Source of the DNA: Arcobacter roscoffensis
GTDB lineage: Bacteria; Campylobacterota; Campylobacteria; Campylobacterales; Arcobacteraceae
Direction: 5' to 3'
Length of the DNA stretch: 64,000 bases
Assembly (NCBI RefSeq): GCF_024267655.1
Contig: NZ_CP100595.1
Span: forward strand, 930,001 to 994,000
Translations under genes and position numbers: made by a program
Shown here: one piece after another, positions 1 through 64,000 of the stretch
Layout of the letters: each line of letters begins with the position of its first letter
Numbering within the stretch: position 1 is the first letter of the stretch
The notes under the pieces: model-generated
The model's database searches: none
What the model was told of the DNA's origin: nothing
Seen by the model: the letters and a program-made list of their open reading frames with translations, nothing else

Positions 1-880
1 AGGATTAGTTAGAGGTGCAAGTAAGGGTGAAGGACTTGGGAATCAGTTCTTATCTAATATTAGAGAAGTTGAAGTTATCTTACATATGGTTAGATGTTTT
101 GATGATGGAAATGTAACTCATGTTGAAGGTGATGTAGATCCAATTAGGGATATTGAAATCATTGAAACAGAGTTGATTTATGCTGATATTACTCAATGTG
201 AAAAGAAAATCGAAAAGTTAAAAAAACAATCAAAAGGTTCTAAAGAAGCTGCTGCTATGTTAGTTGTTGCTGAAGAGTTAATGGCTCATTTAAGTGAATT
301 AGAACCTGTAAAAACTTTTGAAGATAAAGAAAATGAACTTTTCCTTGCAATGGATAAAGAATTAAGATTTTTATCAAATAAAGATGTGATCTATGGTGCA
401 AATATGGATGAAGACTCTTTAATGGAGGGAACAAATGAGTATGTTGAAAAACTAAAAGAACATGCAAGCTCTGTAGATGCTGATGTTATTACTCTTTGTG
501 CTAAAATTGAAGAAGAGCTTGTTGGTATGGAAGATGATGAAGCAAAAGAGATGTTAACAGATCTTGGTGTTGCTGAGTCTGGATTAGAGCAAATTATACA
601 TAAAGCATTTGATAAACTAGGGCTACAATCTTACTTCACTGCTGGTAAAATGGAAGTTAGAGCATGGACTATTAAAAAAGAGACTAAAGCTCCTCAAGCA
701 GCTGCTGTAATTCATAATGATTTTGAAAAAGGATTTATAAAAGCAGAAGTTATTTCTTATGAAGACTTTGTTGCAAATGGTGGAGAATCTAAGTGTAAAG
801 AGCTTGGAAAATTAAGACTTGAAGGTAAAGATTACATTGTTCAAGACGGTGATGTAATGCATTTCAGATTTAATACATAA
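1..880 (+). CDS. ychF: Redox-regulated ATPase YchF (5' end outside window)
   Basis: The frame is open from base 2, so the window edge removes the P-loop; about 292 residues remain of a family usually near 365. Visible are the end of the G domain with the GLVRGASKGEGLGNQFL stretch, a helical coiled-coil-like insert, and a C-terminal TGS domain closing with DGDVMHFRFNT, which is diagnostic of YchF. Family members are Obg-related P-loop NTPases that prefer ATP and associate with ribosomes. The ATG at 86 is internal (VILHMVRCFDD), not the start. An HDOD gene begins 49 bases downstream, probably from its own promoter. Confidence 0.95.
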   Translation, partial: GLVRGASKGEGLGNQFLSNIREVEVILHMVRCFDDGNVTHVEGDVDPIRDIEIIETELIYADITQCEKKIEKLKKQSKGSKEAAAMLVVAEELMAHLSELEPVKTFEDKENELFLAMDKELRFLSNKDVIYGANMDEDSLMEGTNEYVEKLKEHASSVDADVITLCAKIEEELVGMEDDEAKEMLTDLGVAESGLEQIIHKAFDKLGLQSYFTAGKMEVRAWTIKKETKAPQAAAVIHNDFEKGFIKAEVISYEDFVANGGESKCKELGKLRLEGKDYIVQDGDVMHFRFNT

Positions 881-929
881 TTGATATACATTGTGTTACA
901 ATAGAAAATTATTATAGTAGGAGTTTAAA

Positions 930-1751
930 TTGTCATCTATAAGCATATTAGAAAAAATAGAATCTCTTCCTCCACTTCCTAAGACTATTAGTGAAATAGA
1001 GGAATTTAGAAGAAAAAGTGATAAAGAAGCATTTGAGTTACTACAAATTGTAGAAAAAGACGCTTTAATCATTTCTACATTATTAAAGATTTCAAATTCA
1101 GCAATGTTTGGATTTAGATCTAAAGTAGAAACACCAAGTAGAGCAATCAATCTTTTAGGAATTAATTTTACAATTTCTATTGCTATTGGTGGAACAGTTC
1201 AGAATTTACTGATGTCGAATTTAGAGCCATATAGTATTAGTAGTGATGATTTTATGAGAGCTTCAAACCTTTCATCAACTCTAGCTCATTTATGGGTTTC
1301 AAAATTTGATTATGATTTAAAAGAAGAGCTTTTACTTCCTGCACTTTTACAAGAAGCTGGTAAGTTTATTTTAGCTGACATAATAGTTTCAGATAAGAAA
1401 ACAGAAATGTTTAAAGCTAAGATTGCTCAAGGTGAAGATGTAGCTGCTGTTGAAAAAGAATTAGTTGGTTTATCAACTTCAGAAATAACAGCGAAAATCT
1501 TTAGACACTGGAAATTAAGTGATAATTTAATTGATATGATTGAATTTGTAGATGATGTAGAAAAATGTAATGCATCAATTAAACAAAAAGCTCAAATTTT
1601 AGATGTTATTAAAACAGCTTGTAATGTTACAGATCCTTTAAGTGAAGAGAATTGTGCAAAAGCAGTTGAAAAAGCTACTAAATATGGACTTCATACTAAA
1701 TCTTTAGAAAAAGCTATAGAGACACTTCAAGACAGACTACTAGACGAATAA
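930..1751 (+). CDS. HDOD-domain signalling protein
   Basis: 273 residues beginning at a TTG codon with TAGGAG six bases upstream (918-923). The opening ILEKIESLPPLPKTISEI is the typical entry into an HDOD domain (a catalytically inactive relative of HD phosphohydrolases), and the domain continues with LLKISNSAMFGFRSKVETPSRAI and the helical region up to about residue 210. No second domain, signal peptide or membrane segment is seen, so it should be a cytoplasmic single-domain HDOD protein. Such proteins are regulatory in signalling networks, often linked to chemotaxis, virulence or c-di-GMP, but the partner cannot be told from the sequence. It converges on the 802-aa gene and shares a terminator with it. 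Confidence 0.85.
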   Translation: MSSISILEKIESLPPLPKTISEIEEFRRKSDKEAFELLQIVEKDALIISTLLKISNSAMFGFRSKVETPSRAINLLGINFTISIAIGGTVQNLLMSNLEPYSISSDDFMRASNLSSTLAHLWVSKFDYDLKEELLLPALLQEAGKFILADIIVSDKKTEMFKAKIAQGEDVAAVEKELVGLSTSEITAKIFRHWKLSDNLIDMIEFVDDVEKCNASIKQKAQILDVIKTACNVTDPLSEENCAKAVEKATKYGLHTKSLEKAIETLQDRLLDE

Positions 1752-1775
1752 TTAAGGTTTTAAACCTTAATTATT
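1747..1775. terminator. Bidirectional hairpin terminator between convergent genes
   Basis: Perfect 14-base arms AATAATTAAGGTTT / AAACCTTAATTATT around one base. The AT-rich flanks of the stem give U-rich tails on both strands. It contains the stop codons of both the HDOD gene and the opposing 802-aa gene, so it probably ends both transcripts. Confidence 0.7.
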
Positions 1776-4179
1776 TAAATTCATAATATCCATTTTTACT
1801 ATTTTTAGCTAAAGACATTCCATATTCTGACTTTTCTAAAATATTTTGACTATCACCCCATGTAACTGAAATTTGAAGTTCTGGTTTTATATTAATATCT
1901 TCATGATTCAAAGTAATCTCTTTTATTTTTTCAATTAAATTTTTATACTCTTCTTTATTACTTAAAATAGCTAATGTAGGACCTTGAAGTCTATATACAG
2001 GTATTTCTTCATTTATTTTTAAAGCAAATTGTTTAAATAGTTTATTACCTTTATCATAAGTGTATTTACTATTGATTTGTTTTAAATTATCAAAATAAAT
2101 TTCAATAAATGTAATTTCTTCATTTTCTTGATTTTTTAAATCTTTTTTTAATTTATTTGTATTAAATAGCGTAGTAACTGAATCTATATATATAGGGATA
2201 CTTTTTAAATAACTAATGATAATATTTATGAGGTTTTGTATTATATAAGACTTGTTTTTTTCAAAAATCTCTAAAAATATATGTTCATATACTTTAGAAT
2301 AAGCCATTCTTAGTTTATAGCCTTCCATTAGGGGTATTTCAAGTTTTTTATATCCTAAGTCAACTAATCTACATTTTTCTTCACAAAGCCCTTCAATGGC
2401 GCAAAAAATAAGACCATGAAATATTTCATTTGAAATAAAGTTTTCAATACTTTTATTTAAAGTATCACTATCCAAACCTTCTTTTGTAAAGATTTCACTT
2501 ACGATATTTGTTAGTTTTTGGTTTATATTATATTTTAAGGTGATTTCAAATCTTTTTGCATACTTCTCTATAATATTTTGACCAATTTCTCTATATTTTG
2601 TTGTCTCGTAAACTAAATCACTAATCTTTATATCTTCAACGTAGTTTTTCCCAAGATTTACAAGAACTGCATTGTTTAGCTCTAAATATTCATTTTCAAG
2701 TAGAGATTTGCCATTTATACTTATATATTTGTAAAAATATTCTTTAGTAGTTTCAATAGACTTTTCATCATCATAGTATGAATAATAAGCAGATAAAGAT
2801 AAATAGAGTTTAGAGTATATAGCCATAAGGTGTGAAGCTATTTTATTTGTTTCTATATATGAAATTATTTTAGAATGAAGACTATTTTTTATAATATCAT
2901 TGTTAAGTTTTGTTAGTTTTGAAATAATAACATCACACAAAGATAGTTTATAGTATTCATGGTAATCATTTTCAAACTTATCTTTTTTTATAAGTATTTC
3001 TAAAATTTCAATTAATTTATTTTCATCTATTTTTTTTGAATAAAGTACAATACAAAGAACTATTTGCATATTTATACTATTAAACTCTTTATTCTTTATA
3101 AACACGTCAAGTATCTGAGTATAATCGTAATTCTTGTTTGTATTATTGTTGTAAATATATGAAAAATTATCAATCAAGTCTTCTTGAAATTCATATATAC
3201 ACTTAAAATCTTTTATAGTTTTATGTGTTACTTCTTGTTTGTATAAATCAAAAATATTTGCAAAGTTTTCTAAAACATTTGTGTTTTCTAAATCATAATT
3301 ATGGTGAAGTTTATAAATTAAGTTTGATAATAGAGTACTTAAAGAATTTAAAAAAATACAATAATACTTTTGATGGTTTTGTTCATTTGCAAAGTTTGTA
3401 TTTTTTGATAACTCGTAACCATCGCATGTTTTTTGAAAATAAAAATAAAACTCATTTATAAGGTAAGTGTAATCTTTATTTTTAATATCTATAAATGGTA
3501 TATGAGAATAAAAGAACAGTAGTTTTCCTAAAATATTATTTAATATATTTATCTTTTCATCACCAATAGATACTTTAAATTTTGTAATATTTATTGTTTC
3601 CGTGATTAAATCAATTAATTCATTTATTGTTCTTTTTCTATAGACATCATTTGAATTTACTGTACAAATCTTATTTAGTGTTTCAATCAATAGTACATAC
3701 TGAGTGAAACTGTTCTCAAAGTTTTTCTTATCTTTTTTTTCATATTCATTTTGTAGTTTATCTTCGTAATCTCTAAATAACTTAGATAGGTTTTCTAAAT
3801 TAAATAGATTATAACTCTTAAATAGATTATAATCTTTTCCAAAAGATAAAAGATTTATAATTGTTACTACTTCTTTGAAGAAAATTGTTGAGCTATTATC
3901 TAGAATATTATTTAATCTACTTTGAATATTATCAATTAAATAAGTTTTGAAATGAAAATTATTTTTAAGCTCATTTTTTATGTCATAAGGTATTTCTTCT
4001 TCATTAATATATAGTTGTGATATAAATTCTATAAAAGCATCATAGTCATCACTTAAACTATACAGATAAGATTTATTGTTTATATGGATATCATATTTAC
4101 TTAATAAAGACTCAATAGCTAAATCTTCACTATCTACATCTAAATATGCACTTGCATTATTTGAAGAAATATTTGACAT
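1771..4179 (-). CDS. Large cytoplasmic protein with degenerate C-terminal GGDEF-like domain
   Basis: 802 residues, strongly Lys/Asn/Ile rich, no signal peptide and no convincing membrane span. The first ~680 residues are alpha-helical and not recognised. Residues from about 690 resemble a GGDEF fold: FIEIYFDNLKQINSKYTYDKGNKLF matches the [25 protein letters not shown] region in pattern, but the signature loop is RLQGPTLAIL where R-x-GGDEF-A-I-L is expected, so the catalytic GG(D/E)EF and metal-binding acids are missing. A diguanylate cyclase activity is therefore unlikely; GTP binding or a purely structural role is possible. RBS TAGGAG lies just upstream. It is the last gene of a leftward run with recO, 43 bases after it. 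Confidence 0.6.
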   Translation of the reverse strand: MSNISSNNASAYLDVDSEDLAIESLLSKYDIHINNKSYLYSLSDDYDAFIEFISQLYINEEEIPYDIKNELKNNFHFKTYLIDNIQSRLNNILDNSSTIFFKEVVTIINLLSFGKDYNLFKSYNLFNLENLSKLFRDYEDKLQNEYEKKDKKNFENSFTQYVLLIETLNKICTVNSNDVYRKRTINELIDLITETINITKFKVSIGDEKINILNNILGKLLFFYSHIPFIDIKNKDYTYLINEFYFYFQKTCDGYELSKNTNFANEQNHQKYYCIFLNSLSTLLSNLIYKLHHNYDLENTNVLENFANIFDLYKQEVTHKTIKDFKCIYEFQEDLIDNFSYIYNNNTNKNYDYTQILDVFIKNKEFNSINMQIVLCIVLYSKKIDENKLIEILEILIKKDKFENDYHEYYKLSLCDVIISKLTKLNNDIIKNSLHSKIISYIETNKIASHLMAIYSKLYLSLSAYYSYYDDEKSIETTKEYFYKYISINGKSLLENEYLELNNAVLVNLGKNYVEDIKISDLVYETTKYREIGQNIIEKYAKRFEITLKYNINQKLTNIVSEIFTKEGLDSDTLNKSIENFISNEIFHGLIFCAIEGLCEEKCRLVDLGYKKLEIPLMEGYKLRMAYSKVYEHIFLEIFEKNKSYIIQNLINIIISYLKSIPIYIDSVTTLFNTNKLKKDLKNQENEEITFIEIYFDNLKQINSKYTYDKGNKLFKQFALKINEEIPVYRLQGPTLAILSNKEEYKNLIEKIKEITLNHEDINIKPELQISVTWGDSQNILEKSEYGMSLAKNSKNGYYEFK

Positions 4180-4222
4180 AATAACTCCTAGGTTTATGTT
4201 ATTTATTATATTACTTTTTTAC

Positions 4223-4837
4223 TTATAAACCTTGAAGTATTATGTTCCACAGGTATTCAACCTCTTCATCTGAAAAGCTAATGAGCTTTTTTTCTTCAAA
4301 GAGTTCTTTTATTTTTCTCATTTCAAAAACCTTACTATATGTACATTTTGCATGAACAGGAAGAAAACTTCTAACAAGTGATATATCTTTTGTAATGGTG
4401 TTTTCACATAAAAGACACTCATAATTTGTATGAAGTCTTCCTTCATGTTCAAGTAGGTTTATATATGTCTCACAAATTGCTCTTAGTGCATTTTGCTTTA
4501 TCATTACATGCGTGAGGTGGTCTAATAGATAAAAGTAATAAGAATCAACTTCTTCTAAATCTTTTAAATGTGGGTTAAATAATTTTATAAATCTTTGCCA
4601 ACAATACATTTTTTCATAATCTAATATCCATTCAAAACCTAATTGAATAACATCTTTAAGCCTTGGTATATTAGCTCTTGTATTTTCAAGTTCAAAATCT
4701 ATTTTATAACCAATATTTATATTTGAGTGTCTTGCTCCATAAAATCTATAAGTAGTATATAAATGATTCTCAGTAAGAATGGTAACTATTAAGTCATCAT
4801 CTTTAACTGGTTTAATATCTATTATATATCCTTGCAA
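4223..4837 (-). CDS. recO: DNA repair protein RecO
   Basis: 204 residues, the short form typical of Campylobacterota. The N-terminus MQGYIIDIKPVKDDDLIVTIL reads as the RecO OB-fold strand set, followed by the helical domain and one cysteine pair CLLC at about residues 142-145 that corresponds to part of the zinc site in longer RecO proteins. RecO binds single-stranded DNA and loads RecA together with RecR in the RecFOR pathway. It starts three bases after the upstream acidic small gene and probably shares its transcript; the downstream gene is the degenerate-GGDEF protein. Confidence 0.85.
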   Translation of the reverse strand: MQGYIIDIKPVKDDDLIVTILTENHLYTTYRFYGARHSNINIGYKIDFELENTRANIPRLKDVIQLGFEWILDYEKMYCWQRFIKLFNPHLKDLEEVDSYYFYLLDHLTHVMIKQNALRAICETYINLLEHEGRLHTNYECLLCENTITKDISLVRSFLPVHAKCTYSKVFEMRKIKELFEEKKLISFSDEEVEYLWNIILQGL

Positions 4838-4840
4838 TTA

Positions 4841-5095
4841 CTACTTGTCCTCTAACATCTCATTTATTTCTTCAATAATTTCTTGACACTCTTCATCATC
4901 AATTTCACCTGCTTCTATATCTTTAAGCATTTCAAGAAAATCATCTCTCATCTCTTGTATATCTGCTAATTCTTCTTTTGTTCTTTCATCATCTTTTTTT
5001 GAAGCAATTAATTCAAATAGTTCATCAATATAATCTTCAACATCAGTCAATACATCATTTTTTATTAGTTGCTCTAATTGTTTTTGAATAGTCAT
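4841..5095 (-). CDS. Small acidic helical protein, first gene of the recO operon
   Basis: 84 residues, almost entirely helix-forming and very acidic (ELFELIASKKDDERTKEELADIQEM and an EEINEMLEDK tail). No recognised family, no membrane segment. Position only three bases before recO and behind a promoter-like TATAAT/TATACATT region (5107-5131 read leftward) argue for a real translated gene co-expressed with recO. A role as a RecO or SSB partner is conceivable but nothing in the sequence proves it. Confidence 0.7.
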   Translation of the reverse strand: MTIQKQLEQLIKNDVLTDVEDYIDELFELIASKKDDERTKEELADIQEMRDDFLEMLKDIEAGEIDDEECQEIIEEINEMLEDK

Positions 5096-5221
5096 TTTTT
5101 CCCTTAATGTATAATGTTGCGATTATAACAAAAAACAACTACTCTTTTGCTTGAATATTCATAAAAAATATATTTTAATTATGATATGATATTTAAAAAT
5201 AATTATGTAAGGAAAATGTAG

Positions 5222-5533
5222 ATGGCAGAATTTAATAATGTATCAATTGCAAAAGCTGCAAATATTTTATTTGAAGGAAATATCACTAGTAGAAGTATTG
5301 AGTTTGAAGATGGATCTAAAAAAACATTAGGAATTATGTTACCTGGTGAGTATGAATTAAATACGGTTCATTCAGAGATTATGGATATTCAAAGAGGAAA
5401 ACTAGAAGTTATGCTTCCTGCTGAAGATTGGGTTGAATATGAAGGGCCTGCGACTTTTGAAATTCCTGCAAATTCAAAATTTAAATTAAAAGTACATTCA
5501 TTAGTTGATTATTGTTGTTCTTTTGTAAAATAA
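5222..5533 (+). CDS. ppnP: Pyrimidine/purine nucleoside phosphorylase PpnP (YaiE family)
   Basis: 103 residues, slightly longer than the ~94-residue Escherichia coli protein. A small cupin: NVSIAKAANILFEGNITSRSIEF opens the beta barrel, followed by TLGIMLPGEYELNTVHSEIMDIQRGKLEVMLP and the ending FEIPANSKFKLKV. This family phosphorolyses several nucleosides to the free base and ribose-1-phosphate. Preceded by AAGGAAAATGTAG as ribosome binding site; the gene stands alone, with a hairpin behind it and divergent to the recO operon. Confidence 0.88.
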   Translation: MAEFNNVSIAKAANILFEGNITSRSIEFEDGSKKTLGIMLPGEYELNTVHSEIMDIQRGKLEVMLPAEDWVEYEGPATFEIPANSKFKLKVHSLVDYCCSFVK

Positions 5534-5545
5534 TATTTTTCTTAG

Positions 5546-5567
5546 CAATGCGGTCTTAATCGCATTG
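5546..5567. terminator. Hairpin after ppnP
   Basis: CAATGCG / CGCATTG arms with an eight-base loop, extended imperfectly by TTTTTCTTA on the left and TAAAAGAAAAA on the right. It lacks a clear U-run after the stem on the plus strand, so termination is plausible but not certain. Confidence 0.45.
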
Positions 5568-5688
5568 TAAAAGAAAAACTCTATCTTTAAATAAAAATAT
5601 CAAACAAATATTAATTATTTTTAGCTGATAAAAATATAAATAATTGTTAAAACTCCCATTTTACAATGTAAATTAAGTGTAAAATATA

Positions 5689-5694
5689 TATAAT
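5689..5694 (+). promoter_or_regulatory. -10 box (TATAAT) for the di-haem peroxidase gene
   Basis: TATAAT ends 11 bases before the ATG at 5706 and no Shine-Dalgarno sequence is present between them. Transcription would start about five bases before the start codon, giving an almost leaderless mRNA. Confidence 0.4.
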
Positions 5695-5705
5695 AACTTC
5701 AATAT

Positions 5706-6647
5706 ATGGTTATTAATAAAATCAAACTAATTTTAATTTCAATTTTTTTATTGTTAAATTTAAATGCACAAGAAATATATAAACCTTTACCTACTACTTT
5801 ATCTTATGATAAAAAAAAGGTAAATCTAGGAAGAGAACTATTTTTTGATACATTACTATCTAAAAACAAAAACATATCATGTGCTTCATGCCATAGTATT
5901 TATGGTGCAGATGATAAAAAGTTTAGTTTAGGAGACAATAATAAAATAGGGAGTATCAATACAACAAGTATTTTTAATAATAAATTTAACTTAAGTCTTT
6001 TTTGGAATGGAAGAGCAAATAATTTAAAAGAGCAACTTTTAGATGGACCACTTTTTAATGAACATGAAATGAATATTTCAAAAGAACTTATTGAACAAAG
6101 ACTAAGAACATCTTTAAAATATCAAAAGCTTTTTGAAGAAGCATATGGAAAAAAACCAAACTTTAAAAATAGTATTGATGCTATAATTGCTTTTGAAGAA
6201 ACTCTAATAACTCCAAATTCAAAATTTGATAAATATTTAAGAGGTGAAGTTGAGTTTTCTTCTAAAGAAAAAAAAGGTTTAGAGCTATTTAATTCTTATG
6301 GTTGTGTTTCTTGCCATAATGGAATAAATTTGGGTGGAAACTCTTATCAAAAATTTGGAACTATTATTAATTATAATAGTAGTAAAAATAATAGCCTTTG
6401 GGAAGATAGATTTAAATATACAAATAAGCAGAAAGACAAAGATGTTTATAGAGTTCCTAGTCTTAGAAATGTGGCTAAAACTGCTCCATATTTTCATTCA
6501 GGGGATGTTAATGATTTAAAACATGCAATAAGTCTAATGGCTTACTATAATCTTGGTATAGTAATAAAACATGAAGAAGTTGAATTAATTGAGTTGTTTT
6601 TAAATACTCTAACAGGTGAACTTCCTAAAACATGGATAACTAGATAA
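5706..6647 (+). CDS. Periplasmic di-haem cytochrome c peroxidase family protein
   Basis: 313 residues with a signal peptide (MVINKIKLILISIFLLLNLNA) and two c-type haem sites, C59-A-S-C-H63 and C200-V-S-C-H204, spaced as in bacterial cytochrome c peroxidases and MauG relatives. The C-terminal part has the family's RVPSLRNVAKTAPYFHSG motif. The predicted role is reduction of hydrogen peroxide in the periplasm with electrons from soluble cytochrome c; the family also holds MauG-like oxidases, so the exact substrate is open. The GGDEF-EAL gene begins one base after its stop codon, so the two are almost certainly co-transcribed. Confidence 0.88.
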   Translation: MVINKIKLILISIFLLLNLNAQEIYKPLPTTLSYDKKKVNLGRELFFDTLLSKNKNISCASCHSIYGADDKKFSLGDNNKIGSINTTSIFNNKFNLSLFWNGRANNLKEQLLDGPLFNEHEMNISKELIEQRLRTSLKYQKLFEEAYGKKPNFKNSIDAIIAFEETLITPNSKFDKYLRGEVEFSSKEKKGLELFNSYGCVSCHNGINLGGNSYQKFGTIINYNSSKNNSLWEDRFKYTNKQKDKDVYRVPSLRNVAKTAPYFHSGDVNDLKHAISLMAYYNLGIVIKHEEVELIELFLNTLTGELPKTWITR

Positions 6648-6648
6648 A

Positions 6649-8691
6649 ATGCAAAGGTTAAATTTTAAACTATTAATGCTTCTTGCTTTATCCTTTGGGG
6701 TATTTATCCTTGCTTTAAATTTGAAAAAAGATTTGGATAAATTTAATAAAGATTATAATAAATTAGCTGAAAATATTTATAAAATAAAATACAATGTTAC
6801 AAGTCATCTTCAAGAGATAAAAAACTCTATAATCTTTCTTCATTACAATAATGATAATATAGTAGAAAAAATAAAAGAGAATCGAACTTTTATTGAAAAT
6901 ATTAATTATGAAGAAAACTATCCAAAAACTTTTAATTTAATATCAAGTTTTCAGTTAGAGTATAGACATTTTGAAGAACTCACTTATGATTTTATGAGAA
7001 AAAATGCAAAGGTAAAAAACTCTCTTACAAATCTAAAAAGAAGTATAAAGAATAGAGATGATTTCAGTGTTGAATACTCAACAAAATTAATAGATATAGT
7101 TTCAGAATTTATGTTATTAAACAGTTCTTTTGATTTAAAAACAAATATAGATAAAAAGCTTTATAACTATTTTAAAAATCATGAAAGAGTAGAGGAGTCT
7201 AGTTTTGAATTGATATTTATTCATATTGATTTACTTTATAGAAATATACCTCAATTAAAAGAGTTATTAGAAGAACTACAGGAAACAAGACTTATTTATA
7301 TAAATGAACAAATGTTTGAAAGCTTAGAAAAAGAGTCAAAAGTTCTACGAGATAAAGTACAGCTTAAATTTTACGTGGTTCTTTTTGCTTATCTTTTATC
7401 AATAGTTTTAATTCTTTATTATATTGATAAGTCAAGAAAAGATACGCAAAATATAATCAAACTAAAAAATAAAAATGAAAAAAATCTTTTATTTGATGAC
7501 TTAACAGGATTATTAAATAGAACATCTTATTCTCTTGATTCTAAAGATAAAAACAACTCAATAATCTTAATAGATATAATTGATTTTAATAAAGTAAATT
7601 CACTTATAGGATATGAAGGTGGTGATTTTTTATTAAAAGATGTTGCAAAATTTTTAGACAAAAGGTTTGAGAAAGTATATAGAGTGGGGGTTGATCATTT
7701 TGCTATTTTATTTAATGATAAAGCAATTAAAGAGTTAGTATCAATATCACAAGATTTACTAAGTCAACTAGATAATAATAAATTTGTATATAAATCTATT
7801 GAAGTTCCAGTTAGTTTAAATATAGGAATTTCAAATATTCAATCATATTTAAAAAATGCAGAAATAGCAATATCTAAATCAAAGAATAGTTATGAAAGAG
7901 TTAATGTTTATAGTAAAGAAATGAATGAAAAAGAGGATACTTTAAAAAACTTCTCAATGCTTGCAAAGGTTAAACAAGCAATTGAAAATGATAAAATAAG
8001 GCCTTTTTTCCAAGGAATTGTAGATTTACAAACAAAAGAAATTGTAAAATATGAGGCTTTAGTAAGACTTATTGACGAAAATGAAAAAGCAATTAGCCCA
8101 TATTTTTTTCTTGATATTACAAAAAAATCTAAACTTTATCCAGAGATTACAAAAATAGTTATCAAAAAAAGTATTGAGTTTATAAACCTAAGAAAACAAG
8201 CAGTTTCAATAAACTTATCATATCAAGATATAATTGATTCAAAAACCTTAGAGTATATATATACAACTTTATCAAATAATAAAGAAGTTGCTTCATACAT
8301 AACTTTTGAGATGTTAGAAAGTGATGAAATAGATAGTTATGAGTATGTTTATGATTTTATAGAAAAGATCAAGTCCTATGGCTGTAAGTTAGCTATTGAT
8401 GACTTTGGTAGTGGATACTCTAACTTTACGCAACTATTTAATATGAAGCCAGATATTGTAAAAATAGACGGAAGTTTGATAAAAGATATAAATACAAATC
8501 AAAACTCAAAAAATATAGTAGAAGCCATAATAAACCTATCTAAAAAAAGTGGTATTCAAACAGTTGCTGAGTTTATAGATAATAAAGAAGTCGAACAAAC
8601 AGTATTAAGTCTTGGAGCAAATATGGCACAAGGTTTTTACTATGCTAAACCGGAGGATCTTTTAGAAGATATAAAAAAAGGCAAAAGCTAA
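6649..8691 (+). CDS. Membrane GGDEF-EAL protein, GGDEF degenerate, EAL intact
   Basis: 680 residues. A membrane span near residues 7-25, a periplasmic helical domain of about 210 residues and a second span near 243-262 precede a GGDEF fold (DDLTGLLNR at about 283) whose signature is RVGVDHFAIL instead of R-x-GGDEF. The EAL domain keeps its key motifs: YEALVR near 468, NLS, FEMLES, AIDDFGSGYSN near 582-592, KIDGSLIK and QGFYYAKP. The likely activity is c-di-GMP phosphodiesterase, with the GGDEF part perhaps binding GTP as a regulator. Coupling to the adjacent peroxidase gene suggests a redox or peroxide input, which is inference. Confidence 0.85.
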   Translation: MQRLNFKLLMLLALSFGVFILALNLKKDLDKFNKDYNKLAENIYKIKYNVTSHLQEIKNSIIFLHYNNDNIVEKIKENRTFIENINYEENYPKTFNLISSFQLEYRHFEELTYDFMRKNAKVKNSLTNLKRSIKNRDDFSVEYSTKLIDIVSEFMLLNSSFDLKTNIDKKLYNYFKNHERVEESSFELIFIHIDLLYRNIPQLKELLEELQETRLIYINEQMFESLEKESKVLRDKVQLKFYVVLFAYLLSIVLILYYIDKSRKDTQNIIKLKNKNEKNLLFDDLTGLLNRTSYSLDSKDKNNSIILIDIIDFNKVNSLIGYEGGDFLLKDVAKFLDKRFEKVYRVGVDHFAILFNDKAIKELVSISQDLLSQLDNNKFVYKSIEVPVSLNIGISNIQSYLKNAEIAISKSKNSYERVNVYSKEMNEKEDTLKNFSMLAKVKQAIENDKIRPFFQGIVDLQTKEIVKYEALVRLIDENEKAISPYFFLDITKKSKLYPEITKIVIKKSIEFINLRKQAVSINLSYQDIIDSKTLEYIYTTLSNNKEVASYITFEMLESDEIDSYEYVYDFIEKIKSYGCKLAIDDFGSGYSNFTQLFNMKPDIVKIDGSLIKDINTNQNSKNIVEAIINLSKKSGIQTVAEFIDNKEVEQTVLSLGANMAQGFYYAKPEDLLEDIKKGKS

Positions 8692-8702
8692 AAGCTTTTA
8701 CC
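8673..8702 (-). terminator. Rho-independent terminator of the superoxide reductase gene
   Basis: Read leftward, GGTAAAAGCTTTTAGCTTTTGCC folds into a stem with one mismatch and runs straight into seven T residues. It overlaps the 3' end of the opposing GGDEF-EAL gene. Confidence 0.7.
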
Positions 8703-8731
8703 TTCTTACGAAATTAAGATACAAATAGAAA

Positions 8732-9118
8732 TTAAGCTTCTACAGCTACTTCTACAGGTGTACCTTCCCAAATTCCGTGCTTAGTACAGTAACCATGAGC
8801 TACTAAGTTTAATTTTTTACCAGTTGGAATAACAGTAAAAGTTGTTGTATTATGAGCTTTAACGTTTCCTAAAGTTCCTGGAACGTAAGTAGCTTTTGCT
8901 AATAAAGTTTCACCGTTGAATAATGATACAGACTCAATGTAGTGATCGAAATCATCTGGGTGAGTATACTCGTTACCCATTTTTACAGTTACTTCAAATG
9001 GTTCACCTTGCTTTGCAGTTTCAGCACAGTGGATGAATGGTGAGTGTCTATCAATTAAATCTTTTTTTGCTTCTCTTTCAACAGTGTCGATGTCAACATA
9101 TTTATTAATTTTTGGCAT
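8732..9118 (-). CDS. Class II superoxide reductase (neelaredoxin type)
   Basis: 128 residues from the ATG at 9118, which has AGGAG seven bases upstream; an ORF extension to 9157 has no ribosome binding site and was not used. The iron ligands expected of the Fe(His)4Cys site can be assigned: H25 (in DRHSPF), H53, H59, C111 and H114 (in YCTKHG). No rubredoxin-like Dx domain is present, so it is the one-iron class. It reduces superoxide to hydrogen peroxide in the cytoplasm without producing oxygen, a sensible defence for a microaerophile. Divergent from thiL with a 10-bp inverted repeat in between. Confidence 0.9.
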   Translation of the reverse strand: MPKINKYVDIDTVEREAKKDLIDRHSPFIHCAETAKQGEPFEVTVKMGNEYTHPDDFDHYIESVSLFNGETLLAKATYVPGTLGNVKAHNTTTFTVIPTGKKLNLVAHGYCTKHGIWEGTPVEVAVEA

Positions 9119-9173
9119 TTTGTCTCCTAATATTTTAATTTGACCATTATTATACAATAATTTTCTTAAAAAT

Positions 9174-9198
9174 AAATAGGATAAAAACTATCCTATTT
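9174..9198. repeat. Inverted repeat in the superoxide reductase/thiL divergent region
   Basis: AAATAGGATA / TATCCTATTT, ten perfect base pairs around AAAAC. It lies between two divergent start codons, where a terminator is not expected, so an operator or an RNA leader hairpin are both possible. Confidence 0.5.
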
Positions 9199-9249
9199 AA
9201 AAATGTAACTTTTTAGTAACAAAAAAGCTCTTGTTTTATTCTTCTTTGG

Positions 9250-9255
9250 TATAAT
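9250..9255 (+). promoter_or_regulatory. -10 box (TATAAT) immediately before thiL
   Basis: The extended box GGTATAAT ends six bases before the thiL ATG and there is no Shine-Dalgarno sequence. The transcript would begin at or within a base or two of the start codon, so thiL looks leaderless. Confidence 0.5.
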
Positions 9256-9260
9256 TTCAT

Positions 9261-10082
9261 ATGAATAAAGAAGATTATTTTATAAAACAGTTTTCAAATA
9301 GTAAATTTATTGGTGATGATGCTGCTGTTGTGGGTAAGTGGTCATACTCAATGGATGCATTTTTTGAAAATGTTCATTTCAAAAAAGAGTGGATGAGCTT
9401 AAGACAAATAGCTTATAAGTCTATGATAGTTAATATTTCAGATGCAATTGCTATGAACTCATATCCTAAGTATGCACTACTTACTGTTGCTATCCCAAAA
9501 TCCTATTCAAATGATGAACTAAAAGATTTAGCAAAAGGCTTTAAAAAAGCAGCAAAAGAGTTTGATATAGAGATTATTGGTGGAGATACTATTGCTAATG
9601 AAAAACTTGATATCTCTATCACAATAATATCAAAAATCAAAAATCCTATTTATAGAAATGGTGTAAAAAAAGATGATTTAGTTTGCTTTACAGGTGATTT
9701 AGGAAGCTGTAAAAAAGATTTGGAAAAACTTTTTAAAAATAAAAAAGTGTCAAAAAACTCAAAGTTTATCAAGCCCAAGTTAAGTGCTGACTTTTTTTAT
9801 GAGGCTTCAAAATATATAAATGCTTCATTAGATATATCAGATGGTTTATTTTTTGAGTTAGAAAGATTATCAAAGCAAAGTAAGCTTGGATTTGAATTTT
9901 TTGAAAAAATAAGTGATGAGATTGGAACTTCAGGTGAAGAGTATGAAATACTTTTCACTTTTGAAGAAAAAAATAGAAAAAAAATAGAAAAAATAGCCAA
10001 AAAACATGGTGTAAAATTAAATATATTTGCAAAAGCAATAAAAGGTAAATATAGAACAAAAGTTAAAAATCACCATTTTTAA
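9261..10082 (+). CDS. thiL: Thiamine-monophosphate kinase
   Basis: 273 residues of the PurM/ThiL ATP-binding superfamily. Motifs: FIGDDAAVV at 17-24, SMDAFFENVHF at 30-40 (the metal-binding Asp-His segment), IIGGDT near 112 and LDISDGLFFEL near 192. The enzyme phosphorylates thiamine monophosphate to thiamine pyrophosphate using ATP, the last step of the pathway. It lies 18 bases before truD and is probably co-transcribed with it. A ThiK-like kinase and PnuC-type transporter near 57-58.6 kb could feed it with thiamine monophosphate. Confidence 0.92.
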   Translation: MNKEDYFIKQFSNSKFIGDDAAVVGKWSYSMDAFFENVHFKKEWMSLRQIAYKSMIVNISDAIAMNSYPKYALLTVAIPKSYSNDELKDLAKGFKKAAKEFDIEIIGGDTIANEKLDISITIISKIKNPIYRNGVKKDDLVCFTGDLGSCKKDLEKLFKNKKVSKNSKFIKPKLSADFFYEASKYINASLDISDGLFFELERLSKQSKLGFEFFEKISDEIGTSGEEYEILFTFEEKNRKKIEKIAKKHGVKLNIFAKAIKGKYRTKVKNHHF

Positions 10083-10100
10083 ATAAAACAAGGAAAATTA

Positions 10101-11165
10101 TTGGAACAATTACAAAGATATTTAAATCATGCAAAAATTGATGTGGTATTTAAACAAACAAAAGATGACTTCGTAGTAACAGAAGTGCCTTTATATGAGT
10201 TTTCAGGTGAGGGTGAACATCTTATTTTAAAAATAAGAAAAAAAGACTTATCTACTTGGGATGCAGTTGAGATTATCTCAAATCATGTTGGATGTAAAGT
10301 AAGAGATATTGGTTATGCAGGATTAAAAGATAAAAATGCAATGACAATTCAGTCTATTTCTCTTCATAAAAGTTTTGAAGAAAAAATAAATAATTTTGAA
10401 CATCCAAATATTAAGATTTTAGAAAAAACTTACCATAACAACAAAATAAAAGTAGGACACTTAAAAGGAAATAAATTTTTTATTAGATTAAAAAGAGTAA
10501 ATCTTGTTGATCAAAGAAAAATTGAACAAGCTTTAAGTAGTATTGTTACTCTTGGTATGCCAAACTACTTTGGTTTTCAAAGATTTGGTATTGAAGGTGA
10601 CAATTACAAAAAAGGTAAAGATATTATTGATGGTAAACTAAAAGAGAAAAGAAGAAACCTAAAACAGATGTATATTAATGCATATCAAAGTCATCTTTTT
10701 AACTCTTGGCTTTCAAAAAGAATAGAAATATCTAAACTTGTAGAAGCTTTTGAACCAAAAGAAATTTATGAAAAATTAAATTTACCACTTGATGTTGTAA
10801 AAGAAATGAAAAAGCAAAAACACCCACTAAAGCTAATTACTGGGGATTTACTATCTCATTATCCTTTCGGAAAAATTTTCACTATTGAGGATTTAGAAAC
10901 AGAATCTAATAAATTCTATGAAAGAGATAGAGTACCAACTGGACTTTTAGCTGGTAAAAGAGTTAAAAACAGTGAAGGCTTAGCTTATGAAATAGAAAAA
11001 GAGTTTGATGCTAAAACTTTACAAGATGGTGCAAGAAGATTTGCTTGGGTTTTCCCTGATGAAGTTGAGAGTAATTATAAAGAAGATAAAAACTGGATGG
11101 AGTTACAATTTTATCTTCCAAAAGGTTCTTATGCAACTGAGCTAATAGCAGAAATAATCCACTAG
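10101..11165 (+). CDS. truD: tRNA pseudouridine(13) synthase TruD
   Basis: 354 residues from a TTG start preceded by AAGGAAAA. The TruD signature GYAGLKDKNAMTIQ carries the catalytic aspartate at D77. Later FFIRLKRVN, PNYFGFQRFG and the TruD insertion domain with NAYQSHLFNSWLSKRI follow the family order. The enzyme converts U13 in tRNA-Glu to pseudouridine. Second gene of the thiL-truD pair. Confidence 0.93.
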   Translation: MEQLQRYLNHAKIDVVFKQTKDDFVVTEVPLYEFSGEGEHLILKIRKKDLSTWDAVEIISNHVGCKVRDIGYAGLKDKNAMTIQSISLHKSFEEKINNFEHPNIKILEKTYHNNKIKVGHLKGNKFFIRLKRVNLVDQRKIEQALSSIVTLGMPNYFGFQRFGIEGDNYKKGKDIIDGKLKEKRRNLKQMYINAYQSHLFNSWLSKRIEISKLVEAFEPKEIYEKLNLPLDVVKEMKKQKHPLKLITGDLLSHYPFGKIFTIEDLETESNKFYERDRVPTGLLAGKRVKNSEGLAYEIEKEFDAKTLQDGARRFAWVFPDEVESNYKEDKNWMELQFYLPKGSYATELIAEIIH

Positions 11166-11244
11166 TAATAAAAAAGTAACATTTTTCTTTTCATTAAGTA
11201 AAAATAGGTTAAACTCATGTATAAAGTATATTCAAGGAAGACAT

Positions 11245-11595
11245 ATGAAGTATGAAGAGCTAATACATGAGTTATGTGATGTAATAAAACAATCAGAAAA
11301 TAACGCTACTCTAATATATGAAAATCTACAAAATATCTCAGATTCTACTGAAAGTTTAAGTGTAATTGAACATGAAAAAGACAAAATAAGAAGTCAAGTT
11401 TCTGAGGCAATGGGTCATCTTCAACATCAAGATTTATATAGACAAAGAATAGAAAAAGTTGTAAATTTTGTTTGTGAAAAAAATGATATTGATAAATCTC
11501 AATATAATTTAGCCAATAGTGCTAAAAGTATTGATAGTGATGATAACCTAAGTGAAAAAGAGTTAGAAGAACTAATTAAACAAATGCAAGCTTAA
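11245..11595 (+). CDS. Short CheZ-like putative CheY phosphatase
   Basis: 116 residues, all helical. AMGHLQHQDLYRQRIEKVVNF contains D63-L-Y-R-Q67, matching the D-L-T-G-Q active-site motif of CheZ (D143 and Q147 in Escherichia coli), inside a helix with the same QDxxxQ-I-x-K-V pattern. The C-terminal SEKELEELIKQMQA resembles the short amphipathic helix by which CheZ binds CheY. The protein is much shorter than known CheZ and the Helicobacter CheZ-like HP0170. Its gene faces a methyl-accepting chemotaxis gene across a shared terminator. Function is inferred from these motifs only. RBS AAGGAAG at 11235. Confidence 0.6.
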   Translation: MKYEELIHELCDVIKQSENNATLIYENLQNISDSTESLSVIEHEKDKIRSQVSEAMGHLQHQDLYRQRIEKVVNFVCEKNDIDKSQYNLANSAKSIDSDDNLSEKELEELIKQMQA

Positions 11596-11623
11596 ATAAA
11601 GAAGTATTTAAACTTCTTTATTT
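11594..11623. terminator. Bidirectional terminator between CheZ-like and MCP genes
   Basis: Perfect 12-base arms AAATAAAGAAGT / ACTTCTTTATTT with loop ATTTAA, containing the stop codons of both convergent genes, and T-rich on either exit. Confidence 0.75.
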
Positions 11624-13807
11624 CTTACAAGCATCTTCTTTTAGATGATTTAAATTACCAAATATTTTAAGTGTTGTAATCTCTACTTCTTTTGCCTTTT
11701 GATTTAAACTAGAATTATCTTCTTTATTTGCATTAGCATCAACTAAAGCTTGAAGAGATGATCTAAAATTATCTGTTAAAATACTTAATTCATTCATAGT
11801 ATCATGGTTTTGTTTTTTACCTGATACCTTATGCTTTTCACACCAGTTTTTAAGATTTGTATCTTCTGGTACCTTCCAAGAGTTATAAGTTCCAAGTTTA
11901 GAGTATGTATCATCTTTTCTTGTAAGTAAGTCTACTTTTAATTCAGCAGTATCATAAACTAAATCCACATCACAAACTTTATTTAAAGACTCTTTTAAGA
12001 AAGAAGCTCTTGATGCTGCTGTTACTAATGAATTTGACATAGTTGAAATATTTTCAGCCATATGTGAAATCTCACCTGCAACTTGTGCATTTTTTTGTGT
12101 GGCTTGATCAAGTGTATTAATCGCATCATTTATTTGAACAATACCTCTTTCTTGCTCTTTTGAAGCATTTGCGACTTCTTCAATAGTCACAGTTGTATTA
12201 GCAATGTTCCCATTTAACTCTTTATATCCTTCTATCATTTCATCAGATATATTTTTACCTTCTTGGGCTTTATTTGTAGCTAGTTCAACTATCTCTTTAA
12301 TCTCTTTAGCTGCTTCTGCACTTCTTGAAGCTAGATTTCTTACTTCTTGAGCAACGACAGCAAAACCTTTTCCAGCTTCACCAGCAGTTGCTGCTTCAAC
12401 AGCTGCATTTAATGAAAGAATATTTGTTTGGAATGCTATTTGATCAATTACTTCAATAGCTTCATTGATAGAGCTAACTTCAGTATTTATTTCATCCATT
12501 GCTCCTGCTGTTCTATTAGCTAAGCTTTCACCTTTTTTAGCAGAGTTTGTAACACTTTGTGCAAGTTGTGACATTCTAACTGTTGCTTGTGTGTTTGATT
12601 GAATATTAGCAGTTATTTGCTCTAAGGCTGCTGCTGTTTCTTCTAATGATGCTGCTTGTTGATTTGATGAAGCTGATAGATTATGAGAAGCTCCTGATAG
12701 GGTTTTAGTATTTTCATTTAATGAATCACCTGTATTCATAATCATTGCTAAAATTTCAGATGTATTGTTTCCAACTAATTTAATTCCTGATGCAAGAGAA
12801 CCTAAATCTCCATAAATACCTTTGTCATCAATTCTATAATCAAATTTAGACTCAGAATATTTTCTAAGAGTTTCGTTGATTTTATCAAGTGTTTCTTTTG
12901 TATGTAAAATCATTGCATTTAATTGATTTTTTAAGTTTTCAACATGAGGGTTAGAAGCAGTACTTTCAACTTGATAAACAAAGAATCCACTAGCAGTTTT
13001 CTCTAAAATATCATTTGCTTCTTCAATAACAACTTCATCTTTTTTAAGTCCAGCTCTAACTTTTGCCATGTAAGCATTAAATAAATCAGCAACTTCACCC
13101 ACTTCATCTTTTGATTGAACATCAAGTGTAATTGTTGGATCATTTGATTCAAGTAGTTTTTGGAATCCCGTTTTTAAATCACCTATTGTATTTGTAGCTC
13201 TTTTTACTATAAAGAATACAAATAAAATCGTTATCCATCCAGCAATTGTAGCTACAACTAAAATATGAATTAGTAAATCCCAGATTTCATCATCAGCTTC
13301 ATCTAGTGAGAATGTTAAATCCATAACACCAATAACATCACCTTTGGCTTGGTTGGCATGACATAACAAACATTCTTGTGTTGCAACCATTGGTTTAACC
13401 ATTCTTAAATTATGTCCACTTTCATCATCTGTTTCTAGTAATAAAGGTTTTTTAGTTTCAAATGTTTTTAGTATTTCTGAATCAGTGGTATACTCATATC
13501 CAGGGTTTGGGTACATTTCCATTAAAGGTTTACTTTTTGCTACGGTTAAATTTTTTACACCTTTAATTTCTCTTGCATCTTCTTCTGCTTTTTTAATTTG
13601 AGCAGGGTCACCAGTATTCATCGCATTTCTTAAACTTTGGAACATTGCTGCGTTTAACATTTCCAAGTTTTCTTTTGTATTTTCAATTGTATTTCTACTA
13701 ACTTCTTTTGTACTGAAATATACAATTGTTAATGTACTTATAGTAAGTAAAACCAAAAGTGAAAATATGATTTTATTACTAATCTTCTTTGTTACTAAAT
13801 CAAACAT
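11618..13807 (-). CDS. Methyl-accepting chemotaxis protein with periplasmic c-type haem motif
   Basis: 729 residues. Membrane spans near 13-30 and 178-201 bracket a periplasmic domain of the DUF3365/Tll0287-like type with one CxxCH motif, C146-L-L-C-H150, next to the second span. A HAMP-like region and the MCP signalling domain follow, with the hairpin tip [20 protein letters not shown] and the adaptor-binding VAQEVRNLA. The tail (about 610-729) resembles a CZB zinc-binding domain ([20 protein letters not shown] ... NLKNWC), but the usual His and Cys ligands are not at their places. A redox- or gas-sensing receptor is plausible. Divergent from ruvA. Confidence 0.88.
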
Positions 13808-13900
13808 TGTCGTAGCCTTTATTTTTAAGTCTATTTATTATATAATCTAATTTATTTATTAAATATTAATTGTAACATAAAATTTAACAAAAGTAGGAAA

Positions 13901-14467
13901 ATGATTGTAGGTCTTGAAGGAAAAATAACTAAAAAAGAGCCCACATTATTAAACATAAATGTAAATGGTATAATATACGAAGTTAACGTATCTATTAACT
14001 GTTCTCAAAAGATAACATCTAATGAGATTTCACTGCACATAACTCAAATAATAAGAGAAGATGCCCATACTCTTTATGGCTTTTTAGACCCAAATGAAAA
14101 GAAGCTTTTTGACACTGTAATCAAAATCAATGGAGTAGGTCCAAAAGTAGCACTAGCAATTTGTTCAACTTTTACTCCTAGTTCTTTCTCTCAAATTGTA
14201 ACAGACAATGATGTTTCAATGTTAAAAAGAGTTCCAGGAATCGGTCCAAAAGGTGCAAGTAGAATCTTAGTAGAATTATCAGGATTTATTGTAGATGGTG
14301 ATGACTCTAGTGAAGATAATTTAGCAGCATCAGCTTCTCTTGAAGCAGCACTTGCTTTAGAATCTTTAGGCTTTAAAAAAGATATGGTTTCAAAAATATT
14401 AAAAACTTGTAAGGGTACAAATACAAGTGAGTTAGTAAAAGAAGCTCTTAAAAAATTACAAAAATAA
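13901..14467 (+). CDS. ruvA: Holliday junction branch migration protein RuvA
   Basis: 188 residues: N-terminal OB fold ([14 protein letters not shown]), two helix-hairpin-helix motifs ([13 protein letters not shown] and [16 protein letters not shown]) and a small C-terminal domain that contacts RuvB ([17 protein letters not shown]). RuvA tetramers bind Holliday junctions and direct the RuvB motor. First gene of the conserved run ruvA-ddl-hydrolase-murF. RBS AGTAGGAAA directly upstream. Confidence 0.96.
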
Positions 14468-14485
14468 AATCACAAAAGGAATTTA

Positions 14486-15526
14486 ATGAAAATAGCAATA
14501 GTTTTCGGTGGGGTAAGCTTTGAACATGAAATTTCAATTGTAAGTTCAATTGCAATGAAAGATGTTCTAAAAAATGAATTAGTTTATATATTTTTAGACG
14601 AAAATAGAGAGTTTTATCATATTCCAACAGATGTAATCAAGTCAAAACTTTTTAGTTCGGGTGATTATAAAAAGTTTGATAAATTAAGTATTGCAAAAAA
14701 TGGTTTTTATAAAAAAGGTGGATTATTTTCAAAAGAAAAGCCATTAGACTTTGATATTGCTTTAACACTTATGCATGGTGGTGATGGTGAAGATGGTGTT
14801 GTGGCTTCACTTTTTGAATTCTATAACATTCCTTATTTAGCTCCAAGAGTTGAAGCTTGTGTTGTAAGTTCAAATAAATTTTTAACTAAAGGTTATGCTT
14901 CATCTGTTGATGTAAATGTAGTTGATTATAAGTATTTCACAAAAGGTGATGAAGTTAAAGTTGATGAATTTCCAGTGATTTTAAAACCTGTAAAACTAGG
15001 TAGTTCTATTGGTGTATCTATTGTAAAGTCAAAAGAAGAGTTAGACTATGCTTTAGATGTTGCTTATGAGTTTGATGATGCTATTATTATTGAACCATTT
15101 ATTAGTGGTGTAAAAGAGTATAATTTAGCTGGAACAAAAGTAAATGGTGAGTTTAAATTCTCTATTTTAGAAGAACCTCAAAAAGCTGAGTTCTTAGACT
15201 TTGATAAAAAATACTTAGACTTTTCTAGAACTTCTAAAGCAAAAGAAATTGATCTTGGTGAAGAGTTAAATACAAAAGTAAAAGAGGCATTTAAAAGAAT
15301 CTATAACAACTTATTTGAAGGTTCATTAATCAGATGTGACTTTTTTGTTATTGACAATGAAGTTTACTTAAATGAGATTAACTCAATTCCTGGATCTATG
15401 GCAAACTATTTATTTGATGATTTCAATGCTTTATTAAATGAAGTAGCTTCAAATCTTCCAAAAAGAAAACATATACCAATTTCATATGAGTATGTAAATA
15501 AAATTCATAGTGCAAAAGGTAAGTAG
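14486..15526 (+). CDS. ddl: D-alanine--D-alanine ligase
   Basis: 346 residues of the ATP-grasp family. FGGVSFEHEISIVSS is the N-terminal signature, LMHGGDGEDG the first substrate loop, VILKPVKLGSSIGVSIV the ATP-binding strand-loop and YLNEINSIPGSM the metal-binding C-terminal motif. It joins two D-Ala for the peptidoglycan stem peptide in the cytoplasm. MurF, its direct successor in the pathway, is encoded two genes downstream, and the racemase Alr lies in the same window near 51 kb. Confidence 0.95.
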   Translation: MKIAIVFGGVSFEHEISIVSSIAMKDVLKNELVYIFLDENREFYHIPTDVIKSKLFSSGDYKKFDKLSIAKNGFYKKGGLFSKEKPLDFDIALTLMHGGDGEDGVVASLFEFYNIPYLAPRVEACVVSSNKFLTKGYASSVDVNVVDYKYFTKGDEVKVDEFPVILKPVKLGSSIGVSIVKSKEELDYALDVAYEFDDAIIIEPFISGVKEYNLAGTKVNGEFKFSILEEPQKAEFLDFDKKYLDFSRTSKAKEIDLGEELNTKVKEAFKRIYNNLFEGSLIRCDFFVIDNEVYLNEINSIPGSMANYLFDDFNALLNEVASNLPKRKHIPISYEYVNKIHSAKGK

Positions 15527-15528
15527 TT

Positions 15529-16248
15529 TTGGCAAAAAAAAGTATAAAAGTAGATAATAAAGAGTATGAAATCTCTTATGATTTAGTAAACCCAAGTGCA
15601 AAAGTAGATTTTGTTGTTTTGCATGGTTGGGGTTCAAATAAGGAGATTATGAAAAACTCTTTTAGTTCATATTTAAAAGATTACAGACATATCTATATTG
15701 ATATGCCAGGCTTTGGAAAAAGTCCTACATCTTATGAACTTACTACACATTTATACGCCAAAATACTAGAAGAGTTTTTGTCTCAATTAAACTCTTCAAA
15801 AGATATCATAGCCGGTCATTCTTATGGTGGAAAAGTAGCTACACTTTTAAAGCCTAAGTATTTAGTTCTTTTAAGTAGTGCTGGTATTTTAGAAGAGAAA
15901 GCTTTTGATGTAAAAGTAAAAATTGCTATTTCTAAATTCTTTAACTCTATAGGTTTAGGTGGTATTACAAAAGCTTTTAGAAGTAAAGACGTAAATACTA
16001 TGAGTGAAAACATGTATGCAACATTTAAAAATGTTGTAAACGAAGATTTTAGAGCAAATTTCAAAGCTTTTGAAAATCAAGCTTTAATCTTTTGGGGAGA
16101 GAAAGATACAGCCACTTCCTTAGATTCTGGTAAAAAAATAGCCTCTTTAATAAATAACTCAACATTTATATCATATGATGGTGACCATTACTTCTTTGCA
16201 AAAAATGCAAAAGATATTTGTGAGAGAATAGAAAATGCAATACCTTGA
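15529..16248 (+). CDS. Alpha/beta hydrolase between ddl and murF
   Basis: 239 residues from a TTG start two bases after ddl. LHGWGSN is the oxyanion loop, IDMPGFGKSPTS the usual strand-turn, and AGHSYGGKVA the nucleophile elbow with the catalytic serine; FWGEKD and GDHYFF supply the Asp and His of the triad. No signal peptide, so cytoplasmic. I recall the same position in Campylobacter jejuni between ddlA and murF. The substrate is unknown; a link with cell-wall synthesis rests on gene order. It overlaps murF by 14 bases. Confidence 0.85.
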   Translation: MAKKSIKVDNKEYEISYDLVNPSAKVDFVVLHGWGSNKEIMKNSFSSYLKDYRHIYIDMPGFGKSPTSYELTTHLYAKILEEFLSQLNSSKDIIAGHSYGGKVATLLKPKYLVLLSSAGILEEKAFDVKVKIAISKFFNSIGLGGITKAFRSKDVNTMSENMYATFKNVVNEDFRANFKAFENQALIFWGEKDTATSLDSGKKIASLINNSTFISYDGDHYFFAKNAKDICERIENAIP

Positions 16249-17680
16249 ATATTTTAATATATTTACACATATAGTTTTAATAATGAGTTTAGGTTGGTAT
16301 CTTATTACTAACCTTCAATGGTACAACTACAAAATAGAAAGAGTTGTTTTAAAGCACCACAAATGGCAGTGGCATATCACTTACTTCCTAGCTCCAATTG
16401 TTCTATTTTATTTAATTCCTGAACTTTATTATGCTATTTATTTTTATGCATTATACTTAGTTAGTTTTGTATTATGGAATAAAAAACTAGATAAGCCCTT
16501 GGTTTTAACTGCAAGGGTAAAGAGATTTTTAACAATACTTCTTTTTACAACTTTTGTATTAACAGCGCTTTGTTTAGCAAGTTTAGAATGTTCAAATAAG
16601 TTTATATTTGCACCACTTCTTTTAGCTTATGGTATTTCTACTATTTTAGAGAAGATATTTTTTATCTCTTTTAAGCATAAAGCAAAACAAAGATATGAAA
16701 ATATTAGAGGTTTAAAAACAGTTGCTATTACAGCATCATTTGGAAAAACTTCAATCAAAAACTTTTTATATCATGTAATCAAGAATAAGTTTAAAACATA
16801 TAAAACACCAAGATCTGTAAATACAATGGGTGGTATAGTCTTAGATGTAAATAGAGATTTACCTGATGATACACAAGTTTATATTGCAGAAGCAGGGGCA
16901 AGAGTAAAAGGTGACATTGAAGAAATTACAATGTTCTTAGAACCGCAACTTTGTGTAGTAGGAACTATTGGTGAAGCTCATATTGAGTACTTTAAAACTA
17001 TAGATAATATTATTCATACAAAAATGGAACTTTTAAAATCTCCAAAAATGGAAATGGGATTTGTTCATGAATCAACTCATATAAAAGATTATGACACAAT
17101 TACAAAGTTTCCAAACGGTTTACATGTTACAAAAAGTGATTTAAACGGTATATGGTTTGATGTAGAAATTAATGGCGAAATGGAACATTTCCATGCGCCA
17201 GTTCTAGGAAGTTTTAATGCTGTAAATTTAACAGCTGTAATTCTAGTAGCTCATCATTTAGGTATGAGTATAGATGAGATTAAATTAGCTCTTCAAGACT
17301 TACCTCAAGTTGAACACAGACTTCAAAAGATAGAAGCAGGCGGTAAAGTAATCATTGATGATTCATTTAATGGAAATATTGAAGGAATGCTTGAAGGTAT
17401 AAATATTTGTTCTTCATATGCTGGAAGAAAAGTGATTATAACTCCTGGATTAGTCGAGTCAACAGATGAAGCAAATATGCTACTTGCAAATGCAATTAAT
17501 GAAAAATTTGATTATGCAATTATTACAGGTGATTTAAACTCTCATTTACTAAGCTCAAATATTGATGAAGATAAAGTATTTATCTTAAAAGATAAATCAA
17601 AAATGGAAGAAACTTTGGCAGAAAAAACAAGATCAGGTGATTTAATTCTTTTTGCTAATGATGCCCCAAACTTTATATAA
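16235..17680 (+). CDS. murF: UDP-MurNAc-tripeptide--D-Ala-D-Ala ligase with membrane N-terminus
   Basis: 481 residues. The first ~150 are hydrophobic with about four likely spans (near 7-24, 48-75, 93-115, 125-142) replacing the usual soluble N-terminal MurF domain; this variant is familiar in Campylobacterota. The ATP-binding ligase core starts with AITASFGKTSIKNFL near 164, continues with EAGARVKGDIEEI, GTIGEAHIEYF and the C-terminal HRLQKIEAGGKVIIDDSFNGN. It adds D-Ala-D-Ala to the muramyl tripeptide. Overlaps the hydrolase gene and is followed by the HIT gene after 13 bases. Confidence 0.92.
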   Translation: MQYLEYFNIFTHIVLIMSLGWYLITNLQWYNYKIERVVLKHHKWQWHITYFLAPIVLFYLIPELYYAIYFYALYLVSFVLWNKKLDKPLVLTARVKRFLTILLFTTFVLTALCLASLECSNKFIFAPLLLAYGISTILEKIFFISFKHKAKQRYENIRGLKTVAITASFGKTSIKNFLYHVIKNKFKTYKTPRSVNTMGGIVLDVNRDLPDDTQVYIAEAGARVKGDIEEITMFLEPQLCVVGTIGEAHIEYFKTIDNIIHTKMELLKSPKMEMGFVHESTHIKDYDTITKFPNGLHVTKSDLNGIWFDVEINGEMEHFHAPVLGSFNAVNLTAVILVAHHLGMSIDEIKLALQDLPQVEHRLQKIEAGGKVIIDDSFNGNIEGMLEGINICSSYAGRKVIITPGLVESTDEANMLLANAINEKFDYAIITGDLNSHLLSSNIDEDKVFILKDKSKMEETLAEKTRSGDLILFANDAPNFI

Positions 17681-17693
17681 GGAATAATAAATT

Positions 17694-18182
17694 ATGGAAC
17701 ACTTATATGCACCTTGGAGATACTCTTATGTTAGTGAGGAAAAGATTGAAGGTTGTGTTTTTTGTCATATTTCAAAAAACTTAGATGATGAAAACCTACA
17801 AGTTTTATTTCATGATGAGTATTGTTTTGTGGTAATGAATAAGTTTCCATACTCACCTGGTCATATGATGGTTATACCTCATTTTCATACTGATAAAATT
17901 GAAGACTTAGATGACAAAACTTGGGAAGTTATGAGTGTTCGTGTTAGACAAGGTGTAAAGCTGCTAAAAGAGACAATGTCTTGTGAGGGAGTAAATATAG
18001 GAATGAATTTAGGAAAAGCTGCTGGTGCAGGAATAGAGCAGCATGTACACTATCATATGCTTCCAAGATGGCTTGGAGATACTAACTTTATAAGTTCAAT
18101 TGCTGGAAATAGAGTTTATCCTGCTAATTTTGATGAGATTTTTAACAAATTAAAAAATAGTGCTTCAAAATATTTCGTATAA
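17694..18182 (+). CDS. HIT family nucleotide hydrolase/AP4A-type protein
   Basis: 162 residues. The histidine triad is H117-V-H119-Y-H121 after GAGIEQ, in the longer HIT branch that starts MEHLYAPWRYSYV and has an N-terminal C21-x2-C24 pair, possibly binding zinc. SPGHMMVIPHFH is the second family motif. HIT proteins hydrolyse or transfer nucleotidyl groups; the actual substrate is not clear. It is the last gene of the ruvA-to-HIT run. Confidence 0.9.
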   Translation: MEHLYAPWRYSYVSEEKIEGCVFCHISKNLDDENLQVLFHDEYCFVVMNKFPYSPGHMMVIPHFHTDKIEDLDDKTWEVMSVRVRQGVKLLKETMSCEGVNIGMNLGKAAGAGIEQHVHYHMLPRWLGDTNFISSIAGNRVYPANFDEIFNKLKNSASKYFV

Positions 18183-18283
18183 ATTATTAATTAAATAAAT
18201 TATATTATAATACTCACACATATTTTATCTACAAAAATACAAAATATTAATATATTATTTGAAAAATATTCTAAGGATTTTTT

Positions 18284-19564
18284 ATGAAACGAGATATCGT
18301 AATAATTGGTGGAGGTATTATTGGATTAATGAGTGCTTACTTTTTGCAAAAAGCTGGAAGAAAAGTAACTTTGATTGATGAAAATGATATTACAAATAGT
18401 ACCTCTTTTGGAAATGCTGGTTTATTGTCAGCTTTTGATAAAGCTCCTTTAAGTCATCCAGGTGTTGTGGGTGAGACAATAAAAATGATGATGAAGGGTG
18501 AATCACCTGTAAAACTTCATCCTAAATTTGATTATCAACTTATCAAATGGCTTTTATCATTTGTAAAAAATGCAAATGAAGAAAGGCTAAAAAAAACACT
18601 TATTCTTTTTGAGAAGTACGGACAAGATACTATTGATTTATATAAACAACTTCAAAAAGAAGAGGGTTTAGATTTTGATTTTCATCATACGGGTATGTTA
18701 TCTGTTTTTACAGAGCAAGACACCTATGATAAAAAGCTAAAACAATATAATTATGAAGATAGTAAAAGATTTGAGGTACTTACAAAAAGTAGACTTGAAG
18801 AGTATTTACCTTGTGCAAGTTCTGATGTAAAAGGGGCTATTTTATTTAAGAAAAATGCTCACTTAGATCCTCAAAGAGTTATGCTTGAAATGAAAAGATA
18901 CCTTATGGAAAATGGTGTTGAGTTTATTTTAAATGAGAAAATTGAAGATATTAGCTTTAGCGATGATAAAGTAATTAGCGTTAGTTCAAAAAGTGCTACA
19001 TATGAAGCAAATACCTTTATAATGGCTACAGGATATCAAACACTTCTTGCAAAAAGAAGAAAAAAGCAACTGCTTATGACACCGGCAAAGGGTTATAGTA
19101 TAACTTTTGAAATGCCAGAAGAGTTACGTCCTAAAACTTCTTGTTTATTCAATGATTTATTTATTGTGATGACACCAAGAAGAGGTGATGTAAGACTTAC
19201 TTCAAAATTAGAATTAGGTTCTTCAAATCCTGCTATTGTAAAAGCTCAAATAGATAGTATAAAAGAAAATTTTAAAAAGTACACAAAACCTTTTGAAATG
19301 AAAAATATCAAAGAGTGGAGTGGTTTTAGACCCTTAACACCAAATGATAGACCATTGTTTGGAAAAGATGAAGAGTATGACAATCTTGTATATGCTATGG
19401 GGCTTGGGTGGCTTGGTATGACATTTGCTCCAAGTATTGCTAAAACACTTGAAAATCTAATAGTAAATGATTTAAAAAATGAAGAAGATGATGATGTTCT
19501 TCTTTTCTCTGGATTCTACCAAGGGGAGAGTCCAAAGAAGCATTTGTTTTGTCTTATAAATTAG
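18284..19564 (+). CDS. DadA-like FAD-dependent D-amino-acid dehydrogenase
   Basis: 426 residues. The N-terminal Rossmann motif DIVIIGGGIIGLMSAYFLQ and the TSFGNAGLLS stretch identify the DAO/DadA family; WSGFRPLTPNDRPLFG and GLGWLGMTFAPSIA are the C-terminal FAD-contacting motifs. Predicted to oxidise D-amino acids (D-Ala being the likeliest) to the oxo acid plus ammonia, feeding electrons to the membrane chain. Own promoter likely (TATAAT 18206-18211). The tail overlaps the convergent small gene by 11 bases. Glycine oxidase or another family member cannot be excluded. Confidence 0.8.
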   Translation: MKRDIVIIGGGIIGLMSAYFLQKAGRKVTLIDENDITNSTSFGNAGLLSAFDKAPLSHPGVVGETIKMMMKGESPVKLHPKFDYQLIKWLLSFVKNANEERLKKTLILFEKYGQDTIDLYKQLQKEEGLDFDFHHTGMLSVFTEQDTYDKKLKQYNYEDSKRFEVLTKSRLEEYLPCASSDVKGAILFKKNAHLDPQRVMLEMKRYLMENGVEFILNEKIEDISFSDDKVISVSSKSATYEANTFIMATGYQTLLAKRRKKQLLMTPAKGYSITFEMPEELRPKTSCLFNDLFIVMTPRRGDVRLTSKLELGSSNPAIVKAQIDSIKENFKKYTKPFEMKNIKEWSGFRPLTPNDRPLFGKDEEYDNLVYAMGLGWLGMTFAPSIAKTLENLIVNDLKNEEDDDVLLFSGFYQGESPKKHLFCLIN

Positions 19565-20054
19565 AAGTATAAGCTTGTAATTTCTCTCTTACATCTGGAC
19601 TTTGAGTTTGTTCATTTATTTTGTCCATCATATTTGCAAAAGATGAAAGCTTATTTTCACCTGTACTATTTGCTGTTTCATTAGTTATACTAAATAAAGC
19701 AGCTGCATAGTTTGCATCAGTAGTTATATCATTTTGTGTATTTAAAACTTGTTCTTGCAGATTTAAGTTATTTAAGCCACTATCTCCTAGAAAATTACTA
19801 AAATCTTCTCTTGAAATATTTCCATTTCTTAGTTCATCAAGATTAAATAAAAAATCTTGCTGTAAAGCTTGTGTTTGTATATTGTCTTGTGCTACTGCAT
19901 CAATATTTACAACACTTGCATCACCTATTTCACGAGGTGGAGCAACTTGATCTACTGGATCTGGTGTTTCAAAGCTAGGGCTTGAAGGTTGTATGGATAT
20001 ATCAGCATAATCAGGTATATCTAAACCATAACTGTCAATTGATGAAATATTCAT
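19554..20054 (-). CDS. Hypothetical acidic protein, unrecognised
   Basis: 166 residues from the ATG at 20054, which sits nine bases after AAGGGAG; the TTG at 20063 directly abuts that site and was not chosen. Gln/Asn/Ser/Asp-rich, mostly disordered N-terminus with prolines, then predicted short helices (NISREDFSNFLGDSG reads like an EF-hand-like or calcium-loop helix but is not complete). No membrane segment or signal peptide. Transcribed against the DadA-like gene with an 11-base overlap of the ends. Function unknown. Confidence 0.65.
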   Translation of the reverse strand: MNISSIDSYGLDIPDYADISIQPSSPSFETPDPVDQVAPPREIGDASVVNIDAVAQDNIQTQALQQDFLFNLDELRNGNISREDFSNFLGDSGLNNLNLQEQVLNTQNDITTDANYAAALFSITNETANSTGENKLSSFANMMDKINEQTQSPDVREKLQAYTSNL

Positions 20055-20203
20055 AATAATCAACTCCCTTCATATATTATATGTATTAATTATATCATCC
20101 AAAAGTAAATGAAATGTATAGAAACTGTAAAGTTTTAATAAAAATTAGCTTAAATATTTAATTTAATAAAGGAATTTAAAGTATGAAAAGATAAGATACC
20201 AAC

Positions 20204-21553
20204 ATGATTGATTATAAAAATAAAAATATATTTTTTACAGGAAGAACTGACCTTATTGATTTAGAAGAGTTAGAAAAGTATTTATTACAAAAAGGTGCAG
20301 TTCTTGTTGATAGTATGGAAAAAGCAGATCTTGTTATAAAAGGTAAATTTACACCTATTATTATAGAAGAGGAGTTATATGAACTCTCTCTAACCCAATT
20401 AGATATTTTAGAAATTAATAAACTAGAAGAGGAGTTTTCAAAGAATCTTGATATAGATTCAATACTAATAGCTATAAAAATATCTAAAGACCAAGAAAGG
20501 TTATTAAAACTTTTAAGTAATGAGTATTTTGAAGATGAAGTTTTTATAAAGCTTTTAAGATTATATGACTTTAAAGATGAAGATATTTATGATACAGATG
20601 AAAATAGGGATGTTTGTACAAAGATTGTTGAGAGGTTTTGTAGTTTAGTTGAAACTAATCACAATATTCAATATGCACCAATAGGAGTATATTATACAGC
20701 CTTAGAAGCAAGTAGTGATAAGCTCTTAGAGGTTATCTATAATATGCCTGATTTCTCAATTTCTGATAAAAATGCTCAAGAAAACCAGCCTTTAAATCTT
20801 AAAGAAGTTGTAGCTTTAAATCCAAATAGTTCTAAGACTATGCATTTACAGATTATCAAAAATAATAGAGTAAATGAACTAAGATTTTTAGCTTTAAATG
20901 AAGCTATATCTGCTATGGTTCAAAAAAAGCTTTTTGAAAAAAATATACAAGAGGTAAACATCTCTTTGATAAAGGCTTCAAACTATGATGAGAATATGAT
21001 AGATGAGTTTTTAAAAGATGATGTTTTAAGAAAAGAACTTTTTAAAGTTGTAAGTTTAGATGAAAGATTGTTTGATAAGTTTTTTGAAAATATAGATGAT
21101 ATTTCACTTATTTATTTATGTATGAACAAGAGTTTAACTAGTGGCATGATTGAAAAAGCATTTGAAAAAAATATAGATAATGCAAATATAAATCTTCTAA
21201 AAAATAAAAACTGTCCAAATGAAAAAATTGAAGAGTTTTTAAATAAACAAGACAAGATATATAATATCTCAATTGCTCATAATGAAGCATTAACTAAAGA
21301 GCAGTTTGAATCTCTTTATGCTTTAGATGATTACGATGTAAATATCTCTCTTGCTTCAAATATAAGTACTTCTAAAGAGATTTTAAAAAGTTTAAGTCTA
21401 AAAGAAGATAGATTTATAAATGAGACTCTATGTGCAAATGTAAGTACTCCCATAGGTGTATTATTACAGTTTCAGTACGATGGTGGTTTAAAATCAATAA
21501 TCTCTAATAATGATAGTTTTAGAGAATTTACAAGAAAAAATATAGGAATGTAA
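20204..21553 (+). CDS. BRCT-like N-terminus plus helical repeats, first gene of MoxR/VWA trio
   Basis: 449 residues. Residues 5-48 (KNIFFTGRTDLIDLEELEKYLLQKGAVLV..ADLVIKGK) look like a BRCT domain; the rest is helical with leucine-rich, roughly 20-residue units containing N-x-S/A-x(2)-E-x-L motifs (LASNISTSKEILKSL, LCANVSTPIGVLLQF). No enzyme motif is seen. The best ribosome binding site (AAAGGA at 20168) precedes a different in-frame ATG at 20183, which is followed three codons later by TAA; the ATG at 20204 used here has a weak site. Stops three bases before the MoxR gene, so the trio is probably one operon. Confidence 0.7.
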   Translation: MIDYKNKNIFFTGRTDLIDLEELEKYLLQKGAVLVDSMEKADLVIKGKFTPIIIEEELYELSLTQLDILEINKLEEEFSKNLDIDSILIAIKISKDQERLLKLLSNEYFEDEVFIKLLRLYDFKDEDIYDTDENRDVCTKIVERFCSLVETNHNIQYAPIGVYYTALEASSDKLLEVIYNMPDFSISDKNAQENQPLNLKEVVALNPNSSKTMHLQIIKNNRVNELRFLALNEAISAMVQKKLFEKNIQEVNISLIKASNYDENMIDEFLKDDVLRKELFKVVSLDERLFDKFFENIDDISLIYLCMNKSLTSGMIEKAFEKNIDNANINLLKNKNCPNEKIEEFLNKQDKIYNISIAHNEALTKEQFESLYALDDYDVNISLASNISTSKEILKSLSLKEDRFINETLCANVSTPIGVLLQFQYDGGLKSIISNNDSFREFTRKNIGM

Positions 21554-21556
21554 GAT

Positions 21557-22561
21557 ATGAAAGCAAGTGCATTAAAAAACTCTTTAGAAGCTATGATAAA
21601 AAGTCAAGTACCTGTATTTATCTGGGGAAATCCAGGAGTTGGTAAATCTTCACTTGTAAAACAAATAGCAAATGAAAAGGCTATGAATTTTATAGATTTA
21701 AGACTAAGCCTTCTTGATCCTACTGATTTAAGAGGAATACCTTTTTTTGAAAAAGAGTCAAAAAGTGCAGTATGGGCAAAACCTGAGTTCTTACCTGATA
21801 CAAATTCACAAGAAGAGGGGATACTATTTTTAGATGAAATAAACTCAGCTCCTCCAACTATACAAGCAGCAGCTTATCAGCTTATCTTAGATAGAAAAAT
21901 AGGTGAGTATACTCTTCCTTTAAACTATGCAATCATTGCAGCAGGTAACTATGAAACAGATAGAGGTGTGACATACAGAATGCCAACACCTTTGGCAAAT
22001 AGGTTTGTGCATTTAGATTTTGATTTGGATTTTGATGAGTGGAAGAAGTGGGCTTATACTTCAAATATTGATATTAGAATCATTTCTTTTTTATCATATA
22101 AAAGTGAAAACTTATTTACATTTGATGCAAAGTCAAAAGAAAAGTCCTTTGCAACACCTAGGTCTTGGTCTTATGTAAATGACATCTTAAAATCAAAACT
22201 TGAAATGAACTTACTGGAAGAAGTTATAAGTGGTGCAGTTGGAAAAGATAGTGCAGTTGAGTTTATGAACTATTGTAAGGTTATGAAAGATTTACCCAAT
22301 ATAAGTAGTATCTTAGATGGAAGCTTAAAGGAAGTTCCAGAAAATAACTCTGTTTTATATGCTTTATGTACAGGAATAACTTATGCTTTAAAACAAAATC
22401 AAAGTATAGAGACAATTACAAATGTTTTAGATTACTCTTTAGAATTACCAAATGAATTTTCAGTAATGCTTATAAGAGATATTCAAAAAGAGGGTATTAA
22501 TATTGAGAGTTCACCTTCATGGAAGACATGGAGTGATGCAAATAAGTTTTTGATAGGCTAA
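21557..22561 (+). CDS. MoxR-type AAA+ ATPase
   Basis: 334 residues. Walker A WGNPGVGKSS at about 24-33, Walker B ILFLDEIN near 94-101, sensor 1 AAGNYETDRG and the Arg-containing PTPLANRFVHLDF are typical of MoxR AAA+ proteins. Such ATPases act as chaperones together with a VWA-domain partner; here the partner is the next gene. The upstream BRCT-like protein is the likely third component. Substrate unknown. Confidence 0.88.
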   Translation: MKASALKNSLEAMIKSQVPVFIWGNPGVGKSSLVKQIANEKAMNFIDLRLSLLDPTDLRGIPFFEKESKSAVWAKPEFLPDTNSQEEGILFLDEINSAPPTIQAAAYQLILDRKIGEYTLPLNYAIIAAGNYETDRGVTYRMPTPLANRFVHLDFDLDFDEWKKWAYTSNIDIRIISFLSYKSENLFTFDAKSKEKSFATPRSWSYVNDILKSKLEMNLLEEVISGAVGKDSAVEFMNYCKVMKDLPNISSILDGSLKEVPENNSVLYALCTGITYALKQNQSIETITNVLDYSLELPNEFSVMLIRDIQKEGINIESSPSWKTWSDANKFLIG

Positions 22562-22564
22562 GTC

Positions 22565-23656
22565 TTGCAAAATCAAATTGAACAGAGAATCTCAAGAGTT
22601 AAGTCCTCTCTTATAATAGAACAACCATATTTTGGCTCAATAGCTTCAAGTCAAAAGGCTGTTTTAAATGAGGATTTAAAAACATATCTTTCAACTAGTA
22701 CAAACTTTGAATATAATGATGATTATATAAACTCATTAAGTGATGAAGAGTTAAGTTTTGTACTAACAAACTCAGCAATGCATCAAGCATTTTTGCATGA
22801 TAAAAGAGTAGATTTAAGAATGCAATGGCTTTGGGTTTTAGCAACAGATTATGCAATAAATTGTTTACTTGTAAACAATGGCTTAGAACTTCCAGATGGT
22901 GTAAACTATGATGAAAGATTTGATGATATGAGTGCAGAGGCTATTTATGCTGCACTTGAAAATGAAATAGATGATGATAAACACACTCCTGAACAAGTTT
23001 CACAAATAAAGTTTGAAAAACAGTACGAACAAGAAATAGATGATAATCAAGAAATACAAGATATGCATGAACAGCTTTTAAATAAAGCAAAACTTCAAGG
23101 TGATTTACCTCTAGGAATAGAAATACTTGTACCAAATCTATATGATGGAAAAATCTCTTGGGAAGATGAACTTTATAATATAATAGAGCAATCTGTAAGG
23201 TTTGATTATAAGTTAATACCTCCAAATAAAAGATATATTTCCCAAGGCATTGCTTTGCCATCGCTACAAGGTACAAAGGCTAAACTTGTGGTTTGTATAG
23301 ATAGTTCAGGTTCTATTGATGGAAAACTTTTATCTAGATTTTTAGCAGAAGTTGAATCTATCATGAATAGTTTTGAGAACTTTGAGATTGATTTATTAGT
23401 GGCTGATGCAAAGGTGCATGAACATCATATTTTATATGCTGGAGATGAACTATCTTACACTTTAAAAGGTGGAGGAGGAACTAACTTTGAAAATACTTTT
23501 AAATACATAGATGAAAATATTGATGAGGTAAATTTACTTTTATATTTTACTGATGGCTTTGGAAAGTTTCCCCAAGATGAGCCTTCATATGAAAGTGTTT
23601 GGGTTCTAAGTGAAGACATAGAAGTTCCTTTTGGAAGAAAACTTCTATTAATCTAA
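22565..23656 (+). CDS. VWA-domain protein with DUF2201-type N-terminus
   Basis: 363 residues from a TTG start three bases after the MoxR stop. The N-terminal half follows the DUF2201 metallopeptidase-like pattern (WVLATDYAINCLL, LPDGVNYDERFDDMSAEAIYAAL), but where the family has H-E-x2-H-x4-H this protein has N-S-A-M-H-Q-A-F-L-H, so the first His and catalytic Glu are gone. The C-terminal VWA-like half keeps the MIDAS: DSSGSID, GGGGTNF and FTDGFG. A metal-dependent adhesion/scaffold role with the MoxR ATPase is likely, while protease activity is doubtful. Confidence 0.82.
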   Translation: MQNQIEQRISRVKSSLIIEQPYFGSIASSQKAVLNEDLKTYLSTSTNFEYNDDYINSLSDEELSFVLTNSAMHQAFLHDKRVDLRMQWLWVLATDYAINCLLVNNGLELPDGVNYDERFDDMSAEAIYAALENEIDDDKHTPEQVSQIKFEKQYEQEIDDNQEIQDMHEQLLNKAKLQGDLPLGIEILVPNLYDGKISWEDELYNIIEQSVRFDYKLIPPNKRYISQGIALPSLQGTKAKLVVCIDSSGSIDGKLLSRFLAEVESIMNSFENFEIDLLVADAKVHEHHILYAGDELSYTLKGGGGTNFENTFKYIDENIDEVNLLLYFTDGFGKFPQDEPSYESVWVLSEDIEVPFGRKLLLI

Positions 23657-23677
23657 TTTCCACATTTTATTTTGTTA

Positions 23678-23800
23678 TTATGTTGTAAACAAATTGAAAA
23701 CAGGTATGTTTTTTTGCATATGCATAAGTAGAATAAGTGTGAAGGAAAAAACAGCTAATAAGAAGCTATTTTTCAATCCTTTTGTTATAAGTGTTCTCAT
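23678..23800 (-). CDS. 40-residue single-span membrane peptide downstream of a c-di-GMP riboswitch
   Basis: Uncalled small ORF: ATG at 23800, TAA at 23680-23678. RBS TAGGAG lies seven bases upstream. The product begins MRTLITKGLKNSFLLAVFSF and continues with TLILLMHMQKNIPVFNLFTT: a positively charged N-terminus, one hydrophobic span of about 17-19 residues and a short tail. No family is recognised. A perfect spacing of RBS, start and a GEMM-I aptamer about 95 bases upstream on the same strand supports a real gene under c-di-GMP control. Coding status is inference from these signals. Confidence 0.6.
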   Translation of the reverse strand: MRTLITKGLKNSFLLAVFSFTLILLMHMQKNIPVFNLFTT

Positions 23801-23895
23801 TTTTAATCTCCTAGAATATTCAAAGAAGTGTAGTTCGCGTATAACTTCTTCATTTTAATTCATAGTTTAGATTAAAATTGCCAATTGCATTGGTT

Positions 23896-23976
23896 GTATA
23901 AGAGTGTGCAATCCGGCTATCTTAAATCTAAGACCCGTGACTTTCCGTCCCTATCTCACAATAGGTTTGGCTATAC
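23896..23976 (-). promoter_or_regulatory. c-di-GMP-I (GEMM-I) riboswitch aptamer
   Basis: Read leftward, the conserved GEMM elements occur in order: GCCAAACC, a hairpin AACCTAT/ATAGG with loop TGTGAG, GGGACGGAAAG (consensus GGGACGCAAAG), ACGGGTCTTA, TTAAGATAGCCGG and GATTGC, with a possible closing P1 helix GTATA/TATAC at the two ends. The downstream leader holds three hairpins before the RBS: 23881-23893 (CCAAT/ATTGG), 23852-23878 (ATTTTAAT/ATTAAAAT) and 23823-23850 (AAGAAGT/ACTTCTT). None ends in a long U-run, so translational control is more likely than termination. Whether it prefers c-di-GMP or cGAMP is not determined. Confidence 0.88.
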
Positions 23977-23995
23977 TAATTTTATGTTATTTTTT

Positions 23996-24001
23996 ATTAT
24001 A
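23996..24001 (-). promoter_or_regulatory. -10 box (TATAAT) for the riboswitch transcript
   Basis: TATAAT on the minus strand, 19 bases before the aptamer's P1 helix. Transcription would start near 23988, placing the aptamer at the very 5' end of the mRNA. It lies after the stop of tetR, so the riboswitch transcript is separate from or additional to read-through from tetR. Confidence 0.5.
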
Positions 24002-24030
24002 AAAAGCTTATTTGTGGGAAATATATAGTT

Positions 24031-24660
24031 TTATTTATTCATTTTCCTTATTAAGTCCTTGCCTTTTTGTGTTAAATTTGGGTAAATCATAAACTCAAAA
24101 AATACTTCTTTTGATTCTTGAAGTGTCTCTAAAGTCACATCTTCTATTGTAGAAACAAAGCTTTGCCAATAAGCTGTAATAAACCAGTGAAGTTTAGCTC
24201 TTTTGTTTAAAGAGCTTTTATTTAACTCTTTTATTAAACCTTCTTTTATAAGATATTTCAACAGACCTTCTATTTGTTTTATTCTTATTTCTTGATTTTG
24301 TGTAAAAGCTTTTTTTAGATTAGAATCCATAGCTATTAAAACTGTAGCATCTCTTAGTAAAAATCTATATTCAAAAAATAGTTTTGCATATTGATTAAAC
24401 ATCTCATCCATAGCCTCAAAAAAATTATCATGCATTAGCATTTTTTCAAAACTGTTTAGTTCTACAAAATTTAAACTAAGTTCTTTGTATAAATCAAGAA
24501 TTATCTCTTCTTTGTTTTTGTAGTGATAATAGAGATTACCTGGTGATATACCAGCTTGTTTGGCTATATGGTTTGTAGTAATACTTAATGAATTTTTTTC
24601 ATTGAAAAGTTTCATTGCAGATTGTTTTATTTTTGTTTTTGCATCAATTCTTTTTTTCAT
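24031..24660 (-). CDS. TetR family transcriptional regulator
   Basis: 209 residues from the ATG at 24660 (a TTG two codons earlier is possible; neither has a good RBS). The N-terminal HTH ITTNHIAKQAGISPGNLYYHYKNKEEI is typical of TetR, followed by an all-helical ligand domain of about 150 residues. The gene is divergent from the zinc-ribbon membrane protein, with a 9-bp-arm palindrome between them as candidate operator. The effector is unknown. Confidence 0.88.
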   Translation of the reverse strand: MKKRIDAKTKIKQSAMKLFNEKNSLSITTNHIAKQAGISPGNLYYHYKNKEEIILDLYKELSLNFVELNSFEKMLMHDNFFEAMDEMFNQYAKLFFEYRFLLRDATVLIAMDSNLKKAFTQNQEIRIKQIEGLLKYLIKEGLIKELNKSSLNKRAKLHWFITAYWQSFVSTIEDVTLETLQESKEVFFEFMIYPNLTQKGKDLIRKMNK

Positions 24661-24683
24661 GATCAATTATATCATCTTAGAGC

Positions 24684-24708
24684 TTTTACTCTAAAAGATA
24701 GAGTAAAA
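24684..24708. promoter_or_regulatory. Candidate TetR operator palindrome
   Basis: TTTTACTCT and AGAGTAAAA, nine perfect base pairs separated by AAAAGAT. It is centred in the gap between the divergent tetR and membrane-protein genes, 24 bases from the tetR start, in the size range of TetR-family operators. Confidence 0.55.
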
Positions 24709-24786
24709 ATTCTAAATATTTTTATACGAATTAAATTATAGTTTACATATACTTAGCTTCAAAATAAATATCTCATGGAGAAGACA

Positions 24787-25974
24787 ATGAAAGAGGTTTT
24801 CAAAAACTTTTATAAAAACAATTTCGTATTTAAAGGAAAAGAGAAACTCTCTAAACTTGCTATTATTTTTATAGTACTGTTAGATTTATTTGTATTCTCT
24901 ATTTTACAAATGGGAGTAGACTTTCAAGTAAAAGTTCTTAATAGTCCTTATAATTCATACAATAGTACTTGTAAAAACATAGTAACATCAAGTAAAATTG
25001 AGAGTTTAAATAGTTACTATTATACAAATGAAAATAGATATAAATATAATACTATTCAAAAAGAGAATATATCTAGTAAGTGTAAGGAAGTTATATCTTT
25101 AATAGATAATGTAAAAAAAGAACATAGTATAAAAGAGCTTCGTAAAACAAAAAGATTGATCAATAAAGAATTAGCATCAGTAAATACTCAAATAAACTTC
25201 TACAGACAAAACTATAACACATCACTTTTTGAAAACATACAAACACAAAATAAAGAAGAACTAAATAGTGAAGTTAAAGACAAATACAATAACTATCTAG
25301 CAAAAAGAAAAGAGTTAAACACAAAGATAAATCAAATAGATAAAAACTTTGCTTCTTCAAAAAGTGTGAAAAAACTAAGCTCTTATATCAATGAAAATAA
25401 AGAGTTGATAAAAGAAGACTATAAAGCAAAAGTAAAAGCATATGAAGTAAAAAAAGATTTAATTACGCTTGCATTTTTATTACCTCTTTTATTAGTATCA
25501 TTCTTTGCTATGAAAAAATACATGTTAAAAGAGAACTATATTTTATATATAATTGCAAAAAATGTTTTAGTAATAGTATCTATACCTACAGTTGTATCTT
25601 TTATTTCTTTAGTGTATACACTTTTACCAAAAGTGTTTTTTGAAAAGTTGATGAGATTTTTTGCAAATTTGGAAATCCCATTTGTAGTTTACTATTTTGC
25701 TTTAGCTGTGTTAGTTGTAGTATTTACTTTTATCATAATAAGAGTACAAAAGAAATATAAAGAAAGTAACAGCCAGTTTCAAAATACTTCCATGTCAAAA
25801 ATAGAATCATACAATAAAAGTATATGTAATAACTGCAACAATAAAATAAACTATGAAACAATGAACTTTTGCCCAAACTGTCAAAATAAAATAAGAGTAA
25901 AATGTAAAGCTTGTGGAGACATGACAGTTGATTCTTTAAAGTATTGTAGTTCTTGTGGAGAAGAACATAACTAG
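24787..25974 (+). CDS. Membrane protein with C-terminal zinc ribbons, next to tetR
   Basis: 395 residues from ATG 24787, chosen because GGAGA precedes it; the ATG at 24775 would add four residues. One span near 20-40, a long extracytoplasmic coiled-coil-like segment, then three spans (about 222-240, 250-280, 296-322), and a cytoplasmic tail with Cys pairs CNNC, CPNC, CKAC and CSSC forming two zinc-ribbon units. No enzyme motif is recognised. Divergent position suggests control by the TetR protein. Function unknown. Confidence 0.72.
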   Translation: MKEVFKNFYKNNFVFKGKEKLSKLAIIFIVLLDLFVFSILQMGVDFQVKVLNSPYNSYNSTCKNIVTSSKIESLNSYYYTNENRYKYNTIQKENISSKCKEVISLIDNVKKEHSIKELRKTKRLINKELASVNTQINFYRQNYNTSLFENIQTQNKEELNSEVKDKYNNYLAKRKELNTKINQIDKNFASSKSVKKLSSYINENKELIKEDYKAKVKAYEVKKDLITLAFLLPLLLVSFFAMKKYMLKENYILYIIAKNVLVIVSIPTVVSFISLVYTLLPKVFFEKLMRFFANLEIPFVVYYFALAVLVVVFTFIIIRVQKKYKESNSQFQNTSMSKIESYNKSICNNCNNKINYETMNFCPNCQNKIRVKCKACGDMTVDSLKYCSSCGEEHN

Positions 25975-26073
25975 TATTTTATTAAGAAAACACTAAATAC
26001 AGTATTTTTAGAAATGATACTATTATGATACCTTTAATAAATATAATGAATATTATAAAAAAAGGAGTCTGTT

Positions 26074-26250
26074 ATGAAGAGTATAAATATTTTAATTTTA
26101 ACAATTTTTATCTTGGTAATGGCAGGCTGTAATAGCCAAAACAATAAACTAACAAAACAAGATTGTCTTAATGAAAATAAAAACTACAAAATAGAAAAAC
26201 AACTTAACTACAGAACTGGTAAATATGAGGATAGGGTGATTTGTATTTGA
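26074..26250 (+). CDS. Small lipoprotein, 58 residues
   Basis: ATG at 26074 with AAAGGAGT nine bases upstream. The N-terminus MKSINILILTIFILVMAGC has a lipobox (V-M-A-G-C19), so the mature lipoprotein is only 40 residues: NSQNNKLTKQDCLNEN.. ending YEDRVICI. Two further Cys could form a disulphide. No family recognised. It stands between the zinc-ribbon membrane protein and an unknown gene. Confidence 0.65.
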   Translation: MKSINILILTIFILVMAGCNSQNNKLTKQDCLNENKNYKIEKQLNYRTGKYEDRVICI

Positions 26251-26401
26251 CTATCTAATATTATCAATGTAAAGCAAGGCTTCTATTAGAATTATGAAAA
26301 AGATTAATTATACATTATTCTCAATACAAAAAAAGGTAAGGAAGGTTTTATTACTAATTATTAAATAGATATAATTATTCTGAAATTATTTTGGAGTTAG
26401 T

Positions 26402-27166
26402 ATGAGTGAGAAAGAATATAATATAATTGATGTCATTGAGGATATATCAAAAGTGGGATATTCAATTGGAGTATTTGCCTGTAAATATATTTATAAGGCT
26501 AGTAGTGTTGAAACATTAAAAAACTCTATGGATGCATATGTAGCTTCGAGATTTTTACAAAGATTAGAATATTTTATAAATGAGCATGACAAAATATCAA
26601 ATTATGAAAAAGAAGATTTTTATAGTAGTTTAATAAGTAACAAACAAAATATGAATTATTTATATGAATTTATAGAAAAAGCAAGAACTACAACTTATGA
26701 TATTCATTCTAAAATATATGCATTATTGTCAGTGAGATTAATTAGAAATAAAGGTTTAAAGTATTACGAAGATTTGATCCTATCAAATTTGCATTTATTA
26801 AATGAACATGATTTGAGATATCTAGGATATATTTTAGGTATAACTACAGAACACAATTATTATACAGACAATTTCAGTGAGATAAAATCAGAAGAAAAAC
26901 TAAATAAAATGAAAGTTTATAAAAGTAGAAAGTTTGGCAAATTAAAAATAGATAATGAACATATATTTATTATTGAGAACCATGAACATTATATGACATA
27001 TAGAAAATGTTTACAGTTTGGAATTTTTGATGAAATTATTGAAAAAGATAACTCAGGATATGTAGAATCAAATAGTCCAAAAATATATGGAGTTTTAGAA
27101 GATAGAAAAATCTGCATTACAAAGTGTACAAAAATTTTTGCAGAAATATTAGAAGATGTGTTATAA
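26402..27166 (+). CDS. Hypothetical protein upstream of a CI-type HTH gene
   Basis: 254 residues, helical N-terminal two-thirds (VIEDISKVGYSIGVFACKYIYK, then YVASRFLQRLEYFINEHDKI) and a beta-rich tail containing FGKLKIDNEHIFIIENHEHYMTY. It reads like a small globular cytoplasmic protein without signal peptide. No family recognised. RBS TTGGAGT is nine bases upstream, with TATAAT at 26370-26375. Ends one base before the ATG of the HTH gene at 27168, so the pair is one transcript; phage or mobile-element ancestry is possible. Confidence 0.6.
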   Translation: MSEKEYNIIDVIEDISKVGYSIGVFACKYIYKASSVETLKNSMDAYVASRFLQRLEYFINEHDKISNYEKEDFYSSLISNKQNMNYLYEFIEKARTTTYDIHSKIYALLSVRLIRNKGLKYYEDLILSNLHLLNEHDLRYLGYILGITTEHNYYTDNFSEIKSEEKLNKMKVYKSRKFGKLKIDNEHIFIIENHEHYMTYRKCLQFGIFDEIIEKDNSGYVESNSPKIYGVLEDRKICITKCTKIFAEILEDVL

Positions 27167-27167
27167 A

Positions 27168-27473
27168 ATGTTAAATATTAATGAAATAATCGAAAAACTT
27201 AAAGACATTTTGTCAAATGAGATTAAAGATAAAAATATATATGATAAAGATATTGCACAGGCACTGAGAATAAACTATGATAATTTCAGAAAACAAAAAG
27301 CTAGAGGGACAATACCCTATCAAGAGATAATGAGCTTCTTAGTTAAAAGAAATATATCAATTAATTGGTTCTTCTGTAATCAACTACCAGAATCTCTAAT
27401 AAAACCAACTTCAAAATTTATACTAGTTAATTATCAAAAGAGAATAAATGCATCATCAGAAGATGATGAATAA
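27168..27473 (+). CDS. CI-repressor-type helix-turn-helix protein
   Basis: 101 residues from ATG 27168; an alternative ATG at 27156 would overlap the preceding gene. DIAQALRINYDNFRKQKARGTIPYQEIMSFLVKRNISINWFF follows the pattern of the bacteriophage CI repressor HTH domain (PF07022), including the R-G-x-I-P and S-I-N-W-F elements. It lacks the C-terminal peptidase/dimerisation domain of full repressors. Together with the upstream gene it may be a regulatory pair of a former prophage or plasmid. Confidence 0.65.
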   Translation: MLNINEIIEKLKDILSNEIKDKNIYDKDIAQALRINYDNFRKQKARGTIPYQEIMSFLVKRNISINWFFCNQLPESLIKPTSKFILVNYQKRINASSEDDE

Positions 27474-27930
27474 ACTATCATTTGGATGATACAACTAATT
27501 AGGTATTGTTAAATAGCTATCAGATCATATCAAGACAAACTATTATTTATATATTAGAGGGAATAAAGAATGTAAGAGATAGTAATGAGCTAGATCAGGC
27601 TTATATATAAAAAGAATACACATTAAGGAAGATAAACATTATATATAAAGACATAGAGTAAGAAGAATATTAAGTAATAAGAAGGGTAAAAGGAGTACTT
27701 TTAAAGCTTTAGATTTGTAAATGAAATGTGAGTAATGTAATCTTAGATAGTCTATTTTTATGCGTACACACATTTCATAAGCCGTTTTCACAAATTGTTT
27801 CCATTTTGTAATAGTCCCAAATTTTAAGCTTTATACTTAGTATATACTTAAAATGATGCTGAATTTACACTATCTTTCCTTTATAGAAGGAAATAAAATA
27901 TGCTTTTTTTCTATCTAAACCCCATTATAC
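27474..27930. other. Gene-free stretch before the ribosomal promoter
   Basis: No intact gene seen on either strand; the plus strand is stop-riddled and could be decayed coding sequence. Two hairpins stand out: 27821-27854, with ATTTTAAG/CTTAAAAT outside and TATAC-TTA-GTATA inside, and 27875-27893, TTTCCTT/AAGGAAA followed eight bases later by a T-run at 27904-27910, which may be a terminator isolating the ribosomal operon from upstream transcription. Confidence 0.45.
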
Positions 27931-27959
27931 TTGACATTTAATACCTTTTAAGTTATAAT
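27931..27959 (+). promoter_or_regulatory. Consensus sigma-70 promoter of the S10-spc operon
   Basis: TTGACA (27931-27936) and TATAAT (27954-27959) with a 17-base spacer, a full consensus match and unusual in a lineage where -35 boxes are usually weak. Start of transcription is expected near 27966. Confidence 0.85.
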
Positions 27960-27977
27960 CCGCGTCCACTAAATGTG

Positions 27978-28005
27978 GTTAGAGTGCTTTTTTGGTACGT
28001 CTAAC
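27978..28005 (+). promoter_or_regulatory. Leader hairpin in front of rpsJ
   Basis: GTTAGA / TCTAAC around a 16-base loop within the ~60-base 5' leader, preceded by a smaller CCAC/GTGG stem (27966-27978). A place where a ribosomal protein could regulate translation or attenuation, but no known L4-type leader consensus is recognised. Confidence 0.4.
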
Positions 28006-28025
28006 GAGTTCTTTAAAGGAAAAAA

Positions 28026-28340
28026 ATGGAAAAAATCAGATTAAAGCTTAAAGCTTACGATCATAGAGTTTTAGACAGAAGTGTTGCTTCAATTGTTGAA
28101 GCTGTTAAAAGAACTGGTGCTGAGTTGAGAGGTCCTATACCTTTACCAACTAAAATCAGAAGATATACAGTTCTTAAAGGTCCTCACGTAAACAAGGATT
28201 CAAGAGAGCAATTCGAAATCAGAGTTCATTCAAGAATGATTGATATCATTGCAGCGACTCCTGATACAGTAGATTCATTAATGAAACTTGACTTAGCTCC
28301 TGAAGTTGATGTTGAAGTTAGATCTATGGGTCAAGAATAA
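28026..28340 (+). CDS. rpsJ: Ribosomal protein S10
   Basis: 104 residues, full length. [19 protein letters not shown] is the S10 N-terminus and [22 protein letters not shown] the conserved central loop. 30S head protein and, as NusE, part of antitermination complexes. First gene of the operon, behind the consensus promoter; RBS AAAGGAAAAAA. Confidence 0.98.
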
Positions 28341-28355
28341 GAGAAAGGGTAATAA

Positions 28356-28931
28356 ATGGAATATATCGTAGAAAAAATTGGTATGAGTAGAACTGTTTCA
28401 GTTCCTGCTGTTCCTGTTACACTTTTAAAAGTTCTAGATACTAAGGTATGTGAAGTGACTGACGGTGTAGCAATTGTTTCTTATGCTTCTGGAAAGAAGA
28501 TGAATAAGACAATTGAAGGTCAACAAAAGAAATATAATCTATCTAAAGAGTTTAACAGATTTGCAACTACTACAGTAGCAAACGCTGAAGCTGGTGATTT
28601 AGATGTTGCTCCTTTATCTGAAGCGAAAGTTTTAAAAACAACTTTCAAGACTAAAGGTAGAGGTTTCCAAGGTGGAGTTAAAAGATGGAACTTCGCAGGT
28701 GGTAGAGCATCTCACGGTCATAGAATGGGTAGAAGAACTGGTTCAATCGGTAATGCTGAGTGGCCAGGTAGAGTTCAACCAGGTAAAAAAATGCCAGGAC
28801 AATACGGAAATACAAATGTAAGTGTTAAAAATGATGTAGTTTCATTTGACGCTGAAACTGGAATCTTAGTTGTAAAAGGTTCAGTATCAGGACCAAATGG
28901 TGCATTAGGAAAAGTAAAGGTTGCTAAATGA
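28356..28931 (+). CDS. rplC: Ribosomal protein L3
   Basis: 191 residues. KIGMSRTVS replaces the common KxGMT start; [24 protein letters not shown] and [20 protein letters not shown] are the L3 loops that reach toward the peptidyl-transferase centre. The Gln of GxQYG that is methylated in some bacteria is present. Overlaps rplD by four bases. Confidence 0.98.
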
Positions 28932-29539
28932 GTAATGCAGTAGTATTAAACGAAAAATTTGAAAATAATGGTGAGTTAGCATTACCAGCAAGTTATGAAG
29001 AGATTAACTCTCACAACTTATACTTATATGCTAAATCTTACTTATCTTCATTAAGAGCAAATACAGCTAGAGTTAAAAACAGATCTGAAGTAAGCGGTGG
29101 TGGTAAAAAACCTAAAGCTCAAAAAGGTTCTGGTGGTGCTAGATGGGGTTCTAAAAGATCTCCTTTATTCGTAGGTGGGGGTCAAGTATTTGGACCATCA
29201 GCTAGAAACTATAACCAAAAAATTAACAAAAAACAAAAAGCTTTAGCATTAAAATTCGCTTTAAATGCACAAGCTAATAATGGTTCATTATTTGTAGCAG
29301 ATTCTGTTAAAATTGAATCAGGTAAGACAAAAGACGCAGTTGCAGTTTTAAATAAACTAGACAAAAGAGATACTCTTGTTGTAGTTGATACAATTGATGA
29401 GAAAACATACTTAGCGTTTAGAAATGTTAAAAACTGTTATATGGTTGAAAAGCAAGAAGTTAACGCTTACATAATTGCTGCATACCACTCAGTACTAATT
29501 GAAAAATCAGTATTTGATGCATTAACAAAAGAGGCTTAA
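28928..29539 (+). CDS. rplD: Ribosomal protein L4
   Basis: 203 residues. [20 protein letters not shown] and [21 protein letters not shown] form the long loop lining the exit tunnel. In gammaproteobacteria L4 represses its own operon; whether it does so here is not visible. Start overlaps the rplC stop (ATGA type). Confidence 0.98.
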
Positions 29540-29540
29540 G

Positions 29541-29822
29541 ATGGCAGATATTACAGATATTAAAGCGATATTATATACAGAAAAGACAATCGAGCTTCAA
29601 GAAAATGGTGTAATCGTTGTTCAAACTAGTCCAAGAATGACTAAAAACGGTTTAAAAGAAGTATTTAAAGAGTATTTTGGTGTTACTCCATCAAAAGTTA
29701 ATTCTTTAAGACAAAACGGTAAAGTTAAAAGATTTAGAGGAAAGCCTGGTAAAAGACCAGATTTCAAAAAATTCTACGTTACATTACCAGAGGGCGCTGA
29801 AATAGCGAACCTATCAGCTTAA
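29541..29822 (+). CDS. rplW: Ribosomal protein L23
   Basis: 93 residues. [21 protein letters not shown] corresponds to the usual IxxPxxTEK start in a diverged form; [30 protein letters not shown] is the conserved extension. It sits at the tunnel exit, the docking site for trigger factor and SRP. One base after rplD. Confidence 0.97.
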
Positions 29823-29833
29823 GGAGATTATAG

Positions 29834-30661
29834 ATGGCAATTAAAAAATTTAGACCAATAACTCCTGCAAGAAGATTCATGTCGGTTATGGATACTTCTG
29901 ATATTACTTCTAAACCAACAGTTAGATCTTTACTTGTAAGAGTTAAAGCTTCAGCTGGTAGAAATAATAACGGTAGAATCACTTCTAGACATAAAGAAGC
30001 AGGTGCTAAAAAATTATATAGAATTATCGATTTTAAAAGAGATAAATTTGGTGTTCAGGGTACTGTATCAACTATTGAGTACGACCCATACAGAAACTGT
30101 AGAATTTGTTTAGTTACTTATGCTGATGGTGATAAAAGATATATCTTACAACCTTCTGGATTAAAAGTTGGTGATAAAATTCAAGCTGCTGAGTCTGGTT
30201 TAGATATTATTCCAGGTAATGCAATGAGATTAAAATCTATCCCTGTTGGTACTATGGTTCATAACATTGAGATGAAACCAGGTAAAGGTGGACAAATTGC
30301 AAGATCTGCTGGTGGATATGCTCAAATTATGGGTAGAGAAGACAAGTATGTTATCTTAAGATTACCATCTGGTGAAATGAGAAAGATCCTTGGTGTATGT
30401 ATCGCAACAATTGGTATTGTTGGTAACGAAGACTACATTAATATGGTTGTTGGTAAAGCTGGTAGAACTAGACATATGGGTATTAGACCTCAAACTAGAG
30501 GTTCTGCAATGAACCCTATTGATCACCCACACGGTGGTGGTGAAGGTAAGACTAACTCTGGTAGACATCCTGTTACTCCATGGGGTATGCCAACTAAAGG
30601 TTACAAAACTAGAAAGAAAAAAGCTAGTGATAAGCTAATCATTTCAAGAAGAAAGAAGTAA
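29834..30661 (+). CDS. rplB: Ribosomal protein L2
   Basis: 275 residues. [23 protein letters not shown], then [20 protein letters not shown], and [21 protein letters not shown] near the peptidyl-transferase region with the His essential in L2. Standard length and domain order. RBS AAGGAG eight bases before the ATG. Confidence 0.98.
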
Positions 30662-30670
30662 GGGTTTAAG

Positions 30671-30946
30671 ATGGCAAGATCAATTAAAAAAGGTCCATTT
30701 GTAGATGCACACCTAATGAAAAAAGTTATCAAAGCTGTTGAAGCTAACGATAAAAAACCAATTAAAACTTGGTCAAGAAGATCAATGGTATTACCTGATA
30801 TGATTGGTTTAACTTTTAATGTGCACAATGGTAGAAACTTTGTTCCTGTAAATATTACAGAGAACCACGTTGGATATAAATTAGGTGAATTTGCACCAAC
30901 TAGAACATTTAAGGGTCATAAAGGCTCTGTACAGAAGAAGGCGTAA
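30671..30946 (+). CDS. rpsS: Ribosomal protein S19
   Basis: 91 residues. [19 protein letters not shown] is the family N-terminus and [16 protein letters not shown]-type ending is seen as [18 protein letters not shown]. 30S head protein that forms a complex with S13 and contacts A- and P-site tRNA. Nine bases after rplB. Confidence 0.98.
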
Positions 30947-30949
30947 TCA

Positions 30950-31282
30950 ATGGGTAAAGCAATATTAAAATTTATTAGACTTTCTCCTACAAAAGCAAGA
31001 TTAATTGCTAGAGAAGTTCAAGGTATGAATGCTGAGTATGCTATTGCATCTTTAGAATTTACTCCTAACAAAGCTGCTGGAATCATCTCAAAAGTTATTG
31101 CATCTGCAGTAGCAAATGCTGGTTTAGAGCCAGAAGAAGCTGTAATTACTTCAGCTAGAGTTGACAAAGGTCCAGTTCTTAAGAGATTTACTCCAAGAGC
31201 TAGAGGTAGTGCATCACCTAAGCACAAACCAACTGCACACATTATGATTGAAGTAGCGGCTGCTGAAAAAGGAGACAAGTAA
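30950..31282 (+). CDS. rplV: Ribosomal protein L22
   Basis: 110 residues. [23 protein letters not shown] opens it; [23 protein letters not shown] is the beta-hairpin that narrows the exit tunnel and interacts with macrolides. The stop codon overlaps the rpsC start by one base. Confidence 0.97.
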
Positions 31283-31980
31283 TGGGTCAAAAAGTTAATC
31301 CAATAGGTTTAAGACTAGGTATCAATAGAAACTGGGAATCAAGATGGTTTCCTAAATTTTCTAACATGCCAGCAAACGTTGCTGAAGATGATAAAATTAG
31401 AAAGTTCGTTAAGAAAGAGTTATACTATGCAGGTGTTGCTCAAACTATCGTAGAAAGAACTGCTAAGAAAATTAGAGTTACTATTGTAGCTGCTAGACCT
31501 GGTATCATCATTGGTAAAAAAGGTGCTGACGTTGAGAAGTTAAAAGTTAATCTTTCTAATTTAGTTGGAAAAGAAATCGCTGTTAACATCAAAGAAGAAA
31601 GAAAGCCTCAACTTTCTGGTCAATTATCTGCTGAAAATGTTGCTCAACAATTAGAAAGAAGAGTTGCGTTCAGAAGAGCTATGAAGAGAGTTATGCAAAA
31701 TGCTTTAAAATCTGGTGCTAAAGGTATCAAGGTTTCTGTTTCTGGTAGACTTGGTGGAGCTGAAATGGCTAGAACTGAGTGGTACTTAGAGGGTAGAGTT
31801 CCTTTACATACTTTAAGAGCTAAGATTGATTACGGATTCGCTGAAGCTCATACAACTTACGGTTGTATCGGTATTAAAGTTTGGATCTTCAAAGGTGAAA
31901 TTCTTGCAAAAGGAATTCCAGCTGAGAGAACTGAAGAGCCTAAGCAAAAGAGAAGACCAAGTAAGAGAAGAGGTAAATAA
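31282..31980 (+). CDS. rpsC: Ribosomal protein S3
   Basis: 232 residues. [22 protein letters not shown], the KH domain with [19 protein letters not shown], and the C-terminal domain with [31 protein letters not shown]. It lines the mRNA entry channel and has helicase-related Arg/Lys residues. Basic C-terminal tail. Confidence 0.98.
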
Positions 31981-31982
31981 TT

Positions 31983-32408
31983 ATGTTAATGCCTAAAAGA
32001 ACAAAATATAGAAAAATGATGAAAGGCCGAAACAGAGGTAAAGCCCATAGAGGTAATACTTTAGCTTACGGTGACATCGGACTTAAAGCTGTTGAGCACG
32101 GAAGAATTGATTCAAGACAAATCGAAGCTTCTAGGGTTGCAATGACTAGAAAAGTTAAGAGACAAGCGAAAGTTTGGATTACTGTATTCCCAGATAAGCC
32201 ACTTACTGCTAAGCCATTAGAAACAAGAATGGGTAAAGGTAAAGGTGCTGTTGATAAATGGGTTATGAACATTAAGCCTGGAAGAATTTGTTTTGAGATG
32301 GCGGGTGTTAGTGATGAGTTAGCAAGAGAAGCTTTAACTTTAGCACAACATAAATTACCATTTAAAACTAAAATTGTAACAAGAGATAGCGAAAATGAAC
32401 TATACTGA
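31983..32408 (+). CDS. rplP: Ribosomal protein L16
   Basis: 141 residues starting [20 protein letters not shown], so the first of the two nearby ATGs is the start. [21 protein letters not shown] and [22 protein letters not shown] are the conserved stretches near the A site. The last 14 bases overlap rpmC. Confidence 0.98.
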
Positions 32409-32586
32409 TTTAAAAGACAAGAGCTTACAAGAGCTTACGGAATTATTAAAAGAAAAAAAGGTGCTTCTTTTTGAATTAAAAGCTAAGCTAAAAACTATGC
32501 AGTTAACAAATACATCTGAATTAAGAGTAGCGAAAAAAGACATCGCAAAAATTCAAACAGCAATTACTGCAGCAAAAGCTAACTAA
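32395..32586 (+). CDS. rpmC: Ribosomal protein L29
   Basis: 63 residues forming a helical hairpin: [28 protein letters not shown] and [17 protein letters not shown]. It borders the tunnel exit beside L23. Starts inside the end of rplP (14-base overlap), indicating translational coupling. Confidence 0.95.
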
Positions 32587-32597
32587 GGATCCAAAGT

Positions 32598-32849
32598 ATG
32601 ACACATAAAAGAGAGATTCAAGGTGTAGTGGTAAAAAAATCTGGAGATAAAACAGCATCAGTATTAGTTACTAGATACGTTTTACACCCAAGATATCACA
32701 AGACTGTAAAAAGATTTAAAAAATATTTAATTCATGATGAAAGAAATGAGTTAAATGAAGGTGACAAAGTTATCGCTGTTGAGTGTAGACCTTTATCAAA
32801 AACTAAATCTTTCAGATTAAAAACTATTGTTGCTACAGGAGTTAAGTAA
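32598..32849 (+). CDS. rpsQ: Ribosomal protein S17
   Basis: 83 residues, OB fold. [40 protein letters not shown] and [17 protein letters not shown] are the expected segments. Early-assembling 30S protein binding 16S helix 11. Stop and rplN start overlap by one base. Confidence 0.97.
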
Positions 32850-33217
32850 TGATTCAAAGTTTTTCAAGATTAAACGTAGCTGATAACACAGGTGCTAAAG
32901 AAATCATGTGTATCAAAGTTCTTGGTGGATCTAAGAGAAGATATGCATCTGTAGGTGATGTAATTGTTGCTTCTGTTAAAAAAGCTTTACCAACTGGAAA
33001 AGTTAAAAAAGGTCAAGTAGTTAAAGCAGTAGTTGTTAGAACTCATAAAGAAGTTCAAAGAGAAAATGGTTCATTAATCAGATTTGACGACAATGCAGCA
33101 GTAATTTTAGATGCTAAAAAAGACCCAATTGGTACAAGAATCTTTGGACCTGTTGCTAGAGAAGTTAGATATTCAGGTTTCATGAAAATCGTTTCACTTG
33201 CACCGGAGGTATTATAA
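32849..33217 (+). CDS. rplN: Ribosomal protein L14
   Basis: 122 residues. [28 protein letters not shown] and [28 protein letters not shown] are near-invariant family sequences. It forms an intersubunit bridge to 16S rRNA and is the binding site of the silencing factor RsfS. First gene of the spc part of the cluster. Confidence 0.98.
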
Positions 33218-33218
33218 T

Positions 33219-33458
33219 ATGGCAGTTAAATTAAAAATCAAAAAAGGTGATACTGTAAAAATCATCGCAGGTGATGACAAAGGTAAAACTGGTGAAGTTT
33301 TAGCTGTATTACCAAAAGAATTAAAAGTAATCGTTAAAGATTGTAAAGTTGCTAAAAAAACTGTTAAGCCTGATCAAGAGAAAAACCCAGAAGGTGGTTT
33401 TGTAAACAAAGAAATGCCTATTGATATTTCAAATGTAGCAAAAGTAGAAGGTGAGTAA
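33219..33458 (+). CDS. rplX: Ribosomal protein L24
   Basis: 79 residues from the ATG at 33219, which has CGGAGG ten bases upstream; a longer frame open to 33198 lacks homology and was rejected. [24 protein letters not shown] is the KOW motif and DISNVAKV the conserved end. Initiates 50S assembly at the 5' end of 23S rRNA. Confidence 0.96.
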
Positions 33459-33459
33459 G

Positions 33460-34008
33460 ATGGCAGCAAGATTATTAGAAAAATACAATTCAGAGATTAA
33501 ACCAGTTTTAGAAACTGAATTCCCAAAAAACAAGATGTTAACTGCTAAGATAGAAAAAGTAGTTATTTCTGTTGGTGCTGGGGAAGCTATGAAAGATAGT
33601 AAATTAATGCAAAACATTGAAGATACTATCTCTTTAATTGCTGGTCAAAAGTCAGTTAGAGTTATCGCTAAAAAATCAGTTGCTGGTTTTAAAGTAAGAG
33701 AAGGTTACCCTGTAGGTGTTAAAGTAACACTTAGAGCTGAAAGAATGTATGAATTCTTAGACAAATTATGTTCTATTGCATTACCAAGAGTAAAAGACTT
33801 CCAAGGTTTAAACAGAAATGGTTTTGACGGAAGAGGAAACTTCAACTTCGGTTTAGATGAGCAGTTAATGTTCCCAGAAGTAGTTTATGATGATATTATC
33901 AAAACTCACGGTATGAATATTTCAGTTTCTACTAGTGCTGATAATGATGCGGAAGCATTTAGATTATTAGAGTTAGCAGGAATTCCATTTACTAAAGGAA
34001 GAGCGTAA
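33460..34008 (+). CDS. rplE: Ribosomal protein L5
   Basis: 182 residues from ATG 33460 ([15 protein letters not shown]); a GTG three codons earlier is less likely. [23 protein letters not shown]-like central segment reads [20 protein letters not shown], followed by [20 protein letters not shown]. Binds 5S rRNA and bridges to the 30S head. Confidence 0.97.
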
Positions 34009-34193
34009 TGGCAAAGAAATCTATGATTGCTAAGCAAAAGAGAACTCCTAAGTTCTCTTCAAGAGCATATACAAGATGTTCAGTGTGTGGTAGACCACAC
34101 TCAGTATACAGAGACTTCGGACTTTGTAGAGTTTGTTTAAGAAAAATGGCTAACGAAGGTTTATTACCTGGTGTTAGAAAAGCTAGTTGGTAG
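34008..34193 (+). CDS. rpsN: Ribosomal protein S14, zinc-binding short form
   Basis: 61 residues with a C4 zinc ribbon: C-S-V-C at 25-28 and C-R-V-C at 41-44. The short zinc type (S14Z), not the ~100-residue zinc-free type. [24 protein letters not shown] is the family N-terminus. Overlaps the rplE stop by one base. Confidence 0.97.
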
Positions 34194-34207
34194 GGAGAAA
34201 ATAAGCT

Positions 34208-34606
34208 ATGATGAATGATATAATCGCAGATGCTTTAACTAGAATTAGAAATGCTGCAATGAGAAAATTAGAAGTTGCAACATTATTACATTCGAACACT
34301 GTTGTTGGTATTGCTGAAGTATTACAACAAAAAGAGTATATAGAAAGTTACAAAGTTATTGATGGTGAAAACAACAAAAAAACTGTTCAAGTTACATTAA
34401 AATATGATGATAATGATAACTCTGTAATTAACGAAATCAAAAGAGTTTCTAAACCTGGTAGAAGAGTTTACAAATCTTTTGATGAATTAAAAAACTTTAA
34501 AAATGGATACGGTACAATCATTGTTACAACTAACAAGGGTGTTATTGCTAACGACGAAGCTTACGCTTCTAAAGTTGGTGGTGAAGTACTGTGTACAGTA
34601 TGGTAG
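34208..34606 (+). CDS. rpsH: Ribosomal protein S8
   Basis: 132 residues. [18 protein letters not shown] is the N-terminal domain entry and [14 protein letters not shown] plus [13 protein letters not shown] the C-terminal one. Tandem ATGs at 34208 and 34211 leave a one-residue uncertainty. In enterobacteria S8 represses the spc operon by binding mRNA near rplE; no such site was recognised here. Confidence 0.97.
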
Positions 34607-34615
34607 GAGAGTGTA

Positions 34616-35149
34616 ATGTCTAGAATTGGAAAAAAACCTATCGCAATCCCTTCAGGGGTTGAAGTATCAGTTGATGGTACAATCGTAAATGTTAAAAAAG
34701 GGAATAAAACTATTCCTGTTGAAACTCACGGAAGAGTATCTGTAGAAATTGCTGATAGCCAAGTTGTTTTAGGAAAAGTTGGTGAAGCAAAAGAAGCGGC
34801 TGCTTTCTGGGGAACTTATAGAGCATTAATCAACAACGCTGTTGATGGTTTAGCTACAGGTTTCCAAAAGTCTTTAGAAATCAACGGTGTTGGTTATAGA
34901 GCTGCTGTAAAAGGTAAAGTATTAGAGTTACAATTAGGATACTCTCACCCAATTAATTATGAAATCCCAGAAGGATTAGAAATTACTGTTGAGAAAAACT
35001 TAATTCACGTTAAAGGTGCAGACAAACAACAAGTTGGTCAAGCTGCTGCAATTATTAGAGGCTACAGAAAACCAGAACCGTACAAAGGTAAAGGTGTTAA
35101 GTATACTGACGAGCATATCGTTAGAAAAGCCGGAAAAACTGCTAAGTAA
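34616..35149 (+). CDS. rplF: Ribosomal protein L6
   Basis: 177 residues, two tandem related domains. [18 protein letters not shown] starts it and the C-terminal [30 protein letters not shown] is the rRNA-binding signature. It lies near the GTPase centre by the sarcin-ricin loop. Confidence 0.98.
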
Positions 35150-35159
35150 GGTGTGAGTA

Positions 35160-35519
35160 ATGAGTAGAGCAAAAGATTTAGCAAAGAAAAATGCATTAAG
35201 AGCAAGAAGAAAAAGAAGAGTTAGAGGATCAATTTTTGGTACAGCTGAAAAGCCAAGAGTAACAATTTTTAAATCTAACAAATATTTAAGCGCTCAAGCG
35301 GTTAATGATGTTGAAGGTGTAACTTTAGCAGCTGTTAGTTCTCAAACAATGGGACTTAAAGTGAGTAAAGAAAATGCAGTAAAAGTTGCAGCACAATTCG
35401 CTGAAAACTTAAAGTCTGCTGGTATTGAAACAGTAGTATTTGATAGAAATGGGTACCTTTATCATGGTGTTGTTGCAGCTTTCGCTGACGCATTAAGAGA
35501 AAACGGTATTAAATTATAA
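35160..35519 (+). CDS. rplR: Ribosomal protein L18
   Basis: 119 residues. KKNALRARRKRRVRGSIFGTAEKPRVTIFKSNK is the basic N-terminus and YLYHGVVAAFADALRENGIKL the conserved end. Binds 5S rRNA with L5 in the central protuberance. Confidence 0.97.
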   Translation: MSRAKDLAKKNALRARRKRRVRGSIFGTAEKPRVTIFKSNKYLSAQAVNDVEGVTLAAVSSQTMGLKVSKENAVKVAAQFAENLKSAGIETVVFDRNGYLYHGVVAAFADALRENGIKL

Positions 35520-35528
35520 GGGTTAATG

Positions 35529-35969
35529 ATGGCAGTAAATAGAGAAGACTTTCAAGAAGCAATCGTTAAAATCGGAAGAGTAACAAAAGTTGTAAAGGGT
35601 GGTAGAAGATTCAGATTTACAGCTTTAGTTGTTGTTGGAGATAAAAACGGAACAGTTGGATTTGGTACAGGAAAAGCTAAAGAGGTTCCTGATGCAATTA
35701 AAAAAGCTTTAGATGATGCATTTAAATCTTTAGTAAAAGTTAGTATTAATGGTACAACTATTGCACATGATATTGAACACAAATATAACGCATCTAAAAT
35801 CTTATTAAAACCAGCATCTGAAGGTACAGGACTTATCGCAGGTGGTGCGGCAAGACCAGTTCTTGAACTTTCTGGAGTTAAAGATATTATTGCAAAATCT
35901 TTAGGTTCAAATAATCCAAACAACCTTGTACAAGCTACAGTTGAAGCTTTAGCAAGAATCAAAGGATAG
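35529..35969 (+). CDS. rpsE: Ribosomal protein S5
   Basis: 146 residues from ATG 35529, six bases after AAGGG; the ATG at 35526 is too close to it. [23 protein letters not shown] and [21 protein letters not shown] are canonical, then [26 protein letters not shown]. Fidelity-related 30S protein. The next gene is rplO: rpmD (L30), usual between them in many bacteria, is absent. Confidence 0.97.
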
Positions 35970-35973
35970 TATG

Positions 35974-36372
35974 ATGGCATTAGAAAATTTACAACCAGCT
36001 CCTGGTAGTACAAAAAACAGAAAAAGAGTAGGTAGAGGTCAAGGTTCTGGAACTGGTAAGACTTCTGCAAGAGGACAAAAAGGTCAAAAATCTAGATCTG
36101 GTTACAAGATCAAGAGAGGATTTGAAGGTGGTCAAATGCCAATGCAAAAAAGACTTCCTAAGATTGGATTCTTCTCAAGAACAGTTAAGCCTTACTCTAT
36201 CAACGTTGATAAAGTAAAAGCTGTTGCTGCACTTGAAGAGATTACAGTTGAGTCAATCAAATCTGTATACAAATTATCTAAATCAGTTGTTAAAGTTAAA
36301 TTAATTGGAGCTGCTGCAAAAGATTTAGTATCTAAAATTAAAGACGAAAACGTAACAACTACTGGAAAATAA
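35974..36372 (+). CDS. rplO: Ribosomal protein L15
   Basis: 132 residues from ATG 35974, seven bases after AAAGGA (ATG 35971 also possible). [21 protein letters not shown] and [16 protein letters not shown] form the long basic extension into 23S rRNA. Follows rpsE directly; two bases before secY. Confidence 0.96.
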
Positions 36373-36374
36373 CT

Positions 36375-37637
36375 ATGAGTAAAGATCTAATAAATAAGAT
36401 TCTTATTACATTAGGTTTTATTTTACTTTACAGGTTACTGGCATACGTGCCGGTACCTGGTGTAAACATAGACGTAGTTAAAGAATTCTTCGATTCAAAT
36501 GCAAATAATGCATTAGGTCTTGTTAATATGTTTAGTGGTAATGCAGTTGAAAGACTGTCTATTATATCACTAGGAATTATGCCTTACATCACAGCTTCTA
36601 TTATTATGGAATTATTAGCTGCAACTTTCCCTGCACTTGGTAAAATGAAAAAAGAGAGAGATGGTATGCAAAAATACATGCAAATCATCAGATATACAAC
36701 TATTGTTATTACATTAATTCAATCTATTGGTGTATCAATGGGATTAAACTCTTTAACAGGACAAAGTGGACAAAGTGCGATTTCAATTGATATGAATACA
36801 TTTATATTCGTATCTTCAATTTCTATGTTAACTGGTACTATGCTTCTTATGTGGATTGGTGAACAAATCACACAAAAAGGTATAGGTAATGGTATTTCAT
36901 TAATTATTTTCGCTGGTATTGTATCTGCAATTCCAAGTGCAATTGGTGGAACTATTGACTTAGTTAATAATGGTCAAATGAACTTCTTAACAGTAATTGC
37001 AATAATTGTAATTATTTTAGCTACTGTTGGAGCTATTATTTATGTTGAGTTAGGTGAGAGAAGAGTTCCCGTATCATATTCAAGAAAAGTAATGATGCAA
37101 AATCAAAACAAAAGAGTTATGAATTATATTCCTATTAAGGTTAACCTTGCAGGTGTAATTCCAGCTATTTTTGCAAGTGCGATTTTAATGTTCCCTGCAA
37201 CTGTTTTACAGGGATCGCAAAATGAATACTTATTAGTTATTGCTGACTATTTAAGTCCAAGTTCTTATACATTTAATGTATTTATGTTCTTATTTGTAGT
37301 TTTCTTTGCATTCTTCTATGCATCAATTACATTTAATGCAAAAGATATATCTGAGAACTTAAAAAAACAAGGTGGATTTATTCCAGGTGTTAGACCAGGA
37401 GCAAGTACAGCTGAGTTTTTAAATGAGACTGCAAGTAGATTAACATTCTGGGGTGCATTATATTTAGGTGCTATCTCAACTGTTCCTTGGTTAATAGTTA
37501 AAGGAATGGGTGTACCATTTTATTTTGGTGGTGTTGCAGTATTAATCGTTGTTCAAGTTGCAATTGATACAATGAGAAAAATTGAAGCACAACAGTACAC
37601 TAATAAATATCAAACATTAAGTGCGGTAGGTCTTTAA
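36375..37637 (+). CDS. secY: Preprotein translocase subunit SecY
   Basis: 420 residues with ten predicted spans. ILLYRLLAYVPVPGVN, the plug-region NMFSGNAVERLSIISLGIMPYI, GIGNGISLIIFAGI in the fifth helix and the cytoplasmic GERRVPVSYSRK loop identify it. Channel of the SecYEG translocon. Its place after rplO is the normal end of the spc operon. Confidence 0.98.
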   Translation: MSKDLINKILITLGFILLYRLLAYVPVPGVNIDVVKEFFDSNANNALGLVNMFSGNAVERLSIISLGIMPYITASIIMELLAATFPALGKMKKERDGMQKYMQIIRYTTIVITLIQSIGVSMGLNSLTGQSGQSAISIDMNTFIFVSSISMLTGTMLLMWIGEQITQKGIGNGISLIIFAGIVSAIPSAIGGTIDLVNNGQMNFLTVIAIIVIILATVGAIIYVELGERRVPVSYSRKVMMQNQNKRVMNYIPIKVNLAGVIPAIFASAILMFPATVLQGSQNEYLLVIADYLSPSSYTFNVFMFLFVVFFAFFYASITFNAKDISENLKKQGGFIPGVRPGASTAEFLNETASRLTFWGALYLGAISTVPWLIVKGMGVPFYFGGVAVLIVVQVAIDTMRKIEAQQYTNKYQTLSAVGL

Positions 37638-37639
37638 AA

Positions 37640-38404
37640 ATGGCTATTCCAATTAGAAAACCTAACGAAATAGCTAAACTTAAAGCGGCAAATGTAATTG
37701 TTGCTAAAACACTTAACTATCTTAGAGAAAACGTAAAACCTGGCATGACTTTATTAGAAGTCGATGCCATGGGTGATAAGTTTTTAAGAGACTTAGGGGC
37801 AAGACCATCTTTCAAAGGTCTTTATGGTTTCCCTAATTCAGTTTGTACTTCTTTAAATGAAGTAATTATTCACGGAATACCAGATGATACTGTTTTAAAA
37901 GAAGGCGATATTCTTGGCCTTGATATTGGAACAGAACTTGATGGTTGGTATGGTGATTCTGCGATAACAATGCCAATTGGGCAAATATCAAAAGAAGATG
38001 AAGAATTAATTGCTTGTGCAAAAGATTCTTTATATCACGCTATTGATATTATTCATGAAGGTATGAGATTCAAAGAACTTTCAAAAGCTATTGAAGAATT
38101 TATCGTTGCTAGAGGTTATCAACCACTAGTAAGATTTTGTGGTCATGGTATTGGAAAGAAACCTCATGATGAGCCAGAGATTCCAAACTACTTAGAGAAT
38201 GGTAGTCCAAAATCTGGACCAAAAATTAAAAACGGTATGGTATTTTGTTTAGAGCCAATGATTTGTCATAAGGATAGAGAACCTGTTATTTTAGAAAATA
38301 ATTGGGATGTTGTATCTAGAGATGGATTTAGAGGTAGCCATTACGAGCACACAGTTGCTGTTGTTGATGGTAAAGCAGTTATTTTAAGTACAGTTGAAAA
38401 CTAG
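37640..38404 (+). CDS. map: Methionine aminopeptidase, type I
   Basis: 254 residues. Metal ligands of the pita-bread fold are recognisable: D in ILGLDIGTELDGWYGDSA, H in CGHGIGKKPHDEP, E in FCLEPMI and E in HYEHTVAV; EVIIHGIPD holds the substrate-binding His. Removes the initiator Met from nascent proteins. Two bases after secY. Confidence 0.97.
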   Translation: MAIPIRKPNEIAKLKAANVIVAKTLNYLRENVKPGMTLLEVDAMGDKFLRDLGARPSFKGLYGFPNSVCTSLNEVIIHGIPDDTVLKEGDILGLDIGTELDGWYGDSAITMPIGQISKEDEELIACAKDSLYHAIDIIHEGMRFKELSKAIEEFIVARGYQPLVRFCGHGIGKKPHDEPEIPNYLENGSPKSGPKIKNGMVFCLEPMICHKDREPVILENNWDVVSRDGFRGSHYEHTVAVVDGKAVILSTVEN

Positions 38405-38418
38405 GGAGAACATAAAAA

Positions 38419-38637
38419 GTGGCAAAAGATGATGTAATTGTAATTGATGGTAAGGTTATTGAGGCTTTACCTAATGCAATGTTTAGAGTTGAATTAGACA
38501 ATGGTCATGTAGTATTATGTCATATCTCAGGAAAAATGAGAATGCACTACATTAAAATTTTACCAGGTGATAAGGTTAAAGTAGAAATTACTCCTTATTC
38601 ATTAGATAAAGGTAGAATTACTCACAGATATAAATAA
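38419..38637 (+). CDS. infA: Translation initiation factor IF-1
   Basis: 72 residues from a GTG start behind [53 protein letters not shown] is the S1-type OB fold. Last gene of the operon: the expected rpmJ-rpsM-rpsK-rpsD-rpoA-rplQ genes do not follow and the stop codon lies inside a strong terminator. Confidence 0.98.
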
Positions 38638-38663
38638 GGATTTTTCCTTATTTATATTTTTTT
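38630..38663 (+). terminator. Rho-independent terminator of the ribosomal operon
   Basis: ATAAATAAGGA / TCCTTATTTAT, eleven perfect base pairs with a TTTT loop, followed by A and seven T residues. The infA stop is part of the 5' arm. Confidence 0.9.
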
Positions 38664-38680
38664 GGTTTCATAAAATATAC

Positions 38681-38755
38681 AAAACTATGAAGCCCTAACA
38701 ATTAATATTTCGCGCACTTTAAAAAGTTTACTAAAGGCTATGGCTTCATAGTTTT
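38681..38755. repeat. Long-loop inverted repeat of 14-bp arms
   Basis: AAAACTATGAAGCC (38681-38694) and GGCTTCATAGTTTT (38742-38755) are perfect complements around 47 bases. The arms are extended by mismatched AT sequence. It lies between the infA terminator and the end of the leftward HTH gene. A small structured RNA, a terminator of the HTH gene or a relic mobile-element end are all possible. Confidence 0.55.
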
Positions 38756-38766
38756 ATATATTGATA

Positions 38767-38976
38767 TTATACCCTTTTCTTGGTTAGAGTTATCTCATGC
38801 TCAATTATCTCTTTTTGTTTAATAAGAATTTCAAGGTTTTTTTTTAGTAGTTCTTTATCTTTATATGAGTTGATTATAAATTCATAAAGTTTAGGTCTAT
38901 TTTTTTTCCAATTATGCAGGGTAGTTTTATTTACTTCTAAATCTTCTTCTAATTTTCTAAGACTAGGTGATGTCAT
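38767..38976 (-). CDS. Small helix-turn-helix protein
   Basis: 69 residues from ATG 38976, preceded by GGGAAAA; the frame extends to 39033 but without RBS. LRKLEEDLEVNKTTLHNWKKNRPKLYEFI is a helix-turn-helix similar to those of Cro/C1-like or transposase N-termini, followed by a helical basic tail. It resembles small Campylobacterota HTH proteins, function unknown. Upstream, two 11-bp direct repeats sit in the divergent region with the UDG gene. Confidence 0.6.
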   Translation of the reverse strand: MTSPSLRKLEEDLEVNKTTLHNWKKNRPKLYEFIINSYKDKELLKKNLEILIKQKEIIEHEITLTKKRV

Positions 38977-39017
38977 TTTAGTTTTCCCAAAAAAATTTAT
39001 GCGTATTTTATAAGATA

Positions 39018-39070
39018 TTGGAACAAATGTCAAGTTATTTTTTAATACTGTACATATAGTTGGAACAAAT
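39018..39070. repeat. Pair of 11-bp direct repeats TTGGAACAAAT
   Basis: Copies at 39018-39028 and 39060-39070, 42 bases apart start to start (four helical turns), in the gap between the divergent HTH and UDG genes. Candidate operator sites for the HTH protein. Confidence 0.45.
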
Positions 39071-39092
39071 AGTTACCAAAGTAAGATTTTTG

Positions 39093-39098
39093 TACAAT
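39093..39098 (+). promoter_or_regulatory. -10 box (TACAAT) immediately before the UDG gene
   Basis: TACAAT ends five bases before the ATG at 39104 and there is no Shine-Dalgarno sequence, so the mRNA is predicted to be leaderless or nearly so. Confidence 0.4.
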
Positions 39099-39103
39099 TT
39101 TGT

Positions 39104-39775
39104 ATGACAAAATCAACCAAATATAAATTATTACATCATTTAAAATTTTTAAAATCAATTGGATATTCTTATCATGAGCCAATTACTTTCATCTCAAATG
39201 AGATTAATGGTTTTAATTTACCAAACAATTTAGAATTACTTAAAAATAGTGTTGAAAATTGCTACTTATGCGAATTGTCAAAAAGTAGAAAAAATACTGT
39301 TTTTGCTAGTGGCAATATAAATGCTAAGATTATGTTCATATCTGACTTTCCTGGAAGTTTAGAAGATGAAACTGGAAAAATATTTGTAGGTAAAACAGGT
39401 GAATTACTTACTAAAATGATTGAAAATGTTTTAAATATAAAAAGAGAAGAAGTTTATATTGCTAATATTTTAAAATGTAAGCCTATAAATACTAGTTCTT
39501 TAAGTAATGAAGCAAATCTTTGTAAGTCTTATTTATTTAAACAAATAGAATTAGTTAAACCTAAAATTATTGTTACTTTAGGGGAAAATGCTTACAAGTA
39601 TTTAACAAATGAGGATGTAAATATAAATATGCTTAGAGGTCAAACTATAAACTATAAGGATATGGTTTTAATACCAACTTTTCATCCAAGTTTTTTATTA
39701 AGAAACCCTTCTTCTAAAAAAGATGCATATGTTGATATGTTAAAAATTAAAAATCAATTGGAGTCTTTAAATTGA
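39104..39775 (+). CDS. Family 4-like uracil-DNA glycosylase with Fe-S cluster
   Basis: 223 residues. Four cysteines, C53, C56, C125 and C140 (CxxC-x68-C-x14-C), match the 4Fe-4S pattern of family 4/5 UDGs. Active-site motif 1 is FISDFPGSLEDETGKIFVG, where most family members have GE-x-PG, and motif 2 is FHPSFLLR at 193-200. It removes uracil from DNA. Its last four bases overlap the next gene, so the pair is co-transcribed; the deviation S-D in motif 1 is worth noting. Confidence 0.85.
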   Translation: MTKSTKYKLLHHLKFLKSIGYSYHEPITFISNEINGFNLPNNLELLKNSVENCYLCELSKSRKNTVFASGNINAKIMFISDFPGSLEDETGKIFVGKTGELLTKMIENVLNIKREEVYIANILKCKPINTSSLSNEANLCKSYLFKQIELVKPKIIVTLGENAYKYLTNEDVNINMLRGQTINYKDMVLIPTFHPSFLLRNPSSKKDAYVDMLKIKNQLESLN

Positions 39776-40902
39776 AACAGTTATTAAGTATTATATTTGT
39801 AGCAGCTATTTTTATAGGTTGTACACCTAAACAAGAAGTTGAAATTAATATTCCTCAAAAGGAAGTAAGTGAGCAACTAGGCAAGCCTATTACAAATGAT
39901 TTTGAATTAGGACAGAATGTTGGTGAGCAGATTGAAGGGGTGGATCCTTTAGTAATTGAAGAAAATGAATTTACTTTAGAGGCTTCACAGAAGTCTGTTA
40001 ATGTTGCTATTGTTTATCCTTCAAGAGTTGTGGGGCGATATGCAAAAAGTTCAATGAATACAATTTTGGGTTATTTATCTTTCATGAATGCAAGCTACAA
40101 TGTTAAAGTTTATGACACAGAAAATGAAAATCCTGAAAACATTACAAAAGCATTTGAAGATTTGAAAACAGATGGATATGAAAAGGTTATTGCCTTATTT
40201 ACACCAAGAGCTGCAAGTACTCTTCACACTTTAGATAGCTCTTCATTAAGTGTTTTTTTACCTCTAAGCAATAAAGGTGATTATGAAACATATAATGATA
40301 ATTTTGTATATGGTGCAATTTCATATGATAAACAAATACAAAAGCTTTTAGAGTATTCTAATATTAAGAACACGATGTTTTATCAAGAGTCTTATATTGG
40401 TAAGAAATTAAAAGAAAAGTATGAAAAACAAGTTCCTAGTACGGTGACAACAAAGTTGATCAAAAATAAAAGAAACTATTTTAAATGGATTGTAAAAGAT
40501 CATAAGTTAAATAACTCTACACTATTTTTAAATACTAAAATTGTTAAGACATCTATCATTTTATCTCAATTAAGAGCGTATGAAACTAAACCAAAAGTTA
40601 TATTATCAACACAGTTAAATTTCAATCCTAAGATAATTGCATTAACTCAAGAAAAAGATAGAAAAAACTTAGTTGTTGCAAGTTCAATTGATAAAGTAGA
40701 TGATAAATTAATTGATACAATTAAAATGTATGGTGGAGATATTGAATACAATTGGGTTGATTATTCAACGCTAGTTGGTATTCATTATTTATTTGAATCT
40801 AATCAATCAAATGGAATTAACACAAAAATTGAAGACAATAGAGTTATATATGAACCAAAACTATATAAAACAACTAGATTTGGTTTTTTAGAAATTAAGT
40901 AA
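39772..40902 (+). CDS. Lipoprotein with periplasmic-binding-type fold
   Basis: 376 residues from a TTG start overlapping the UDG stop. The lipobox F-I-G-C17 gives a lipid-anchored mature protein. From about residue 75, SVNVAIVYPSRVVGRYAKSSMNTILGYLSFM and later alternating strand-helix units resemble a type 1 periplasmic binding fold, as in the C-terminal half of LpoA-like activators of penicillin-binding proteins. A role as such an activator is only an idea; no ligand can be named. Confidence 0.6.
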   Translation: MKQLLSIIFVAAIFIGCTPKQEVEINIPQKEVSEQLGKPITNDFELGQNVGEQIEGVDPLVIEENEFTLEASQKSVNVAIVYPSRVVGRYAKSSMNTILGYLSFMNASYNVKVYDTENENPENITKAFEDLKTDGYEKVIALFTPRAASTLHTLDSSSLSVFLPLSNKGDYETYNDNFVYGAISYDKQIQKLLEYSNIKNTMFYQESYIGKKLKEKYEKQVPSTVTTKLIKNKRNYFKWIVKDHKLNNSTLFLNTKIVKTSIILSQLRAYETKPKVILSTQLNFNPKIIALTQEKDRKNLVVASSIDKVDDKLIDTIKMYGGDIEYNWVDYSTLVGIHYLFESNQSNGINTKIEDNRVIYEPKLYKTTRFGFLEIK

Positions 40903-40946
40903 AAGTTAGATAAAATCGCGCATATTTATTATTTATGGAGTTTGAA

Positions 40947-42698
40947 TTGAGAACACATTATTGTACAGAAGTAACTGAAAATATCATCGGTGAAAAAGTT
41001 ACTGTTGCTGGATGGGTAAACAGTAGAAGAGACCACGGTGGAATTATATTTATTGATTTAAGAGATAAGGGTGGAATAGTTCAACTAGTAGCTGACCCTA
41101 AAGAGTTAGATGTAGCTGAGTCTGTAAGAGACGAATTTGTTTTAATTGCAACAGGTACTGTAAGACAAAGAGGTGAGGGATTAGAAAATCCAAACTTAAT
41201 TACTGGAAAAATTGAAATTGTATTAGATGAATTAGTAATTGAAAACAGATCTAAGCCAATGCCTTTTGATTTAAATGATGAAAAAGTAAATGATGAGATT
41301 AAGTTAAGAAATAGATTCTTAGAATTAAGATCAGATAAAATGTATGACATTTTCAAATTAAGATCAAAAGCAACTATTCAAGTTAGAAACACTTTAGATG
41401 AATTAGGTTTCTTAGATGTTGAAACTCCTATATTAACAAAATCAACTCCAGAGGGAGCAAGAGATTATCTTGTACCATCAAGAGTTCATGGAGGAGAGTT
41501 TTATGCACTTCCACAATCACCACAATTATTTAAACAATTATTAATGGTATCTGGTTTTGATAAGTACTTCCAAATTGCTAAATGTTTTAGAGATGAAGAT
41601 TTAAGAGCTGATAGACAGCCTGAATTTACTCAAATAGATGTTGAGATGAGTTTCTGTGACCAAGAAGATGTAATCAAAGTAGCTGAAAAATTAATCTATG
41701 ATACATTTACAGCTTGTGGAAAAGAAGTTCCTTCTACTTTCCCAAGAATTACTTATGCTGATGCTATGGAAAAATATGGTTCGGATAAACCTGATTTAAG
41801 ATTTGATATGGCAATGGTTGATGTTATTGATATTTTTGCTAACTCAACAAATGAAATCTTTGCATCAATTGCAAAAGATACTAAGAACAATAGAATCAAA
41901 GCTTTAAGATGTCCAAATGGAGATAATATTTTCTCAAAAAGACAAATGAAAGGTTTTGAAGATTACGTTAGAAAGTTTGGAGCTAAAGGTTTAGGTTACT
42001 TCCAAATGAAAGAAGATGGATTAAAAGGTCCATTAACTAAGTTCTTCTCTGAAGAAGATTTAGAAGCAATCGTTAAAACTACGCAATTAGAAGTTGGTGA
42101 TGTTGTATTCTTTGGTGCAGGTGATAAAAAGACTGTATGGGATTACATGGGTAGATTTAGACTTTACTTAGCAGAGCAAATGGATATTATTCCAACAGAC
42201 GTTTATGAGTTTGTATGGGTTGTTGACTTCCCTATGTTTGAGGTTGAAGATGGAAGAACAAAAGCATTACACCATCCATTTACTATGCCTAACTTAGAAA
42301 AATGTGATTTAGACAATATCGATGATATTGAAAATATTGAATCAATTGCTTATGATATCGTATTAAACGGAACTGAGCTTGGTGGTGGTTCAATCAGAAT
42401 TCATAAAGAAGAAATACAATCTAAAGTATTTAAACTTATGGGAATTTCTGATGAGGAAGCAAAAGAGAAATTTGGTTTCTTATTAGATGCTCTTCAATAT
42501 GGTGCTCCATCTCATGGTGGTTTTGCAATGGGACTTGATAGAATGATCATGTTACTTGCTGGAACTGACTCAATTAGAGATGTTATTGCATTCCCTAAAA
42601 CTCAAAAAGCTCAATGTCTATTAACTCAAGCTCCAAGTGAAGTTGATGCTGAGCAATTAAAAGAGTTAAGCTTAAGAATTAGAAAATTAGAACAATAA
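40947..42698 (+). CDS. aspS: Aspartyl-tRNA synthetase (probably non-discriminating)
   Basis: 583 residues from TTG 40947 ([11 protein letters not shown]), chosen because GGAG lies six bases upstream and the length then equals what I recall for Campylobacter; an in-frame ATG at 40935 adds four residues. Anticodon-binding OB fold first, then class II core: [50 protein letters not shown], the GAD domain and [16 protein letters not shown]. In Campylobacterota lacking AsnRS this enzyme also charges tRNA-Asn, later amidated by GatCAB; that property is known of relatives, not read from this sequence. Confidence 0.96.
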
Positions 42699-42717
42699 GT
42701 TTTACTAGGTAAGAATT

Positions 42718-43512
42718 GTGAAAAAAACTCTTTTTTTACTAATTCTTCCTTTATTGGCATTTAGTAAGTTTCAAATAACTGTCTATATGCCAATAGAAGA
42801 GTTTTTTATAAAAAAAATAGCTCAAAATTTTGTTCGAGCTAAAAAGATAACTTTATACTATACTGATAAACCTATTGATTTAAAATACTCAGATCTTTCA
42901 AGGTTGGCTACTACTAGGGCTTATTTTCATTTTGGTTTAGATATAGAAAAATCATATATCAAAAAACTAAAAGATATAAATCCTCAACTAAAAATATACG
43001 ACTTATCTGTAGGAATAAATAAACTAAAACTAAAAGATGGAACTGTAAATCCATATATTTGGACTGATCCTTTGATTTTAAGAGATGTTGCTACAAATAT
43101 TTATGAGTATTTAATAGAACTTGATTCTCTAAATCAAGAGCACTATAAAAGAAACTATGAGCTTTTACTTGCTAAACTTGATAAACTCTTTTTAGATATA
43201 AGAAACAACCTATATGAAAGTGAAATATATAATATCTATGTATTTGATGATTACTGGGATTATTTTGCAAATAGATTTGGTCTTAATTTATATAAAAGAG
43301 AAAAAAAGATTATCAAAGCTGATGAATTAGAAGATATTAAAAAGTTCGTAAATCTAAATGAAATAAAAGCAATTTTAATAAAAGATAAAAATGACATAAA
43401 CTACGCTAAGTCTCTTGCAGATGAAATGAATATTATCATAAAAGAGCATGATATATTCGAGGAACTATTCTTTTTTAACCTAGAAAATCTATCAAAAAAA
43501 TTATCTAAATAG
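42718..43512 (+). CDS. ZnuA-like periplasmic protein lacking the metal-binding histidines
   Basis: 264 residues from a GTG start, with signal peptide MKKTLFLLILPLLAFS. The cluster A-I solute-binding pattern is clear (LSRLATTRAYFHFGLDIEKSYI, PYIWTDPLILRDVATNIYEYL, DDYWDYFANRFGL), but the family's DPHxW is NPYIW and HxxxxYF is DDYWDYF; the first-site His (DPHxYELKPSD) is also not seen. Metal binding in the usual way is therefore doubtful. No permease or ATPase gene is adjacent. It follows aspS after 19 bases. Confidence 0.7.
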   Translation: MKKTLFLLILPLLAFSKFQITVYMPIEEFFIKKIAQNFVRAKKITLYYTDKPIDLKYSDLSRLATTRAYFHFGLDIEKSYIKKLKDINPQLKIYDLSVGINKLKLKDGTVNPYIWTDPLILRDVATNIYEYLIELDSLNQEHYKRNYELLLAKLDKLFLDIRNNLYESEIYNIYVFDDYWDYFANRFGLNLYKREKKIIKADELEDIKKFVNLNEIKAILIKDKNDINYAKSLADEMNIIIKEHDIFEELFFFNLENLSKKLSK

Positions 43513-43612
43513 TTATTAGAAATTATACAAGAGTATAAAAACTATACACACTAATAAAAATTATTTCTTTTTTATAATGTATAATTTATGTATACAAATT
43601 GGGAGAATTTAT

Positions 43613-46189
43613 ATGTCAAAAAAGTTTATTAATTACAAAGGTATTAGTGTAAAAAAAGATTTATATCCTATTATTAAGCATATTGAAGATGTTGATAAAT
43701 ATAGAGAAGAGTTAGGACGACTTAGTTCCTCTTGGGATATCTTTGCTCTTTTAGGGCAGTTGGGAGATATAAATATTGATATTGGAAAAACTAAAGAGAA
43801 TTTTTTAAATCTAACTTCTACTTTATTAAATCACTTAAGTGAAGAAACTATCAAAAAAGTAACAGCTGAGATGAAATTTAAATCACAAGTTGCTATTGAT
43901 GTTGTTATTAGAAACTTATTTGAAAGAACTGCTGATATTGGATTTTTAGCTACTGATGACGATATTAGAAACTTTATACAAACATATGTTTCTGATTATA
44001 ATGATGAGAGTTTAGAGCTGAAAAAACAAATACAAAAAAGATTTAAAGAGTATGTGGCTAAATACTCTGTATATTTTGATATTGTACTTGCTAATCCAAA
44101 TGGAAAAGTTATTGCAAGACTTGATGAAACAAATAAAGTTGATAAGATTGATAATAGTTTTATTCAAGAAGTATTAAATACAAGTGATGAGTATGTTGAA
44201 ACTTATAAACATCATGATTTTATTCCCCAATATAAAAAGACACTAGTATATTCATATAAAGTTACAAAAACAAATAATCCAAATAGTGAAAACTTAGGGG
44301 TTTTATGTTTATGCTTTAGGTTTACAGACGAAATGAAAGGTATTTTCAAAAACTTAATTGATACTAGAAATAAAGAAGCCTTAACTATTTTAGATGAAGA
44401 GGGACGTGTTATTGCATCAAGTGATAGATCTTATATTCCATTAGGTTCAAAACTTCCTATTATTTTAAATGAGGATTATAAAGTTGTAACTTTTTCAGGT
44501 AGGGACTATATAGCTAAAACTTGTAAAACCAATGGTTACCAAGGCTTCAAAGGGCTTAAATGGTATGGGCATATTATGATACCTATTGAATATGCTTTTT
44601 TAAGTGATGATTTAAACCCTATTGATACAGATGATAATATTATTGAAGCTATGATGGATAATGAAGAACATTTTTCAAAAGATCTTAAAGATGTGTTTAA
44701 TAAAAGTAGAACTATTCAAGATAATCTTAGTCGTGTAATTTGGAATGGTAATATTGCTCAAAGCAAGTTAAACTCATCAAATAGAGGTTTTTCTAAATCC
44801 CTTCTAAATGAAATTGGTGTTACAGGAGTTAAAGCAAACTCTTCATTAGACAACCTAAACCAAACTATAATCACATCTATTTTAAAAGATAGTGAATTTT
44901 TATCTTCCCTTGCTATTGATATTATGGATAGAAACCTTTATGAAAGAGCAAATGACTGTAGATGGTGGGCTTTAACTTCTTATTTTAGAGAAGCTTTAGA
45001 TGATATGAACTCAATTGCTCATAAAAAAGAAGAAATTAGCTCTATTTTAAAGTACATAAATGATTTATATACAGTTTATACAAACTTACTTATTTTTGAT
45101 AAGGATGGAAAAGTAATAGCTGTATCAAATGATAAAGATGAGTATTTAGTAGGAAAGGTTTTATCTCAAGAATGGGTTGGAAAAACTCTAACTTTAGGTG
45201 ATACTTCAAAATATACAGTATCTAAATTTGAAAAAACTAATCTTTATAATAATGAACCTACTTATGTTTATTGTTCTGCTATTAGATCTTTTAAAAATGA
45301 GAAGCAAATAAATGGTGGTATTGCAATTGTTTTTGATTCAACACCTGAGCTTCATGCAATGCTTGAAGAAACTCTTCCTTCAAATAAAAATGGTGTGTTT
45401 GGTGTATTTACAAATAGATCTAAAAAGATAATTTCATCAACAAATAAAAGCTTAGAAGTTGATGGTTTCTTAGATATTGATGATAAGTTCTTTTCAATTG
45501 AAAATGGGCATAAATATAGTGAAATAATTGAATATGATAATTGCTACTATGCTGTTGGTGCTAGATGTTCTATGGGATATAGAGAGTATAAAAGTAGAGT
45601 TGATGATTATAAAAATGATGTATTGTGTTTTGTATTTATAAAAATTGGAAATATTGAAAATAGTAATAAAATTCTTTCTAATAAAAACAATACTTTTACA
45701 AATCAAAATGAGAATAAAAAGTTTGATGAAGATAGTACTGAACTTGCAACATTTAATATTGGAAATAAGTTTTTAGCAGTTGAAGCTAAAAATGTATTAG
45801 AATCAATTTCAGTTGATGAACTGGAAGAGTCAATTGATATTGATAAAAACAATCCATTTAAAGGTATGGTTTTATACAAAGATAGGTTGATTTCGGTTTT
45901 AGATATTAGAGACTTTATAAATGTAGAAGTTGAAGATGATGAGCTTAACAATATTATCTTATTTGAGTATGATAAAGATAATATAGAACATTGTATTGGA
46001 ATTATGGTTTCTACTTTACAAAGTATTAGCGTTGTTCAAAGAAGTTCAATTCAACATATAGAAAACCACTTTTTAGGTTCAGGTACGCTAGTTCAAAGCT
46101 TAGTTGATATTACAGACAATAATGAGTCAAAAGTAGCAATGATTTTAGATATTAAGAAAATCGATGATAACCTTACGGAAAGGGTTTAA
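43613..46189 (+). CDS. Soluble double-Cache protein with C-terminal CheW domain
   Basis: 858 residues from ATG 43613 (GGGAG seven bases upstream); a frame open to 43577 has no RBS. No signal peptide or membrane span. Two Cache/PAS-like sensing regions, about 130-300 (FDIVLANPNGKVIARLDE) and 475-640 (NLLIFDKDGKVIAVSNDKDEYLVGK), are followed by a CheW-like domain from about 710 (ELATFNIGNKFLAVEAKNVLESI, KGMVLYKDRLISVLDIRDF). Looks like a cytoplasmic ligand-responsive adaptor for the CheA array; it lacks the MCP signalling hairpin and any methylation region. Confidence 0.75.
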   Translation: MSKKFINYKGISVKKDLYPIIKHIEDVDKYREELGRLSSSWDIFALLGQLGDINIDIGKTKENFLNLTSTLLNHLSEETIKKVTAEMKFKSQVAIDVVIRNLFERTADIGFLATDDDIRNFIQTYVSDYNDESLELKKQIQKRFKEYVAKYSVYFDIVLANPNGKVIARLDETNKVDKIDNSFIQEVLNTSDEYVETYKHHDFIPQYKKTLVYSYKVTKTNNPNSENLGVLCLCFRFTDEMKGIFKNLIDTRNKEALTILDEEGRVIASSDRSYIPLGSKLPIILNEDYKVVTFSGRDYIAKTCKTNGYQGFKGLKWYGHIMIPIEYAFLSDDLNPIDTDDNIIEAMMDNEEHFSKDLKDVFNKSRTIQDNLSRVIWNGNIAQSKLNSSNRGFSKSLLNEIGVTGVKANSSLDNLNQTIITSILKDSEFLSSLAIDIMDRNLYERANDCRWWALTSYFREALDDMNSIAHKKEEISSILKYINDLYTVYTNLLIFDKDGKVIAVSNDKDEYLVGKVLSQEWVGKTLTLGDTSKYTVSKFEKTNLYNNEPTYVYCSAIRSFKNEKQINGGIAIVFDSTPELHAMLEETLPSNKNGVFGVFTNRSKKIISSTNKSLEVDGFLDIDDKFFSIENGHKYSEIIEYDNCYYAVGARCSMGYREYKSRVDDYKNDVLCFVFIKIGNIENSNKILSNKNNTFTNQNENKKFDEDSTELATFNIGNKFLAVEAKNVLESISVDELEESIDIDKNNPFKGMVLYKDRLISVLDIRDFINVEVEDDELNNIILFEYDKDNIEHCIGIMVSTLQSISVVQRSSIQHIENHFLGSGTLVQSLVDITDNNESKVAMILDIKKIDDNLTERV

Positions 46190-46369
46190 AAAATTATGGT
46201 TTAATAGTTACTATTAGAAGTGCTTAGCTAGAATAATTGTTTTTTGTGTCTTTCTATTGATATTTCAAAATACATTATTTAAGGAGTTTGTCACTGCTTC
46301 GACATGAAGTATATTTTAACATAGCATTTTTCTAATTCCTTAATTAGTTATCTTTAAGATTATCATATC

Positions 46370-46398
46370 TTGACAAAACGTACGATACTTAGTACAAT
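46370..46398 (+). promoter_or_regulatory. Promoter and likely operator of the YefM-YoeB operon
   Basis: TTGACA (46370-46375), 17-base spacer, TACAAT (46393-46398). The spacer and -10 contain CGTACG and AGTACA, twelve bases apart, resembling the TGTACA cores used by YefM operators. The 180 bases before it (46190-46369) hold no recognised gene. Confidence 0.65.
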
Positions 46399-46425
46399 AT
46401 GTAAAATTAACTTAAAGGTTTACTT

Positions 46426-46671
46426 ATGACAAGAGTTATGTCAGTAAGTCAGGTAAGAGCTGATATTTACAATGTAATGGATGAAACAGCACAAACTCAT
46501 GAGCCTATACTTATTACAGGGAAAAGAAACAATGTAGTTATGCTTTCACAAGAAGACTGGAATGCAATAGAAGAAACACTATATTTAAATTCTATACCTA
46601 ATATGGCATCTTCAATTCAAAAATCTATGAGTGCAGATGATAGTGAGTTTAGTGAAGATATTGAATGGTAG
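46426..46671 (+). CDS. yefM: YefM/Phd-type antitoxin
   Basis: 81 residues. MSVSQVRADIYNVMDETAQTHEPILITGKRNNVVMLSQEDWNAIEET is the Phd/YefM DNA-binding fold; the acidic tail (SADDSEFSEDIEW) is the toxin-wrapping segment. It neutralises YoeB and represses the operon. Overlaps the toxin gene by seven bases. Confidence 0.93.
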   Translation: MTRVMSVSQVRADIYNVMDETAQTHEPILITGKRNNVVMLSQEDWNAIEETLYLNSIPNMASSIQKSMSADDSEFSEDIEW

Positions 46672-46934
46672 GGTATAAAATACTTTATAGTAAGTTAGCA
46701 TTAAAAGATGCTAAAAAACTATCAAGTGCAAATTTAGATAAAAAAGCTAAAGAACTTATTGAAATTATCAAAAAAGAGCCATTTCAAAACCCTCCTCCCT
46801 ATGAAAAATTGGTAGGAAATTTAAATGGTTCATATTCAAGAAGAATAAATATTCAACATAGACTGGTTTATGAGGTTAGAGAATCTGATAAGGTAATAAG
46901 AATTTCTAGAATGTGGTCACATTATGGAGATTAA
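46665..46934 (+). CDS. yoeB: YoeB mRNA-interferase toxin
   Basis: 89 residues, RelE fold. Catalytic set by family alignment: E47, R66 and the C-terminal H86-Y87 (RMWSHYGD), with NPPPYEKLVGNLNGSYSRRIN as core motif. Ribosome-dependent endoribonuclease that cleaves mRNA in the A site. All catalytic residues are present, so it appears functional. Translation is coupled to yefM by the ATGGTAG overlap. Confidence 0.93.
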   Translation: MVGYKILYSKLALKDAKKLSSANLDKKAKELIEIIKKEPFQNPPPYEKLVGNLNGSYSRRINIQHRLVYEVRESDKVIRISRMWSHYGD

Positions 46935-47091
46935 GATAATAAGTCTTTGCATTAAATAGATAATTGATTAATAAACTCAAATGTAAGTATTCCCTTTGTA
47001 AAAATGATAGTGCTCCTTTATAGTATATGTTAAAACATATTGTGGCACAATACGAAAAATATAAATACAAATAAATTTAAAAGAATATATA

Positions 47092-48873
47092 ATGAGCCAC
47101 AATAAAAAACCAAATAATTTTTTACCAACTACTAAAGAAGAAATGAAACAAAGAGGTTGGGATGAACTTGATGTTGTCCTAATTACAGGAGATGCTTATA
47201 TAGACTCTCCTTTCATGGGAATTGCAGTTGTTGGAAGAATCTTAGAAGATATAGGATTAAGAGTTGGAATCATAGGGCAACCTGATGTTGATTCTGATGT
47301 AGATGTTAAAAGATTAGGTGAACCAAAACTTTTTTGGGGTGTAAGTGGTGGAAGTATTGACTCAATGGTGTCAAACTACACTGCAACTAAGAAGTTTAGA
47401 AACTCTGATGATTATACTCCTGGTGGAAAAAATGATAAAAGACCAGATAGAGCTACTTTAGTATATACAAATCTAATTAGAAGACATTTTAAAAATACAG
47501 TTCCAGTTGTACTTGGAGGAATTGAAGCTAGTCTTAGAAGATTAACTCACTATGATTACTGGACAAATAAGCTTAGAAAACCAATTTTGTTTGATTCAAA
47601 AGCTGACTACATGATTTACGGTATGGGTGAACAAGCTATTATTGATTTAGGAAATACTTTAAGAGAGGGTGGAGATCCAAGAAGTATTAGAGGACTTTGC
47701 TATATTTCAAAAGAAGAACCTACTGGTGAAAACTTCAAAGAGATACCATCACATCAAGACTGTTTAGATGATAAAGAAAAATATATAGATCTTTTTAGAG
47801 ATTTTTATGATAATAATGACCCAATATACTCAAAAGGACTTTATCAAAAAGTTGATACTAGATACTTAATCCAAAATCCACCAAGTGACCATATGGAAGA
47901 AGAGGAGATGGATAAAATCGCATCTTTCCCTTATCAAAGAGATGCACATCCTTTCCATAAAAAAGATGGAAAAGTTAAGTGTTTGGAGACTATTAAGTTT
48001 TCAATTATGACACATCATGGATGTTGGGGAGAGTGTAACTTCTGTGCTATTGCTGCTCATCAAGGTAGAACTATTAGAACAAGAAGTGAAAAAAACATCT
48101 TAGAAGAAGCAAAATCTTTTACTAAGATGAAAGACTTCAAAGGTATTATTTCTGATGTTGGTGGACCTACTGCTAATATGTATGGTTATGAATGTAAAAA
48201 GAAAATGAAACTTGGAACTTGTGTAGATAATAAAAGATGTGTAGATGCAAACAGACTTTGTAGAACAATGAAAGTTGATCATAGCAGAAACATACAACTT
48301 CTAAAAGATATTAGAGAAATTCCAGGAATTAAAAAAGCCTTTGTTGCTTCTGGGGTTAGATATGATTTAATTACTGCTGATAAAAAGCATGGTTATGAGT
48401 ATCTAAAAGAGATGGTTGACCATCATATTTCAGGTCAAATGAAAGTTGCACCAGAACATACAAGTGATGAAGTACTTCATCATATGGGAAAACCAGGAAA
48501 ACAAACACTTATTGATTTTAAAAAGATGTATGATAGATTAAATAAAGAATCAGGTAAAAAACAGTTCTTAACATACTATTTAATCGCAGCTCACCCTGGA
48601 TGTGAAGAGAAGCATATGAAGGAACTAAAAGACTTCACTACAAATGAACTTAAAATGAATCCAGAGCAAGCGCAAGTATTTACACCAACACCTGGAACTT
48701 ACTCAGCTGTGATGTATTATACAGGTCTTGATCCATTTACAAAGAAAAAAATCTTTGTAGAAAAAGACCCAAGAAGAAAAGAGAAACAAAAAGAGATTGT
48801 TATTGAAAAACATAGATTCAATCACTATGGTGGAACAAAGAAAAGAGAGTTTGGTTCTGGAATGCAAGGATAA
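47092..48873 (+). CDS. YgiQ family radical SAM protein
   Basis: 593 residues. N-terminal cobalamin-binding-like half (VVLITGDAYIDSPFMGIAVVGR) and a radical SAM core with the cluster motif C-W-G-E-C-N-F-C near 308-315. VAPEHTSDEVLHHMGKP and VFTPTPGTYSAVMYYTGLDP are the YgiQ C-terminal signatures. The molecular function of YgiQ proteins is still not settled. Single gene with its own terminator. Confidence 0.92.
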   Translation: MSHNKKPNNFLPTTKEEMKQRGWDELDVVLITGDAYIDSPFMGIAVVGRILEDIGLRVGIIGQPDVDSDVDVKRLGEPKLFWGVSGGSIDSMVSNYTATKKFRNSDDYTPGGKNDKRPDRATLVYTNLIRRHFKNTVPVVLGGIEASLRRLTHYDYWTNKLRKPILFDSKADYMIYGMGEQAIIDLGNTLREGGDPRSIRGLCYISKEEPTGENFKEIPSHQDCLDDKEKYIDLFRDFYDNNDPIYSKGLYQKVDTRYLIQNPPSDHMEEEEMDKIASFPYQRDAHPFHKKDGKVKCLETIKFSIMTHHGCWGECNFCAIAAHQGRTIRTRSEKNILEEAKSFTKMKDFKGIISDVGGPTANMYGYECKKKMKLGTCVDNKRCVDANRLCRTMKVDHSRNIQLLKDIREIPGIKKAFVASGVRYDLITADKKHGYEYLKEMVDHHISGQMKVAPEHTSDEVLHHMGKPGKQTLIDFKKMYDRLNKESGKKQFLTYYLIAAHPGCEEKHMKELKDFTTNELKMNPEQAQVFTPTPGTYSAVMYYTGLDPFTKKKIFVEKDPRRKEKQKEIVIEKHRFNHYGGTKKREFGSGMQG

Positions 48874-48891
48874 CTCTTAATGGAATAGTAG

Positions 48892-48924
48892 TTAAATCAA
48901 AGGTATTTCTTACCTTTGATTTAA
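48892..48924 (+). terminator. Hairpin terminator after the YgiQ gene
   Basis: TTAAATCAAAGGTA / TACCTTTGATTTAA, 14 perfect base pairs with loop TTTCT. The following tail is TAACAATTTT, only moderately U-rich. Confidence 0.7.
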
Positions 48925-48985
48925 TAACAATTTTGATAAAATCTCATTATTAAAAAACTTAAATACACTCAAGGAAAATCAATAT

Positions 48986-49570
48986 ATGAAAAAACTATTT
49001 TTAATCATTGGAGCTCCAGGTTCTGGAAAAACTACTGATGCTGAACTAATTGCACAAAAACATGAAGATATTACACACTATTCTGCTGGTGGTATGTTTA
49101 GGGCTGAAGTTGCAAGTGGTAGCGATAGAGGACAATTAATAGACTCTTTTATTTCAAAAGGTCTTATTGTTCCTATTGATATTGCAATTGAAACTATAGT
49201 AGATGCTATTAAAAATGCTCCAACAAAAGTAGTTATTATTGATGGTTATCCAAGATCAAACGAGCAAATGATAGAACTGGATAAATACTTGGAAAATGAA
49301 AAAGAAGTTGAATTATCAAGTGTTATTGAAGTAGAAGTATCAAAAGATACAGCTTTTAAAAGAGTTCTAGGAAGAGCAGAAGAAGATGAAGTTGTAAGAG
49401 CTGATGATAATGAAGAAGTATTCTTAAATAGAATGAGAGTTTATACTGAGCCATTAAAAGAGATTCAAGAGTTTTATCAAGAGAAAAACTTACATAAAGT
49501 AATTTCAGGTGAGGGAACTATTGAAGAGATTGTACTTGAAATGAATGAGTTTATTCAATCTCAAATCTAA
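48986..49570 (+). CDS. adk: Adenylate kinase
   Basis: 194 residues, the short form without a large LID insert. P-loop GAPGSGKTT at 9-17, [15 protein letters not shown] for AMP binding, [10 protein letters not shown] and [21 protein letters not shown] covering the LID arginines. Catalyses ATP + AMP to 2 ADP. The stop codon overlaps the start of the next gene by one base (TAATG). Confidence 0.95.
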
Positions 49571-50325
49571 TGACTAAAAAAGTTAATTTCTACTCAGTTA
49601 TTATTGGAACTGAACTATTAAATGGGCGACGAAAAGATGCCCATTTTTCTTTTTTGAATGAACAACTTTTAGAAAGAGGCTGGGAACATAAAGCCTCTTT
49701 TGTAATAGAAGATGACATAGAGCTAATGCTAAATATCTTTAATCTTATAAAAGCTGATAAAAACTCTGTTATGTTTTGTTTTGGAGGTATTGGTTCAACT
49801 CCTGATGATTATACTAGACAAATAGCTGCTAAAGCTTTTACTGATTCTAAGATGGAATTTCAAGAAGAATCAAAAAGAAAAATAGAGAGTAGATTCAAAG
49901 AAGAAGCATATCCTCATAGAATAAATATGGCATATCTTCCTATAAATGCAAAATTACTTCAAAATGTAGTAAATGACATACCAGGGTTTTATTTAGAAGA
50001 TAGATTCTTCTTTACACCAGGATTTCCTTCAATGAGTCAAAGTATGGTAGTTGAGGCTTTAGATAAACTATATCCAAAAAGTACTGCTAAATATAAAAGA
50101 GTTTTAACAGCTTCTTGTGGTGAAAATGCTTTAATTGATATTATGAAAAAAATGCCAAGTCATTTAGATTTTGCTTCTTTACCTAAACTTATAGGTGAAA
50201 AAAGAAAAGTTGTGATTTTTCTTGCTGGATATGAAAGTGCTGAGGTTGATGAGTATTTTCAACTTTTTGTAGATTATTTAGAAGAAAACAATATAGAGTA
50301 TATCTTAAAAGATATTAGCTTTTAA
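49570..50325 (+). CDS. CinA-N/MoaB-like molybdopterin-binding domain protein
   Basis: 251 residues. FYSVIIGTELLNGRRKDAHFSFLNEQLLERGW is the CinA/MoaB entry, CFGGIGSTPDDYTRQ the GGxGxTPxD loop, and NDIPGFYLEDRFFFTPGFPSMSQSM the end of the domain. The C-terminal nicotinamide amidase domain of full CinA is absent. Its substrate is unknown; nucleotide pyrophosphatase activity of CinA-type proteins is a possibility. Coupled to adk. Confidence 0.82.
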   Translation: MTKKVNFYSVIIGTELLNGRRKDAHFSFLNEQLLERGWEHKASFVIEDDIELMLNIFNLIKADKNSVMFCFGGIGSTPDDYTRQIAAKAFTDSKMEFQEESKRKIESRFKEEAYPHRINMAYLPINAKLLQNVVNDIPGFYLEDRFFFTPGFPSMSQSMVVEALDKLYPKSTAKYKRVLTASCGENALIDIMKKMPSHLDFASLPKLIGEKRKVVIFLAGYESAEVDEYFQLFVDYLEENNIEYILKDISF

Positions 50326-50331
50326 AAGCTA
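50316..50331. terminator. Palindrome between convergent genes
   Basis: TAGCTTTTAAAAGCTA, eight base pairs, holding the stop codons of the CinA-like and Sel1 genes. Short, and without a long U-run; weak terminator at best. Confidence 0.4.
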
Positions 50332-50895
50332 TTCTATTGGCTTATTATAATTCCCAATATTCCAACCCTTATCTTTTGGATATTTAGCCAAATTATAATC
50401 CTTCCAAACTTTTTTACATAGTTTATTGCCTTTTTCATACTCTTTTTTAGCAAATACATGGGCTCTTCCAAAGTTTGGAAATGCACCTTTTCCACTTGCA
50501 TACATATAAGCAATATAGCAGTTTGCTTTATACTCTTTTTGTTTTGAGGCTTCTTTGAAATAGTATAAAGCTTTATCGTAGTCTTTAGGTGTTGTAAGCC
50601 CTTGTAAGAAAAGTTTTCCTACTATTAGTTGTGATCTTGCATGACCTTTATTTGCTGCGTATACGAAGCTATTATAAGCTTTTATTTTGTCATAGTATTT
50701 AGTTTTTTTTGATAAATATATTTTTCCTAAAGTATAATAAGCATTTAGATTTTTGTTTTCTTTTGAAAGTAAGAGTAAAGTGTAGGCCTTATCTATATCT
50801 TTGTTTTTGATGTATTTTAAGGCTTCATTATAATAGTTTGTTGTTGCAAATAGAAAGTTTGATAAAATACTTAGAGCAACAACTGCTTTTCTCAA
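50329..50895 (-). CDS. Periplasmic Sel1/TPR-repeat protein
   Basis: 188 residues with a signal peptide ([17 protein letters not shown]). Sel1-like repeats: [55 protein letters not shown] and [28 protein letters not shown]. Such repeats are protein-protein scaffolds; in Helicobacter many secreted Sel1 proteins carry Cys pairs, here only two Cys remain. Starts four bases inside the alr end, so it is the third gene of the uvrC-alr run. Confidence 0.82.
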
Positions 50896-51914
50896 ACTAT
50901 TTGCCTTGGTATTTGAGTACTAAGTGTTGTTATGATTTCATAAGAAATAGTATCATGAATTTTTGCTAAATCATTTGCATCATCAAAAATACATACTTCT
51001 TTATCATCACTATTTAATGATAAATTATCCATCGATACTCTTCCTAAAATTTTATAACCTTTAGGCGTAAAGTATTTATTTTTTTCATTTATTCTTAAAA
51101 AACCATCTCCATAACCTAAGTCATAAGTTGAAGCTATCATATCTTCTTTTGCGATATATGTTCCACCATATCCTATAGCTTGACCTTTAGTTATTTTTCT
51201 AGTTGAAATTTTACTTGCCCAAAGAGATAATACAGGCTTTAAGTCTGGTACCCTTAAAGGTTTTTTATTTTCAATATAACCATAAGTGGCTATTCCAACT
51301 CTAGCAAAATCTTCATCAAAGTGGTTATGTCTAAATAGAGCAGAAGAGTTGCAAGAATGAAACTTTGGAAGTGCAAGTGAAAGTTTTTCACATAAGTTCA
51401 CAACTATTCTTTTAACATCCTTAAAATTCTCATTTTGCCAATAGAACTCAGTTGATAACTCATCAGCACTTCTATGGTGTGTAAAGACTCCTGTAATGTT
51501 TACATTATTCTTACACAATCCATGAATACACTCTTCTAGCTCATCTTTTGATATACCATTTCTATGCATTCCTGTATCTACTTTGATATGAACATTGGCA
51601 TCTTTAGGTAGATTACTAATATTTTCTAGGGAGTTTAAAGCTATGTGAAAAGAGTGTGAATAAGTGGGGAAATTTGTTTCAGCTAGGATTAATATATAGT
51701 CAAATAATTTTTCTATTTTACTGGCTTCTTCATATGTCCTAACCACTGCTTTTTTTATTCCAAACTCTTTTGCCATAGTGGCTATCTCTAAAAGACCATG
51801 ACCGTAAGCATTGTCTTTAAGTACTACGGCTACTTTATCTTTATTTCCTGCATGATTTTTGATTATTTCCAGGTTGTGAAATAAGTTTTCTTTACTTAAT
51901 AAAATTTTTGCCAA
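50892..51914 (-). CDS. alr: Alanine racemase
   Basis: 340 residues. PLP lysine K33 in [11 protein letters not shown], the phosphate-binding RVGIATYGY and the second catalytic Tyr in the C-terminal barrel ([24 protein letters not shown]). It interconverts L- and D-alanine, supplying the ddl ligase encoded near 15 kb. Slightly shorter than the usual 360 residues. Three bases downstream of uvrC. Confidence 0.94.
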
Positions 51915-51917
51915 AAT

Positions 51918-53768
51918 TTATTCCCCGTTTTCTCTAAAATAATTATGTATTAAGTTTGCATCTTTTTCATTTATAACTTCTTTTAGTTCTTCAACTGATG
52001 CATTTTTAATCTTTTCAAACTCCCCAAAGTATAAAAGAAGTTTTTTAACTTTTGCCTCACCTATACCTTTTATTTGAAGTAGTGAAATTTGTTTATCTTC
52101 TTTTCTTTTTTGTTTTTTATGAAAGTTGATTACAAATCTATGGGCTTCATCCCTTTGTCTTTGAACAAATTGAAGTCTTTGGTCACTTGTTTTTAGTTTT
52201 ATATTTCTTATTGTTCCATCACTATCTTTATAGTGAACTATATCTTTTGCTGCACCTTTTGCTCTGTGGGCTTTTGCGTCAACCTTCTCTTTTGCAATAG
52301 CAATTATATCAAGGTTAACACCAACTGATTGCACTATATCAAAAGCAAGTTTTAGTAGAGTTTCACCTCCATCAATAACCCATAAATCAGGCGCAGGGTT
52401 CTTCTCAAAACTTTCAACTCTTCTCATTAGCATTTCTCTCATTTGAGAGTATTCATCTTTTGATTCAAGATTATAGTGTCTAAAGGCTTTTCTATCAAAA
52501 GAGTTTAACTCTTCATTCCACACAACCATGGCTCCAACAGTAGCTTGTCCCATCATATGAGAGTTATCAAAAGACTCAACTCTGTAAGGGAGTGTTTGTA
52601 GCTTAAATAGATTTTTTAACTCATCATAAATAGTAGTTTGGTTTCTTGATGATTCAATTCTAAGTAGTTCATCACAGTTATTTAAAGCTATTTCAAGTAG
52701 TGTCTTTTTCTTTCCTCTTTGAGGATTAATGATACTAATATTTCTTTCAAATCTATTTTTTAAAAACTCTTCTATCTCTTCTTTATCTTCAACTTCTTGA
52801 GCTGTTAAAATCTCTTTTGGTAAAAGTGGTATTTCATTGTCATAATAATTTACAATTGCTCTTTTATAGGCTTCATTTAAATCTATATTTGAATTATCTT
52901 CTAAAAAGTCAAGCTTTACAAAATCATGAGAAGATGAGGCTAGTTTTCCATCTCTTATGAACATTCTTACTATTACTGCTTTTTTTGAGCTTGCTTTTAT
53001 AGCAAATAGGTCTAAGTCTTCGTTTGTTGCTAAATCCATTCCTGATTTAATTTGAGACTTTTCTATGGTTTTTATTCTATCTCTAAGCTTCATAGCCTCT
53101 TCAAATCTAAACTCTTCTGAGTATTGCATCATTTTTTCTTCTAGTTTTGAAATAAGCTTTGCTTTATTATATATAAAATCTAAGGCTTCTTCAACAACTT
53201 TTCCATAATCAGCAGTTGAGATTTTACCTTCACAAGGAGCATGACACTTTTTGATTTGATGGAAAAGACAAGCTTCTTTTCCTTTTACACATGATTTTTT
53301 TTGTACAAGTGGAACTATTTCATAAATAGAGTCAAGCATATCTTTTGCACCTGTAGAGTAGGGACCAAAGTATTTGATATTTTTACCCTTATAAACTCTT
53401 CTTGTTATTTCAAGTCTTGGAAAAAGTTCATTATAATCAACCATAATATATGGATAGGTTTTGTCATCTCGTAGAAGAATATTGTATTTAGGTTTTAACT
53501 GTTTTATTAAAGAGTTTTCCAAAATTAAAGCATCATGCTCATTTGGAACAACAATCCATTCTAATGATACAACTTCTGTAATCATCTTATAAATTCTAGG
53601 ACCTAGTCTATCTGATGGAAGAAGTTTTGGAGTAAATTTAAAGTATGATTTAACTCTATTTTTAAGTACTTTCGCTTTTCCTATATAAAGTAAATGACCA
53701 TCTTTATCAAAGTATTGATATACCCCAGCATCGTTTGGGAGTTGTTTAAGTTTCTCTTCTAATTGCAT
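51918..53768 (-). CDS. uvrC: Excinuclease ABC subunit C
   Basis: 616 residues. GIY-YIG nuclease at the N-terminus (AGVYQYFDKDGHLLYIGKAKVLKNR), a Cys-rich stretch CVKGKEACLFHQIKKCHAPC, a UVR motif (MMQYSEEFRFEEAMKLRDRI), the UvrC endonuclease domain (ESFDNSHMMGQATVGAMVV, DLWVIDGGETLLKLA) and a final helix-hairpin-helix (IKGIGEAKVKKLLLYFG). Makes the two incisions of nucleotide excision repair. Head of the run uvrC-alr-Sel1. Confidence 0.96.
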   Translation of the reverse strand: MQLEEKLKQLPNDAGVYQYFDKDGHLLYIGKAKVLKNRVKSYFKFTPKLLPSDRLGPRIYKMITEVVSLEWIVVPNEHDALILENSLIKQLKPKYNILLRDDKTYPYIMVDYNELFPRLEITRRVYKGKNIKYFGPYSTGAKDMLDSIYEIVPLVQKKSCVKGKEACLFHQIKKCHAPCEGKISTADYGKVVEEALDFIYNKAKLISKLEEKMMQYSEEFRFEEAMKLRDRIKTIEKSQIKSGMDLATNEDLDLFAIKASSKKAVIVRMFIRDGKLASSSHDFVKLDFLEDNSNIDLNEAYKRAIVNYYDNEIPLLPKEILTAQEVEDKEEIEEFLKNRFERNISIINPQRGKKKTLLEIALNNCDELLRIESSRNQTTIYDELKNLFKLQTLPYRVESFDNSHMMGQATVGAMVVWNEELNSFDRKAFRHYNLESKDEYSQMREMLMRRVESFEKNPAPDLWVIDGGETLLKLAFDIVQSVGVNLDIIAIAKEKVDAKAHRAKGAAKDIVHYKDSDGTIRNIKLKTSDQRLQFVQRQRDEAHRFVINFHKKQKRKEDKQISLLQIKGIGEAKVKKLLLYFGEFEKIKNASVEELKEVINEKDANLIHNYFRENGE

Positions 53769-53804
53769 TTTGAAATAATATCCAAAAAATGCTTTACAAG
53801 AATT

Positions 53805-53829
53805 ATAAAGGTTTAAACAAAACCTTTAT
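53805..53829 (-). terminator. Hairpin after the SIR2-TPR gene
   Basis: ATAAAGGTTT / AAACCTTTAT with a five-base loop, starting at the SIR2 stop codon, 36 bases before the uvrC start. AT-rich but without a long U-tail. Confidence 0.5.
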
Positions 53830-55466
53830 TTATATTTACTAATTATTTTTTGAAAGTTTTCATCATCAAGTAAATGAGCCCAGTCTTCATCTTCTAAAAC
53901 AAAATCCTTTGTGATTTCATCATCTTTTAATGATTTATCTAAAATATCTAAGGCTTTATCTATTTCATCTTTTACAGAATATAGACATGCTAAATTATAT
54001 TTTCCTCCACCTAATTCTATTGCTTTTTCATATTTTTCAAAGGCTTGACTAAATAAATTTTTATCGTTGTTTATTTTTGCTAAGTCAATTAATACAACTC
54101 CCCAATTATTAAAGATAGATTCATCTTTAGGATTTAAAATTGAAGCAGATTTATATTTTTCTAAAGCCTTTTTATATAATTTTTCATTATTGTCTATTCT
54201 TGCTAAATCAGTTAATGTGACTCCCCAGTTATAATAGATATGACTTTCTTTTGAATTTAAAATGGAAGCGCGTTCATACTTTTTTAAAGCTTCATTAAAT
54301 AAGTCTTTATCATTTGTTTTTTTTGCTAAATTAGCTAACATATTTCCCCAGTTTTCTTGAAGTTCAAAACTTCTAGGATATGCAATTTCTGCTTCTTTAT
54401 AAATATCAAGTTTTTTATTTATGTCTTTTTCTTTTTGTGCTTTTAATTCATAATCCCACCAACTAGGCAGTATTGATTTAGCATTTTCTTTAAATTCTTC
54501 TGAAGTAGATTCTTTTACTTCTTCCATAAATTTAGATAATTGCTGTTTATAGATTTTTACTTTTTTGTAAGCATTTTTTACAATAAGAGATTCTGAATCA
54601 TCATCTTTAGACAAGGATTCTATTGATTCAAAACTGTAGACATTTTTTTGCAAAGAAACCATCAGCTCATCAAAGCCTTCTATTTTTACTATTTTATCAT
54701 TTCCTTTTAAAACTTCTTTTATATTTTGAGGAATATTTTCAGTATTTTTTAAACACCAGTAAATTTCCTTTCTTGTAGAGTTTTTTAGAAAATTCATAAT
54801 ACTTTTATCATTTCCTCCATAACCTATGATTATTAAAGGTGAATTAGCAAGTATAGGTTTTAGTGCCTGTTCTAGTGGTTGTTCAAGTTCACAGGTATTA
54901 TCTGGACTATTATATGGATCCAAAAGAATATCTCTATGGGCTTTTATAATTGTAGGTCTAGTAGAATTTAACTGTACAAAGTTAGCAAGAGATTCATGTC
55001 CACATACTAAAGGTCTTTTTGATGTAAATAAGAAAAGAGCATCTTCAATCAATGAGTCAAAGTTTGTTGTTATTACAAAGTTATGGTTTGTATTTTCTAA
55101 AATTTGAGAAAGAATAGTGTATCCAATACTTGGTTGTTTATTTTCCATTATCTTTTGAAGTGTTTCATAGCCATTTTGAGGGTTATATTCAAATCTTTTT
55201 CTAAAAATCTCTGTATATTTAGAAGCAGGGTTTTTTTCATCAATTTTATTTTCTTTTTTCCATGATTCAAACTCTTCTTTCAAATCTTCTTTTATTTCTT
55301 CAATCCACTCTTTCGCAAGTTTTGATGCAGATGGTATTTCACTTTGTACAGAAGCACCTGCACCTAAAAGAAAAACAAACCTAGTATCGCTTTTATTTTT
55401 ATGATTATCTTTTAGTATTCTTACTAGGTTGTTTTGATTGATTTTAATTATATTTTCTTGACCCAT
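53826..55466 (-). CDS. SIR2-like NADase/deacetylase domain with TPR repeats
   Basis: 546 residues from ATG 55466, five bases after GAGGAAAC; the frame extends to 55508 without a site. SIR2-like core: VFLLGAGASVQSEIPSA at 32-48, ITTNFDSLIEDAL at 132-144, a His at 177 (IIKAHRDI) where sirtuins have KLHG, and IIIGYGGNDKSI at 212-223. From about 350, three long TPR-like units of ~39 residues repeat YNWG-x(3)-DLA-x(8)-Y-x(3)-ALEKYKSASIL. SIR2-TPR architecture is common among phage-defence NADases, but also occurs outside defence, and no partner gene is present here. Confidence 0.75.
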   Translation of the reverse strand: MGQENIIKINQNNLVRILKDNHKNKSDTRFVFLLGAGASVQSEIPSASKLAKEWIEEIKEDLKEEFESWKKENKIDEKNPASKYTEIFRKRFEYNPQNGYETLQKIMENKQPSIGYTILSQILENTNHNFVITTNFDSLIEDALFLFTSKRPLVCGHESLANFVQLNSTRPTIIKAHRDILLDPYNSPDNTCELEQPLEQALKPILANSPLIIIGYGGNDKSIMNFLKNSTRKEIYWCLKNTENIPQNIKEVLKGNDKIVKIEGFDELMVSLQKNVYSFESIESLSKDDDSESLIVKNAYKKVKIYKQQLSKFMEEVKESTSEEFKENAKSILPSWWDYELKAQKEKDINKKLDIYKEAEIAYPRSFELQENWGNMLANLAKKTNDKDLFNEALKKYERASILNSKESHIYYNWGVTLTDLARIDNNEKLYKKALEKYKSASILNPKDESIFNNWGVVLIDLAKINNDKNLFSQAFEKYEKAIELGGGKYNLACLYSVKDEIDKALDILDKSLKDDEITKDFVLEDEDWAHLLDDENFQKIISKYK

Positions 55467-55542
55467 TGAAGTTTCCTCTTTAAATTGTAAGGATATTATA
55501 TCTGACAATGGGTAAATAGTATTTTAATATAAAATTTAATTC

Positions 55543-56445
55543 TTAGTGATAATTTATATAATAAGGTTGTTCTTCAATTATTTGACTTCCAACATTTTCA
55601 AAACCAAGTATTTTTTTTGGTGTCATTAAAGGTTTTATATCATTGTTATAAAAGATTTTAAATCCACCTATAGCTTTATTTGTTTGTTCTCTTGCATACA
55701 AGGCATTGTAGATTTTAACTTTTACTCCTGCTTGTCCATGTCCATCTATATTGTAGATTAGTTTTATGTTTTCATAGTTTTTTACTTCATTTTTTTGTCT
55801 TAACATTCTTTTATGAAACATATGAACTATTATTTTCTTAGGAGTTTTAATATCATTTTCTTTTAGGTATGAACCTACATACTCTTGTAGTTCATTTAAC
55901 TCTTTTGCTTTTACATGACCTACATATTTTCCTGGTGGGTATCTTCTATGTGTTGGGATTTTGAACTCTGGGTCAATTGCTAAGTGTACATTTTCATATT
56001 TTAGATACTTAAGTAGTGGTTCTACAGCTTCTTTGGGAGTTTTTACTGAAAGTTGTACATCTAAAATCACTGCAAAGTTTTCTTTTTGGGCTCTTTTTAT
56101 ATATTTTAGTACAGTTTTTTCACTCATTCCTAAAAGGTAGTCATTTCTTCTTCCTGGGTCTTTTGTTGCAAGAGAATGAATAATATGAAAAGCCATTTTT
56201 ACTTCTAAGTCCTTATTAAAAAGTTCTAAGTCTTTTTTATAGTATTCTTGCTTTTCTCTCATTTTAATAACTAATTCATTAATATTATTTTCTCCTAAAA
56301 TTCCTAATGATTTACTATTTGGTCTACCATAGAAACCTACTAAAACTTCATTTTTATAGGTTTTTGAATATTCTATAGTATTTGCAGTTATAGTACTTGT
56401 AAGGAATAGGGCTATAATGCCTATATAAACTAGTGTTTTTCTCAT
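55543..56445 (-). CDS. Secreted TIM-barrel-like protein of unknown function
   Basis: 300 residues with signal peptide MRKTLVYIGIIALFLTSTITA. VLVGFYGRPNSKSLGILGENNI, AVILDVQLSVKTPKEAVEPLLKYL, NVHLAIDPEFKIPTH and KIIVHMFHKRMLRQKN recall a family of secreted bacterial barrel proteins of unknown function, with acidic residues at strand ends (D in LDVQLS, D-x-E in IDPEF) like a hydrolase active site. A glycosidase-like activity is a guess. Single gene, divergent from the SRAP gene. Confidence 0.65.
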   Translation of the reverse strand: MRKTLVYIGIIALFLTSTITANTIEYSKTYKNEVLVGFYGRPNSKSLGILGENNINELVIKMREKQEYYKKDLELFNKDLEVKMAFHIIHSLATKDPGRRNDYLLGMSEKTVLKYIKRAQKENFAVILDVQLSVKTPKEAVEPLLKYLKYENVHLAIDPEFKIPTHRRYPPGKYVGHVKAKELNELQEYVGSYLKENDIKTPKKIIVHMFHKRMLRQKNEVKNYENIKLIYNIDGHGQAGVKVKIYNALYAREQTNKAIGGFKIFYNNDIKPLMTPKKILGFENVGSQIIEEQPYYINYH

Positions 56446-56573
56446 TTTTACCTCAAAAAAAATTATTTAATAATTTTAGTATATTCTATTAACTTGAAAT
56501 AAAATTTAAAACCTTTCCAATAAGGCTAATTACAGTTAAATACTATTAATATTTCATAAAAAAAGGAAAAGTT

Positions 56574-57269
56574 TTGCCAGGTAGATTAGCTATTTTTGAT
56601 GATAAGTCTTTTAAAGAAGACTCAAAACATTTGATTAAAAATGATATGGTAGGTATCTTACAAAAAAGATACAATATTCCGCCAACTACTCCAATACCTG
56701 CACTTTTAAATAATGGCAACTATCTATATACTCATTTTGGTTTTTTACCTTCGTGGGCTACTTCAAAATCTTCTATGAATATAAATGCAAGAAGTGAGAG
56801 TATTTATGAAAAAAAGACTTTTAGAGAAGCTTTTAGATTCAAAAGATGTATTATTCCAATAAATGGCTTTTATGAGTGGCAAGTTGAAGATAAAGAAAAA
56901 ACACCTTTTTTTGTAAAAGATATGAAAGAGGATTATTTAGCTGTTGCTGGTATTTGGGACGAGTATTTTGAAGAGCAGTTAAATATGAATATTGTAACTC
57001 TTGCTTTGATAACTTGTGATGCAAATGATAAGTTGGGAGAGATTCATCACAGAATGCCAGTAGTTTTAGAAAAAAAAGATTTTTCAACTTGGCTTAAAAG
57101 TGATGATTTAAAAGAAGTAAACTCTTTATTTAAAATCTATGATTCTTCAAAACTAGAACTTTATGAAGTATCAAGTGATGTAAATAAAGTTCTTTTTGAT
57201 AAGCCTTCGTGTATTGAAAAGGTAGTTAAAAAACAGCCTGAACCAAGAGGTCAGTTATCACTTTTTTAA
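56574..57269 (+). CDS. SRAP/HMCES (YedK-like) protein without the catalytic Cys2
   Basis: 231 residues from TTG 56574 behind AAAAGGAAAAG. The fold is unmistakable: PSW-x-NINARSES at 59-76, IIPINGFYEW at 93-102 (E101), ITCDAND and EIHHRMPVVL (H159). But residue 2 is Pro (MPGRLAIF) where the family has Met-Cys-Gly-Arg, whose Cys2 becomes the N-terminal nucleophile that crosslinks to abasic sites in single-stranded DNA. Either the crosslinking role is lost or the family variant here works differently. Overlaps the convergent kinase gene by 12 bases. Confidence 0.85.
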   Translation: MPGRLAIFDDKSFKEDSKHLIKNDMVGILQKRYNIPPTTPIPALLNNGNYLYTHFGFLPSWATSKSSMNINARSESIYEKKTFREAFRFKRCIIPINGFYEWQVEDKEKTPFFVKDMKEDYLAVAGIWDEYFEEQLNMNIVTLALITCDANDKLGEIHHRMPVVLEKKDFSTWLKSDDLKEVNSLFKIYDSSKLELYEVSSDVNKVLFDKPSCIEKVVKKQPEPRGQLSLF

Positions 57270-58016
57270 AGCTTCAAACCACAAAATCCAAAGATTAGTG
57301 CAGATTTTTTTGTATGCTTTTAGTTTTTCTTTATGCTCTTTTTTTACTTTTTTAAAATACTCTTTTAATAAATACTTTTCTTGTTTATCATTTAGTTTAA
57401 ACTCTATACATAAAGCTGCTAGATCAAAAAACCTGTCATTTATACAAGCAAACTCCCAGTCTATAAAAAATGCTTTATTTTGATTAAAAAGTATATTTTT
57501 CTGATTTAAATCATGGTGACATAAAACTAAATCTTTTTTATATCTTTTAAGAGTGTGAAGCTGTTTTAAAGACTCTTTAGCAAGAGTTTTTATCTTTCTA
57601 TCTTTAAATAACTTTTCATAGTTTTTAAAATCTTTTTTTAAATCATAAGGCTTTTTCTTTATTTTTATACTATGAAGCTTTTTAAGTGTTTTAACTACAG
57701 CTTTTATATTAGCCTTTGTGAGTTTTTCTTTATGTTCACCTTTTATAAAATCACAAATCATTAGAGAATTTTTTTTATCTAAGATATAGGCTTTTGCACC
57801 TATATCTTTTTTATAAGCTTTATTTTGTATCTTAAATTCAATTTCTCTTTTTTTCTTTTGTGTATGGGTGTGTTTAAAAACTCTTATACTATAAGTTTTT
57901 TTAGAAGTTTGAAGTTTATAAATAGTATTGCAAACTCCTTGATTTTCAAGAATTTTTAAATCTAAAAGCTCTTGATTTCCAAAAAGTTTATACTCTTTAA
58001 GCTTTTTGATATTCAT
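57258..58016 (-). CDS. APH/choline-kinase-like phosphotransferase (possible thiamine kinase)
   Basis: 252 residues, Lys-rich. Brenner motif LVLCHHDLNQKNILFNQNKAFFIDWEFA supplies the catalytic Asp and metal-binding Asn and Asp of APH-fold kinases; the N-terminal TSKKTYSIRVFKH carries the strand with the nucleotide-binding Lys/Arg. Family choices are choline kinase LicA-like, thiamine kinase ThiK-like or others. The directly preceding PnuC-type transporter (20-base overlap) favours a vitamin, and thiamine is the suggestion because a ThiL gene exists in this window. Confidence in the substrate is low. Confidence 0.75.
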   Translation of the reverse strand: MNIKKLKEYKLFGNQELLDLKILENQGVCNTIYKLQTSKKTYSIRVFKHTHTQKKKREIEFKIQNKAYKKDIGAKAYILDKKNSLMICDFIKGEHKEKLTKANIKAVVKTLKKLHSIKIKKKPYDLKKDFKNYEKLFKDRKIKTLAKESLKQLHTLKRYKKDLVLCHHDLNQKNILFNQNKAFFIDWEFACINDRFFDLAALCIEFKLNDKQEKYLLKEYFKKVKKEHKEKLKAYKKICTNLWILWFEALKK

Positions 58017-58566
58017 AATCTCTTTTCCATTTTAAGTATGCTACAAATGCAAGGGCAGTATAAATTGCAAATAAAACAGCAGTTAGATTTAAATCTTTTT
58101 GAATATAAATGTAAATAGAAATAGCATCTATTACTATCCAATAAATCCAGTTTTCTAGTACTTTTTTTGCTAGCATATATGTAGAAAACACTGCAAAAAC
58201 TGTAGTAAAAGAATCAATATAAGCAAAATCAGCATGAGTATATGTATCCATGATAAAACCAAATATTGAAGATATGATACTTAAAACTATGATTATTTGG
58301 ATATTTTTCTTTATTCCATAACTAGTTACAACTAGTTCTTTTTCTTTTAGTTTATTTCCATATCTCCATGAGTACCAACCATAAAGTGCCATAACTAAAT
58401 AGTACACATTTAAAGCACTATCCATTAAAAGTGCTACATCAAAAAATATTATTGCATAAATAAGGGTTGAAAAAAATGCAGCTACCCAACACCATAAATT
58501 TTGTTTAATAGCAAGAAGTAGGTAAGCAATAGATAAACTCATAGCTATTGCTTCCCAGTTTGACAT
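57997..58566 (-). CDS. PnuC-family vitamin transporter
   Basis: 189 residues with about seven spans. IKQNLWCWVAAFFSTLIYAIIFF, LNVYYLVMALYGWYSWRYG and ENWIYWIVIDAISIYIYIQKDLNLTAVLFAIYTALAFVAYLKWK are the PnuC-fold segments with the conserved W-x-x-G/W and Asp. Members import nicotinamide riboside, riboflavin or thiamine (PnuC, PnuX, PnuT) by facilitated diffusion, trapped by a kinase; the kinase gene is directly downstream. No TPP riboswitch was seen upstream. ATG 58566 lacks an RBS and the open frame extends upstream (see findings). Confidence 0.8.
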   Translation of the reverse strand: MSNWEAIAMSLSIAYLLLAIKQNLWCWVAAFFSTLIYAIIFFDVALLMDSALNVYYLVMALYGWYSWRYGNKLKEKELVVTSYGIKKNIQIIIVLSIISSIFGFIMDTYTHADFAYIDSFTTVFAVFSTYMLAKKVLENWIYWIVIDAISIYIYIQKDLNLTAVLFAIYTALAFVAYLKWKRDYEYQKA

Positions 58567-58664
58567 AATCTTTAAATAATCAATTATAGGGCTAATAAAA
58601 TCTTCGATAATAAATCCTTTTTATAAAAAAGGAAATATATCTAAAATGTTCTAAAAAAAGCTAT

Positions 58665-59207
58665 TTATAAAAGTTCTTTTATTTTTGGTTCTATTTCTAA
58701 AGGTTTTGTTGTTGAACCATATCTTTCAATAACATTTCCTTTTTTATCAATTAAAAACTTTGTAAAGTTCCATTTTATGCTTTCTGTTCCTAAAATTCCA
58801 GAAGCCTCTTTTTTTAGATGAGTATATAAAGGATGTTCATTATCACCATTTACATCAATCTTTGAAAACATATCAAATTTTACTCCAAATGTTAGTGTAC
58901 AAAACTCTTTTATCTCTTCATTTGTTCCTGGTTCTTGGTTTGCAAATTGATTTGATGGGAAACCTAAAACCATAAAATCTTCATCTTTATATTTTGCATG
59001 AAGTTTTTCTAAGCCTTCATATTGAGAAGTAAAACCACATTTACTAGCTACATTTACTATTAGAAGAACTTTGTCTTTATATTTTGACATGGAAATCTCT
59101 TTTCCTTCTATATCTTTTACTTTAAAATCATAAATACTCATACTATTCTCCTTAGCAAATAAAGTTCCAATTAATAATGAAACTACAACAGTTAATCTTA
59201 ATATCAT
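58665..59207 (-). CDS. Periplasmic glutathione peroxidase-like thiol peroxidase
   Basis: 180 residues. A signal peptide (MILRLTVVVSLLIGTLFA) precedes the thioredoxin fold. Catalytic set: C57 in VASKCGFTSQYEGL, Q91 or Q87 in SNQFANQEPG, W146 and N147 in KWNFTKFL, the usual Cys-Gln-Trp-Asn tetrad. Cys103 may be the resolving residue. It reduces peroxides with thioredoxin-like donors; export is unusual for the family, most bacterial members being cytoplasmic. Separate from the pnuC gene by 98 bases. Confidence 0.85.
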   Translation of the reverse strand: MILRLTVVVSLLIGTLFAKENSMSIYDFKVKDIEGKEISMSKYKDKVLLIVNVASKCGFTSQYEGLEKLHAKYKDEDFMVLGFPSNQFANQEPGTNEEIKEFCTLTFGVKFDMFSKIDVNGDNEHPLYTHLKKEASGILGTESIKWNFTKFLIDKKGNVIERYGSTTKPLEIEPKIKELL

Positions 59208-59270
59208 AATTTATCCCTTTATTTTAGTAATTCATTTTAACGCAATTTACTGTTATTTTGTATGGTTTTT

Positions 59271-60569
59271 TTATAAATTCACACTAACTTGGTTTCTTCC
59301 ATTCTCTTTTGAAGCATATAAAGCCTTATCAGCTCTTGCTATAATAGTGTCTAAACTTTCATCATTACTTTTTATTTGTGAGATACCTATACTAATAGTT
59401 ACAGGAATATTTAGGTTTTCAGTTATGAAGTTGTTTTTATTAAAAAACTCTCTAATTTTTTCAGACAGATTTAAAGCTCCTTGCGAGTCTGTACTATTTA
59501 AAATAATCATAAACTCTTCACCGCCAGTACGAGCTAAAATATCAGACTTTCTAATACTGTTTTCAAGTGAACCTGATACATATTTTAAAACTTCATCTCC
59601 TATTTGATGACCATAGGTATCATTTACTTTTTTAAAAAAATCAATATCAATACAAACAACACATAGTTTTTGATTTTCTCTTTTTGCTAGATTGAATGAC
59701 TTTGAACCCATATCAAAGAAATATCTTCTATTTGGTATATTTGTTAAAAAGTCTGATGTTGAGATTTTAAGAAGTTTTTTATTTGCCTCAACAAGCTCTT
59801 TTGTTCGATTTTTTACTTTTCTCTCCAAGGTCTTGTTTAGTCTTAAAATATTTCTTTCTCTTGTATAAATACTATTTATTGTATAGCTTATGATAAAAAT
59901 AAATACGATACTTGTAAAAAAAGTAATTACATATAAAATATTTGTTTTTGAAGTAATAAGTTCAACGTTTTGACTATAAACATTTGTAGGAATACTAACT
60001 CTTAGTCCACCCATAGTATCGCCAACTTTGTAGTTTTGTGTTTTGTGACAGCTTAAACATGATTCATCAACTCTTAAAACTCCTAGTAAGTCATAAGCTT
60101 TGTCATTTAGTTTTGTATAAAAATCTTCATTTCTATTTTTATCTAAAAACTCAAGGGCTTTTTTCTCAAATAAATCTGCCTTATTATTTGGATTTTTAGG
60201 ATTTAAACTTGTGATTTTGAAATAGTAGTTTTTATTTACTTCATTTGATAATTCTGATAATTGTCTTGTCATCCAAGCCGGATTTACTTTTATAAGAAGT
60301 TCATTGTTTTTTGTGTAAGTGTGATTGTCTTCTAAATAAGGATTTGGCTTTATTCCTTCGTGTGCTTTTACATAAATACCACCATGTTTTGATGCCCAAA
60401 GTCTTGTAGTTACAACATTGTTAAATAGACTTGAAGCTTCTTGAAAAAGTATTTTTTGAGATACTTTAATATAGTTTAATTTTGTTTGATAAATATAGTT
60501 CACAATAATTATTGTAAATATAAAAACTAATGTAACTATAAAATAAATAATGAAGTTTTTGTTTTTCAT
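59271..60569 (-). CDS. Diguanylate cyclase with periplasmic c-type haem domain
   Basis: 432 residues. Span near 7-27, periplasmic DUF3365/Tll0287-like domain ending in C171-L-S-C-H175, second span near 208-230, a coiled-coil linker and an active GGDEF domain: DFLTNIPNRRYFF, the signature GGEEF in ARTGGEEFMIIL and an I-site R-K-S-D five residues before it. Predicted to make c-di-GMP from two GTP under control of a haem-borne redox or gas signal. The sensor domain resembles that of the MCP at 11.6 kb. Confidence 0.9.
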   Translation of the reverse strand: MKNKNFIIYFIVTLVFIFTIIIVNYIYQTKLNYIKVSQKILFQEASSLFNNVVTTRLWASKHGGIYVKAHEGIKPNPYLEDNHTYTKNNELLIKVNPAWMTRQLSELSNEVNKNYYFKITSLNPKNPNNKADLFEKKALEFLDKNRNEDFYTKLNDKAYDLLGVLRVDESCLSCHKTQNYKVGDTMGGLRVSIPTNVYSQNVELITSKTNILYVITFFTSIVFIFIISYTINSIYTRERNILRLNKTLERKVKNRTKELVEANKKLLKISTSDFLTNIPNRRYFFDMGSKSFNLAKRENQKLCVVCIDIDFFKKVNDTYGHQIGDEVLKYVSGSLENSIRKSDILARTGGEEFMIILNSTDSQGALNLSEKIREFFNKNNFITENLNIPVTISIGISQIKSNDESLDTIIARADKALYASKENGRNQVSVNL

Positions 60570-60719
60570 ACTCTACCTATAAGACTTATATATGTATTGT
60601 AACATAAAATAATTTTATTATATAGAAATATATAGGATATAAAATATACAGTTTTTAGATAGATACTTGTAACTAAGTTGTTATAATAGTACTATATAAT
60701 TCACAACAAAGGAGAAGGT

Positions 60720-60818
60720 ATGGAAATTATATATATTACATTTGCATGTATTTTTTTAGTTGGTATTACGGCTTGTTGTATTGTAAAATTTTTTGGAAAT
60801 TATGAAAAGACTATTTAG
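60720..60818 (+). CDS. 32-residue membrane peptide, previously uncalled
   Basis: ATG 60720, TAG 60816-60818, product MEIIYITFACIFLVGITACC then IVKFFGNYEKTI. One hydrophobic span with three Cys at its end and a basic/aromatic tail. A strong AAAGGAGAAGGT Shine-Dalgarno lies directly upstream and TATAAT at 60695-60700 serves as -10. Overlaps the end of the convergent diguanylate cyclase gene by eight bases. No family known to me; the composition and the signals argue for translation. Confidence 0.55.
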   Translation: MEIIYITFACIFLVGITACCIVKFFGNYEKTI

Positions 60819-61743
60819 CTTTTACAACTTTATTTCTACCACTAGTTTTTGCTTCATATAAAGCTTCATCAGCTCTAGCAAAAGTCTGTTCTAAATTATC
60901 ATTGTCTTTTTGCTCATCAAATTTAGCAACACCTAAACTAACAGTATATTTTATCGTAGTATTTTCATCTATTATAACTTCTGCTTTTTCTATATACTCT
61001 CTAATTTTTTCAGCAACTAGATAGGCATTTTCTATACTACAATCTTGAAGAAGTACAACAAACTCTTCTCCTCCAAATCTTGAAATAATATCACTATCTC
61101 TTAAGTTTTTTTCAAGTGCTCTTGCAATATGAATAATTACTTCATCACCAACAAGGTGACCATAAGTATCATTTATATTTTTAAACTTATCAATATCTAA
61201 AACAATAAGAGAAAGGCATGTATCATTTCTTTTGCTATATGATTGTATTTTTTTTGATTGCATTGAGAAGTATCTTCTATTTGAAAGTTTTGTCAAAGGG
61301 TCTCTATGTGTCATTTCTACTAGTTCTTCATTTAAAAGTTCTAGTTTATGATTTGTTTCTCTAAGATTTGTAGTATTGTAAATAAATAAACAAACAAGTT
61401 CTTTATCTTTGTCATAAGGAACAATAGTAATATTTTGTTGCATATATTTATATATGCTATTAGTAATAGATTCCACAGGAATTTTTATCAAGTATCTGTT
61501 TTGGTCAACATTGTAAAATGAAGGATTATTTGTAACTAAAACTGACTTTACTTTTCTTTTTAGTTTTTTTTCATTTATATTTTCATAAAGTTCACAGATG
61601 TTTTTATTTATTACATCCGCTTCTTTTTTATAAGTAAGTATTTCAAGCCATCTATTCCAAGCTAAAATATTTAGCTCTTTGTCAAGTATTATAATTCCAT
61701 TGTCAACACTATTAAATATTACATTATTGTTTATATCTATCAT
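60811..61743 (-). CDS. PAS-GGDEF diguanylate cyclase of the CheY-CheC operon
   Basis: 310 residues, cytoplasmic. An N-terminal PAS-like domain (VDNGIIILDKELNILAWNRWLEILT) is followed by a coiled coil and a GGDEF domain: DPLTKLSNRRYFS, LDIDKFKNINDTYGHLVGDEV, signature GGEEF in SRFGGEEFVVLL and I-site R-D-S-D. Should be an active cyclase with product inhibition. Third gene of the operon led by the response regulator, six bases after the CheC-like gene. Confidence 0.92.
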   Translation of the reverse strand: MIDINNNVIFNSVDNGIIILDKELNILAWNRWLEILTYKKEADVINKNICELYENINEKKLKRKVKSVLVTNNPSFYNVDQNRYLIKIPVESITNSIYKYMQQNITIVPYDKDKELVCLFIYNTTNLRETNHKLELLNEELVEMTHRDPLTKLSNRRYFSMQSKKIQSYSKRNDTCLSLIVLDIDKFKNINDTYGHLVGDEVIIHIARALEKNLRDSDIISRFGGEEFVVLLQDCSIENAYLVAEKIREYIEKAEVIIDENTTIKYTVSLGVAKFDEQKDNDNLEQTFARADEALYEAKTSGRNKVVKAK

Positions 61744-61749
61744 TTATAT

Positions 61750-62370
61750 TTATAAATCCTCTAAAAACTGAGAAATTGATTCTCTTAAATATTCAGATGA
61801 TTCATTTTTTGAAAGTATAATTAATTCACCTTTTATATGTTCATCTTCAAAGTTAAGCTCAGTAGAAATTATAATGATATTTTCATAGCTTTTATCAAAA
61901 CCATCATTAAACTCTTTTATATTAGTAACTCTTTTTATATTTGGAGATGAAAATGAAATACTTGCATCAATTAATGAGGCTAGTTTTCCTGATGTTACAG
62001 ATGAAATGATATTTGTAATTTCTAAAACAACATCTTTTATTTCATCATCATCAATTTCATCATCTTCTAAACCAAACTCTTTAGTAAGATTATAGCTAGA
62101 TTTTTCATCAATTATAAAAAGATTTTCTCCTGAAATATTCCCATGAATAAGTTGATTCGCAATAAAATAGTTCCCATTTTCAACAATTTTTTCATTTAAG
62201 TGTTTAAGTAAACCCTCAGAAGTAACTGTATTAATTACTGGAATATTCAAAGTTGCAAATTTATCTATGATTTTAGATATGGCAGCAGTTGCTTCACCAT
62301 AAGCTATATTCATGAGTTCTTGTAAGCAGTCTCTTTCATCTTCATTTAAATCAATAAGATTTTTGCCCAT
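61750..62370 (-). CDS. CheC-like CheY-P phosphatase
   Basis: 206 residues. Two pseudo-symmetric helices carry the CheC active-site motif E-x-x-N: E18-L-M-N21 (LQELMNIAYGEATAAISK) and E117-I-T-N120 (LEITNIISSVTSGKLA). Both sites are intact, as in CheC proteins with two active centres. It dephosphorylates CheY-type regulators; the likely substrate is the response regulator encoded just upstream, whose stop overlaps this start by one base. Confidence 0.85.
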   Translation of the reverse strand: MGKNLIDLNEDERDCLQELMNIAYGEATAAISKIIDKFATLNIPVINTVTSEGLLKHLNEKIVENGNYFIANQLIHGNISGENLFIIDEKSSYNLTKEFGLEDDEIDDDEIKDVVLEITNIISSVTSGKLASLIDASISFSSPNIKRVTNIKEFNDGFDKSYENIIIISTELNFEDEHIKGELIILSKNESSEYLRESISQFLEDL

Positions 62371-62735
62371 TAGATTAGTCCAAGTTTTTCAAGCATCTTT
62401 TTTAAATTTTCTAGGTTTATTGGTTTTTTTATAAAACCTAATGCGCCATTATTTTTAGCTTTTTGCATAGCTTGTTCTTGAATATCTGCACTTACTATAA
62501 TGATTTTAGAGTCTTTATCGAATTGACTTATTTCTTTAGTTGCTTCAAAACCATCTACAACAGGCATTGTTAAGTCCATAAAACAAATAGAAGGATTATG
62601 CTCTTTGTAAAGCTCAATTGCCTCTTGGCCATTTGTAGCTTCTACAATATTTGAGTCTTCGCTTATTATCTCTTTTAAATTCTTAATTGTCATTTTTCTT
62701 GCTAGTTTAGAATCGTCAACTACTAAATATGTCAT
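62370..62735 (-). CDS. CheY-like single-domain response regulator
   Basis: 121 residues. Acidic pair D7 and D8, phospho-acceptor D54 in CFMDLTMPVVDGF, switch S82 in IIIVSADI and K104 in FIKKPINL are all present. No output domain. Leads the operon with a CheC-like phosphatase and a diguanylate cyclase, so its output may be protein-protein contact with one of them. Promoter TATAAT at 62762-62767 (minus). Confidence 0.92.
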   Translation of the reverse strand: MTYLVVDDSKLARKMTIKNLKEIISEDSNIVEATNGQEAIELYKEHNPSICFMDLTMPVVDGFEATKEISQFDKDSKIIIVSADIQEQAMQKAKNNGALGFIKKPINLENLKKMLEKLGLI

Positions 62736-62761
62736 AAAGTATCCTCAATTAAATTTTGGAC

Positions 62762-62767
62762 ATTATA
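62762..62767 (-). promoter_or_regulatory. -10 box (TATAAT) of the CheY-CheC-cyclase operon
   Basis: GCTATAATG read leftward, 27 bases before the response-regulator ATG, with GAGGAT as ribosome binding site. Confidence 0.55.
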
Positions 62768-62836
62768 GCATAATAATTTTTGTTTTAATTTGAAAAAAGT
62801 GTTAGTTTGTGATGTTTTTTTGATTTTGTAGATAAA

Positions 62837-62914
62837 TGGTCGGGGCGAGAGGATTCGAACCTCCGGCCCCCTGGTCCCAAACCAGGTGCGCTAACCAGAC
62901 TGCGCTACGCCCCG
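62837..62914 (-). tRNA. tRNA-Pro (anticodon TGG)
   Basis: Complete cloverleaf: acceptor CGGGGCG/CGCCCCG, D-arm with AGCGCAGTCTGGTTAGCGC, anticodon stem CCTGG/CCAGG with loop TTTGGGA (anticodon TGG), T-arm CGGAGGTTCGAATCCTC, discriminator A and encoded CCA. 78 bases including CCA. Reads all Pro codons in many low-GC genomes; probably the only proline tRNA, which cannot be shown from this window. Confidence 0.97.
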
Positions 62915-62978
62915 ACGATTAACAAGGCGGGAATAATACTATGTTTTTTAATAAATGTCAAGTATATATTCCAAAAAA

Positions 62979-63449
62979 CTATTGAATTTTTGAAATTTCA
63001 ATATCATTTATATTTTCTACTAGTTTAAGTAAGCTATTGTCTTTCATTTCTAAATAACCTTCACTTTTAATTCTTCCTTTAGAGTCATAAACAAATTTAA
63101 AGTTTTCATCAAAACTTACAGTAATAAACTTATCTTTTTTTACTTCTAGTTTTTCTGTTTTTACATCATTTGCCATAGCTTTTTTTAGAATATAGATAAT
63201 GGCATATTTGTCTTTTTTATATTTTGTATTTTCATCATTTTTTTTATTTTTAAAATCTTCATTGTAAAAAACAAACTTATCCTTTCCTAATAAAAATCTA
63301 GCAATAGAGTTTGTAACTTTTGCTTCAAGATAGTTGTGTTCTAAAGACTTAAAGTTTTCTATTTCACCTAAAGTAATACCTTTAAATTTGATTGTATAGT
63401 TTGCAAACGCAAAACTCGCAAGTAGTATAGTTGTTATTAAAATTTTCAT
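62979..63449 (-). CDS. Periplasmic protein of unknown function
   Basis: 156 residues with a signal peptide (MKILITTILLASFAFA). Mature part has beta-strand character: YTIKFKGITLGEIENFKSLEHNYLEAKVTN, FITVSFDENFKFVYDSKGRIKSEGYLEM. It recalls proteins of the DUF3108 kind only loosely. RBS GGGAAA upstream. Sits 60 bases from the SprT-like gene with the same orientation. Confidence 0.65.
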   Translation of the reverse strand: MKILITTILLASFAFANYTIKFKGITLGEIENFKSLEHNYLEAKVTNSIARFLLGKDKFVFYNEDFKNKKNDENTKYKKDKYAIIYILKKAMANDVKTEKLEVKKDKFITVSFDENFKFVYDSKGRIKSEGYLEMKDNSLLKLVENINDIEISKIQ

Positions 63450-63508
63450 GTTTTCCCTTTTAATTTAAGTGATATTATATCTAAAAAGTGAATTTTTCGT
63501 GAAAGCTT

Positions 63509-64000
63509 TTAATTGAAAAGTTTTGTTTTTTCCATCAAAATATCATTATGATTTACGAATCTTTCACATCTAAGACCATTTAGTTTTTTACAAATTCTTT
63601 GCCATTTTTTTGTATGACCTGAGTTTTTATTTGAAAAGTCACTAATATGAAACATTATAGCATGGGCATATTCGTGGGGAAGTACATCATTTATCATATA
63701 ATTTGAGCTTTCTTTAAATCTTTTTTTATTTAAATATATTTCAATACTTCCATCTCTTTCATAAACAGCCATGCCAAATCTATTTGCAGTCATTTCCTCA
63801 GAAATAATTATAGGAAATTCTCTTACAATATTAAAATTTATTTTTGCTAAGTATCTTAACTCTTTAAGTTTTAGTGTTAGTTGGGTTTTGTATTTATCAT
63901 CAAGTGGTTTTTTATCAAAAGAATAGTCTTCATACCAAAGTAGAACTAAAAGTGCCAAAGCACCTATAGTTATAAAGAAGAAAGTTTTTTGTAGCTTTTT
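63509..64000 (-). CDS. Membrane-anchored SprT-like zinc metalloprotease (5' end outside window)
   Basis: At least 163 residues; the frame stays open to the window edge and reads K-K-L-Q-K-T-F-F-F then ITIGALALLVLLWYEDYSFD, a membrane anchor, so the TTG at 63958 is not the true start. Zinc site H-E-Y-A-H in VLPHEYAHAIMFHISDF, followed by SGHTKKWQRICKKLN that corresponds to the third ligand region of SprT-type proteases. SprT proteins are usually soluble; the anchor is unusual. A zinc-ribbon C-terminus is not present. Substrate unknown. Confidence 0.75.
   Translation of the reverse strand, partial: KKLQKTFFFITIGALALLVLLWYEDYSFDKKPLDDKYKTQLTLKLKELRYLAKINFNIVREFPIIISEEMTANRFGMAVYERDGSIEIYLNKKRFKESSNYMINDVLPHEYAHAIMFHISDFSNKNSGHTKKWQRICKKLNGLRCERFVNHNDILMEKTKLFN

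Follow-up and report, generated by a model that had tools for sequence, protein, structure and literature searches.

In the 64,000-nucleotide stretch of the Arcobacter roscoffensis genome analysed here (the window), a c-di-GMP class I riboswitch lies ahead of a short open reading frame. Whichever the sign of the switch, we consider it likely that this riboswitch has a translated 40-residue membrane micro-protein as its sole target. As read from the genome sequences, small membrane proteins are the usual target of the c-di-GMP-I class in the Arcobacteraceae, in place of the large surface proteins found behind it in related families.

The aptamer was found on the minus strand at positions 23904-23981. 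The Rfam covariance model of the c-di-GMP-I (GEMM-I) class, RF01051, matched this region over its whole length (model positions 1-87) with 61.3 bits (E 1.5e-9), the gathering score being 35 bits. Thus, the GEMM-I aptamer that a preliminary description of this DNA had read from its motifs, all of them there and in the order stated, is genuine. A 66-nt stretch of it recurs without change in G091 and G095, which belong to another genus of the Arcobacteraceae, and was absent from the remaining genomes of the 104 searched, even with three mismatches allowed. In G091 the stretch occurs twice; the second copy stands before an operon of DUF1800 and TAT-signal DUF1501 genes, 4.3 kb from the micro-ORF copy (L030:4092-5850 = G091:C1:1090091-1091849). 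Model position 11, which we take to be equivalent to G20 of Vc2, is a G in the window aptamer and in those of its relatives, so that c-di-GMP rather than cGAMP is the predicted ligand. A20 is the mark of cGAMP in this riboswitch class (PMC6456294). Exactly two RF01051 sites were present in the genome of the window (3.15 Mb, one contig). Since 57 GGDEF matches were detected in the same genome, c-di-GMP signalling is very likely active in it.

Upstream of the aptamer, TATAAT at 23996-24001 (minus strand) is a probable -10 box. The gap of about 19 bases previously given between the two proved a fair middle value, as 14 nt separate the box from the start of the Rfam match and about 24 nt from GCCAAACC. 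In the relatives, CTAAAAT occupies the same alignment position. No -35 match was found for the window TATAAT, and a sigma-70 consensus scan did not list it, presumably because no -35 box is there. A degenerate aptamer pattern gave zero matches against viral contigs, and thus no sign of phage carriage.

The 40-codon ORF, MRTLITKGLKNSFLLAVFSFTLILLMHMQKNIPVFNLFTT, extends on the minus strand from an ATG at 23800 to 23678. An AGGAG at 23812-23808 precedes the ATG by 7 nt, which is the usual spacing, and direct reading of the leader alignment showed this ribosome-binding site (RBS) and its spacer ATTAAAA (23801-23812, minus strand) unchanged in all three leaders. The reading of an RBS-opened frame with one hydrophobic span was thereby upheld; the span covers residues 12-28 (Kyte-Doolittle mean 2.1). 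No Pfam or NCBIfam family was matched by the peptide at E <= 1. The micro-ORF is likely translated, and the peptide would be located in the inner membrane with its N-terminus inside. It may there be a small output of c-di-GMP signalling that probably works by binding to a partner in the membrane.

Alignment of the leaders highlighted two blocks conserved across genera outside the aptamer, TGCAATTGG..ATTTTAATCTA and AGGAGATTAAAAATGAGAACA. The first of these is predicted to pair with the aptamer 3' domain, at GCC(G)GATTGCA and TTAGATTTAAGA. From the cross-genus block and from folding, a switching strand, TGCAATTGGCAATTTTAATCTAA (23867-23889, minus strand), was recognized, which is complementary to the aptamer 3' domain and whose TTTTAATCT is complementary to the RBS and spacer, AGATTAAAA. 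The duplex of this strand with the aptamer 3' half reached -23.7 kcal/mol, a value attained by 1% of shuffles (p 0.01). Folding also indicated that the aptamer 3' strand GCCGGATTGCA (23907-23917, minus strand) can pair with the downstream TGCAATTGGC in a mutually exclusive fold. In computations that leave out ligand, kinetics and tertiary contacts, the unconstrained window leader replaced the aptamer by the long helix between the first block and the aptamer 3' domain, favoured by 2.9 kcal/mol, and aptamer-excluding folds were favoured by 6.9 and 8.3 kcal/mol in two relatives. The predicted energy of the aptamer-excluding hairpin was -9.9 kcal/mol in the window and -12.9 to -13.7 kcal/mol in three related leaders; the tract that follows it is AAUUUUAAU in the window and AUUUUAAU or GUUUUUAG elsewhere. 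Among these four leaders is that of a DUF1800 gene (L022), which shares GCAATTGGGC and a U tract, the rest of its platform being different. The hairpin has a long loop (17-22 nt across leaders) and, in the window, a weak U tract; it was not among the hits of a terminator scan limited to loops of 3-8 nt.

Three hairpins had been proposed as a possible expression platform. All of them can be drawn, and the location of the platform between aptamer and ORF holds, but only the third keeps its shape. This hairpin, AAGAAGT...ACTTCTT (23823-23850, minus strand), has changed pairs in the relatives, where 8-12 pairs of altered sequence give -5 to -9 kcal/mol. Hairpin 1 (CCAAT-GCA-ATTGG) has lost its 5' arm in the relatives; what is conserved is the 3' arm, which is able to pair with the aptamer. 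As far as alignment and folding can tell, what the platform conserves is a strand with complementarity to the 3' domain of the aptamer itself, and not three independent hairpins.

These elements can be arranged as an ON switch acting by transcription termination, of the type described for pilM of Geobacter metallireducens, an ON riboswitch in which aptamer and terminator are mutually exclusive (PMC9262584); we put the chances of this model at about even. Without c-di-GMP, TGCAATTGGC would pair with the aptamer strand GCCGGATTGCA, which would destroy the binding pocket and set a hairpin ahead of AATTTTAATCT, where transcription should be halted or slowed. With c-di-GMP, the aptamer would keep its own 3' strand, the hairpin would be blocked and the micro-protein would be made. 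As in pilM, a downstream strand is predicted to capture the 3' strand of the aptamer together with its ligand-pairing C. However, pilM senses cGAMP, the U tract of the window is weak, and the window strand also reaches the RBS.

The same strand could alternatively serve a translational OFF switch, in which the aptamer held by c-di-GMP would free TTTTAATCT to mask AGATTAAAA at the RBS, while the ligand-free aptamer would take the strand up and leave the RBS freer. This arrangement is possible, if somewhat doubtful. The perfect 9-nt complementarity between TTTTAATCT and AGATTAAAA is kept in all three leaders (p 0.01 in the window, 0.03 and 0.05 in the relatives, by shuffling), the aptamer pairing and the RBS match taken jointly giving p 0.002, 0.006 and 0.016, respectively; against this, U-rich and A-rich stretches pair readily in an AT-rich genome. 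When the folds of the window and of G095 were constrained to contain the aptamer, TTTTAATCT and AGATTAAAA were paired, and the aptamer-bound state lowered RBS access in other Arcobacteraceae leaders (L003, L004, L005, L007, L018, L019, L023 and L024). However, the computed access of the AGGAG core was nearly constant in the window (0.25 versus 0.23) and rose in G091, so that this quantity does not separate ON from OFF. The class I switches of C. difficile are reported to act in the OFF sense (PMC11477304).

G091 and G095 both carry a homologous ORF of 33 residues at this locus, MRTFKQGIKKSLLLTAFSIMLIVSMN(I/L)YAGILV, which is 45% identical to the window ORF. In both it lies downstream of a TetR gene, and in G091 it also adjoins a convergent DUF2201 operon. 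No internal stop interrupts the frame in either of these relatives, which keep the aptamer at the locus; conservation of the frame in such genomes had been named beforehand as a check on the ORF. A profile built from the three ORFs scored 75-82 bits against these three genomes and no higher than 21 bits elsewhere, the 21-bit match containing stops. More distant candidates among the 104 family genomes were short, and many had stops or lay inside longer frames; they were attributed to chance. One of the profile matches (L048) sits at the gene of a 471-residue multi-span protein and was rejected as a homologue.

The genera share the start of the ORF, a basic N-terminus and the hydrophobic span, but not the C-terminal tail. 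Omega was 0.67 for the window against G091 (33 codons), with a second value of 0.27, both from very few sites and three sequences in all. The value of 0.67 and the differing tails suggest that the peptide is weakly constrained. Between G091 and G095, identity amounted to 98% in the ORF, 87% in the leader and 76% in the upstream 100 nt; the ORF is thus held tighter than its flanks. From these comparisons, the micro-ORF is probably subject to weak selection.

The same observations bear on another explanation, according to which the micro-ORF is a relic, being what remains of the signal-peptide region of an exported gene since lost, and the riboswitch drives nothing useful. The lost gene might have belonged to a DUF1800/DUF1501 operon like that of G091. 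The ORF does resemble a signal peptide, its form in genus g19 having, by eye, an IYA|G-like cleavage site. The near-identical aptamer and leader core before the DUF1800 gene of G091, the lack of DUF1800 in the window genome and the omega of 0.67 are consistent with such a loss. However, frame, start context and hydrophobic span have been retained in two genera, the ORF of G091 and G095 has diverged less than its flanks, the 66-nt aptamer stays identical, and the association of riboswitch and micro-protein recurs in other genera with other protein families. We consider this explanation unlikely.

The 40-residue ORF is the sole same-strand target of the riboswitch. A convergent gene for a VWA-like DUF2201 protein (22565-23656, plus strand) has its end 22 nt beyond the stop of the ORF, which leaves the riboswitch transcript without another gene on its strand nearby. 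Membership of the ORF in a longer operon was ruled out, the next minus-strand gene being about 3.6 kb away with opposite-strand genes between. That the RNA itself is the product, as a c-di-GMP-controlled transcript running antisense into the convergent DUF2201/MoxR operon, is very improbable: only 22 nt without a listed minus-strand terminator separate the ORF stop from the convergent gene, and two c-di-GMP-I switches of C. difficile drive antitoxin RNAs (PMC11477304), but a good RBS and a conserved ORF would then be needless, and the 3' region is more diverged than the ORF.

On the other side, a TetR-family regulator gene (24031-24666, minus strand; Pfam TetR) lies outside the riboswitch unit. 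By synteny it is the upstream neighbour of the riboswitch in all three genomes, one gene intervening in G095, and no GEMM motif was found beside TetR homologues elsewhere in the family. Elsewhere in the window (19554-20063), a 169-residue protein with no family match adjoins the gene of an FAD-dependent oxidase (DAO family), and the same pair was observed at L030:2169-2672. In G054, a protein resembling the 169-residue one directly follows the TetR gene, so that the window block between TetR and the 169-residue gene looks inserted or rearranged.

In the Arcobacteraceae, RF01051 matched 28 sites in 19 of 104 genomes. The first gene behind each site was assigned by a rule requiring a Shine-Dalgarno sequence and a start codon, and not from the annotation. 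By this rule, 22 of the 28 sites, in 7 of the 8 riboswitch-bearing genera, precede a membrane protein of at most 90 residues with one or two hydrophobic spans: six Tad-like pilins and sixteen micro-proteins belonging to several unrelated families. The Tad-like pilins (62-65 residues; genera g1, g8, g9 and g19) are pilin-like by their neighbours A24 peptidase, T2SSE and T2SSF in the window genome. The micro-proteins comprise the window family (33-40 residues; g1 and g19), a family grouped by eye with one C-terminal span and a (C/K)xWSF-like motif (55-60 residues; g7, g8 and g20), a family with an N-terminal span and a YWxGGKF-like end (79-84 residues; g12), and a two-span family with F(I/V)WS and LNI motifs (68-80 residues; g9). 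The remaining targets are flagellin-like, a DUF1800/DUF1501 operon, an exported-looking protein of 133 residues behind tandem aptamers, and two others of 187 and 215 residues.

In other Campylobacterales families, all 20 sampled readable sites precede proteins of at least 135 residues, many with signal-peptide-like starts. The contrast in small targets, 22 of 27 distinct first genes against 0 of 20, corresponds to a Fisher p of 9e-9, in a comparison where genomes of the same genus are not independent and the outgroup sites are the best-scoring ones. A riboswitch is linked to 6 of 7 members of the two-span family, and to the YWxGGKF family and the window family in 3 of 3 genomes each. We would give slightly less than an even chance to a broader proposal, that in the Arcobacteraceae the c-di-GMP-I riboswitch has become specialized in the control of membrane micro-proteins. 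Unrelated families of 33-84 residues with one or two spans, that of the window included, would each be a c-di-GMP output in its own right, gained with the riboswitch and nearly never found without it.

Aptamers were also observed in other settings. In G050 (C18:5383-5837; L007, L021 and L028), three c-di-GMP-I aptamers occur within 460 bp, a tandem pair ahead of the 133-residue exported-looking protein and a divergent one ahead of a flagellin-like gene. On a contig labelled Gammaproteobacteria (L039), a GEMM-I aptamer is followed by a frame of more than 2,200 codons; its 3' strand and the adjacent downstream sequence make up a GC-rich, near-perfect hairpin, a clear aptamer-excluding fold.

The second riboswitch of the window genome (G000:C1:2842246-2842321) is of the same class and its target is likewise a short one-span protein (64 residues). 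By its context (A24 prepilin peptidase, T2SSE and T2SSF) this protein is a Tad-like pilin, outside the micro-ORF family. The riboswitch and its Tad-like pilin cluster lie at L029:5972-6322 (G000:C1:2841971-2842321), and the pairing recurs in g8, g9 and g19.

Compared with the RF01051 class, the window aptamer differs in nothing; the difference lies in the target, which is a micro-protein and not a large gene of surface or motility function. The preliminary description had taken a small protein as sole target to be new, which cannot be maintained: several of the 12 class I switches of C. difficile precede small hypothetical proteins of about 58 residues (PMC11477304), and such targets are usual in the Arcobacteraceae. 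The two cases share the riboswitch class and a small target of unassigned function, a likeness of size and class, whereas C. difficile belongs to another phylum and its proteins are longer. Among the papers searchable, none was found that joins Arcobacter with the phrase 'c-di-GMP riboswitch', and the three terms Arcobacter, c-di-GMP and riboswitch come together in just one, a general survey of ncRNAs. The aptamer is an ordinary c-di-GMP-I member; for the family-wide preference for membrane micro-proteins, no earlier description was found among these papers.

With short leaders, short ORFs and a single ligand, the system is directly testable, and the riboswitch is a good pointer to real tiny ORFs. 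Searches for c-di-GMP outputs usually turn to large genes of the surface, pilus and flagellum. If most targets in this family are indeed membrane micro-proteins easily missed by gene callers, its c-di-GMP outputs would be partly hidden.

Follow-up and report, generated by a model that had tools for sequence, protein, structure and literature searches.

What can an SRAP protein do at an abasic (AP) site when proline stands in the place of its catalytic cysteine? The question is raised by a single gene in the window, by which we mean the whole stretch of 64,000 nucleotides of Arcobacter roscoffensis DNA that was analysed. The SRAP cysteine has been described as "absolutely conserved" and always the second residue (available part of PMC3765255). 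The Cys2 proteins read here as controls agree with this description, as does the first-pass annotation's word "universal". The open-licence literature yielded no paper on an Arcobacter SRAP or on one with Pro2. The gene and the features needed for the argument are as follows.

51918-53768, minus strand: uvrC, divergent and upstream of the SRAP gene; in many relatives the two genes stand directly head-to-head
56563-56567, plus strand: Shine-Dalgarno-like AAGGA, six bases 5' of the TTG start, read directly
56574-57269, plus strand: Pro2 SRAP gene, 231 amino acids, TTG start and TAA stop; open reading frame with a PF02586 match
56577-56579, plus strand: Pro2 codon CCA, occupying the place of the catalytic Cys2
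56784-56792, plus strand: N71-A72-R73 motif, equivalent to YedK N75-A76-R77; N and R in 27 of 27 Pro2 proteins
56874-56876, plus strand: Glu101, equivalent to YedK Glu105 (general acid/base); E in 27 of 27 Pro2 proteins
57045-57047, plus strand: His158, equivalent to YedK His160; H in 27 of 27 Pro2 proteins
57249-57266, plus strand: C-terminal GQLSLF, a predicted motif of the sliding-clamp-binding type, 3' of a low-confidence linker

The window protein matches PF02586 at 186 bits over profile positions 1-214 of 214 (cut-off 27.1). SRAP is the only family that a Pfam scan of the protein matched, and Fapy_DNA_glyco (PF01149) was not found in that scan. The 5' end of the gene reads TTG-CCA-GGT-AGA. 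Upstream of the start, eight in-frame codons lead to a stop, and none of them is ATG, GTG or TTG. A Cys2 paralogue in the same genome was considered and rejected, as a search of this 3.15-Mb, single-contig genome found one SRAP copy. The full-length frame with CCA at its second codon thus bears out the earlier report of Pro in place of Cys2.

The same replacement is found throughout the family to which the window belongs. SRAP is present in 30 of 104 genomes of this family, and a start codon, a Pro codon and Gly-Arg follow one another in all 30, including one genome (G096) whose SRAP gene is split over two contigs. Neither of the two things that could have undone the observation, close homologues beginning MCGR or a misread start, was encountered in these genomes. 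The 27 distinct full-length Pro2 proteins start with ATG (21), TTG (4) or GTG (2), and their Pro2 codons are CCT (15), CCA (9) and CCC (3). The DNA 5' of SRAP varies freely while the start position is fixed, so both the start and residue 2 are constrained. For the 341 computable pairs, the median dN/dS is 0.20 and the highest value 0.50; these are simple Nei-Gojobori counts, and many pairs are near saturation. The Pro2 SRAP gene evolves under purifying selection. Its absence from 74 of the 104 family genomes indicates that the function is dispensable. In one genome (G083, locus L030), Pro2 is kept and an in-frame deletion takes out the HHRMP segment, including the catalytic His; this copy is probably decaying.

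Outside the family, residue 2 is Cys in every readable SRAP of the order. A search of 398 genomes of the order gave SRAP matches in nine genomes outside the family, and a phylum-wide search added no SRAP genome to those of the order search. All five intact SRAPs among these matches (L041 and L042-L045) start MCGR, and remnants in G262 and G141 retain Cys-Gly-Arg. For the matches in G151 and G317, no N-terminus was found. The remnants, which belong to another family of the order (L049 in G141; L046/L051 in G262), are Cys2 SRAPs, one apparently shortened to VCGRVDIHDRMP and the other disrupted. In the Cys2 SRAP L041, NAK replaces NAR, with Lys for the DNA-contact Arg.

In viral contigs, a pattern that leaves residue 2 free matched 99 stretches (52+47), of which 97 have Cys. 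The two exceptions were rejected as non-Cys SRAPs: L158 is an out-of-frame coincidence, and the true MCGR start of L159 lies upstream. True viral SRAPs therefore have Cys2 in 98 of 98 cases. An ATG-Cys pattern matched 97 stretches in the viral contigs and an ATG-Pro pattern matched none, and a search of them for close relatives found none. Further tblastn matches, all below 60% identity, came from plasmids (1946 records) and phages (60 records). Among the five that were read, L053, L055, L056 and L057 have Cys2, and L054, which was left out of the trees, has Cys after an ATA codon.

The comparisons below use 27 Pro2 and 55 Cys2 proteins. Left out of these sets are the window itself (L001/L002), a protein identical to that of L028 (L029), the HHRMP deletion (L030), the gene split over contigs (L031/L160), duplicates of other loci's proteins or cut copies (L032-L040) and fragments (L046-L052). 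Of the 97 viral loci, 45 were kept, and the remainder were duplicates or failed the motif filter.

Trees were built without residues 1 and 2. Two viral rows (L090 and L116), in which a false start upstream gave S and A as residue 2, were trimmed for the larger tree so as to begin at MCGR. In this 82-row tree (27 Pro2, 55 Cys2), the Pro2 proteins form one side of a branch with an SH-aLRT support of 100, and the residue-2 state changes once. A careful search on 47 rows supports the Pro2 clade at 100/99. Alignment had been suggested by the first-pass annotation as the way to learn whether Pro2 is fixed in a clade; here Pro2 proves to be so fixed. In the 47-row tree, the stem branch of this clade is long, at 0.93 changes per column, and its sister is a Cys2 protein from another family of the order (L045; support 100/93). 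L045 has F55, where nearly all other Cys2 proteins have Trp, but lacks both Pro2 and the tail at the C-terminus. From these sequences, W55F likely came first, and Cys2 to Pro2 and the tail came later, both on the one stem branch. Three candidate accompanying changes were rejected. The W-to-F change at residue 55 does not qualify as compensating for Pro2, because the Cys2 sister already has F. As for a relocated cysteine that could substitute for Cys2, C92 is shared with Cys2 proteins. C148 is present in 96% of the Pro2 set but is Ile in the basal protein L028; since L028 also has Pro2, the two residues are not coupled.

The active site around residue 2 is otherwise preserved. With the YedK reference sequence taken from the E. 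coli K-12 record, ten residues are identical in 27 of 27 Pro2 proteins: R4, P37 (YedK P40), N71 (N75), R73 (R77), E75 (E79), E101 (E105), W102 (W106), T147 (T149), H158 (H160) and R160 (R162). This agrees with the earlier claim that Cys2 was lost while the rest of the site was kept. The NAR motif, Glu101 and the HHRMP motif are intact, but the His159 named in that claim needs correcting, as YedK His160 aligns with H158, the first of the two His residues. An AF2 model of the window protein (alignment of 35 sequences) has a mean pLDDT of 94.6 and a pTM of 0.90. It matches HMCES (6oov) with Z 26.6, YedK crosslinked to AP-DNA (6nua) with Z 25.8, and the YedK C2A Schiff-base complex (8d2m) with Z 25.9 and an rmsd of 2.3 over 210 residues. 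In these structural matches, residue 2 of the model falls on residue 2 of both the YedK and the HMCES chain. The strong PDB matches are all SRAP, and the Fpg/Nei fold is not among the matches listed. On this model, the window protein has the SRAP fold. It is SRAP by descent, without the defining Cys2, and represents a Cys2-less sublineage rather than a typical member.

What such a site could do is suggested by work on YedK. Glu105, with His160, opens the AP sugar; the first bond comes from the alpha-amine of residue 2, and the thiol only closes the thiazolidine afterwards (available text of PMC9436759). According to the same text, YedK C2A forms no stable crosslink. It forms a Schiff base that can be trapped by borohydride (rate constant 1.7) and has a DNA AP lyase activity of 0.05, both values standing in a legend that gives no units; E105Q lowers both trapping and lyase activity of this mutant. 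An N-terminal Pro is the corresponding nucleophile in Fpg/Nei, where it forms a Schiff base at AP sites that leads to beta-elimination (available text of PMC11323726). In that account, Nei2 is a beta-lyase at AP sites in single-stranded DNA (ssDNA), and the reverse swap, Nei2 P2C, has no lyase activity.

Since C2A YedK makes a Schiff base with its N-terminal amine and thereby turns into an AP lyase, we infer that in this lineage iminium chemistry of the Fpg/Nei kind at Pro2 has replaced the suicide thiazolidine crosslink. A stable thiazolidine crosslink should be excluded at Pro2 on chemical grounds. Methionine aminopeptidase accepts both Cys and Pro at position 2, and removal of Met1 would make Pro the N-terminus. 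His158 and Glu101 would open the sugar at the AP site, and Pro2, as a secondary amine, would attack C1' to form an iminium. With no Cys thiol, the thiazolidine could not close and the adduct would not be locked. It could then be resolved by Glu101-assisted beta-elimination, which is the preferred outcome and would amount to AP lyase activity on ssDNA, or by hydrolysis. In either case, the enzyme would turn over, and tethering to the sliding clamp through its QLSLF tail would keep it close to where DNA is replicated or repaired.

The tail sets the Pro2 proteins apart. A Q-x-x-[LF]-F motif lies in the last 12 residues of 25 of the 27 distinct Pro2 proteins versus 1 of the 55 Cys2 proteins, and shuffling the last 20 residues gives the motif in 0.14 of 27 on average. 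It is mostly GQLSLF at the extreme end, after a linker that varies in length and sequence; the exceptions, L003 and L006, end SLFDL. The window protein ends RGQLSLF, and its last model blocks have pLDDT values of 70 and 57. In the source genome, a QL-[ST-like]-LF-stop pattern has 12 DNA matches (10 for a reversed-pattern control), and among these 12 the match in the SRAP gene is the sole one to terminate an open frame of at least 60 codons. The lone Cys2 protein with a tail is viral (L068, 237-839) and ends NQMSLFS. QL[S/D]LF or QxxLF is a published sliding-clamp binding consensus, and B. subtilis PolC carries a C-terminal QLSLF, a peptide of which binds its clamp with a KD of 3.8 uM (available text of PMC12309361). 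Judged from the motif, the Pro2 SRAP is predicted to bind the sliding clamp. The association of a clamp-type tail with Pro2 proteins is new here; the first-pass annotation makes no mention of the tail.

The gene neighbourhood includes DNA repair. Of 37 relative loci, 24 have a divergent uvrC upstream of SRAP, that of the basal Pro2 protein among them; this count is neither a rate nor a number of independent cases, as many loci have only ~1.5 kb of flank and some are same-genome duplicates. Two inserted genes keep uvrC and SRAP apart in the window. One (53826-55508, minus strand) encodes a SIR2-like and TPR defence-type protein that matches PF13289 and the PADLOC Aga_SIR2 and PDC-S65 models. 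The other (55543-56445, minus strand) encodes a 300-residue protein with a signal-like N-terminus, as judged by eye; it had no match in Pfam, PADLOC or NCBIfam, yet 6 of the 37 relative loci carry it immediately 5' of SRAP. A link to the SOS response was rejected, as no LexA domain was found above the cut-off in 104 family genomes, with one sub-threshold match in G042.

Other AP lyases bear on the function as well. No Fpg/Nei domain was found in 104 family genomes or in 298 order genomes, with positive controls detected. Replacement of Fpg/Nei by the Pro2 SRAP was considered on this basis and is uninformative, since Fpg/Nei is absent from the whole order, with or without SRAP, and its absence is no argument for replacement. 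The source genome encodes two HhH-GPD proteins, one of them Nth-like by eye. Other AP lyases therefore exist in this genome, which counts against a change of chemistry in the SRAP protein.

Taking the evidence together, we put it at a little above even that the Pro2 SRAP is an AP-site enzyme with swapped chemistry, in which a Pro2 iminium is resolved by lysis or hydrolysis, the enzyme turns over and the clamp holds it. The first-pass annotation had offered non-covalent sensing and N-terminal Pro amine catalysis side by side; argued from analogues, Pro-amine catalysis is the better supported of the two. Against amine chemistry at Pro2, proline may fit badly where Asn71 normally holds a primary amine, and the dispensability of SRAP within the family also counts on this side.

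The boldest specific form is a clamp-tethered AP lyase that turns over through a Pro iminium and would have converged on Fpg/Nei in an unrelated fold, by the change of Cys2 to Pro and the gain of the tail. On the analogy with YedK C2A and Fpg/Nei, its chances fall somewhat short of even. Cutting of ssDNA near a fork by a lyase would be dangerous and would run counter to the protection that HMCES is proposed to give, and this counts against it. The tail, being of the clamp type, would also suit HMCES-like fork protection, and YedK C2A is trapped about 34-fold faster than it cleaves (1.7 vs 0.05; available text of PMC9436759), so an imine could dwell. Pro2 might thus form an iminium with the AP site in a pocket that disfavours beta-elimination, reversibly capping AP sites in ssDNA and leaving by hydrolysis, with no permanent crosslink. 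We regard this as unlikely, as an iminium should, on chemical reasoning, favour elimination, and the known AP-site enzymes with an N-terminal Pro (Fpg/Nei) proceed to beta- or beta/delta-elimination (available text of PMC11323726).

Pro2 might instead block covalent chemistry altogether, leaving a protein that does no more than bind AP sites or ssDNA junctions. The side chain that serves as the family's defining nucleophile is indeed lost, and R4, R73 and R160, which contact DNA, are retained. Yet Glu101 and His158, whose YedK equivalents are acid/base catalysts (available text of PMC9436759), are invariant in 27 of 27 proteins where a pure binder could lose them, and the residue fixed is, of all possible ones, a known amine nucleophile; such a binder is improbable. 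Still more doubtful is a protein that has lost its AP-site role, takes another aldehyde or a peptide substrate in its pocket and is targeted to the clamp by its tail: the long stem branch leaves room for such a shift, but the DNA-binding and catalytic residues are all kept and uvrC lies in the neighbourhood. A wrong start codon, a sequencing error or a decaying gene can be set aside for the clade, since Pro2 recurs in 30 of 30 genomes with three start codons, three Pro codons, diverging upstream DNA and a low median dN/dS, despite the uncommon TTG start and the HHRMP deletion in the relative G083.

Catalysis by the Pro2 amine remains the best-supported reading, and the clade has a wider use. 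As it keeps all other known catalytic residues with Pro2, it is a natural experiment on the purpose of the thiol, and Pro2 predicts a definite switch in which suicide crosslinking gives way to reversible or lyase chemistry. Human HMCES reaches PCNA through a PIP box, and the predicted clamp binding suggests that in bacteria, too, an SRAP enzyme may be linked to the replication clamp.

Compared with known systems, the window protein is homologous to YedK and HMCES over its full length and shares their fold, the Asn-Glu-His site and the DNA-contact Arg residues. It differs from both in having Pro2 for Cys2, and from YedK in its clamp-type C-terminal tail, which YedK lacks. YedK C2A (8d2m) is the laboratory counterpart of a Cys2-less SRAP and an AP lyase through its N-terminal Schiff base. 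Pro2, in contrast, is a secondary amine that would give an iminium rather than a neutral imine, and it was fixed by evolution, not engineered. Fpg/Nei enzymes, such as M. smegmatis Nei2, have an N-terminal Pro that removal of Met exposes, as it would expose Pro2 of the window protein, and use it as the nucleophile on AP sites; they are unrelated to the window protein in sequence, and their PF01149 profile is not matched. With B. subtilis PolC, a clamp client, the window protein shares an identical pentapeptide at the extreme C-terminus, from which its binding to the clamp is predicted.
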